From Eubacterium sp. (GTDB taxonomy: Bacteria; Bacillota; Clostridia; Lachnospirales; Lachnospiraceae): DNA of 33,290 bases. Shown here piece after piece: positions 1 to 33,290 of the stretch (positions are counted from its first letter, which is position 1; each line of letters starts with the position of its first letter). Under the pieces are notes generated by a model, which saw nothing but the letters and a program-made list of their open reading frames with translations, was not told where the DNA came from and did not search any database. A program made the translations under genes and the position numbers. The stretch covers positions 1 to 33,290 of the forward strand of contig JAFRGW010000166.1 in NCBI GenBank assembly GCA_017433615.1. The letters are read 5' to 3'.

Positions 1-44
1 CTCATTTTGGAAATGAGTCAGAGAGAAACGTCCCCGTTGACTCA
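1..44. repeat. Truncated TGAGTCA-type palindromic element, copy 1
   Basis: Bases 14-44 form a hairpin unit that starts TGAGTCA, ends TGACTCA and carries GAGAAACGTCCCC in the middle. It is nearly the same as the right half of the element at 18986-19092. The first 8 bases, CTCATTTT, match the end of the left half of that element, so the window edge probably cuts a complete element whose inner spacer is shorter here. The unit ends 4 bases before the ribosome binding site (GAGG, 48-51) of the ATPase gene, so it forms part of that gene's leader. Confidence 0.7.
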
Positions 45-59
45 CTTGAGGTATTTACC

Positions 60-2153
60 ATGACAAAAAAGCAGAAAAGAGAATTGCGTAATATTTTGAC
101 AGCGGGCGTAATCTATGCCCTTCTGCTGGTTCTGGAGCATCTGGTGCACATCCCCGTGCTGTTTGACCGCTGGTATCTGTCCCTGGCGCTCTATCTGGTC
201 CCCTACTGTATCGTGGGATGGTCTGTTCTGCGCAAAGCGGGACTCGGCATTAAAAACCGTCAGGTCTTTGACGAGTCGTTCCTGATGACACTTGCGACAA
301 TCGGCGCCTTTGCAACCCGCGAGTATTCGGAAGCTGTCGCCGTCATGCTTTTTTATCAGGTTGGTGAATTCTTCCAGGGGTATGCAGTCGGAAAGTCGCG
401 GCAGTCTATCCGTGATCTGATGGATATCGCACCGGAATATGCAAATATTGAAAGGGAGGACGGCAGCATTGAGACGGTTGACCCGGACGATGTGGAGATT
501 GATGACATTCTCATCATCAAACCGGGCGAAAAGATCCCGGTTGACGGCATTGTTGTTGAGGGAGAAGGTCTGATCAATACCGCCGCGCTGACCGGTGAGT
601 CGGTCCCCCGCATGGTGCGCGCAGGTTCTGATCTGATCTCCGGCTGCATCAACGGGGATTCGCTGCTGCGCATGCGGGCGGCAAAGGAATATGACGATTC
701 GACCGTTGCGAAGATTCTGGAACTGGTGGAAACAGCTTCCGAGAAGAAATCCCGGACAGAGCATTTTATCACGCGGTTTGCGCGGTATTATACGCCCATC
801 GTCGTCATCGGAGCACTCATTCTGGCGCTCATCCCCCCGCTGTTTGTCGGCAACTGGTCCGACTGGATCATCCGCGCCTGCACATTTCTGGTTATTTCCT
901 GCCCCTGCGCACTGGTGATCTCGGTTCCGCTGGCATTCTTCGGCGGCATCGGCGCCGCGTCCAAAGCCGGCGTTCTTGTGAAGGGTTCCAACTACCTGGA
1001 ACTGCTCTCACAGCTTGATACCGTTGTCACAGACAAGACCGGCACGCTGACAAAAGGCCAGTTTGAAGTTCTGGAAATCATTCCGGCAGAGCCGGAAACG
1101 GAGCCGACGGAAATCCTACACGCCGCGGCACTCGCTGAAAGTATGTCCACGCATCCGATCGCACTGTCGGTTCTGGAGGCATATCGAAAGACTGTACCTG
1201 ATGATCCGTACTGTTCCTGTGTAAAAGAGATCAAAAATGTTTCCGGACAGGGGATCATCGCGATTCTGGATATGGATCCGGCTGCCAGTTCGAAAGCATC
1301 AGATCATACAGAACAGACGCCCGCCGGCAGTGTACAGTCCACAGGCTGCATTCTGGCAGGCAATGCACGTCTCATGGAAGAAAACGGAATTGACATTGCA
1401 GGTCATATCATTGATTCAGCTTCCGCCGCCACCGCTGTTCATGTCGCACAAAACAGGAAATATCTCGGCGCGATTCTGATCGGCGACGAAGTGAAAACGG
1501 AAGCAGGCGAAGCAATCGCCGCCATGAAACGGAACGGTGTCCGCGAAGTCGTCATGCTGACCGGAGACAATGAGACAGTCGGCCGCGCGGTTGCGGACCA
1601 GCTCGGCATTGATACGGTTTTTGCCGAACTGCTCCCGCAGGATAAGGTCGGCAAAGTCGAAGAACTTCTGGAGATGCTGCAGCCAGGCAGCGGCACCGGT
1701 TCTTCATGCAGAGAGCCCGCCGGCAAATCTTCCCCCGCAAAACCTGCTGCGAATTCCGGCAGCACCGCGGTCAATTCTGCCGGCAAAAACAAACTCGCCT
1801 TCATCGGCGACGGCATTAATGACGCCCCAGTCCTCTCCCGTGCGGATATCGGCATCGCCATGGGCTCGATGGGCTCCGATGCAGCCATTGAGGCCGCCGA
1901 TGTAGTAATTATGGACGACAATCTGGGACGTATTCCCGAAGTGATCCGGATCTCACGGCGTACCGTCGGCATTTCAAAGCAGAACATTGTATTTGCACTG
2001 TTTGTGAAATGCCTGATCCTTGCACTCGGCGCGCTGGGTATGGCAGGCATGTGGGCAGCCGTCTTCGCAGATGTCGGCGTCGCCGTCCTGTGTATTCTGA
2101 ATTCCATGCGGCTGCTGCGCTATCAGACAGAGAGCCTTCAGGCCCGCACCTGA
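60..2153 (+). CDS. P1B-type heavy-metal-exporting ATPase (Zn/Cd/Pb/Co type)
   Basis: An integral membrane pump that uses ATP to export soft divalent metal ions, 697 residues. Visible family motifs are TGES (178-181, actuator), the metal-site CPC (281-283), the phosphorylation motif DKTGT with Asp325, the HP dipeptide of the nucleotide domain (365-366), MLTGDN (499-504) and GDGINDAP (583-590). CPC plus an Asp in the last membrane segment (ADVGVAVL) fits the Zn/Cd group (ZntA/CadA) better than the copper group, although the exact metal is inferred. There is no N-terminal heavy-metal-associated domain. The start ATG has a GAGG site 8 bases upstream. Two low-complexity inserts are unusual: about 404-429 in the nucleotide domain and about 541-577 just before GDGINDAP. 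The gene stands alone and is followed by a terminator. Confidence 0.93.
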   Translation: MTKKQKRELRNILTAGVIYALLLVLEHLVHIPVLFDRWYLSLALYLVPYCIVGWSVLRKAGLGIKNRQVFDESFLMTLATIGAFATREYSEAVAVMLFYQVGEFFQGYAVGKSRQSIRDLMDIAPEYANIEREDGSIETVDPDDVEIDDILIIKPGEKIPVDGIVVEGEGLINTAALTGESVPRMVRAGSDLISGCINGDSLLRMRAAKEYDDSTVAKILELVETASEKKSRTEHFITRFARYYTPIVVIGALILALIPPLFVGNWSDWIIRACTFLVISCPCALVISVPLAFFGGIGAASKAGVLVKGSNYLELLSQLDTVVTDKTGTLTKGQFEVLEIIPAEPETEPTEILHAAALAESMSTHPIALSVLEAYRKTVPDDPYCSCVKEIKNVSGQGIIAILDMDPAASSKASDHTEQTPAGSVQSTGCILAGNARLMEENGIDIAGHIIDSASAATAVHVAQNRKYLGAILIGDEVKTEAGEAIAAMKRNGVREVVMLTGDNETVGRAVADQLGIDTVFAELLPQDKVGKVEELLEMLQPGSGTGSSCREPAGKSSPAKPAANSGSTAVNSAGKNKLAFIGDGINDAPVLSRADIGIAMGSMGSDAAIEAADVVIMDDNLGRIPEVIRISRRTVGISKQNIVFALFVKCLILALGALGMAGMWAAVFADVGVAVLCILNSMRLLRYQTESLQART

Positions 2154-2166
2154 TCTGCACTGCCCG

Positions 2167-2232
2167 TCCTTATGAGACTGTGACGGACTCACTATCCCGC
2201 CCTTATACGGCGGTAACAGACTTACTGTCCCG
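2167..2232. repeat. Degenerate 33-bp tandem repeat
   Basis: Two adjacent 33-bp units (2167-2199 and 2200-2232) match at about 24 positions. Both contain CCTTAT near the start and end in ACT.TCCCG. They lie just after the ATPase stop codon and before its terminator. I see no coding or regulatory function. Confidence 0.5.
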
Positions 2233-2290
2233 GAGTCATTAAAATTCGGAGAAATCAACCATCTCCCCCGCAATATTTCAACATTTTTCA

Positions 2291-2332
2291 AGAGGGAAAG
2301 CAATAAAACCACATTGCATTCCCTCTTTTTTT
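2291..2332 (+). terminator. Rho-independent terminator after the P1B ATPase gene
   Basis: A 14-bp stem (AGAGGGAAAGCAAT with ATTGCATTCCCTCT, one A-A mismatch) closes an 8-base loop and is followed by a T run to 2332. It separates the ATPase gene from the bcd-etf operon. Confidence 0.9.
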
Positions 2333-2428
2333 ATAGTAAGATATTTTAAGGACGCTAACCGGGCGTATTCTGCGCTTTTTTACAGAAGTTGCGCGCGGTA
2401 AAGGCATTATACTTAAGGAGGTATTGAT

Positions 2429-3568
2429 ATGGAACTGAAGTTATCCCGTGAACAGGCGCTGGTTCAGAAGATGGTCCGCGACTTCACAGAAAATGAAGTC
2501 AAGCCGATCGCAGCCGACACAGATCTGAACACAGAGTATCCTGCTGAGAACATCGAAAAGCTCTTCCGCTATGGCGTTATGGGCATGGTCGTACCGAAGG
2601 AGTACGGCGGCGCAGGCGCTGATGATCTCGCAGCTGCACTCGCTGTTGAAGAACTGTCCAAGCAGTGCGCTTCTACCGGCGACATTGTTGCTACACACAA
2701 TGGCCTTTGCTGTGGACCGATTATCAATTTCGGTACAGAAGAGCAGAAGCAGAAATACCTGCGTATGCTGACAGAAGGCCACAAGGTCGGCGCATTCTGC
2801 CTGACAGAGCCGAATGCCGGATCTGACGCATCCAAGGGAACTACAACAGCTGTTCTTGACGGCGACCACTATGTCCTGAACGGCGCTAAGATCTTCATCA
2901 CAAACGGTTATGTTGCAGACGTTTTCGTCGTATTCGCAATGACCGATCCGTCCAAGGGAACAAAGGGCATCTCCGCATTTATCGTTGAGAGCTCCTTCCC
3001 GGGATTCTCTGTTGGTAAGCACGAAGTTAAGATGGGTCTGCACGGATCACCGACAGCAGAGATCGTTTTCACAGACTGCATCGTTCCGAAGGAAAACCTC
3101 CTCGGTGTTGAAGGCAAGGGCTTCAATATCGCCATGAACACACTGGACGGCGGCCGTATCGGTATCGCTGCTCAGGCTCTGGGTATCGCTGAAGGCGCTA
3201 TGGCTGAGGCTATGGACTTCACAAAGAGCCGTATCCAGTTCGGACGTCCGATCTCCAAATTCCAGAACACTCAGTTCAAGTTTGCTGATATGTATGTTGG
3301 CATCGAGGCTGGCCGCCTGCTGATCTACAAGGCTGCTCTGACAAAGATGTCCGGCGCCCGCTTCACTCTGGAAGCTGCATGCGCTAAGCTGCACTGCTCT
3401 GAGCTGGCTATGAAGACCACAACAGACTGCGTCCAGATGCTTGGTGGATATGGATATACAAAGGATTACCCGGTAGAGCGTATGATGCGTGATGCTAAGA
3501 TCACACAGATCTACGAGGGTACTTCCGAGATCCAGCGCGTCGTTATTTCCGGCAATATTCTGAGATAA
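2429..3568 (+). CDS. bcd: Short-chain acyl-CoA dehydrogenase (probable butyryl-CoA dehydrogenase)
   Basis: A cytoplasmic FAD enzyme that reduces crotonyl-CoA to butyryl-CoA with electrons exchanged through Etf; 379 residues, the usual length. The sequence shows the acyl-CoA dehydrogenase signatures AFCLTEPNAGSDA (about 122-134) and the C-terminal QMLGGYGYTKDYPVER and QIYEGTSEIQR; Glu363 in YEGTSE is the expected catalytic base. An AAGGAGG site precedes the ATG. The gene is followed after 16 bases by etfB and 19 bases later by etfA, the arrangement of the Bcd-EtfAB complex of butyrate-forming clostridia. I infer butyryl-CoA as product because the window also encodes a complete route from 4-hydroxybutyrate to crotonyl-CoA. 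Thiolase, crotonase and hbd, which often sit beside bcd, are not next to it here. Confidence 0.92.
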   Translation: MELKLSREQALVQKMVRDFTENEVKPIAADTDLNTEYPAENIEKLFRYGVMGMVVPKEYGGAGADDLAAALAVEELSKQCASTGDIVATHNGLCCGPIINFGTEEQKQKYLRMLTEGHKVGAFCLTEPNAGSDASKGTTTAVLDGDHYVLNGAKIFITNGYVADVFVVFAMTDPSKGTKGISAFIVESSFPGFSVGKHEVKMGLHGSPTAEIVFTDCIVPKENLLGVEGKGFNIAMNTLDGGRIGIAAQALGIAEGAMAEAMDFTKSRIQFGRPISKFQNTQFKFADMYVGIEAGRLLIYKAALTKMSGARFTLEAACAKLHCSELAMKTTTDCVQMLGGYGYTKDYPVERMMRDAKITQIYEGTSEIQRVVISGNILR

Positions 3569-3584
3569 GGAGGAGATTCAGATT

Positions 3585-4385
3585 ATGAAAATTATAGTTT
3601 GCGTAAAACAGGTTCCTGATACCTCCGGCAAGATTGCGGTTAAGCCTGACGGAACACTTGATCGTGCTTCCATGCAGACAATCACAAACCCGGATGACCT
3701 GAATGCAGTTGAGGCTGCTCTGGCACTGAAGGATGAAACCGGTGCAGAAGTTATCGTCGTAACAATGGGACCGCCGCCTGCAGAAGGCATGCTTCGTGAG
3801 ATCATGGCTCGCGGCGCTGACCGTGCAGTCCTCGTTTCCGGCCGTGAGTTCGGCGGATCCGATACATACGCTACATCCCAGATCCTTGCAGCTGCAATCG
3901 ACCACATCGGTCTTGAGAAAGACGATGTCGTATTCTGCGGCCGCCAGGCTATCGATGGTGATACCGCTCAGGTAGGCCCGCAGATGGCTGAGAAGCTCGG
4001 TATCCCGCAGATCACATATGCACAGGAAATCCACAAAGACGGCGACACCCTCACAGTACAGCGTGCACTTGAGGATGGCTACATGACCATCAAGGTTCAG
4101 ACACCTTGCATGATCACCTGCATCAAGGAGCTCAACGAGCCGCGTTACATGAGCGTAGCAGGCATCTATGAGACCTATGATAAGCCGATGGATGTATTTG
4201 ATTTCAATACCCTGAAAGACAACCCGCTCATCGACCTGACAAAGATCGGTCTTGCAGGTTCTCCGACCAACATTCTTATTTCCTTCACACCGCCGCAGAA
4301 GGGCGCTGGCCAGATGCTCGAAGGCGCTGGTAAGGAAACATGTGAGAAGCTTGCCGGCATTCTGGGCGAGAAGCACATCATCTAA
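3585..4385 (+). CDS. etfB: Electron transfer flavoprotein, beta subunit
   Basis: The 266-residue small subunit of the heterodimeric electron transfer flavoprotein, working with the downstream EtfA and the upstream acyl-CoA dehydrogenase. The N-terminus MKIIVCVKQVPD and the motif GRQAIDGDTAQVGPQMAE (about 119-136) are typical of EtfB proteins from anaerobes in which NADH oxidation is bifurcated between crotonyl-CoA and ferredoxin. Bifurcation is inferred from the family and context, not shown by the sequence alone. The start ATG has an AAGGAGGAG site, and the gap to bcd is 16 bases. Operon and codon use match bcd and etfA, consistent with strong joint expression. Confidence 0.94.
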   Translation: MKIIVCVKQVPDTSGKIAVKPDGTLDRASMQTITNPDDLNAVEAALALKDETGAEVIVVTMGPPPAEGMLREIMARGADRAVLVSGREFGGSDTYATSQILAAAIDHIGLEKDDVVFCGRQAIDGDTAQVGPQMAEKLGIPQITYAQEIHKDGDTLTVQRALEDGYMTIKVQTPCMITCIKELNEPRYMSVAGIYETYDKPMDVFDFNTLKDNPLIDLTKIGLAGSPTNILISFTPPQKGAGQMLEGAGKETCEKLAGILGEKHII

Positions 4386-4404
4386 GAAAGGAGAATAATA
4401 AATC

Positions 4405-5544
4405 ATGAAAGATTTTGATAGCAGCAATGTATCTGCTTTTAAGGATGTATGGGTATTCTGTGAGCAGAGAGAAGGAAAGCTGATGCCGACAGACTTCGAG
4501 CTGATTTCTGAGGCACGCAGACTGGCTGACGAGCTCGGTGTTCAGCTTGTTGGTCTTCTGCTTGGCGACAACGTTGAAGGTCTTGCAAAAGAACTCGGCG
4601 GATATGGCGCTGACAAAGTTATTGTCGCTGACGATCCGGTACTGAAAGTTTACACAACTGATGCATACGCAAAGGTTATCTGCGATGTAATCGCTGACAA
4701 GAAGCCTGAGATCTTCCTGATCGGTGCTACCAACATCGGACGTGACCTCGGACCGCGCTGCGCAGCCCGCCTGCACACAGGTCTGTGCGCTGACTGCACA
4801 CATCTGGACGTTGACATGGACATCTACAAAGATTTCCTGTCCAACAACTCCGTACTTGCTCCGGAAAGAATCGCAGGACTGGGAACCGCACGTGTTCTCG
4901 GCGAGCCGCATGACGTTTCCAAGGACCTCAAGATGACCCGTCCGGCATTCGGCGGAAACCTGATGGCTTCCATCATCTGCCCGCGCTTCCGTCCGTCCAT
5001 GGCAACTGTTCGTCCGGGCGTTCTGAAGAAAAAACCGTTCGATCAGGCAAAGGCTGACGCCTGCGTCATCGAGAAGGTTGAAGTAAATGTTGCTCCGGAA
5101 GATCTGAAGACAGAAGTTATCGACGTTGTCAAGGCTGCTAAGAAGCTGGTTGACCTCGTTGGTGCTGAGTACATCGTATCTGTCGGCCGTGGTATCGCAG
5201 CAGACGTTGAAGGCGGCATCAAGATCGCTGAAGATCTTGCAGCAGCACTCGGCGGCGGCGTTGTCGGCGGCTCCCGTGCAGCAATCGACTCCGGATGGCT
5301 CTCCGCTGATCACCAGGTTGGTCAGACCGGTAAGACCGTACATCCGAAGGTTTACATCGCACTTGGTATCTCCGGTGCGATCCAGCATAAGGCTGGTATG
5401 CAGGAATCCGAGCTGATCATCGCTGTCAACAAGAACGAGGCAGCTCCGATCTTCGAGATTGCTGACTACGGCATCACAGGCGACCTGTTCAAGGTTGGCC
5501 CGCTTCTCACAGAAGCAATCAACGAGTACAAGGCTAACAAGTAA
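4405..5544 (+). CDS. etfA: Electron transfer flavoprotein, alpha subunit
   Basis: The 379-residue FAD-binding large subunit of Etf, partner of EtfB. The C-terminal FAD domain is recognisable: VGRGI, GGSRAAIDSGWL, HQVGQTGKTVHPKVYIALGISGAIQH and the end DLFKVGPLLTEAI. At 379 residues it is longer than the roughly 310-320 residues of typical mitochondrial-type EtfA, because of an N-terminal extension (VWVFCEQREGKLMPT..) as found in clostridial Bcd-Etf complexes. The start has an AAAGGAG site. It is the last gene of the operon, with a strong terminator 30 bases after the stop. Confidence 0.94.
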   Translation: MKDFDSSNVSAFKDVWVFCEQREGKLMPTDFELISEARRLADELGVQLVGLLLGDNVEGLAKELGGYGADKVIVADDPVLKVYTTDAYAKVICDVIADKKPEIFLIGATNIGRDLGPRCAARLHTGLCADCTHLDVDMDIYKDFLSNNSVLAPERIAGLGTARVLGEPHDVSKDLKMTRPAFGGNLMASIICPRFRPSMATVRPGVLKKKPFDQAKADACVIEKVEVNVAPEDLKTEVIDVVKAAKKLVDLVGAEYIVSVGRGIAADVEGGIKIAEDLAAALGGGVVGGSRAAIDSGWLSADHQVGQTGKTVHPKVYIALGISGAIQHKAGMQESELIIAVNKNEAAPIFEIADYGITGDLFKVGPLLTEAINEYKANK

Positions 5545-5574
5545 TTCAGTCTTGTTTCTGAGATGTATAATTGA

Positions 5575-5610
5575 AAGACCGGGGATCGCTATGATCCCCG
5601 GTCTTTTTTT
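5575..5610. terminator. Strong terminator between etfA and the convergent STAND gene
   Basis: A perfect 13-bp stem (AAGACCGGGGATC / GATCCCCGGTCTT) with a 5-base loop (GCTAT) is followed on the plus strand by a run of T to 5610. On the minus strand the same stem is followed by TCTTTCAA, so it may also slow transcription from the STAND gene, whose stop codon lies at 5610-5612. Confidence 0.92.
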
Positions 5611-7787
5611 CATGGCTCCTCCAGCGCAGTGATCCTTCGCTCCACGCGCCGGACTTGCTCTGTCCAGTAGGGATGAGCCGTGTGCAGCATTCGCAATAAC
5701 GTCCTGTATTCGGATGCCGCCTTCTGTTTTTCTCCTTCTGCCGCCCGCAGATCGGCGCGCCTTAAGAGGATTCCCATGGTGTAGGAATGGGTTTCTCCCC
5801 GCTGCGCAACTGCGTAGTCAATCATATTCTGTACCAGCATTTCGGCTTCCGGAAACCGCTTCTCTTTTACGAGAAGTTCCAGCCGGTATTTATCCAGTTC
5901 CGTTCTTGTAAATGTTTCAGTAAAATACCGCGCGGCGCGTTTATCTTTCTTCAGATATTCCAGGACTGTTTCAAGACATTTTTCAGCAGACGCCGGCTCT
6001 CCGGTACGCATGTGGATTTTTCCGAGATCAAGCAGCCAGAAATAATAGGTAAGATATGCTTCCATTTCCGGAAGGTCAGCAATTTTCTCAGCCGTTCTGC
6101 TGCATCGCTTCTTTTCCGCTGCCAGAACCGCCTGTTCTTCGTACTTCAGTGCTTCCTCAATGTATTTCAGCGCCTGCGAATACTCTTTTCTTCCCCGGCA
6201 CACGCGCGATTGTTTGCCTGCAGCCTCTGCCATCAGATGGGACCACCTGGCATCGTATGGGCTGCACCGCTTCAATGTATCATATGCCATCTGATACCAC
6301 GGGACAGAAGATGCATAGTCCTGGCTATTGAAATACGCCGCCGCAACACGAAGCTGCATCTGCGCTGTCAGCTGATGTTCCGGTCCATATTTGCAGGATA
6401 CAATTGTATACAGCTTTTTGTAACCTGCAATCACCTCTTCGGCGTATTCCTGCATCATAAGAAGAATCAGAAGCCGGTCAAAAGATTCTGCCATCCAGGC
6501 TTCCGGCTCAGGAAATGCATGCAGCAGCGCCATCACATAAGGGACCTCTTTCTGATTTTCACGAAAAGACCTAATCCAGGCATCCTTTGTGATCTCTCCA
6601 TATCCTTTGATCAGCGTTCTGCAATTCACAGCATTCGGGCGGAAAACCAATCGTGCTGCTTCGGCAATAACCGGGTGAACTGAAAGCCGCTCCGGCTGCT
6701 GATCTGTATCATATCGAACCTGCAGCAATGATTTATCTGCAAGCCCGCGTACCGTTCTGCCGGAAACATCTGAAACCGCACAATATCTTTCCCAGGAGAT
6801 TCCCTGAACAGGAAGAACCGACATCTCCCGCATGACCTGCTTTTCCGTCTGCTTCAGCGGGATTCGCATCAGCAGATCTTTAAAAATATCCCTGTGGGCT
6901 GCACCGCGGGTGGAAGCTACATCATCCTGCAGATGGAAAGCGGATCCTTCCGCCGCATCCTGTTGCCCCTGCTTTTCTCTGAAACACATGATCATCCGAA
7001 GGGTATGACCGCCCGTACGGATTCTGTACTGCTCTGCCGTCTGTTCTGCTATGCCGTTCCCGTATACTTCGTAAAACTGCTTCCATTCATCCTGTGTCCG
7101 AAAAGCGCCTGTGATAATACATGTTCCGCCGTTCCAGACTTCCGCGTGCAGTCTCGTTGTAATCAGAAGATCGCACGGAAGTCCGAACAGATCTGCCTGC
7201 CGCCCTTTCTCCTGCCGGTTCCAGTCATCGATCACCAGAAGTGTGTTCTCCCGCCTGAAAATCCGGGCAATTTCCTGCAGTTTCCTGCGAACATATCTGC
7301 TGCGGGTTTTGTATCTTGTTCTCTCGTAACGGAATCCTTTTACCGGAAGCAGGTAATCATCTCCTATCAGCTGTTCAAGACTTCCCGGATACGTCAAAGC
7401 AATGACCCTGTCATATTCATTCTGGTGAATCCGGAGATATTCTTCTGCGACAGATGTTTTACCGATTCCTCCGAGACCACACAGAATTACAGGCCCCTTT
7501 CCGCTCCTGAACGCTTCGCTGATTGCTGAAAGTTCGGCAGCCCGCCCGATGAAAGGGTCTCTGCTCCGTTCATAAAACTGTTTCCATTCAGCCGGCACAG
7601 GCTCAGAAAAACCGGGCTGCATTTGTTCTGCAAGGTTCTTTTGTTCTTCCCGCAGTGCACCGGCCGCCTGCTCTGCTTCCTCTTCATCTCTGTACCCGCC
7701 GGGGATCCCCCTGTAAAGAACACGCAGACGATGCATCCGCTCTTTCCAGGCAATCTTCTCCTGGTCCGAAGTGGTTCTGAAATCCAT
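5610..7787 (-). CDS. STAND-type NB-ARC ATPase with C-terminal TPR-like repeats
   Basis: A 725-residue protein with a signal-transduction ATPase layout. Residues 1-75 are charged and helical, with no recognised effector domain. FIGRAAEL (79-86) opens an NB-ARC-like module with Walker A GLGGIGKT (104-111), Walker B LLVIDD (183-188) and sensor motif LLITTR (207-212). A winged-helix-like stretch around 340-375 (LSVHPVIAEAAR) follows, then helical TPR-like repeats from about 425 to 720. Such proteins act as ATP-driven switches in which repeats sense a ligand. I start at ATG 7787 because CAGGAG lies 6 bases upstream; a GTG at 7889 would add 34 residues, partly encoded by a REP-like sequence. It is the last gene of a MATE-HTH-STAND operon. 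Target and trigger are unknown. Confidence 0.82.
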   Translation of the reverse strand: MDFRTTSDQEKIAWKERMHRLRVLYRGIPGGYRDEEEAEQAAGALREEQKNLAEQMQPGFSEPVPAEWKQFYERSRDPFIGRAAELSAISEAFRSGKGPVILCGLGGIGKTSVAEEYLRIHQNEYDRVIALTYPGSLEQLIGDDYLLPVKGFRYERTRYKTRSRYVRRKLQEIARIFRRENTLLVIDDWNRQEKGRQADLFGLPCDLLITTRLHAEVWNGGTCIITGAFRTQDEWKQFYEVYGNGIAEQTAEQYRIRTGGHTLRMIMCFREKQGQQDAAEGSAFHLQDDVASTRGAAHRDIFKDLLMRIPLKQTEKQVMREMSVLPVQGISWERYCAVSDVSGRTVRGLADKSLLQVRYDTDQQPERLSVHPVIAEAARLVFRPNAVNCRTLIKGYGEITKDAWIRSFRENQKEVPYVMALLHAFPEPEAWMAESFDRLLILLMMQEYAEEVIAGYKKLYTIVSCKYGPEHQLTAQMQLRVAAAYFNSQDYASSVPWYQMAYDTLKRCSPYDARWSHLMAEAAGKQSRVCRGRKEYSQALKYIEEALKYEEQAVLAAEKKRCSRTAEKIADLPEMEAYLTYYFWLLDLGKIHMRTGEPASAEKCLETVLEYLKKDKRAARYFTETFTRTELDKYRLELLVKEKRFPEAEMLVQNMIDYAVAQRGETHSYTMGILLRRADLRAAEGEKQKAASEYRTLLRMLHTAHPYWTEQVRRVERRITALEEP

Positions 7788-7847
7788 TGTTTTCTCCTGT
7801 TCAAGTCCCGCCCCCTGCGATCTCACGCGGACAGCCGGGGCGCAGCG

Positions 7848-7873
7848 CAGCAGGGACTCCTCCACTGCGTTGA
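7848..7873. repeat. Short REP-like sequence shared with 21826-21852
   Basis: CAGCAGGGACTCC followed by TCCACTGCGTTGA is almost the same as CAGCAGGAGACTCCC plus TCACTGCGTTGA at 21826-21852, 14 kb away. It lies in the 103-base gap between the HTH gene stop and my chosen STAND start, which argues that this gap is not coding. Here the hairpin arms are decayed. Confidence 0.45.
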
Positions 7874-7890
7874 TTTCCTCCAGCTGCACG

Positions 7891-8871
7891 TTACCTCTTG
7901 CTATCGCCGGACGAGTTCCCCTCTGAATGATGTTCCACGGCGTTTTTCAGGGCTTTGAACTGCAAAAAGCACAGCGCTCCCATCCCGCGGGATTCAAATG
8001 TATGATCCATCGCTCTGCACACCTGTTTCATCCACCGGATGCAAACTCCGGGATCCTTTTCTTCACATGCCTCCCGGTAGCGCTCCAGCAGCCGGATCAC
8101 CAGATAGTCCGTCCGCTCTCCCCGCGTCCCCGTATGATTCTCCTGAAGCGGCAAATATCCCAGCTGTTCCAGCCTTTCCGACAGAAGATCAACAGTCAGA
8201 AATGGCATACCGAACAGGAACAAATGCCGGATCACCGCGGATCTGGGAATTTCTCCAGAAAGATTCATATGCCTGCGGAACTCGGCATCATAATTGACGC
8301 TGATACTGTGCGAGCCCGGCAGTACGGTCCTCTCTCCTGCAGCCGTATAGTCCAGAGCCTCGAGAAAATACAGATGACGAAGATATGGAAGCGGATTGCC
8401 GGCCGGCACATTTGCCAGAAGCATCCGTTCCGGAGCGACTTTGTCGAGAAATTCGCGAGCGTATCCATCCAATGCCTTTTTCCTGCATCTGTATAGAGAT
8501 ACTTCCGTATCTGATTTCATAAATACACGATCACTTTTGTCCGCCCAGCTTTGCATAAGCCAGTTCTGCTCCTCTGCTTCAAGACCCAGTGCCTGTCCGA
8601 ACCGAAGCACCTGCTCCCTGTCAGCCGGAATATGACGGCCCGTCCGCCAGTACCGAATCTTCAGAATTGCGGATCCGGACACTGCATTCTGGTACATCTT
8701 CTCAGCCAGGATTCTGTCAAAATCCGTTTTCCTGAAAACGCCGTATCTGTTTTTTTGCCGCTCATAAAGCTGAATAAGAAGATCCCGTTCCGGACGGGCT
8801 TCCCTGCTGCGTCTGATGCATTCCTCTGCGAGTTCCTGCCCGGTTAATATTTCTGTGTCCATCTTATTCAT
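7891..8871 (-). CDS. HTH-domain protein paired with the STAND ATPase
   Basis: A 326-residue soluble protein of unknown function. Residues about 65-105 (SAILKIRYWRTGRHIPADRE..LRFGQALGL) look like a degenerate Cro/CI-type helix-turn-helix; the rest (about 120-320) is helical and not recognised. I chose ATG 8871 because GGAGGG lies 8 bases upstream; the upstream ATG at 8895 has no good site. This start overlaps the MATE stop codon by 8 bases (ATGAATAA), so translation is probably coupled. HTH proteins next to NB-ARC/TPR proteins suggest a regulator or adaptor for the ATPase. That role is inferred, and DNA binding is only a weak prediction because the HTH motif is imperfect. Confidence 0.75.
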   Translation of the reverse strand: MNKMDTEILTGQELAEECIRRSREARPERDLLIQLYERQKNRYGVFRKTDFDRILAEKMYQNAVSGSAILKIRYWRTGRHIPADREQVLRFGQALGLEAEEQNWLMQSWADKSDRVFMKSDTEVSLYRCRKKALDGYAREFLDKVAPERMLLANVPAGNPLPYLRHLYFLEALDYTAAGERTVLPGSHSISVNYDAEFRRHMNLSGEIPRSAVIRHLFLFGMPFLTVDLLSERLEQLGYLPLQENHTGTRGERTDYLVIRLLERYREACEEKDPGVCIRWMKQVCRAMDHTFESRGMGALCFLQFKALKNAVEHHSEGNSSGDSKR

Positions 8872-10225
8872 CACCGAACCCTCCGCGTCCTGCATTTTTT
8901 CCGATGGTTCTATACCTGAAATGCAGCATGATAAGCGCGGACACCCCGCTGAATCCCCAGGTCACAACCGGATACCACCCCATAGCCGGGAATCCTGCTT
9001 TTGCCACAATTGTATATAAAAGCAAAATGCCTGACAGCGCCTCTATGGTTCCGAGCACGGGCTGGCTCACATTACTTCCGATACTCTGAAGTGTATAGCG
9101 TCCTGTAAGATAAACAGCAAGTCCGGCCAATCCCCACTGCGACAGTGCAAGGTAAGTGCTTCCGCTTTGAATCACCCCTTCTGCAACGGCACCCGCGCCG
9201 GCAGCCGCCGTCACGAGTTTTTCCGCAAGCAGAAAAGATCCTGCACTGCAGAGCAAAGCTGCAAATACGCTGTGCCGCATCAGACGCCGGCACTCGTCCC
9301 TCAGAAGTCTGAAGCAGCCAGCGCCATACCACCTCCCGCACAGGATTGCTGCAGCGGTTCCATAGGAGCCGACGATCACCTGAAACACATTGCTGATTGT
9401 GGAAGCATATGTATAACCGGCGATCTCAGTGATTGAAAAGCTGTTAACCATCCGCTGCCTGAAAATGCCGGCAAAGGCGACCATTGCCATCATAGCACTC
9501 TTGCTGAGACCGCCGTGCATCAGCTCCCTGTACACGTGAAGCGGTACCTGCGCAGGCCGGCACAGAGCCAGATGTCTCCCCGCGGTAACAGTCAGATAAA
9601 TACTCAGCACCAGGCAAATCAGAACATGATTCAGAAGAACGGCTGCAGCAGCACTCCAGACCGGAAGACGGAGTACACCCGTCAGAAGAACCGTCAGCGC
9701 CGTCTGTGTCACAACGCCGGCCGCTGTTACCGCGCCTGATATGCCTGTTTTGTTCATTCCCTGTACAGTCCAGATCAGAAAATTGCGCAGCGCGGAGAAT
9801 CCGGAACCGGCGATTACCCATGCCGCATATCCCGCAGCCTCTGCCCGCAGTTCCGCCGGGACGTTCAGCATATGAAGAACCGGTCCGGCTGCCGGCACGG
9901 CAAGACACGCCGCAATCGCAAGGAGACCCGTCAGATAAATCCCTCCCCAGAAGGAACTCATGCCGCCTTCTGTCTGCAGTTCTTCAAAGAATCTGCACTG
10001 AACAATCCCAAAGCCCGTTGTCATGCCATTAAATATAAAATGCTGCAGCGTCCCGAGAAATGCACAGCTGCCGATTACCGCTACCGCCTCTTCCGTTCTG
10101 ACCCGTCCGAGAATTCCGGCATTAATCAGGGCATAACACTGCTGAAATACAGCGGATGCCATAATCGGCATCAGGAATGCCGCAAACCTTCTTTCCGGCA
10201 TCATTTTCTGATTTACATGATCCAT
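8864..10225 (-). CDS. MATE-family multidrug/cation antiporter
   Basis: A 453-residue inner-membrane protein with about 12 hydrophobic segments, the expected size for a MATE exporter, which couples efflux of drugs or metabolites to Na+ or H+ entry. The sequence begins with RFAAFLMPIMASAVFQQCYALINAGILGR, the usual first-helix pattern with a polar loop, and has two similar halves. I start at ATG 10225 because GGAGG is 12 bases upstream (GGAGGGACG, spacing 9 from its end). It is the first gene of the operon that continues into the HTH and STAND genes. Its promoter region contains a 38-bp dyad shared with the divergent Ig-like protein gene. The substrate is not visible from sequence. Confidence 0.88.
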   Translation of the reverse strand: MDHVNQKMMPERRFAAFLMPIMASAVFQQCYALINAGILGRVRTEEAVAVIGSCAFLGTLQHFIFNGMTTGFGIVQCRFFEELQTEGGMSSFWGGIYLTGLLAIAACLAVPAAGPVLHMLNVPAELRAEAAGYAAWVIAGSGFSALRNFLIWTVQGMNKTGISGAVTAAGVVTQTALTVLLTGVLRLPVWSAAAAVLLNHVLICLVLSIYLTVTAGRHLALCRPAQVPLHVYRELMHGGLSKSAMMAMVAFAGIFRQRMVNSFSITEIAGYTYASTISNVFQVIVGSYGTAAAILCGRWYGAGCFRLLRDECRRLMRHSVFAALLCSAGSFLLAEKLVTAAAGAGAVAEGVIQSGSTYLALSQWGLAGLAVYLTGRYTLQSIGSNVSQPVLGTIEALSGILLLYTIVAKAGFPAMGWYPVVTWGFSGVSALIMLHFRYRTIGKNAGRGGFGDE

Positions 10226-10253
10226 AAATAACGTCCCTCCACCGGTATTGTTC

Positions 10254-10282
10254 AGAATAACAGATCTGAAAAAAACGGGCAA
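10254..10282 (-). promoter_or_regulatory. Promoter of the MATE-HTH-STAND operon
   Basis: On the minus strand, TTGCCC (10277-10282) and TATTCT (10254-10259) are 17 bp apart. Each matches the vegetative consensus at 4 of 6 positions. The TTG of the -35 box is the end of the left arm of the adjacent 38-bp dyad. Confidence 0.5.
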
Positions 10283-10317
10283 CGATGTGATTTTTAACGT
10301 TAACTTTCACATCGTTG
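10280..10317. promoter_or_regulatory. 38-bp two-level dyad (candidate operator) in a divergent promoter
   Basis: Perfect 11-bp arms, CAACGATGTGA (10280-10290) and TCACATCGTTG (10307-10317), flank a perfect 10-bp palindrome TTAACGTTAA (10294-10303), with 3 bases on each side. Both palindromes share one symmetry axis between 10298 and 10299. The outer CGTTG of each arm supplies the TTG of the -35 box of each divergent promoter. A dimeric or tetrameric regulator bound here could control both directions. Confidence 0.8.
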
Positions 10318-10343
10318 ACGCCTTTCGGTTTCCATGCTAAAAA
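10315..10343 (+). promoter_or_regulatory. Promoter of the Ig-like secreted protein gene
   Basis: TTGACG (10315-10320) and TAAAAA (10338-10343) are separated by 17 bp. The -35 box overlaps the right arm of the 38-bp dyad, mirroring the divergent MATE promoter. Confidence 0.5.
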
Positions 10344-10394
10344 CGTCAAAAAGATCAGACATGTCTTTTACTTCATCGAACAGGGAGGATCTGT

Positions 10395-11900
10395 ATGCAT
10401 AAACAATTCAAACACACACATCTCCTGCGGGGTATTCTGCTCACAGCACTGGTATGCCTGTCTCTCATACTTCCGGGTCAGGCCGCGTATGGCGCTTCCG
10501 GAAAAGTAACCGGTGTCAAGGTAACCAGTCTTCCGGCGAAGACACTGACACTGAAAAAAGGGAAATCATTTAAGCTGAAAACAAAAGTGACCGGCACCGG
10601 CAGTTTTTCCAAAGCTGTGACTTATAAAAGCAGCAATCCGAAAGTTGTTGCTGTCAGCAAAAAGGGCAAACTCACTGCCAAAAAGAATGGCAAAGCAAAG
10701 ATTACAATCACATCAAAAAAGAACAGGAAAAAGAAATATGTCATAAAAGTCACCGTCGGAAAGCCGGTAAAAAAACTGACGCTGAATCAGACAAGCGCTT
10801 CTCTGACAACCGGAAAATCCCTGACGCTGAAAACAACGGTTCTTCCCAAAAAAGCCAGTAACAAAAAAGTTCTCTGGTCCTCCGGAAACACCGCTGTTGC
10901 GACAGTCAGCACCAGCGGTCTGGTTACAGCAAAGAAAACCGGAACAACAACCATCACCGCATTAGCCGCAGACGGATCCGGTAAAAAGGCTTCATGTAAA
11001 GTAACTGTCACAAAACGCACACAGCTCAATATCGGCGGTGAAGTGGATCTGGCTGCTCTTTTTCAAAATGCGTCCTCCCTGCCGCTGAATCAGACACTTT
11101 CCGGATCGGGGAATAACAATTCAGAGGCAGTTTCCTACTATCTGAAAGCTCCCGGGACAGGAAGATATGAATTCATCGCCGTTGACAAGAATGGCAGCTC
11201 ATTATACCCTGACATCTATGATCAAAATCAGAAGGAACTGGACTGGTACGACTGCAACTACAGCACCGGCCGATACGTCGCCGAGCTGACCGCGGGTAAA
11301 ACCTATTTCATCTGGTTCTTCGCCAGTCAGCCTTACTCAATCCGCGTAAGAATGCTGCATCAGGTAAATATTACTTTCAATGCGACAGACGGATATTTTC
11401 CTGAATACAATGAACAATTAGAAGATGTGATAAAACAAGACGCAGTAACAATCCCCTACATGCAGGGAGACTATCTTTATCAATATGCAGAACGGCCATC
11501 ATACGGTAATGATACCAGGGTGTTTGCCGGATGGGCTGACCATCCCGGTGCCTCTGCCTCGGAATGTCTGCCTGTCAGAACCATGACTGCGGAAAATGAT
11601 CAGACACTCTATGCGGTCTGGGCGGAACCGGTTGTGGTCAGGTTCGCCGCAAATAACGGAGTGTTCTTCTATAACGAAAAAACAGGAAGCTATCAGGCAA
11701 TTGTAAGCATCACCTATCCCAGAGGACTGAAACTGTCTGCAGATTATCCGCTGCAATACATCTATTTCCAGAATCCGACACGCAGCGGCTATCAGTTCGC
11801 CGGCTGGGCTGCAACGAGTGATGCAGGAACCAATGACATTATCAATCTTGACCAGACTTTCGCAGATCAAAATATTGAATATTATGCCGTCTGGAAATAA
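10395..11900 (+). CDS. Secreted protein with two BIG2 Ig-like domains and InlB-type B repeats
   Basis: A 501-residue exported protein. Residues 1-34 are a signal peptide (basic start, hydrophobic ILLTALVCLSLILPG, likely cut near AYGA). Two bacterial Ig-like group 2 domains follow (about 37-120 and 123-206), marked by VTYKSSNPKVVAVSKKGKLTAKKNGKAKIT and its second version. Residues about 215-325 form a beta-rich domain resembling pre-peptidase-type modules. Two Listeria-Bacteroides (InlB B) repeats end the protein (about 330-415 and 416-501), each with F.GWA and YAVW. The N-terminal half is very lysine-rich. There is no LPXTG anchor or SLH domain, so attachment, if any, is non-covalent. The start has GGGAGGA 5 bases upstream. 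It is divergent from the MATE operon and shares its operator region. Function is likely adhesion or envelope binding, by inference. Confidence 0.85.
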   Translation: MHKQFKHTHLLRGILLTALVCLSLILPGQAAYGASGKVTGVKVTSLPAKTLTLKKGKSFKLKTKVTGTGSFSKAVTYKSSNPKVVAVSKKGKLTAKKNGKAKITITSKKNRKKKYVIKVTVGKPVKKLTLNQTSASLTTGKSLTLKTTVLPKKASNKKVLWSSGNTAVATVSTSGLVTAKKTGTTTITALAADGSGKKASCKVTVTKRTQLNIGGEVDLAALFQNASSLPLNQTLSGSGNNNSEAVSYYLKAPGTGRYEFIAVDKNGSSLYPDIYDQNQKELDWYDCNYSTGRYVAELTAGKTYFIWFFASQPYSIRVRMLHQVNITFNATDGYFPEYNEQLEDVIKQDAVTIPYMQGDYLYQYAERPSYGNDTRVFAGWADHPGASASECLPVRTMTAENDQTLYAVWAEPVVVRFAANNGVFFYNEKTGSYQAIVSITYPRGLKLSADYPLQYIYFQNPTRSGYQFAGWAATSDAGTNDIINLDQTFADQNIEYYAVWK

Positions 11901-11924
11901 ACAAGACGGATCTGCACTTCACGA

Positions 11925-12084
11925 GGAGACAGGGGACGGTTCTCTGTCTCCTTTTTGCAACTCCTTCCTCGGCTCGTTCTAAAAAGAATGCACTTTCCAT
12001 CGCAGCGAATTTCATCTGAGCTGCGCGGAAAGTGCATTCTTTGTTCTGAAATTGAAAGGAGACAGAGAACCGTCCCGTGTCTCC
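11925..12084. repeat. Nested palindromic (MITE/REP-like) element with GGAGACA ends
   Basis: A 160-bp element. The ends are 27-bp imperfect palindromes, GGAGACAGGGGACGG.. (11925-11951) and its reverse complement copy (12058-12084), identical at 26 of 27 positions. Inside is a second inverted repeat of 16 perfect bases, AAAGAATGCACTTTCC (11983-11998) and GGAAAGTGCATTCTTT (12027-12042), and inside that CGCAGC/GCTGCG (12001-12006, 12020-12025). The whole can fold into a long cruciform or hairpin. It begins 24 bases after the Ig-like protein stop and covers the 3' end of the flavodiiron gene. It has no transposase. Confidence 0.82.
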
Positions 12085-13901
12085 TTTCGACAAACCCTGA
12101 TATACTTGATCGGCTCAACATCAGATGCGGGATGTTTGCACAGCGGGCAGATGAAATCATCTGGAAGCGGATCACCCTCATAGATGTAACCGCAGACGGT
12201 GCAGACCCATCCCTTCTTGCCTTCGGTATTTGGTTTCGGCTTGACGTTCTTCTGATAGTAGGTGTAGGACATGGTCTCTTTGTCAGACATGACGCGCGCC
12301 TCTGTCACCTTGCAGATGAACATGCCGTGCGTTCCGAGATCAACGTACTGCTCTACTTCCAGTGCCATCATTGCGTTGATGAACTGCGGCAGAATGATCA
12401 GGCCGTTGTCGGCGCGTTTCAGATCTTCCATGCCTGCAAATTTGTCAACGGTGCGGCCGGTCTGGAAACCGAAGCGCTCAAAGACAGAGAACGGTGCCTC
12501 AACTGACAGCACATTGACGTTCATCTTCTTGGTCTGCTGGATAACATGGTGTGAGTAGTTTGCCTTGTTAATGTTGACAGCTACTCTGGTCGGATCGCTG
12601 GTCAGCTGTGTGACGGTGTTGCAGATCATGCCGTTGTCCTTCTTGCCGTCATTGCTGGTGATGACATACAGGCCGTATCCGATGTGGAACAGCGCCTTCA
12701 TATCATTCTTGTCAGCCTTGTCCGGGGACTGTGCAATGTAGTCGCGGCAGAGCTCGTCAGCCATCTTCTCGAGTGCAGCACTGCTGTCTGCATCGAGTGC
12801 GGACTTAATGGTAACTTCTGTCTCCAGATAGGTAAGGTCCTTGCAGCCCTCGAGAATCTTCTTCATGGTCTTCTTCGCCATCGGCGCCCATGTTCCGTTC
12901 TCAATGAATCCGACGGTGCGTTTCTGGAAATTGCGCTCAGCCAGTTCTTCCAGGAATGTGCGCATCCACGGGAATACTTCTGCGTTATAGGTTGTGGAAG
13001 CGAAGACAATCTTGTCATAGCGGAATGCGTCCTCGACGGTCTCTGGCATGTCATCGCGTGCAAGGTCAGCAACGACAACCTTCGGCGCTCCTTTTTCTTT
13101 CAGCATCTTCGCCAGCTTTTCAACGGCTTCTTTGGTGTGGCCATATACGGATGTGTAGGCAATCAGAATACCTTCAGACTCCGGTGTATAGGATGACCAC
13201 TTATCATAGAGATCCAGGTAGTATCCGAGATTCTCAGTCAGAACCGGTCCGTGTGTCGGGCAGATGATCTGGATATCAAGACCTGCTGCCGCCTTCAGCA
13301 GATTCTGTGTCTGTGCGCCATATTTTCCGACGATACCGAAGTAGTATCTGCGCGCCTCGCATGCCCATCCTTCCGGATCTTCGACATCATTTGCGCCGAA
13401 TTTTCCAAAGCCGTCTGCAGAGAACAGAACCTTGTCCGTGCTGTCATAAGTAACCATGACTTCCGGCCAGTGTACCATCGGAGCAAATACGAAGGTCAGC
13501 TCGTGTTTTCCGAGAGAAATGCTCTCGCCGTTCTTAACGGTTACGCGGCTCTGCACTGCATCTGCGCCGAAGAACTGATCCATCATCTTGAATGCTTTTG
13601 CATTGGAAATAACCTGCGCATCCGGATAGATCTTCAGGAAATTAGCGATATTTGCGGAGTGGTCCGGCTCCATGTGCTGGATGATCAGATAATCCGGCTT
13701 TCTGTCGCCGATTGCATTGGCGATATTATCCAGCCACTCATGTGTAAAGTTTCTGTCTACGGTATCCATGACCGCGATCTTCTCATCGAGGATGACATAG
13801 GAATTGTAAGCCATTCCCAGCGGTACGACATACTGTCCCTCAAACAGATCAATCTGATGATCATTGACGCCTACATACTTGATATCGTTTGTGATTGTCA
13901 T
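12012..13901 (-). CDS. Flavodiiron protein fused to flavin reductase and rubredoxin domains
   Basis: A cytoplasmic O2 (and/or NO) reductase that protects anaerobes, 629 residues. The beta-lactamase-like domain (1-240) has the diiron ligands H76-x-E78-x-D80-H81, H144, D163 and H217. A flavodoxin domain (about 245-385, AYTSVYGHTKEAV) binds FMN. Residues about 405-560 resemble FMN-binding flavin reductases, and 565-598 form a rubredoxin with two CxxC pairs (WVCTVCGYIYEG, ICPLCKHPASD), so the electron chain is built into one polypeptide. The start has AAGGAGA 5 bases upstream. The odd part is the end: about 22-24 residues after the rubredoxin (from KETRDGSLSP on) are encoded by the palindromic element 11925-12084, which seems to have replaced the original stop codon. 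Confidence 0.93.
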   Translation of the reverse strand: MTITNDIKYVGVNDHQIDLFEGQYVVPLGMAYNSYVILDEKIAVMDTVDRNFTHEWLDNIANAIGDRKPDYLIIQHMEPDHSANIANFLKIYPDAQVISNAKAFKMMDQFFGADAVQSRVTVKNGESISLGKHELTFVFAPMVHWPEVMVTYDSTDKVLFSADGFGKFGANDVEDPEGWACEARRYYFGIVGKYGAQTQNLLKAAAGLDIQIICPTHGPVLTENLGYYLDLYDKWSSYTPESEGILIAYTSVYGHTKEAVEKLAKMLKEKGAPKVVVADLARDDMPETVEDAFRYDKIVFASTTYNAEVFPWMRTFLEELAERNFQKRTVGFIENGTWAPMAKKTMKKILEGCKDLTYLETEVTIKSALDADSSAALEKMADELCRDYIAQSPDKADKNDMKALFHIGYGLYVITSNDGKKDNGMICNTVTQLTSDPTRVAVNINKANYSHHVIQQTKKMNVNVLSVEAPFSVFERFGFQTGRTVDKFAGMEDLKRADNGLIILPQFINAMMALEVEQYVDLGTHGMFICKVTEARVMSDKETMSYTYYQKNVKPKPNTEGKKGWVCTVCGYIYEGDPLPDDFICPLCKHPASDVEPIKYIRVCRKETRDGSLSPFNFRTKNALSAQLR

Positions 13902-14009
13902 GCGATTCTCCTTATCTTTTTTATTTTAAATTGCATTTGATCCTGTCACCGGATGCTCTGTTATCCTGCGGCAGACATGCATTCACTGCACACAGCAGTC
14001 CTGTACACT

Positions 14010-14038
14010 ATTCTATCAGGACACACGCTTTCTTTCAA
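14010..14038 (-). promoter_or_regulatory. Promoter of the flavodiiron gene
   Basis: On the minus strand TTGAAA (14033-14038) and TAGAAT (14010-14015) are 17 bp apart, each 5 of 6 to consensus. The resulting leader is about 100 bases. The rest of the 13902-14127 gap holds only a 9-bp inverted repeat, CATTCTTCA/TGAAGAATG (14065-14102). Confidence 0.7.
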
Positions 14039-14127
14039 AGAGTTTTCCAAAAAACAGGCACATTCATTCTTCAACACAGATTTATAGCCACGCTGAAGAA
14101 TGAGCCTCCGGCAGCTCGCGATTCATT

Positions 14128-14427
14128 TTACATGAATACATCGTCGCCGGTTTTGAAATCAAACGCCGGATGGAAGTCGAATTTTACGGAGCCGACCGGG
14201 ATTCCCGGGATCGCCTTCTTGATCATTGCAGTTCCCTCGAAACCAAATCCTGCACAGAGTTCCACAGCTGTAATACCGGACGCTACCATATCCTTTGCCA
14301 CTTTTACAGCCTCTTCATAATTCGCGCAGCCGACCACTGTCATCTCAATCTCATCAGACGGAATAAATGCCCGCGCTTTTTCCGGATCAACACCTGGTGC
14401 CACATAAATAAACCCACACTTGAACAT
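14128..14427 (-). CDS. DUF6506 family protein
   Basis: A small soluble protein of 99 residues. The pattern FIYVAPGVDPEKARAFI, VVGCANYEEAVKVAKDMV and GITAVELCAGFGFEG agrees with what I remember of the DUF6506 family, whose biochemical role is unknown. No catalytic residues stand out apart from a conserved-looking ELC.GFG.EG segment. The start follows AAGGGAG with 8 bases spacing. It lies upstream of the flavodiiron gene on the same strand, but the latter has its own promoter in the 226-base gap, so co-transcription is optional. Confidence 0.75.
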   Translation of the reverse strand: MFKCGFIYVAPGVDPEKARAFIPSDEIEMTVVGCANYEEAVKVAKDMVASGITAVELCAGFGFEGTAMIKKAIPGIPVGSVKFDFHPAFDFKTGDDVFM

Positions 14428-14569
14428 CTTTCTGCTCCCTTCTCTTTACAAATTCAAGTCACACCACTGTAAAAAATAACGCATTCCTGCAGCCGTCTGT
14501 CCGGGCCGCAAAAACAGCTTTCATACATAATATAAGTATACCTGTATTATCATGCACGCGCAATAACGC

Positions 14570-14598
14570 TTGCAATGTTCTGAACTGCATGCTATATT
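14570..14598 (+). promoter_or_regulatory. Promoter of the Uma2-family gene
   Basis: TTGCAA (14570-14575), 17 bp, TATATT (14593-14598). The -10 box matches 5 of 6. The start codon at 14631 follows with an CGGAGG site in between, giving a leader of about 25 bases. Confidence 0.55.
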
Positions 14599-14630
14599 AT
14601 TTACATAATTATACTCCGGAGGTTAAACCT

Positions 14631-15410
14631 ATGGCTGATTATATAGACACAATTCCAGCGGAAGCATGGCCGACAATGAATATTCTGCAGGAGGCTCTCG
14701 GAGCCTATAATCTGAAACCTGAGGATACCGGCGAACCGGTATCACCGGAGGCCGCCGCTACACTTCTGTTCCGGCAGCTTTTCCCCGGTAAAAAGCAGGG
14801 AGATTTTACGACAGAGGACCTGGAACGGCTGCCGGATGATCTGCGCGTCGAGCTGATCGACGGCGTAATTTATCTGATGTACTCGCCCTCCTCCTTTCAC
14901 CAGACTCTGGCAGGCGCCTTCTATTCCCAGCTGCTGTCCTATGTTGTGGAGCATGACAGTCCGTGCTTTCCTCATATCGCCTGGGACATGCGTCCGGACA
15001 CAGACAACCGCTCAGCAATGCAGCCGGATATTATGATTGTGGCGGATGACTCTGATGCTGTCACAACACAGAAATGTCTGATCGGCTCACCGGCTCTGGC
15101 CGTTGAGATTCTCTCGCCCTCCACGCGCAAGAAAGATCTCACCATTAAGCTGAAAAAATATATGGAAATCGGTGTGTGGGAATACTGGATCATCGACATT
15201 GACAGGGAACAGGTCATCGTCTACTCATTCCGGGGCAGATCAGATCATGAGATTTCACTGTACTCATTTCAGGATAAAATCCCGGTCGGAATCTGCCGTG
15301 CTGCTGATGACCAGTCTGCAGAAGGGTGTGTGATTGATTTTCCGAAAATTGCAGACATCCTGACGATTCTGAAGAAGAAGATGCCGGGAAAGGACTCTAC
15401 ATGCGAATAA
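14631..15410 (+). CDS. Uma2 family (DUF820) putative restriction-endonuclease-fold protein
   Basis: A 259-residue protein with a PD-(D/E)xK nuclease-like core. Recognisable are ELIDGVIYLMYSPSSFHQ (about 70-87), the acidic pair QPDIMIV (about 126-132), AVEILSPSTRKKDLTIKLKKY (about 152-172) with its E..S.....K pattern, and the strand GVWEYWIIDIDREQVIVYS. Members of this family are common in cyanobacteria and Firmicutes, usually with no known target. I start at ATG 14631 (CGGAGG 8 bases upstream) rather than at a poorly supported TTG at 14589. It is convergent with the sortase-like lipoprotein gene, with only 15 bases between the stops. Nuclease activity is predicted, not shown. Confidence 0.85.
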   Translation: MADYIDTIPAEAWPTMNILQEALGAYNLKPEDTGEPVSPEAAATLLFRQLFPGKKQGDFTTEDLERLPDDLRVELIDGVIYLMYSPSSFHQTLAGAFYSQLLSYVVEHDSPCFPHIAWDMRPDTDNRSAMQPDIMIVADDSDAVTTQKCLIGSPALAVEILSPSTRKKDLTIKLKKYMEIGVWEYWIIDIDREQVIVYSFRGRSDHEISLYSFQDKIPVGICRAADDQSAEGCVIDFPKIADILTILKKKMPGKDSTCE

Positions 15411-15425
15411 GCGCATGCGATGGCT

Positions 15426-16379
15426 TTATTCATCCAGGCGATATTCCGACTGGACTGCTGCATCCACATCTTTCCACAGAACAATTTGGATGTGCTCCCA
15501 GTTTTCCAGGCAGGTATACATGACCAGATCATACCGGTCCGATACGGCATGCATATAGTCCAGACCGTCGCTCCCGTATAAGTGATACTCCTCGTTGCTG
15601 CCGTCAAGAACGCCGGCACAGATGTATTCGTGATAAGAGTGATCTTCCTGCACGATATAGGCGCGGGTCTCTCCCTGCACGCTTCTGCAGATTGCGGAAA
15701 ATCCCTGATTGGAATGGTCTCCGATCACATCGGAACCGCCATAATTGATCAGAACGGCATAGTCTTCCATATCTACGCCCTTCTGGTTGTGAGGATCACT
15801 GGAAGCAGACCCGTCGAAAAGGCGCACATTGATGCCGACATCCGGGATCAGAAGCAGACCGGCACTGCCAAAGCGGTCCGGCACAATTCCGGCAAAGCTG
15901 TCTGCCTTCCGGGTCACCTCAAACGGCGGCCGGGAAGTTGTCTCTGTCTCTGTAATCCAGAAGTGCTGTTCGCCGGATGTCCCGTCTTCCTGCTGTGTTT
16001 GTTCCCGATTCTGCTCCTGGTTCCAGTTTTCTTCGGAACCCCATATGGCATCATTGGCGCCGGGGGCATTGCCGGAACCTGCTCCATCCGACGCGCCGGA
16101 AGCGGTGGCACCACCCTGCCAAATATCACCGGCAGCACCAGCTTCACCGTCCATCTGCCCTTCGCCAACTTGACCGGCACTGCCGGCATCACTGCCCGCC
16201 GGAACATTACCGGCCGGACCGGCACCCTGCGCTCCCGCTGCACTGCCTCCACCCCGGCCACATGCGCCGAGAACTCCTGCGCCCGTCAGCAGACAGCAGA
16301 TGCATAAAAACAGCACCGCTGCAGACCAGCGTCCGCACCGGCGTCTGTCAGAATGTGCTGTTCGCATAAATGAACTCAT
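15426..16379 (-). CDS. Lipoprotein with a sortase-like C-terminal domain
   Basis: A 317-residue exported lipoprotein. A basic N-terminus (RRRCGRW) is followed by a hydrophobic segment and a lipobox VLGAC with Cys40. Residues 41-115 are rich in Gly, Ala and Ser, a flexible tether. The C-terminal domain (about 155-302) reads like a sortase: LLLIPDVGINVRLFDG, then IGDHSNQGFSAI with His222 in the catalytic His position, then LVMYTCLENW with Cys290. The Arg normally found about eight residues after the Cys is absent; the strand reads EHIQIVLW. It may be a catalytically altered sortase or a substrate-binding relative. The ATG directly follows the stop of the LtrA gene (TGAATG), so it is coupled to it. 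Domain assignment is by motif only. Confidence 0.68.
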   Translation of the reverse strand: MSSFMRTAHSDRRRCGRWSAAVLFLCICCLLTGAGVLGACGRGGGSAAGAQGAGPAGNVPAGSDAGSAGQVGEGQMDGEAGAAGDIWQGGATASGASDGAGSGNAPGANDAIWGSEENWNQEQNREQTQQEDGTSGEQHFWITETETTSRPPFEVTRKADSFAGIVPDRFGSAGLLLIPDVGINVRLFDGSASSDPHNQKGVDMEDYAVLINYGGSDVIGDHSNQGFSAICRSVQGETRAYIVQEDHSYHEYICAGVLDGSNEEYHLYGSDGLDYMHAVSDRYDLVMYTCLENWEHIQIVLWKDVDAAVQSEYRLDE

Positions 16380-17540
16380 TCAGGCACGCAATACCTTTCC
16401 GTACAGATACAGCATCAGATAATTCGCATACACAAAAATCACTGTTGCCGTGATATTGATATACATATTCTCCATAAACACAAGCATCAGAATCACAAAC
16501 ACTGCCGCAAGAACTGTATGCCGCAGAATAAAATGCCGTCCCGGCCGCATACGCTCTTTCGCATAGATTCCGGTCAAATACAGAAACAGATAGTACAGCA
16601 AAATCGAACCTGTAATAAACAGCGTTTTCGGCAGAAGGCTGATCGCGGGCTCCCGCATAAACTCCAGCGCTGTTGTAATATTGTTCAGCGCAAAGATCAG
16701 AAAAATATGAATCAGCATGTAGCCGGTTCCGGCCGTCTCGACTTCGCGGTCCAGAATATGGTCATAAACTGTGCCGTAGCTCAGGAAGAGGCCGGCTACG
16801 ATCAGAAATGCCATCGTCGAAAAGAAAATACTGTTCAGCGAAACATCACCCTCAAAGTAGGATGCGATCGCGATGATCATCTCGCCAAACGTAAACACGA
16901 CGTAGAGCATCGCCCGCTCTGAGAGATGCGGAAAATCCACCGGATTCAGCCGGTTTACTCTGCCGGAAAGATTTGTCACAATGATACCGAAGGCAATCGG
17001 AACGGGCGCCAGAATCAGCCCGCCAGAATGCCATCCGATGATGACTGCGATCACCAGCAGTGCCTCCGACCAGATAATCCATGCCATGTGTCTGGCCTGC
17101 GCAGCATTCCACGGCATCAGCCGGTTGTTCCGGTATTCCAGAAAATACTGCAGGCCGATATTAAATAAAATCAATGCCCAGGCAATGTTGTAGCGGTAAA
17201 AATGTGCCTGCCAGTATACGCGCGTTCCGTCAGCCATGTAATAAAGCAGATACATGTTGACGAAGAGAAATACATGTTCCCGCAGTCCGTTTTTCCCGTA
17301 GCGGTTGATATAGAATGTCGTAAAATTCCAGATCTGGATTACGGCAAGTGTCGCCAGCACATACGTCAGAAACACCCTGCCGCTGATAAATCCGTACTGT
17401 ACATGCGACAGAAGCGAATTATTCCGGCCGATCAGATACACAAAGATCAGATCATAGATCAGTTCGATGTACTCGACCTTTTTCTCATCTTCTGCATTCT
17501 GGAAGTTCTGTGATGTCAGTTTTTTCATGAAGTCCAGCAT
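16380..17540 (-). CDS. ltrA: LtrA-family (low temperature requirement) membrane protein
   Basis: A 386-residue polytopic membrane protein with about 10-12 hydrophobic segments. The family signature near the N-terminus, VEYIELIYDLIFVYLI (about 23-38), and the internal SERAMLYVVFTFGEMIIAIASYF identify LtrA, first described in Listeria as needed for growth in the cold; its molecular role is not established. I start at ATG 17540, which has GAGGGG 6 bases upstream; a GTG at 17588 would add 16 residues but lacks a ribosome binding site. The stop codon abuts the start of the sortase-like lipoprotein gene, so the two form an operon. Confidence 0.88.
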   Translation of the reverse strand: MLDFMKKLTSQNFQNAEDEKKVEYIELIYDLIFVYLIGRNNSLLSHVQYGFISGRVFLTYVLATLAVIQIWNFTTFYINRYGKNGLREHVFLFVNMYLLYYMADGTRVYWQAHFYRYNIAWALILFNIGLQYFLEYRNNRLMPWNAAQARHMAWIIWSEALLVIAVIIGWHSGGLILAPVPIAFGIIVTNLSGRVNRLNPVDFPHLSERAMLYVVFTFGEMIIAIASYFEGDVSLNSIFFSTMAFLIVAGLFLSYGTVYDHILDREVETAGTGYMLIHIFLIFALNNITTALEFMREPAISLLPKTLFITGSILLYYLFLYLTGIYAKERMRPGRHFILRHTVLAAVFVILMLVFMENMYINITATVIFVYANYLMLYLYGKVLRA

Positions 17541-17611
17541 TCTGATCCCCTCTGCCTGCGTCTTCGATTTTAGAAGTTTATTTGCCACTGCCCGGCGTCT
17601 TTCAGGCTTTT

Positions 17612-17639
17612 ATTTTAACATAATTATAAAAAAGTACAA
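17612..17639 (-). promoter_or_regulatory. Promoter of the ltrA-lipoprotein operon
   Basis: On the minus strand TTGTAC (17634-17639) and TAAAAT (17612-17617) are 16 bp apart in a very AT-rich stretch. The leader would be about 65 bases. Confidence 0.5.
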
Positions 17640-17657
17640 AGTCATGAAAATACAGGA

Positions 17658-17685
17658 TTGCGAATTAAACAGGGTGTATTATAAT
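17658..17685 (+). promoter_or_regulatory. Promoter of the CNNM/CBS/CorC gene
   Basis: A perfect TATAAT (17680-17685) with TTGCGA (17658-17663) 16 bp upstream. It is divergent from the ltrA promoter and about 45 bases before the ATG at 17732. Confidence 0.6.
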
Positions 17686-17731
17686 AAAAATGATACTGTA
17701 TTGTCCGCCAGCGAGGAACCGAACGGATATT

Positions 17732-18988
17732 ATGGATACGTCCAGCCTGATCATGATTGTCGCACTGATCCTTCTGATCATTCTTTCATCTTATTTTTCT
17801 GCGACAGAGACAGCATTTTCCAGTTACAACCGGATACGAATGCGCAACCGCGAAGAAAAGGGCGACAAAAAAGCCTCACTTGTTCTTCGGCTTGCAGAAA
17901 ATTATGACCGGCTTCTCTCGACAATCCTGATTGGAAATAATATTGTCAATATTTCTGCGACTGCAATTGCAACGGTACTGTTTACCCGTCTGGCCGGCGG
18001 CGAATACGGCCCGACAATTGCAACTGTCGTGCTGACGCTTCTGGTACTGCTGTTTGGTGAAATCACACCAAAGAGTTACGCGAAAAAACATCCGGAACGG
18101 TTCGCCTGTTTTTCCGCGCCGTTTCTCCGCTTTTTCCTGATTCTGCTGGCGCCGCTGAACCTGTTCTTCTCACTCTGGCAGCGGCTGGTAAATGCACTCA
18201 CCAAAGGAGAAGAAGAGGCAGGCATCACAGAAGAAGAACTGATCACCATGGTCTCTGAGGCAGAAAATGAAGGCGGCCTTGATGAGCACGAGAGCCGTCT
18301 GATCCAGTCCGCAATCAATTTCGACGATCTGGAGGTCAGCGATATCCTGACACCGCGCGTTGATATCTGCGCCGTATCGCGCGAGGCTGATGCAGACGAA
18401 GTTGCGGCACTGTTTACCGAGAGCGGTTATTCACGCCTTCCGGTCTATGAAAAGACCATCGACAACATCATCGGTGTCATTCACGAGAAGGATTTTTACG
18501 CGGCACGCTACCGCGGCGTCACAGATATCCGCAAGTGTATTTCCCGGATCTATTACACTGCCCCGTCCGCTCATATCGATGATCTGCTGCGCAAGCTGCA
18601 GGTTGAGAAACTGCACATGGCAGTTGTGGTCGACGAATACGGCGGCACCGAAGGAATTGTCACCATGGAAGATATCATTGAGGAACTGGTCGGTGAGATC
18701 TGGGATGAGCACGACCTGGTCGTACAGGAGATCACACGCCAGTCCGACGGCAGTTACCTGATCAATACCAACGCGGATCTGTCCGATCTCTTTGATCTGT
18801 TCTCGATCCGCTCTGATGAAGAAATCCCGACCGTCTCCGGCTGGGTTGTAGACAATCTGGAACACATCCCGAAAGTCGGAGATACTTTCGAAGCCGAGGG
18901 GCTGGAAGTTACCGTTACCAAAACCGCCCGCCGGCGGGCGCTGGAAGTCCGGGTCACCAAGCTTCCCGAAATTGAAGAAGACGAGTGA
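17732..18988 (+). CDS. Hemolysin C/CorC-type CNNM membrane protein with CBS pair
   Basis: A 418-residue inner-membrane protein of the CNNM/CorC (HlyC, TlyC) group, linked to Mg2+ or Co2+ efflux. The order is a DUF21 membrane domain (about 1-180; [47 protein letters not shown]), two CBS motifs (about 195-320; [12 protein letters not shown]..., [23 protein letters not shown]), and a CorC_HlyC domain (about 335-412; [20 protein letters not shown]). I use ATG 17732, since residues encoded upstream of it (from 17690) do not fit the family. The true function is probably ion transport, not haemolysis. Its TGA stop is also the first three bases of the palindromic element 18986-19092. Confidence 0.92.
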
Positions 18989-19092
18989 GTCAAAGGGGAC
19001 GTTTCTCCTTGACTCATTTTCCGCTTGATCATGACCTTAAATAGAATGATCCTGGGAAAATGAGTCAGAGAGAAACGTCCCCTTTTGACTCA
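18986..19092. repeat. TGAGTCA-type palindromic element, copy 2 (complete)
   Basis: A 107-bp element built from two inverted hairpin units: 18986-19016 (TGAGTCAAAGGGGACG...TTGACTCA) and 19061-19092 (TGAGTCAGAGAGAAACG...TTGACTCA), joined by a spacer whose ends are also inverted (CATTTTCC and GGGAAAATG). Its first three bases are the stop codon of the CNNM gene and it ends one base before the stop codon of the convergent hexokinase gene. It may act as a two-way terminator. A truncated copy lies at 1-44. Confidence 0.85.
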
Positions 19093-19093
19093 C

Positions 19094-20329
19094 TCACCGG
19101 CACGCCAGCGCCGCCTGCGCACTTCCGATCAGATTGCTGTTTTCCACTTCGCAGAAACGGTAATATCTTCCCTGCTCCAGCCCGATGATCTGATGTGCAT
19201 AGTAGACGATCCGTTCACGCAGCGCGTGGAATTTCTGCCAGGTGGATCCTTCTACTACGATCGTGGCCGGCTCCCTGCGCTTCTTTCCGGAATCACAATG
19301 TTCCATGACAGCTGCAAGATGGCAGACCACCAGATACGCTGCGCGGTCGATCAGCTGATCCGCCACTTCCATAACCGCTTCCTTCTGTTCCGCAGTTGCG
19401 CAGAGACCGTTCAGATTATTTCTGTATGGATCTTCTGTCAGCAGACTGATATCGGATGTCCGGATGCCGCCTGCCTCACGAAGCCGCGCACAGAAATCAC
19501 TGTCAAAGACCCTCGCTGTGCCATTCTCACACGCTTCCAGAAGCGCATAATATACATTGTCCCCAAAGTAGGCACCGGAAATCTTTTTCTCAAGCCACGC
19601 ATCTCCCGGAAGCGCAGAATTTTCGTCAAGCCGCAGATCAAACGATTTCATTTCAAGCTTTTTAAACTTTGCTGACTCGATATTGATCAGCATATCATAA
19701 GAAGCCGATGATGCTTTCCTGATCTTGTCAGCACGTTCCATATAACAGCTGTTGATACCGGTGCCGAGGATCAGCCCGATCACAGAATCATGCGCATCAT
19801 AGGGCAGACTGCTGCAGCCTCCGAAAAATGTGGCGACGGTGTCGTTGAGCACGCAGAATTTCAGCGGCTTTCTGCCGCGTCGGACCAGTTCTTCGTTCAT
19901 CGACGCGCCGATCAGCGCACCTTCCGCTCCTTCTATCTCCACATCCTTGCTGAAAGCTATGATCTTACCGTCATGATTTTCCTGGATCTCGGCAGGATAA
20001 GAAAAACAAAATCCGCAGAGTTCCGTTTCATCGGACAGTACCTTCTCTACGGTATCTACAAGTTCCGAAAACAGCTGTGCAGCTGGAATCACGCCCTCTC
20101 TGCCGGGCATTTTGCGTTTTACAATATCCAGAACCTCGAGACCGGTCTCTGTGAAGCAGACCGATGCGGCACGCAGATTGGTTCCGCCGGCATCGATTAC
20201 CAGGATCGGCTTTGCATACGGTTCCATATTTCCCGCTCCCAGAAAGGTTGGAATCATCGGAAGAGATGACGCTGTACCGGCAAGTCCGGCATCCATCTCA
20301 TTCATAAAGTTTCTGATCTCTTCTCTCAT
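19094..20329 (-). CDS. Hexokinase-family sugar kinase
   Basis: A 411-residue cytoplasmic ATP-dependent hexokinase. The fold motifs of the eukaryote-like hexokinase family are clear: ATP phosphate loop LVIDAGGTNLRAAS (about 43-56), sugar-binding FCFSYPAEIQ (about 107-116), VLNDTVATFFGG with the catalytic Asp (about 159-170), and GLILGTGINSCYME (about 183-196). This is a different family from the bacterial glucokinase and ROK kinases. Glucose or another hexose is a likely substrate; which one cannot be said. The start ATG has only a weak ribosome binding site. The stop codon lies one base from the palindromic element 18986-19092. The gene is downstream of flavodoxin on the same strand with a 100-base gap. 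Confidence 0.88.
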   Translation of the reverse strand: MREEIRNFMNEMDAGLAGTASSLPMIPTFLGAGNMEPYAKPILVIDAGGTNLRAASVCFTETGLEVLDIVKRKMPGREGVIPAAQLFSELVDTVEKVLSDETELCGFCFSYPAEIQENHDGKIIAFSKDVEIEGAEGALIGASMNEELVRRGRKPLKFCVLNDTVATFFGGCSSLPYDAHDSVIGLILGTGINSCYMERADKIRKASSASYDMLINIESAKFKKLEMKSFDLRLDENSALPGDAWLEKKISGAYFGDNVYYALLEACENGTARVFDSDFCARLREAGGIRTSDISLLTEDPYRNNLNGLCATAEQKEAVMEVADQLIDRAAYLVVCHLAAVMEHCDSGKKRREPATIVVEGSTWQKFHALRERIVYYAHQIIGLEQGRYYRFCEVENSNLIGSAQAALACR

Positions 20330-20429
20330 ATATACTGCTCACTTTCCATTGTTCTATGATCATGGTGTTTCTTCCAGGTGAATCCTGTTTCACTTCTGCA
20401 GGCAGACGTGCCGGCGTAATCTGTCCGGT

Positions 20430-20870
20430 TTACAGTCCCTGATAAAATGCCACTGCCCCGTCGAGCTCTTCCTGTGTCGGATGTCCCTTGCTCGTTCCGC
20501 CGACCAGCTTGAACGGACCGAACGTATTGTAGCCACGGCAGCCATACTCACCGAGCACCTTCCAGCCACACTGTTCCGCCAGTTTCCGGATTCCCGCCGT
20601 ATGGCTGTTCAGTTTCATAGCAGACGTATACAGGAAAAAGACTTCTTTTCCTTTCGGGATCTTTTCTTCTGCATATTTCATGATCGGCTTTCCAAAATTG
20701 CCAGCATAGATGCCGGAAGCAATCCCGATCCGGTCGTATTCTGTCAGATCCAGACCCTTTCCTTCAGAGACTTCACAGATTTCCACATTCGCGTCAGCCT
20801 GCGCAATCGCCTCTGCCAGTTTCTTCGTGTTGCCGTGGTGACTGGAGAAATATAAGATCATTGTCTTCAT
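20430..20870 (-). CDS. Short flavodoxin-domain protein
   Basis: A 146-residue soluble FMN protein. The start MILYFSSHHGNTKKLAEAI has the flavodoxin phosphate-binding loop (SSHHGNT, about 9-15), and IGIASGIYAGNFGKPI and FFLYTSAM follow the expected beta-strand pattern. It fits the flavodoxin-like family PF12682 or the related protoporphyrinogen-oxidase-like HemG group, and is probably an electron carrier or small reductase in this anaerobe. An AAAGGA site lies upstream. It lies between hexokinase and the secreted lysine-rich protein, all on the minus strand, but no functional link is visible. Confidence 0.85.
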   Translation of the reverse strand: MKTMILYFSSHHGNTKKLAEAIAQADANVEICEVSEGKGLDLTEYDRIGIASGIYAGNFGKPIMKYAEEKIPKGKEVFFLYTSAMKLNSHTAGIRKLAEQCGWKVLGEYGCRGYNTFGPFKLVGGTSKGHPTQEELDGAVAFYQGL

Positions 20871-20906
20871 TGTTTTTCATGTCCTTTCCTGAAGCATTTT
20901 CCATAT

Positions 20907-21791
20907 TTAATATTTGGGAGTCAGTTTTTTCGTGGCATATGTGTAGGTATACGATCCATCCTTATATACGCTGCATGATTTAGACGTATATCCGTACGCC
21001 GTACATTGTCCCGAAGCCTGGAAACTGCCAAGTTTTTTTACGTTTTTTCCTTTCAGGCTGCAGCGATACAGCTTCATATTTTTCATAGACGCTTCGGAAA
21101 ACTTTGAATAATAAATCTTGTTCCCGACGATTTCCGCGCTTCCGATGTACTTTCCGAGCGTTTTCACCTTCTTGAACTTTCCGTTGCTTTTGATCTTATA
21201 AATGGTCCATCTGTGCGCAGACACATCTGTCTGGTATTCATTCCGCGCGACCACATATTTTCCTTTTCGCGCAGAAACGGCACAGTTGTTCTGGATCATA
21301 CTTAATTTCTTAGATGACAGATTATAACAGTATGTCTTAAGATTCCACCCTTCAAAGCTGTCCCTGGTGAGATACACTTTGTTCCCGTAAACAGTGGAAA
21401 TGTTCCACTGTGGCGGCTCATAAGACCAGCTTCCGCGTTTTAGTTTTTTCAGTGTTTTTACTTTGTTGGTTTTTACTTTACAGCGCATCAGCGGCGCATA
21501 GCTCCCCTGACCGCGGCCTGCTACTATGATGTTGGTGCCATTTGTATACGGTGTTCCCACATAACCTTCAAATCCAGCTCTGGTAAATGGCCCTGACGGA
21601 CTGACAGAAAAGTACACTTCACTGCCCTCGTATTTAAAATAATAATTACCGGCTTTTGTCACGGTATCAGTGACAATCTGCTTATATTCTGCTGCTGCAT
21701 GCGCTTTCGCAGGCGCGAGCAGGATTGTCAGTGCAGCTGCGACCACCAGGACAAATACTGCCTGTTTCAAACGACGCATGATATACATCAT
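20907..21791 (-). CDS. Secreted lysine-rich repeat protein (beta-propeller-like)
   Basis: An exported 294-residue protein. MMYIMRRLKQAVFVLVVAAALTILLAPAKAHA is a signal peptide with a likely cut after AHA. The mature part is basic and made of repeated units of the form KVKTLKKLKRG, NKVYLTRDS..., KTYCYNLSSKKLSM, KIYYSKFS, KLYRCSLKGKNVKKLG, alternating a variable strand with Y-Y/C-K-rich strands. This resembles the DUF5050-type propeller seen in exported clostridial proteins. No catalytic motif is visible and no anchor is present. I start at ATG 21791, with AGGAGG 8 bases upstream; a GTG at 21800 overlaps that site. Function unknown; carbohydrate or envelope binding is a guess. Confidence 0.72.
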   Translation of the reverse strand: MMYIMRRLKQAVFVLVVAAALTILLAPAKAHAAAEYKQIVTDTVTKAGNYYFKYEGSEVYFSVSPSGPFTRAGFEGYVGTPYTNGTNIIVAGRGQGSYAPLMRCKVKTNKVKTLKKLKRGSWSYEPPQWNISTVYGNKVYLTRDSFEGWNLKTYCYNLSSKKLSMIQNNCAVSARKGKYVVARNEYQTDVSAHRWTIYKIKSNGKFKKVKTLGKYIGSAEIVGNKIYYSKFSEASMKNMKLYRCSLKGKNVKKLGSFQASGQCTAYGYTSKSCSVYKDGSYTYTYATKKLTPKY

Positions 21792-21812
21792 CTTTGACAC
21801 CTCCTGTCTGAA

Positions 21813-21891
21813 GATTCATACAACACAGCAGGAGACTCCCTCACTGCGTTGAGCCTCCGCCAGATCTATGAATCCAGTATAACACAGCAGG
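21813..21891. repeat. REP-like hairpin flanked by direct and inverted repeats
   Basis: GGAGACTC (21831-21838) and GAGCCTCC (21851-21858) form a 7/8-bp stem around CCTCACTGCGTT. It is flanked by inverted GATTCATA (21813-21820) and TATGAATC (21867-21874), and by direct copies of AACACAGCAGG (21822-21832 and 21881-21891). The sequence lies in the leader of the secreted lysine-rich protein gene. A decayed relative occurs at 7848-7873. Confidence 0.55.
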
Positions 21892-21892
21892 C

Positions 21893-21924
21893 AAAAAAAT
21901 ACGCGGAACCTTTCGGCTCCGCGT
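21893..21924 (-). terminator. Rho-independent terminator of the 4-hydroxybutyrate operon
   Basis: On the minus strand ACGCGGAGCC, a GAAA tetraloop and GGTTCCGCGT form a 10-bp stem (one G-T pair), followed by ATTTTTTT. It lies 33 bases after the crotonase stop codon. Confidence 0.92.
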
Positions 21925-21956
21925 ACATTTATTTTCAGGACGCTTTCAGCAAATGA

Positions 21957-22772
21957 TTATTTGTTCTTGAATTCCTTCGGATCTTTGCTTCTAGCAAGGA
22001 AATGCTCCATAGCATACTTCTGATCTTCTGTTGCGAAGCACTGTGCGAAGCAGTTGCCTTCGAACTTCAGAGCAGAGTTCAGATCTGTCTGGTATCCAAC
22101 ATTGACAGCTTCCTTCACGAGTGAAACTGCGATCGGTGCCTGTGCAGCGATCTCGTTCGCAAGCTTCATAGCCTCATCCATAAGGCTCTCGATCGGATAT
22201 ACATAGTTTACGAGACCCATATCAAGGGCATCCTGTGCAGAGTAGTTGGCACGTGCGGTGTAGAGGATCTCTTTTGCCTTGCCGAGGCCGACAAAACGAG
22301 CAAGTCTCTGTGTGCCGCCGCATCCCGGAGTAATGCCGAGGCCTACTTCCGGCTGACCAAATGTTGCGTTCTCAGAGCAGATACGGATATCGCAGGACAT
22401 AGCGAGCTCTACGCCGCCGCCCAGGCAGAATCCGTTGATTGCTGCGATAACCGGACGCTTGAAGTTTTCAATCATCCAGCAGACACGGTTGGAGTTGTTT
22501 CCGAACTGCTTGCCTTCTTCGACAGTCAGTTTGGACATTTCGGAGATATCTGCACCTGCTACGAAGGACTGAACCTCTTTGCCCTTCTTGTTGATGACAG
22601 AAGAACCTGTCAGAACGACACAGTAAACATCTTCCATTGCAGCAACCTGGCCAAATGCCTCTTCCAGCTGTGAATACATATCTGTGGAGAGCGCGTTCAT
22701 AGCCTTCATATGCTCAATCTTGACAACCGCTACATGATCCTTTTTCTCAACTACTACATCTGTCATTGCCAT
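21957..22772 (-). CDS. crt: Crotonase (enoyl-CoA hydratase / 3-hydroxybutyryl-CoA dehydratase)
   Basis: A 271-residue cytoplasmic enzyme that hydrates crotonyl-CoA to 3-hydroxybutyryl-CoA or the reverse. The oxyanion-hole segment SFVAGADISEM (about 69-79) and the signature AINGFCLGGGVELAMSCDIR (111-130) are intact, and both catalytic glutamates are present (Glu123 in VELA, Glu142 in PEVGLG). The ATG has an AAAGGAGA site. It closes the 4-hydroxybutyrate operon, 38 bases after the CoA-transferase gene. Here it probably links crotonyl-CoA made from 4-hydroxybutyryl-CoA to the 3-hydroxybutyryl-CoA pool or handles crotonyl-CoA arising from acetyl-CoA. A strong terminator follows. Confidence 0.9.
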   Translation of the reverse strand: MAMTDVVVEKKDHVAVVKIEHMKAMNALSTDMYSQLEEAFGQVAAMEDVYCVVLTGSSVINKKGKEVQSFVAGADISEMSKLTVEEGKQFGNNSNRVCWMIENFKRPVIAAINGFCLGGGVELAMSCDIRICSENATFGQPEVGLGITPGCGGTQRLARFVGLGKAKEILYTARANYSAQDALDMGLVNYVYPIESLMDEAMKLANEIAAQAPIAVSLVKEAVNVGYQTDLNSALKFEGNCFAQCFATEDQKYAMEHFLARSKDPKEFKNK

Positions 22773-22810
22773 TTTTGTTTCTCCTTTTACAACATTAAAA
22801 AGTTACAAAC

Positions 22811-24373
22811 TTATTCAAGACCCATCGGCTCGTCACGGAAGATACGTGCGTCCATGAGCTTAACTGTGCCGTCTGCCTGGTACTCGATCTTCGGCATGAA
22901 CTCCATCTGATCCAGGACATCCTTCTGAAGGTCGATGCCCGGTGCGATCTCGATCAGGGTTACGCCGTCTTTGCGCAGTTCGAAGACTGCACGCTCTGTG
23001 ACGTAGAGAACCGGCTGATTTACGGAGTTTGCATAGTCGCCGGAGAAGGTGATCTGCTCAACCTTGTTGACAAATTTCTTCTTGCCGCCTTCCTGGTCGA
23101 TGACGAGCTTGCCGTCTTCGCAGTGGATCTTCAGTCCCTTTGCTGTGAAGGTACCGCAGTAAACAACCTTCTTAGCGTTCTGGGTAATATCGATGAATCC
23201 GCCTGCACCTGCAAGACGTGTGCCGAACTTGGAGACGTTCAGGTCGCCGTTCGGAGCGGTCTCTGCAAGGCCGAGGAATGCAACATCAAGGCCGCCGCCC
23301 TGATAGAAGTCAAACTGTACATTGTGCGGGATGATGCACATGGAGTTTGCAGCGCCGCCGAACTGGGTTCCGCCGTACGGAACACCTGCGATGGAGCCTG
23401 CCTCTACAGTCAGGGTCATCTTGTTGGAGATGCCTTCTTCTGCAGCGACGTTTGCGATCTTCTCCGGTGCGCCTGTTCCGAGGTTGACAATCGCGTCATT
23501 CGGAAGTTCCATAGCTGCACGGCGTGCAAGAACCTTCTTAGCATCAAGCGGAATCGGCGGAATTGCATCTACCGGGATACGATATTCGCCGGAAAGTGCG
23601 CCGTCGTACGGTGTGCCGATGCACTGCAGGTTGTCTTCCTCAGAACCGACAACAACAGCATCAACATAGATACCCGGGATAACAACCAGTCTCGGATCCA
23701 GTGTTCCTGCCTCAACGATCTTCTCAGCCTGAACGATAACCTTACCGCCGGAGTTCTTTGCTGCCTGGCACATTGCTGTGACATCAAGCGGTCCGATCTC
23801 ACGATGAACGGTACAGTTGCCGAGAGTATCAACATAAGATGCACGTACAAATACGACATCGATCGGCATAGCCTTGTAGAGCAGAAGCTCCTTGCCGCCG
23901 ATGTTGATCAGCTCAACGATATCTTCCTTTGTGAAGTCGTTCAGCTTACCACCTTCGTTACGCGGATCTACGAATGTATTCAGACCGACGTGTGTAATGG
24001 TTCCGACCTTATGTGCAGCGATATCTCTGTACATGTGTGTAACAACACCCTGCGGGATGTTGTAAGCTTCAATTTTGTTAGCCAGCGCGAGGTCGCCGAG
24101 CTTCGGAGCACGATCCCAGTGACCGCCGATAACTCTCTTGACCAGACCTTCGTGACCATAGTGGTCGCCGCCGGTACCGTCGCGGTGTCCCTGACCTGCT
24201 GCGAAGAACAGTGTCAGATCTCTCGGATGACCTGTCTCCAGGAATCTCTTCTCAAGTGCTTTTGAGAGCGCTTCCGGGCATGCACAGCTGACGAAACCAC
24301 CAGTCGCGATGGTAACGCCGTCATCGACCATCATAGCCGCTTCTTCTGCGCTGATAATATTTACTTTTTTCAT
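22811..24373 (-). CDS. Class I CoA-transferase (propionate/acetate CoA-transferase type)
   Basis: A 520-residue single-chain family I CoA-transferase with the alpha and beta halves fused, related to Pct of Clostridium propionicum and E. coli YdiF. The first half has TIATGGFVSCACPEALSKAL; the second has NLGTGAPEKIANVAAEEG (297-314) and TVEAGSIAGVPYGG (322-335), in which Glu324 is the expected CoA-thioester-forming residue. In the operon it most likely activates 4-hydroxybutyrate with acetyl-CoA or another acyl-CoA. This is inferred from context. The known 4-hydroxybutyrate CoA-transferase AbfT belongs to the different Cat1/Cat2 family of about 440 residues, so this may be a non-homologous replacement. 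A GGAGG site lies 12 bases before the ATG, a long spacing. Confidence 0.87.
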   Translation of the reverse strand: MKKVNIISAEEAAMMVDDGVTIATGGFVSCACPEALSKALEKRFLETGHPRDLTLFFAAGQGHRDGTGGDHYGHEGLVKRVIGGHWDRAPKLGDLALANKIEAYNIPQGVVTHMYRDIAAHKVGTITHVGLNTFVDPRNEGGKLNDFTKEDIVELINIGGKELLLYKAMPIDVVFVRASYVDTLGNCTVHREIGPLDVTAMCQAAKNSGGKVIVQAEKIVEAGTLDPRLVVIPGIYVDAVVVGSEEDNLQCIGTPYDGALSGEYRIPVDAIPPIPLDAKKVLARRAAMELPNDAIVNLGTGAPEKIANVAAEEGISNKMTLTVEAGSIAGVPYGGTQFGGAANSMCIIPHNVQFDFYQGGGLDVAFLGLAETAPNGDLNVSKFGTRLAGAGGFIDITQNAKKVVYCGTFTAKGLKIHCEDGKLVIDQEGGKKKFVNKVEQITFSGDYANSVNQPVLYVTERAVFELRKDGVTLIEIAPGIDLQKDVLDQMEFMPKIEYQADGTVKLMDARIFRDEPMGLE

Positions 24374-24456
24374 TGGACTCTTATACCTCCATTTTGAAAC
24401 AACCGGCTGCTAAAAAAAGGTTTGCTCCGGGATGATCAGTCCCGGCGCATATAAGC

Positions 24457-24729
24457 TCAGCAGATGTCTGGTCTGCCAAGCTGATCGATCGCATCCTGCA
24501 CCCCGCCGGGCGAGGTGCAGATGATGCGCTGATCTGCATTGATCTCTTCATAGAGATACGGGCACTGTGTACAGCCGCGGATGATCAGAAGAACATCGTA
24601 GTGCTTTCCCGCCTCAGCGATCTCAAACACCGCTGTTTCTTTCGTCTCTTCCTTAATCCTGCGGTACGCGGCCCCGCGGTCATAGCCCGGATTGCATCCC
24701 CCGCAGAATTTCACTGCACACTGTTTCAT
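24457..24729 (-). CDS. Seven-cysteine small protein (CxxC pairs) of the 4-hydroxybutyrate operon
   Basis: A 90-residue soluble protein with seven cysteines (4, 9, 12, 53, 56, 71, 90). FCGGCNPGYDR (8-18) and RGCTQCPYL (51-59) give two CxxC pairs, which could bind a metal, an iron-sulfur cluster or form a redox disulfide. I do not recognise a named family; CGGC-containing small proteins are the closest match. It lies between abfD and the CoA-transferase, 17 bases after the abfD stop, so it is co-expressed with the oxygen-sensitive iron-sulfur/flavin dehydratase. A role in assembly or repair of that enzyme or electron transfer is inference. The start has CAGGAA 9-10 bases upstream. Confidence 0.72.
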   Translation of the reverse strand: MKQCAVKFCGGCNPGYDRGAAYRRIKEETKETAVFEIAEAGKHYDVLLIIRGCTQCPYLYEEINADQRIICTSPGGVQDAIDQLGRPDIC

Positions 24730-24746
24730 ATAAATATTTTCCTGTA

Positions 24747-26198
24747 TTACTTACCCTCGATGTGAGCAATATGCTTTGCGAGATCCTTCTTCGCTTCCAG
24801 ATTGCCCTGGCGGGAAATCATGATACGCTGTGCCTGCGGTGAACCTGCGCCATGCATGGACTCCGGCAGATATCCGACTGCTGCAGTACCCATGGTGATG
24901 TTCTCGATCAGTCGGAGGATGCGCATTCTGTCTTCTGTCGGTACGGAAGCAACGCCCTTGAGGTATTTCTCGATGTACGGCTGCAGTTCCGGATTTCTGT
25001 AGTCTGCCTCGGACGGCTGTGTAACCATCAGTCCGCCTGCCAGATCCTGTGCAAGACGAGCGATGTCATACGGGAATCTGGTGATGTTCTGTTTGCAGAC
25101 ATTTGCCAGAAGCAGGTCGATAAGGTAGCCGCCGGACTTGGTCGGAGCACCCTGGGATGAGCATGCGATACCGCAGCTGTACAGCGTCTCATTCAGGTGT
25201 ACCATCTCGATCAGCTTATCCTTGACATGGGATGCCTTTGCGCAGCCTGCCATCTCAACTGCAACTGCTGTTGCACCGATCAGGACATCGCCGACACCTA
25301 CTTTACATCCGCCGTAGGACTGACGGTGGAATCCTGCGAAACGCTCTACGATCATGCCTGCGAATGCAACTTCGCCGTTGAGGTAGATGTTCTCGTTCGG
25401 GATGAATACGCGGTCGAAGATAACGAGGACTTCGTGTCCGCCGTATGTCTGGTTACCGACATCAATGCTGTTGTACTCTTCCAGCTTTCTGGTGTCACAG
25501 GACTGACGTCCGTAGATCAGGGTAATACCTTCTGCGTCTGTCGGGCAGGAGAAGCAGATTGCATAGTCTTCATCGCCTTCACGCATGGAGATGGTCGGCA
25601 TAACCAGAACTTCGTGAGAGTTTACATATCCTGTCTGATGTGCCTTTGCACCGGTGACATAGACACCGTCCTCTGTACGCTCAACAACGTGCAGGAACAG
25701 ATCCGGATCAGCCTGTTTGGAAGGAGCAAGACCTCTGTCGCCCTTAACGTCTGTCATAGCGCCGTCAACTGCGAGGTCCTCATCCTGTACACGGGTCAGG
25801 AACTTAACAAAGTTCTCATGATACTTTGTGCCGCATGCCTCGTCGATCTCATAAGTAGAGCTGTAAACAGCGTTCATTGCGTCCATACCGACACAGCGCT
25901 GGAAACAGGCACCGGACTTCTGTCCGAGAAGACGCTGCATTTTAACCTTTTTGATCAGGTCATCTGTGCTCTGGTGAATGTTCGTGAAACGGTTGATCTT
26001 CTTGCCGGTCAGGTGAGAAGTTGCAGTCATCAGATCATCGTATTCCGGATCCTCAGCCAGCTCATAGGTCAGTGCGAAGGAATTCAGAGACGGGCGGATG
26101 ATCGGATCATCAACCGGATTCTCGACCTTTTTACCAAACATCCACAGGTTCAGATTCAGCTTTCTCAGGGACTCGATATATTGATCTTTTGTCATCAT
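24747..26198 (-). CDS. abfD: 4-hydroxybutyryl-CoA dehydratase
   Basis: A 483-residue [4Fe-4S]/FAD enzyme that turns 4-hydroxybutyryl-CoA into crotonyl-CoA by a radical route and is inactivated by oxygen. All four cluster ligands known from Clostridium aminobutyricum are present, shifted by one: C98 and C102 (GACFQRCVGMD), H291 and C298 (GFHRQSYGGCK). The acid-base Glu in GGHEVLVIFD is Glu256. The overall fold resembles acyl-CoA dehydrogenases. Two ATG codons in tandem (26198, 26195) follow AAAGGAT with a long gap, so the exact start is open by one codon. It is the second gene of the operon, 116 bases after the dehydrogenase gene, with a stem-loop in between. The vinylacetyl-CoA delta-isomerase activity of the family is likely as well. 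Confidence 0.95.
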   Translation of the reverse strand: MMTKDQYIESLRKLNLNLWMFGKKVENPVDDPIIRPSLNSFALTYELAEDPEYDDLMTATSHLTGKKINRFTNIHQSTDDLIKKVKMQRLLGQKSGACFQRCVGMDAMNAVYSSTYEIDEACGTKYHENFVKFLTRVQDEDLAVDGAMTDVKGDRGLAPSKQADPDLFLHVVERTEDGVYVTGAKAHQTGYVNSHEVLVMPTISMREGDEDYAICFSCPTDAEGITLIYGRQSCDTRKLEEYNSIDVGNQTYGGHEVLVIFDRVFIPNENIYLNGEVAFAGMIVERFAGFHRQSYGGCKVGVGDVLIGATAVAVEMAGCAKASHVKDKLIEMVHLNETLYSCGIACSSQGAPTKSGGYLIDLLLANVCKQNITRFPYDIARLAQDLAGGLMVTQPSEADYRNPELQPYIEKYLKGVASVPTEDRMRILRLIENITMGTAAVGYLPESMHGAGSPQAQRIMISRQGNLEAKKDLAKHIAHIEGK

Positions 26199-26266
26199 AA
26201 CAGGGTTCTATCCTTTCTTAACGTGTTTGCGTTTTGCGCTGCCGTGCGTTCATTTAAACGCACAAA

Positions 26267-26298
26267 CGCTGACCGACTGAAAACACAGTCAGCCAGCG
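26267..26298 (-). promoter_or_regulatory. Intercistronic stem-loop between abfH and abfD
   Basis: On the minus strand CGCTGGCTGACTG and CAGTCGGTCAGCG pair over 13 bp (two G-U pairs) around a 6-base loop, followed by TTTGTGCG, too few T for a firm terminator. A second, smaller stem (GTGCGTT/AACGCAC) lies at 26244-26263. They could stabilise mRNA ends or reduce read-through between the first two genes. Confidence 0.65.
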
Positions 26299-26314
26299 TT
26301 TTACTTCATTTACT

Positions 26315-27493
26315 TTAGAAGCACTCGCGGTATACACGCATGGACAGTTCTTTTGTCCACGGCAGTACGTAAGAGTTGGTGATCAGTCTCTGCTGGTTAG
26401 CTTCTACAGAATCAGCAAATGCCTCGATGTCTTCCTCTTTGAATCCATACTCATGGAGCGGCTTCAGCGGAAGAACCTTCTCGAGCAGCTCATTCAGATA
26501 CGGAATTGCATTTGCAACTTCGCAGCCTGTGATTCTTGCAACGAGCTCTTTGAAGCGCATGATCTCGCCGTCCGGATCCTTCTCGTCGTAGATCTCAAGG
26601 ATCTTGCCGAACAGAGCGTAGTTGGACTCACCGTGCGGTACATGATATGTGCCGCCCAGCGGGAAGCTCATGCCGTGAACTGTAGCGCAGCCTGCCTTCA
26701 GGAATGCAATACCAGCCATGTTGGAAGCGGTAACGAACTCGTCCAGATATCCAAGACGTGCGTCCGGTCCGTCTTCGCCGATGCGGCGGAATCCTTCAAG
26801 GATCAGTTCCATAGCTCTTACAGAGTACATCTCAGATGTGAGGGTCTTTCTGTGCGGGGACAGGAAGGACTCTGTAGCATGGATCAGAGCGTCAATTGCA
26901 GATGTTGCAAACGGTCTGTACGGAAGGGTCTCAAGGAACTTCGGAATCATGACAACCTTGTTCGGGATGATATCGTCAGATACCAGACCAAGCTTTGTCT
27001 CGCCGCCTGTCAGAACGCCGTCTTTCTCGTCCTTAACGATTGCAACAGAAATGTTTGTAACCTCAGAGCCTGTACCACAGGTTGTCGGGATTGCAATAAC
27101 TTCTTTCTCATGGATAACCGGCTCTCTCTTGAAGTACATTTCATGTACAGAGCTCGGGCGCTTGCATCCGAGAAGTTTGCAGAGGTCCATGATTGCGCCG
27201 CCGCCGACTGCGATAACTCTGTCATAGGAATCATACTTGATGTCTTCATACATCATCTCGATCATTTCCTCTGACGGCTCGAGCAGTCCGTACTTCTCCT
27301 GGAAGATGTACTGGCACGGAAGGTTATAGGACTCCATGAACGGCTTATAGATGAACTCGTTTGTCAGAACGACGTCTCTCTCGCCAAGTCCGAACTCTTC
27401 TGCGAGCTGGCCGAAATCTGCCATCTTATAGATTGTCGGCGCAATGATGATTTCTCTTTTGTCAGCCTGTAATGCTTTGCTGAATGCATCCAT
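26315..27493 (-). CDS. abfH: 4-hydroxybutyrate dehydrogenase (iron-type alcohol dehydrogenase)
   Basis: A 392-residue NAD(H)-dependent group III (iron-containing) alcohol dehydrogenase that reduces succinate semialdehyde to 4-hydroxybutyrate. The nucleotide-binding AVGGGAIMDLCKLLG (about 93-107), AIPTTCGTGSEVTN (about 134-147) and the metal-ligand region with DALIH..E (about 197) and ATVHGMSFPLGGTYHVPHGE (about 265-284) are typical. The start ATG 27493 has AAAGGAG 9 bases upstream; a TTG at 27499 is too close to that site. It is the first gene of the 4-hydroxybutyrate operon and directly follows the palindromic promoter. The succinate semialdehyde source (succinyl-CoA reductase or GABA aminotransferase) is not in this window. 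Confidence 0.92.
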   Translation of the reverse strand: MDAFSKALQADKREIIIAPTIYKMADFGQLAEEFGLGERDVVLTNEFIYKPFMESYNLPCQYIFQEKYGLLEPSEEMIEMMYEDIKYDSYDRVIAVGGGAIMDLCKLLGCKRPSSVHEMYFKREPVIHEKEVIAIPTTCGTGSEVTNISVAIVKDEKDGVLTGGETKLGLVSDDIIPNKVVMIPKFLETLPYRPFATSAIDALIHATESFLSPHRKTLTSEMYSVRAMELILEGFRRIGEDGPDARLGYLDEFVTASNMAGIAFLKAGCATVHGMSFPLGGTYHVPHGESNYALFGKILEIYDEKDPDGEIMRFKELVARITGCEVANAIPYLNELLEKVLPLKPLHEYGFKEEDIEAFADSVEANQQRLITNSYVLPWTKELSMRVYRECF

Positions 27494-27529
27494 AATCAAT
27501 TTCTCCTTTGCTAAGAATGATATTAAAAA

Positions 27530-27570
27530 CGTCCATCTGTAATTATAACAGATGGACGCAAAATTGTGAA
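27530..27570 (-). promoter_or_regulatory. Promoter and palindromic operator of the 4-hydroxybutyrate operon
   Basis: On the minus strand TTCACA (27565-27570), 17 bp and TATAAT (27542-27547) form a near-consensus promoter. The -10 box sits in the 7-base loop of a perfect 11-bp inverted repeat, CGTCCATCTGT (27530-27540) and ACAGATGGACG (27548-27558). A repressor on this palindrome would block RNA polymerase. The minus-strand palindrome is followed by TTTTT, so it also resembles a terminator, but transcription would start inside it. The remaining gap, 27571-27763, shows only a weak stem (27727-27755). Confidence 0.75.
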
Positions 27571-27763
27571 CGCGAATTCAAAAGAATTATTGTGAAAATG
27601 TTGTCACTTTGAAGCGAAAATCCTAATTTTCTTGTTTCGTCATATGATTATGCAAACAGTTGCGCAGAAGTTTCGTTCTGCTCTTTTTGTCGCACAAATA
27701 TTATGTTTCACGGCTGAGGACCGCTGGCATGTTTTTTACAATACATGCCTGCCGGCTTTCCGC

Positions 27764-28255
27764 TTATTCCTCCTGCGCCTGCTGTGCCAGCATTACATAC
27801 TCATCCGCATTTTCCCGGTTTCCGGCGATCTCCTCTTCTGTCATCGGCCGCCTGACCTTACAGGGACTGCCAAAGGCGATATGTCCGTCCGGCACCTCCA
27901 TGCCGCCCGGCACCATGGCACCTGCCCCGATCATGCAGTCTTTTCCAATCTTCGCGTCGTTCAGAACAATTGCGCCCATGCCGATTACCGTGTTGTCACC
28001 GACGCTGCACCCGTGAAGAACCGCGCCGTGTCCGATCGAGACACCGTTCCCGATCTGCATCGGATGTCCCTCATCGACATGAAGTACAGCATTGTCCTGA
28101 ATATTGCTTTCCTCTCCGATTACAATTTTGTCTGTATCTGCGCGAATCACTGCATTGTACCAGACGCCGCTGTTTCTACCGATGGTAACATTTCCGATGA
28201 TGCGGCTCCCCGGTGCGACATAGACACTTTTATCAAGTTTACTCATTTTTCTCAT
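27764..28255 (-). CDS. Gamma-carbonic-anhydrase-like hexapeptide-repeat protein
   Basis: A 163-residue left-handed beta-helix protein of the YrdA/PaaY/gamma-carbonic anhydrase group. The hexapeptide repeats run from about 13 to 140 (GNVTIG, IVIGEESNIQDN, IGNGVSIGHGAVL, VGDNTVIGMGAIV). Three histidines fit the zinc or iron site: one in LHVDEGHP, two in IGHGAVLHGC. The end (MTEEEIAGNRENADEYVMLAQ) is the helix typical of the family. Whether it makes bicarbonate is uncertain, since many relatives lack that activity. The ATG at 28255 has an AGGAGGG site inside the end of the upstream lipoprotein gene and overlaps its 3' end by 17 bases, so the two are coupled. Confidence 0.9.
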   Translation of the reverse strand: MRKMSKLDKSVYVAPGSRIIGNVTIGRNSGVWYNAVIRADTDKIVIGEESNIQDNAVLHVDEGHPMQIGNGVSIGHGAVLHGCSVGDNTVIGMGAIVLNDAKIGKDCMIGAGAMVPGGMEVPDGHIAFGSPCKVRRPMTEEEIAGNRENADEYVMLAQQAQEE

Positions 28256-29543
28256 GCTGTCCCTCCTGCATTGTCTCCTGTGTCGTCTCCTGCGCCGGCT
28301 CTTTTGCTGTCTCCCGTGCTGTTCCCTGCACTGTCTCCTGTGCTGTTACCTGCACTGCCTCCTGCGCTGTACGGATGAAACCGGCCTGTTTTGCTCTCTC
28401 TTCCTCTGCCCGCCGTTTCAGATCTTCAAACATTTCCTTTTCAGCACGCTTCTTCTCTTTGCGTGCCTTACGTTTCCTGCGGGTTGCACGCAGGATAATC
28501 CATACAATCAGACCGATGACCACGATCGCCGGAAGAAGATAAATCAGTGCAAAGAGGAAATCCTCCCAGAAGGATACAAATCCTTCCCATGCATTGATAA
28601 ATGCCTTCTTAATCCGGGTTCCGAAAGAATCACGGGACGTCGGCTGATTTGCAATCTTCTGCACTTCCTGCACGCTGAGTGTGACTGTTGAATAAGCCAC
28701 GTCCATGTCCATTGCATCGAGCTGCGTCTTATACTGATTGAGCTGCCGCTGCACCTCGGTCAGCCGCTCCTCGACGGCCATCATATCCTCGATGGTCTCC
28801 GCCTTATCCATCATCTCCAGCAGACGCTTCTGTTCCGTCTCCAGCGATGTGATATATGTCTTTTTGTCATTGTACGTTCTGCTGATGTTCTCGGCAGACT
28901 GGGATTTGTTCATCACCTGCCCGTATTGTTCAAGCGAATCGACAAACGCTTCGTATTTTTCTGTCGGAATCCGGACTGTGAGATAAAGGTTCCTGTTGTC
29001 GCGTGTTTTATCTGCGCTGTCGTAGTACCAGGAATAATTGTTGTTGCTCTCCGTCTCGGACTGGATAATGCCTCCGCTGGACCGGACCGCCTCTTTCAGC
29101 GCCTTGACGCTCTTTTCGTATTCCAGTGTCTGGAGGTCCGCAGAACAGGTGTAGACGATTTTTTCAAGGTTCTCTTTTGCCGCGTCCGTCTGACCAGTCT
29201 TACAGGCCGCCTCCGCCGATCCGTCTGCAGGTTCATATGCCGCAGCTTCCACTCCGCCGTCGTCATCATAAGCTGTGAGCGGCTCATCTGAATCATCAAT
29301 ATCTACAACATCGTCACCGATATCTGTTGCGGCACTGTCATACGCTGCTTCTGCCGCGGCACCATCATACGCGTACTCTTCAGCCGCTTCTTCTGTCGCA
29401 TAATCTCCGGCAGCTGCCATGGCAGGTGCATAGTTTCCGCTGTCATAACTGCTGCTTTTTCCCGCACTGCCGCATGATGTCAGAAACAACAGCGACATCA
29501 GACTCAGCGAGAGCAGACACTTATATCCTTTCCATTTCATCAT
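28239..29543 (-). CDS. DUF4349 lipoprotein with coiled coil, membrane helix and repeat tail
   Basis: A 434-residue envelope protein. A lipoprotein signal (LLSLSLMSLLFLTSCGS, Cys at about 25) is followed by an acidic, Ala/Tyr-rich low-complexity region (30-115), the DUF4349 domain (about 125-310; KIVYTCSADLQTLEYEKSVKAL.., NLYLTVRIPTEKYEAFVDSL) with a coiled coil (about 235-285), a membrane helix (FALIYLLPAIVVIGLIVWIIL, about 333-353), a basic charged stretch, and a C-terminal tail of 8-residue repeats (392-431, TAQEAVQV etc.). DUF4349 proteins are of unknown function. The start has AAAGGAG 8 bases upstream. The gene is coupled to the gamma-carbonic-anhydrase gene through an overlap. Confidence 0.88.
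   Translation of the reverse strand: MMKWKGYKCLLSLSLMSLLFLTSCGSAGKSSSYDSGNYAPAMAAAGDYATEEAAEEYAYDGAAAEAAYDSAATDIGDDVVDIDDSDEPLTAYDDDGGVEAAAYEPADGSAEAACKTGQTDAAKENLEKIVYTCSADLQTLEYEKSVKALKEAVRSSGGIIQSETESNNNYSWYYDSADKTRDNRNLYLTVRIPTEKYEAFVDSLEQYGQVMNKSQSAENISRTYNDKKTYITSLETEQKRLLEMMDKAETIEDMMAVEERLTEVQRQLNQYKTQLDAMDMDVAYSTVTLSVQEVQKIANQPTSRDSFGTRIKKAFINAWEGFVSFWEDFLFALIYLLPAIVVIGLIVWIILRATRRKRKARKEKKRAEKEMFEDLKRRAEEERAKQAGFIRTAQEAVQVTAQETVQGTARETAKEPAQETTQETMQEGQHEKNE
28251..28370. repeat. 24-bp tandem repeat encoding the DUF4349 tail
   Basis: Five imperfect 24-bp units (coding strand minus) encode TAQEAVQV, TAQETVQG, TARETAKE, PAQETTQE and TMQEGQHE. Copy number may vary between strains. The last unit overlaps the ribosome binding site and start codon of the next gene. 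Confidence 0.75.
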
Positions 29544-29678
29544 TTATGAACTCCTTTCCTCCTGCAGACCGTTTTCCGGACAAATCTTTTCATCAACTAT
29601 ACCGCAAATCTTTGTCTGATATGTGAAATACAGCCTGCTGGAAACCTGCCGGGAAATACAAGGAACATACTGAGAAGA

Positions 29679-29707
29679 TTCATACATTCAGAGATATATG
29701 ATATACT
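29679..29707 (+). promoter_or_regulatory. Promoter of the TPR-DUF4037 pair
   Basis: TTCATA (29679-29684), 17 bp, TATACT (29702-29707), 5 of 6 at the -10 box. The leader to ATG 29807 is about 95 bases and includes a weak stem (GCCGTGC.../GCACACGGC). The gap 29544-29678 upstream shows nothing else I can support. Confidence 0.6.
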
Positions 29708-29806
29708 ATTACCATACAGCAGAGAGGTCTGCCGTGCAAGGAAAAAGCCCGCACACGGCACCGTTAATTCTACAGATCATGCACTGCATTGAGGCGGTAT
29801 ACAAAG

Positions 29807-30637
29807 ATGAATGATCATTATAAGCAGGAAAATATCTTTGCCGGCGCAGAAGGCTGCTGCAGGGATACCTCAAAATCCAATCCCGTTCCGCAGCTGCGGA
29901 TTATTGAGAAGATGGACGAATATATGAGCCGCCGGGATTATGCAGGCGCAGAACGTCATCTCCTGTACTGGCTGGAAGAAGCCCGTCTCGGACACGATCT
30001 GCGCGGCGAACTGGTGCTTCGCAACGAGCTGATCGGACACTACCGCAAGACTGCCGATCAGGAAAAGGCACTCGAAAACATCGACGCTGCACTTACACTT
30101 CTGGAAAATCCGGAATTCGAAGGGACGCAGATCATCGGCACAACCTGCATCAATGCTGCAACTGCCTGCAACGCCTTCGGGTATCACAACCGGGCGCTTC
30201 ATCTGTTTGAGCGTGCGCGCGCTGTTTACGAAGGATCTTCCCTGACGGATCCACAGCAGCTCGCCGGCCTGTATAACAACATGGGACTGACCTGCGCTTC
30301 TCTGGAAGATTATGACAGAGCGGATGCGCTTTATCACGCTGCCCTGCGTACGCTGCAGCCTGTTCCGGACGGCAATCTGGAACAGGCAATCACGTATCTG
30401 AATATGGCCGATCTTGTAAACGCAAAAACAGGTTCTGTTGACGGAGAGCGTGAAATCCAGGACTGTCTTGATCAGGCAATGGAACTGCTGGACCAAGATC
30501 CGGAGCGTCAGGACGGTTACTATGCCTTTGTCTGCGAGAAATGCGCACCCGCCTTCTCTTACTACGGTTATTTTGCAGCGGCAAATCTGCTGAACCGGCG
30601 TGCTCAGCGCATTTATACCAGGCAGCAAAACCGCTGA
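29807..30637 (+). CDS. TPR-repeat protein
   Basis: A 276-residue soluble protein made of tetratricopeptide repeats from about 30 to 265. Typical units are MDEYMSRRDYAGAERHLLYWLEEA, YRKTADQEKALENIDAALTLL, ACNAFGYHNRALHLFERARAVYE, LYNNMGLTCASLEDYDRADALYHAALRTL and AITYLNMADLVNAKTG. TPRs normally present protein-binding surfaces. ATG 29807 is preferred over the TTG at 29789. A DUF4037 protein gene follows on the same strand 110 bases later, and in my experience TPR and DUF4037 genes often occur side by side in Lachnospiraceae. The TPR protein may be a partner of the DUF4037 nucleotidyltransferase-like protein, which is inference. Confidence 0.85.
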   Translation: MNDHYKQENIFAGAEGCCRDTSKSNPVPQLRIIEKMDEYMSRRDYAGAERHLLYWLEEARLGHDLRGELVLRNELIGHYRKTADQEKALENIDAALTLLENPEFEGTQIIGTTCINAATACNAFGYHNRALHLFERARAVYEGSSLTDPQQLAGLYNNMGLTCASLEDYDRADALYHAALRTLQPVPDGNLEQAITYLNMADLVNAKTGSVDGEREIQDCLDQAMELLDQDPERQDGYYAFVCEKCAPAFSYYGYFAAANLLNRRAQRIYTRQQNR

Positions 30638-30663
30638 CCGGGCAGCAATCCATCCTTTTTAAA

Positions 30664-30753
30664 TCCGGCATCACGTACTTCTCACAGGCGGGCGGAACGA
30701 ATATGATTTCCGGGATCCCATACTTCTCACAGACAGGGGGAACGAATATGACC
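30664..30753 (+). repeat. 45-bp tandem duplication spanning a ribosome binding site and start codon
   Basis: Two adjacent 45-bp units (30664-30708 and 30709-30753) match at 37 positions. Each holds TACTTCTCACAG, a G-rich ribosome binding site, AACGAAT and an ATG (30703 and 30748). Because 45 is a multiple of three, both ATGs are in frame with the DUF4037 gene. Confidence 0.85.
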
Positions 30754-31698
30754 TCCATAAACGGGCTCACTTTATCAAAACAATATTTTGAAACCTACGG
30801 CCGTCCGATGCTGGAGGAACAGTTTCCGGAGCTGCTCCCGTATCTTGCCGCCGGTCTCGCGGGGAGCGGCTCAGAATGCTTCGGCTTCGACGACGCAGTC
30901 TCACAAGACCATGACTTTGAGCCGGGTTTCTGTCTGTTTCTTCCGGGCGAGGAGGTTGTCAGCCGCAGAGATGCATTTCTGCTGGAGCGCGCATATGCAA
31001 AGCTTCCAAAAGAATATCTGGGAATCAAAAGGGCGATGATTCAGCCCGCCGGCGGTCCCCGGCACGGTGTCCTGCGGACAGCAGATTTTTTCCGGGATAA
31101 AACCGGGACGCCGGATGGAATCCTCACGGTTTCCGAATGGATGAACATCCCCCAGCAAAATCTGGCAGAAGCTGTCAACGGAGAAATCTATTTCGACAAC
31201 CACGGAGAAGTGACCGCCATCCGCCGCCGGCTGCAGTATTACCCGGAAGATATCCGGCGCAAAAAGCTGGCCGGGCACCTGATGCTGATCGCACAGGCCG
31301 GACGATACAACTATCCGAGATGTATGCGGCACGGTGAAACAGGTGCCGCCCAGCTTGCCGTTTATGAATTTGTCGATCACGCTGCCGAAATCATTTTCCT
31401 GTTGAACCAGCAGTACCGGCCATTTTATAAATGGATGTTCCGGGCACTCCGCACACTGCCGCGGCTTTCACTGAACGCCGAGCTCATGGAATACCTTCTG
31501 ACAACAGACAATTCTGATCCTATGGCAGGAGAAAAATCCAAAGTGATGGAGGGTATGACCGCCGATCTCATCGCTGAACTCGTCCGGCAGGATCTGTCTG
31601 CGGCAGTCTGCGATGATCCGGAAAAGCATGCCGCGTCGGTTAATGACGGCATCTCTGACCCCGTTCTGCGAAATGCACACATTCTTGCGGCGGTCTGA
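30748..31698 (+). CDS. DUF4037 family protein (nucleotidyltransferase-like)
   Basis: A 316-residue soluble protein with the pattern GLAGSGSECFGFDDAVSQDHDFEPGFCLFL (about 31-60), which resembles the GS-x(n)-D-x-D region of nucleotidyltransferases; the rest (MKLP.EYLGI, RHGVL.., GRYNYPRCMRHGETGAAQLAV) is a mainly helical DUF4037 part. A role as a nucleotidyltransferase is predicted only. I start at ATG 30748, with AGGGGG 7 bases upstream; an in-frame ATG at 30703 in the preceding copy of the tandem repeat would add 15 residues. The gene is the second of the TPR-DUF4037 pair. Confidence 0.8.
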   Translation: MTSINGLTLSKQYFETYGRPMLEEQFPELLPYLAAGLAGSGSECFGFDDAVSQDHDFEPGFCLFLPGEEVVSRRDAFLLERAYAKLPKEYLGIKRAMIQPAGGPRHGVLRTADFFRDKTGTPDGILTVSEWMNIPQQNLAEAVNGEIYFDNHGEVTAIRRRLQYYPEDIRRKKLAGHLMLIAQAGRYNYPRCMRHGETGAAQLAVYEFVDHAAEIIFLLNQQYRPFYKWMFRALRTLPRLSLNAELMEYLLTTDNSDPMAGEKSKVMEGMTADLIAELVRQDLSAAVCDDPEKHAASVNDGISDPVLRNAHILAAV

Positions 31699-31815
31699 TG
31701 CCCAGATCCGGGCCGGAACTGCTTTCATCCAAAGCCGCTTCCGGACAAAACCGCTTCCGGACCACAACTTCATCTGAACCAGACCCATCTTCTGAATCAT
31801 CAGGAGGATATCATT

Positions 31816-32661
31816 ATGAAAATACACGGCCTTCAAAAAATGACACTTCTGGACTATCCCGGATACGTTGCCTGCACTGTTTTTCTGGGCGGGTGCGATT
31901 TCCGCTGCCCGTACTGCCACAACTTCGAGCTCGCATGCGGCGCGGCTCAGCCAGTCATGGACGATGAAGAACTGTTTGCTTTTCTAAAGAGGCGGAAAGG
32001 GCTGCTTGACGGCGTCGCAATTACCGGCGGCGAGCCCTGTCTGCATAAAGATCTGCCGGAACTGCTGCGCGAAATCCGCGCACTCGGTTTCCGCACCAAA
32101 CTTGATACCAACGGCTATCATCCGGAAATGCTCCGCCATGTTCTGGAGGAAGGTCTTGTGGATTATGTGGCAATGGATATCAAGAACAGTCCTGCCAAAT
32201 ACGCAGAGACGGCGGGATTCCGGTATTTTTCTGTTGACGAATCGGCAGACAGTTCCGACACATCCATAAATACTGATGAAGACGATTCTCACACCGGCTC
32301 CGCCCTGGCTTCTCCCGGCACCCGGACGGTCTCTTCCCCGTACACTTCGGGTGATCTTACGCACCGCATTCTGGATCTCGGAAAAATCAGAAAAAGCATC
32401 TCGCTTCTGATCAACGGCGCCGTGGATTATGAGTTCCGCACCACCGTCGTAAAAGAATTTCACACAGCGGAAGATTTCTTTGAGATCGGCGAAATGATCT
32501 GCGGTGCGGATCACTACTACCTGCAGTGCTTCACAGACCGGGATACAGTCCCTTACGGCAACCTTCACGCCCCGTCTGTCGAGGCGCTTCAGAAATACTG
32601 GCGGATTATGCTGGATTTTGTGCCGGGCACAGAGCTGCGCGGCATCAACGAGCCGGCCTGA
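31816..32661 (+). CDS. nrdG: Anaerobic ribonucleotide reductase activating protein (radical SAM)
   Basis: A 281-residue cytoplasmic radical-SAM activase that installs the glycyl radical on NrdD. The [4Fe-4S] motif is Cys27-x3-Cys31-x2-Cys34 (CDFRCPYC), followed by the SAM-binding GGEP at 71-74 and LDTNGYHPEML. The start MKIHGLQKMTLLDYPG is typical and ATG 31816 has CAGGAGGAT upstream. At 281 residues it is about 50 longer than the usual 230; the surplus is a Ser/Asp/Thr-rich insert at about 141-181 between FRYFSV and the helix LTHRILDLGKIRKSIS. The gene lies just before the nrdD start, so both halves of the system are adjacent, although nrdD has its own promoter. Confidence 0.9.
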   Translation: MKIHGLQKMTLLDYPGYVACTVFLGGCDFRCPYCHNFELACGAAQPVMDDEELFAFLKRRKGLLDGVAITGGEPCLHKDLPELLREIRALGFRTKLDTNGYHPEMLRHVLEEGLVDYVAMDIKNSPAKYAETAGFRYFSVDESADSSDTSINTDEDDSHTGSALASPGTRTVSSPYTSGDLTHRILDLGKIRKSISLLINGAVDYEFRTTVVKEFHTAEDFFEIGEMICGADHYYLQCFTDRDTVPYGNLHAPSVEALQKYWRIMLDFVPGTELRGINEPA

Positions 32662-32762
32662 GCGATCGGCTTTGAGGAGCAGGTACATCCACAGCAAAGG
32701 CCCCCGCATGCAAGCTGTCAGATTTCTCTGAAAATCTTCCATTTCCCGAAAATATTCTCTGA

Positions 32763-32834
32763 CAACAATATCTTGGGTTTTCAAAAACTCTTTAACACCA
32801 TATATTGACACAGCTCCCTCGTGCGTGATAGAGT
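32763..32834 (+). promoter_or_regulatory. Tandem NrdR-like boxes and promoter of nrdD
   Basis: Two sites fit the NrdR consensus (acaCAATATATTGtgt): 32763-32778 (core CAATATCTTG) and 32795-32810 (ACACCATATATTGACA). The cores are 32 bp apart, three helical turns, the usual spacing. The second box contains TTGACA (32805-32810), which with TAGAGT (32829-32834, 18 bp away) makes the promoter. A dATP/ATP-controlled NrdR repressor would therefore cover the -35 box. The rest of 32662-32930 shows nothing else I can support. Confidence 0.75.
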
Positions 32835-32930
32835 AAAACTGTTCCGGTTTCTGGAGCCGCGAACACCCGTGCAGTCTCTGACCTGCATATGACATTTAAC
32901 TTCTACCACATTTCGAGGGGGTATCTTTTT

Positions 32931-33215
32931 ATGTATTCTGTTGTAAAGCGTGACGGCAAATCCGTCGACTTCAACATTGCAAAGATCAGCGCCGCAATCA
33001 CAAAAGCTTTCCAGGCGCTGGAAAAACAGTATCATCCGAGCATCATCGACCTGATCGCGCTGCACGTCACCGCAGACTTTGAGAACAAGATCGTGGACGG
33101 CAAGATCTCTGTCGAAGATATCCAGGACAGCGTCGAGAAAGTTCTGTCCGAATCCGGCTACGCAGATGTTGCCAAAGCCTATATCCTGTACAGAAGACAG
33201 CGCGAGAAAGTCTGA
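32931..33215 (+). CDS. nrdD: ATP-cone domain, probable N-terminus of anaerobic ribonucleotide reductase (frame ends early)
   Basis: MYSVVKRDGKSVDFNIAKISAAITKAF... through DIQDSVEKVLSESGYADVAKAYILYRRQREKV is the ATP-cone that regulates class III ribonucleotide reductase by sensing ATP and dATP. The start has CGAGGGGG upstream and follows an NrdR-type promoter. The frame ends at TGA 33213-33215 after 94 residues, exactly at the linker where NrdD proteins normally continue into the glycyl-radical core. The next 75 bases to the window end show no recognisable NrdD sequence in any frame; the +1 frame is open and acidic/Ala-rich. Either there is an indel or frameshift, an insert, or a stand-alone ATP-cone gene. 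Confidence 0.78.
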   Translation: MYSVVKRDGKSVDFNIAKISAAITKAFQALEKQYHPSIIDLIALHVTADFENKIVDGKISVEDIQDSVEKVLSESGYADVAKAYILYRRQREKV

Positions 33216-33290
33216 AGCGGATGCGGAACCGGATCCCGCTGTGTGTGCGGAGACGGCGCAATCTGTCTTTCAATCGAATGTCTTCGGACA

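Follow-up and report, generated by a model that had tools for sequence, protein, structure and literature searches.

A recurrent gene unit of a STAND ATPase, an HTH-like protein and a MATE-fold protein that has lost the N-lobe cation site

Organisation of the locus

The window, that is the whole stretch of 33,290 nucleotides analysed, carries three neighbouring minus-strand genes for a MATE-fold membrane protein, an HTH-like protein and a STAND ATPase, and we recovered all three frames where the preliminary description had placed them, together with its 8-base overlap between the start of the HTH-like gene and the stop of the MATE gene (Table 1). That description had also seen the genes as running without a gap, which holds for the MATE/HTH junction but not for the next one, where 103 bp lie between the HTH-like and STAND genes unless the STAND gene starts at GTG 7889. 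We infer the gap because the closest relative, L024, has a STAND gene without the GTG extension and the two share an RBS before ATG 7787, which makes this ATG the best predicted start.

Table 1. Features of the operon and its surroundings, in positions of the window
Feature	Position	Strand	Remarks
MATE-fold membrane protein	8864..10225	-	453 aa; Pfam MatE
HTH-like protein	7891..8871	-	326 aa; family without a Pfam or NCBIfam name
STAND ATPase	5610..7787	-	725 aa counted from ATG 7787
In-frame GTG extension of STAND	7788..7889	-	probably untranslated; not kept in L024
Imperfect inverted repeat, MATE leader	10280..10317		19-nt arms, 84% complementary
Terminator-like hairpin and T run	5577..5611		directly past the STAND stop, before the etfA 3' end; by eye
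Block in window and L024, missing from G081	5545..12102		includes the divergent Big_2 gene
Big_2/List_Bact_rpt protein	10395..11900	+	divergent from the operon, within the 5545..12102 block

For the inverted repeat in the MATE leader no counterpart was found in L024, which differs by one base in an arm and in its T run; three of four other upstream regions have none at all and the fourth, at locus L014, has a different one. It is at most a candidate operator or attenuator. Judged by its N-terminus, the Big_2/List_Bact_rpt protein is probably secreted, and it is a candidate member of the module only.

Recurrence of the three genes

A scan of genome contigs with a single protein query led to one locus, and 11 loci of the HTH-like family were examined. 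The HTH-like gene shares an operon with a STAND gene at 7 of them. A MATE gene is present at five of these seven, is absent from one (L014) and could not be judged at one, giving 5/6 judgeable loci, or 4/5 once the near-identical window and L024 are merged. The starts overlap or lie close together across the HTH-STAND-MATE loci, and gene orders vary. The unit is not accidental, since five of six judgeable HTH-STAND loci carry a MATE gene, and do so in several gene orders. The HTH-like, STAND and MATE-fold genes are a genuine recurrent, selected gene unit, and the co-travel by which the preliminary description was to be judged was largely borne out. Across 397 genomes of the bacterial family, with at most four MATE and at most two STAND candidates scored per genome, this MATE type was found in 4 genomes and this STAND type in 6, in each case only as operon copies. 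The HTH-family gene of the window is likewise the only one in its own genome, and NB-ARC matches on C86 and C57 of that genome were dropped, the HTH-family gene being found only at the window.

It is very improbable that HTH and STAND form the unit and that the MATE gene adjoins them by chance. The MATE-less L014 speaks for such a passenger, as do the 4/11 loci at which the HTH-like gene has neither STAND nor MATE beside it; against it, the MATE genes of the judgeable loci stand in different positions and belong to one clade, and the co-occurrence would arise by chance with a probability of about 1.6e-5, at an assumed 4% per locus. The same exceptions, four HTH loci lacking both partners and an HTH-STAND pair lacking the MATE gene, also tell against an obligate unit. 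A sigma-70-type gene adjoins the HTH-like gene at three of the four STAND-less loci, the one at L020 being assigned by BLAST clustering only. The unit is undescribed in the titles and abstract openings listed from the non-subscription literature, which does not prove its absence, and a whole-word term search of PMC7159879, in which one term was a word stem and so could not match, gave no matches.

The MATE-fold protein

MATE proteins are usually regarded as drug pumps. Family score and fold both place the operon protein among them: it passes Pfam MatE (PF01554; 58 bits against a cut-off of 24.9), and its profile aligns with PfMATE over positions 7-443 of 452, although it falls far below the NCBIfam matE model (TIGR00797; 54.5 against 147.4) and, as a single sequence, matched no PDB sequence. 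The five operon MATEs form one clade with support 100/100, which persists in three leave-out trees. The MATE tree has long branches.

Residues of the N-lobe cation site were counted on the alignment to PfMATE and are numbered as in VcmN, the site being that named in the relevant passages of PMC7949106. Asp35, Asn174, Asp178 and Thr196 are replaced in 5, 4, 5 and 5 of the five operon MATEs, respectively, whereas they are kept in 50, 49, 44 and 50 of 50 other MATEs. The window protein has Asn, Gln, Thr and Val at these positions, and the replacements differ between members. These counts show that the operon clade has lost the N-lobe Na+/H+ cation site, and its members lack the feature by which an ion-coupled prokaryotic MATE antiporter would be recognised. 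They resemble PfMATE, VcmN and ClbM in the MATE fold over nearly full length, but differ from these antiporters in the missing site, in forming a separate clade and in being bound to the operon. Lys242 is invariant in the operon clade and found in 0/50 other MATEs, and the operon proteins retain Glu395 and Arg376, each found in 32/50 of the others.

What the preliminary description had called an exporter is thus a MATE protein by family and fold, but the reading as a plain exporter is weakened because the N-lobe site is lost. Since that site normally helps to power exporters, the protein is perhaps a sensor rather than a pump. Transport is not thereby disproved: passages of PMC8113278 report that NorM-VC D36N still exports ethidium and that NorM-PS makes no use of the N-lobe pocket, so that transport may survive the loss of the site.

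The three genes could still serve ligand-sensing export, in which the STAND and HTH-like proteins would respond to a compound by turning on the MATE protein, which would export that compound with another coupling, either through C-lobe Glu395/Arg376 or with a different substrate, perhaps an anion, that Lys242 would meet. We consider this rather unlikely. The operon layout, the conservation of Lys242, Glu395 and Arg376, export by other MATEs without the N-lobe pocket (as described in part of PMC8113278) and the low dN/dS given below all favour it, and a MATE-less L014 fits an accessory target. However, the site residues have been replaced, differently in different members, and any MATE would do as a plain target, whereas this one is a separate clade unseen outside the operon.

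The STAND ATPase and the HTH-like protein

The STAND protein comprises an N-terminal stretch of about 70 residues, an NB-ARC-like NTPase with Walker A, Walker B Asp, TTR and HP motifs, and a TPR region. We take Walker A, Walker B, the sensor TTR, the HP motif and a repeat sensor to be features of STAND proteins. As the preliminary description had claimed, the motifs are intact, with Walker A, Walker B Asp and TTR residues invariant in 8/8 aligned relatives; TPR_12 and TPR_2 exceed their Pfam cut-offs, while NB-ARC (17.2 against 23.5) and AAA_16 (27.7 against 32.6) remain under theirs. Assignment to the NB-ARC-type STAND ATPases accordingly rests on the invariant motif residues and the TPRs, with the NB-ARC profile below its cut-off. 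A whole own-genome NB-ARC search at E 0.001 did not list the gene, and the single protein matched no PDB sequence. Its sole NCBIfam match is the TPR protein of the FxSxx-COOH system (NF040586), of which it is not a member because 62 bits is far below the cut-off of 300. Support for the STAND clade is only 91/93, and the other operon STANDs are not clearly the closest relatives of the L021 STAND. No effector domain is recognised by Pfam, in line with the preliminary description, but the N-terminal stretch ahead of the ATPase is itself conserved in 7/8 homologues (by eye).

The HTH-like protein has no sequence match in Pfam, NCBIfam or PDB, which leaves a pattern and a transitive profile match as the basis of the HTH label. 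Compared directly with three XRE domains, the family profile gave no match (E 0.13); the transitive match runs through profile A7 in two comparisons, the second at E 7.6e-4 and probability 25%. Arg73, Trp75, Arg76, Pro82 and Arg85 are invariant in 11/11 members. An HTH fold of the 326-residue protein is likely rather than certain. Foldseek returned nothing at E <= 0.001, its first five rows being PrgX at E 0.47-0.67, and the predicted structure has low confidence at residues 61-80. A fused HTH within 780-aa STANDs was rejected for want of a profile match (E 0.25).

Evolution of the locus

A same-genus genome, G081, has an empty site without the block that surrounds the operon. The three operon genes show 83-84% DNA identity to L024, the etf block 98%. 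For this one species pair, dN/dS is 0.14-0.19 for all three genes. Their dS of 0.57-0.60 exceeds that of the direct neighbours, at 0.20 for Big_2, 0.31 for FprA and 0.05-0.07 for etf and acyl-CoA dehydrogenase, but resembles that of three genes further along (0.44, 0.57 and 0.63). A fast-evolving, arms-race operon was considered and set aside: dN/dS is low, dS is similar in the three further genes and acceleration is unsupported. On these sequence comparisons, the operon may have been replaced by recombination.

A defence or conflict module, in which STAND would detect an invader and the MATE-fold or HTH-like protein would be the effector or response part, appears improbable. The preliminary description had allowed for a defence-like module, but direct evidence for phage defence was not found: PADLOC matched none of the three proteins (at E 1) and so gave no known anti-phage system, a viral scan and the plasmids gave no relative of the HTH query, the one used there, the operon neighbours in the window are etf and fprA with no defence genes seen alongside, and no known effector domain is present. 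What does point this way is the patchy presence with an empty site in G081, and the presence of TIR domains in the four non-operon STANDs with the best scores. These TIR-STANDs (TIR, NB-ARC, TPR) come from the same bacterial family and are the best-scoring relatives, but carry TIR where the operon STAND has its short conserved N-terminal stretch, and an HTH-family gene was not seen beside any of the four examined. Also consistent with defence are published conflict systems (passages of PMC8195603) in which a TRADD-N protein, in some cases with an ECF-like HTH, is paired with an adjacent STAND-TPR gene. Likened by description, these conflict systems also set a transcription-type protein beside an AP-ATPase-clade STAND with TPRs, but the main text of PMC8195603 does not mention MATE.

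A candidate STAND switch with a MATE-fold subunit

The reading that we favour, while granting it somewhat less than an even chance, is a regulatory switch of STAND and HTH-like proteins, served by a MATE-fold subunit of its own that is probably decoupled from ions and would sense or gate. Nucleotide-dependent switching would fall to the STAND ATPase and sensing to its TPR region. The HTH-like protein would provide the output by regulating transcription of its own operon, and the surface-protein gene next door may be a further target. Presumably no longer a Na+-coupled antiporter, the MATE-fold protein may report a ligand or the membrane state to STAND, or pass a ligand without that coupling. 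A link to transcription is suggested by the sigma-70-type genes at STAND-less loci. The absence of MATE from L014 is odd for an obligate sensor, and the retained Glu395/Arg376 could serve other coupling; both tell against the switch, as do the NorM examples, the long branches of the MATE tree, the placing of the L021 STAND and an HTH fold that is likely rather than certain.

The proposed switch would follow the logic by which the resting maltose transporter holds MalT, with a STAND, an HTH-like protein encoded separately and a MATE fold as its building blocks. MalT is likewise a STAND ATPase with a TPR-type sensor, and MalFGK2 inhibits it through direct contact (as set out in part of PMC6468293). 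But MalT has its own DNA-binding domain where the operon has a separate unnamed protein, and MalFGK2 is an ABC transporter whereas the membrane partner here is a MATE fold, with a putative STAND-MATE contact. A transporter fold acting as sensor has a precedent in the Amt-histidine kinase (PMC5764959).

Likened from description, AfsR/SARP-type regulators of Streptomyces also link NB-ARC and TPR to transcription, but have their DNA-binding domain fused and are not known to have a MATE partner.

A clade that keeps the MATE fold under purifying selection, without the coupling site and tied to a STAND, is a direct test case for a possible conversion of multidrug-transporter folds into signalling subunits. 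More speculatively, and with low confidence, a former pump of the MATE fold may now act as the membrane receptor for a STAND switch whose output runs through a new HTH-like adaptor family. Distant kin of that family would work with sigma factors, kinases and kinase-STAND fusions, and the whole would be modular signalling with interchangeable inputs and one adaptor superfamily. In gut bacteria, the unnamed HTH-like family stands between STANDs, kinases and sigma factors.

Operon organisation and recurrence

The MATE, HTH-like and STAND genes share one strand of the window and the first two overlap, as the preliminary description had stated. It also had all three run without a gap, which probably does not hold for the third. 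The closest relative of the STAND protein, that of L024 (a MAG from roe-deer gut, recorded as Eubacterium sp.), lacks in alignment the first 34 residues of the window's longer frame, and a ribosome-binding site common to both precedes the inner ATG; we therefore took this ATG as the start, which puts the STAND gene 103 bp after the HTH-like gene. A terminator-like hairpin, recognised by eye, follows the STAND stop. The original observation is thus partly confirmed, with start, gap and HTH status corrected.

Features of the operon, its surroundings and related loci
Feature	Location	Strand or remark
MATE gene	window 8864-10225	minus
HTH-like gene	window 7891-8871	minus; ATG overlaps MATE stop by 8 bases
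STAND gene	window, frame opens GTG 7889; start taken ATG 7787	minus
Block missing from G081	window 5545-12102	
Big_2/List_Bact_rpt gene	window 10395-11900	divergent
REP/MITE-like element	window 11924-12085	31-nt inverted arms, near-perfect (97%)
STAND copies on both sides of MATE	L015:4990-10425	first copy lacks a stretch of TPR region
Long sigma-70-type genes	L018:1237-3264; L019:10464-12551; L020:640-2640	666-695 aa; C-terminal extensions of ~500 residues
TIR-NB-ARC-TPR genes	L069:7292-9661; L070:8457-12044; L071:6823-9294; L072:1519-3996	best-scoring outside the operon

Searches with the HTH-like protein matched 10 of 397 same-family genomes, the window's own included. With a profile made from 11 HTH proteins, long matches fell in the identical 10 genomes; all others were short, in 3 further genomes and as a second match in G204. 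An order-level sample of 196 genomes gave no HTH match beyond the window's own genome. We read the neighbourhoods of all 11 HTH loci, that is, the 10 genome loci and L024, with the L015 HTH frame read by hand. An operon-type STAND gene was present in the operon at seven of them (window, L024, L013, L014, L015, L016, L021), twice at L015, and a MATE gene at five (window, L024, L015, L016, L021). No MATE gene was found in the L014 operon; the MATE count leaves out L013, whose contig stops 110 bases past a short STAND gene (570 aa). The order is MATE-HTH-STAND in the window and L024, HTH-MATE-STAND in L016, HTH-STAND-MATE in L021 and HTH-STAND-MATE-STAND in L015, and across these orders the frames overlap or stand short gaps apart. 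The six of the 397 genomes with HTH-STAND loci have 34-69 MatE half-domain matches each, roughly 17-35 MATE genes. If 30 MATE genes per 2800 genes and four neighbour slots are assumed, ~4% of loci would have a MATE neighbour, and the chance of one at four of five independent loci is ~1.6e-5. The three genes form a recurrent unit.

At the remaining four loci (L017-L020) neither STAND nor MATE adjoins the HTH gene, and L017 has a MATE-like gene ~6 kb away. A sigma-70-type gene adjoins the HTH gene at three of these four, confirmed by Pfam at L018 and L019; at L020 the adjoining 213-aa gene was assigned by BLAST clustering, and the Pfam-scanned sigma gene is a different one. Of the long sigma-70-type genes in the table, those of L018 and L019 adjoin the HTH-family gene and that of L020 lies 6.7 kb off.

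A MATE clade with an altered ion site

The five operon MATEs were compared with 50 further MATEs. The six genomes supplied 24 of these: of 30 loci, 25 had a matching frame that could be used, and one was dropped as a duplicate. The remaining 26 came from a search with the operon-MATE profile A2, being those with loci among 30 non-operon matches listed. The operon MATEs formed one side of a branch with SH-aLRT 100 (55 rows), and 100/100 bootstrap/SH-aLRT in 52 rows with three long-branch rows left out, in a tree with long branches for which the program warns of long-branch joins. The grouping held when the window and L024, or L021, or L015 and L016 were left out. When a member or pair was withheld from the profile, the withheld operon MATEs still outranked all 50 others, L024 barely (240.9 vs 240.6 bits). 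Across the 397 genomes, four operon copies scored at least 683 bits and the next best 250, with at most four candidates per genome scored and the profile made from those same members.

In a hand count on A2 against 3vvn, window MATE positions 35, 174, 178 and 196 align to PfMATE Asp41, Asn180, Asp184 and Thr202, which we take to be PfMATE's own site. PMC7949106 gives the VcmN N-lobe site as Asp35, Asn174, Asp178 and Thr196; 3vvn is identical in sequence to 3vvp, the entry that PMC8113278 names PfMATE. Asp35 occurs in 50/50 other MATEs (operon: N,N,S,G,N), Asn174 in 49/50 (Q,Q,Q,Q,N), Asp178 in 44/50, with Asn in 5 and Ala in 1 (T,T,S,S,L), and Thr196 in 50/50 (V,V,V,V,A). Arg307 (49/50) and Arg155 (45/50) are replaced in all five operon MATEs, and Lys242 is found in 5/5 vs 0/50; Glu395 and Arg376, each in 32/50 others, are retained. 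Including or omitting the three long-branch rows changed nothing of substance. The alignment indicates that the N-lobe ion site is lost in the operon MATEs, which weakens the exporter role first proposed. Such a loss is no proof of lost transport: according to PMC8113278, ethidium is still exported by NorM-VC D36N, and NorM-PS leaves its pocket unused. The main rival explanation is that the MATE still exports but with a changed coupling.

HTH-like and STAND proteins

The HTH-like gene stands where it was first placed; its protein likely has an HTH fold. Pfam and NCBIfam gave no name to the family members scanned. The AlphaFold model is all-helical with a mean pLDDT of 78.5, which drops to 54-56 over residues 61-80, where the recognition helix is supposed to lie, and Foldseek gave no significant match, the first five rows being PrgX (E 0.47-0.67). 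Profile comparison relates the family (A3) to unnamed proteins beside kinases: A3 matched A6 (E 7e-8, probability 95%, 42 columns), A7 (E 2e-5, 76%) and A5 (E 5e-4, just 32%), and A5 matched A6 (E 2.6e-19, 329 columns); A2, A1 and A8 gave E 0.66, 0.09 and 0.25 against A3. A7 weakly matched three ordinary XRE domains (E 7.6e-4, probability 25%), which the HTH half (A9) did not match directly (E 0.13). The kinase-side proteins with this similarity, of 365-469 aa, lie beside kinases or kinase-STAND fusions (L083, L084, L085, L086; L073, L074, L076, L081), with kinase domains confirmed by Pfam at L073 and L083 and by eye elsewhere; none of six scanned in Pfam or five in NCBIfam reached cut-off.

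A profile of 8 STANDs, with at most two candidates per genome scored, detected strong relatives over the full length, at E 5e-213 or better, in 6/397 genomes, all beside HTH. With a cut-off of 1e-20, 38/397 genomes gave a match of some kind, the best after the six being at 3e-95. The next four relatives (L069-L072) carry TIR domains, and nothing in the frames fetched around them matched the HTH family or the operon-type MATE. Kinase-STAND fusions rank below these, one identified by Pfam and the rest by eye. A tree joins the 8 operon STANDs with support of 91/93, below the program's mark, and with L021 left out of the profile its STAND scores under a TIR-STAND; the kinship of the L021 copy is the weakest link of this grouping. 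The residues of the Walker A, Walker B Asp, TTR and HP motifs are invariant, and the window STAND falls under the NB-ARC model cut-off.

The STAND protein may be a nucleotide switch with a TPR sensor, the MATE-fold protein a membrane sensor or uncoupled gate, and the HTH-like protein a transcriptional output, the last supported by the sigma-factor genes adjoining HTH-family genes. The resting maltose transporter inhibits the STAND protein MalT through direct contact (PMC6468293), a working precedent for a transporter-held STAND that the operon may resemble. The main objection is L014, with no MATE. A third reading, a conflict system, has a precedent in a published HTH and STAND-TPR neighbourhood (PMC8195603); the viral scan and the plasmids gave no HTH relatives. 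Overall, the sensor, adaptor and exporter interpretation originally offered is partly supported: the unit stands and the exporter is in doubt.

Evolution of the operon block

Between window and L024, dN/dS is 0.162 for STAND, 0.186 for HTH and 0.143 for MATE (dS 0.57-0.60); on this one pair the genes are therefore kept under selection and not decaying. L024 has the whole block. G081, of the same genus, has the adjacent flanks, with DNA identity of 96% on the etf side and 89% on the FprA side, and about 110 bases in place of the block; G382, the other same-genus genome, has no close etfA neighbour region for comparison. The Big_2 gene lies in the block in window and L024 and is missing with the operon in G081. 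The FprA-type flavoprotein gene, whose frame is 629 aa in the window vs 599 aa in L024 and G081, has the REP/MITE-like element at its 3' end.
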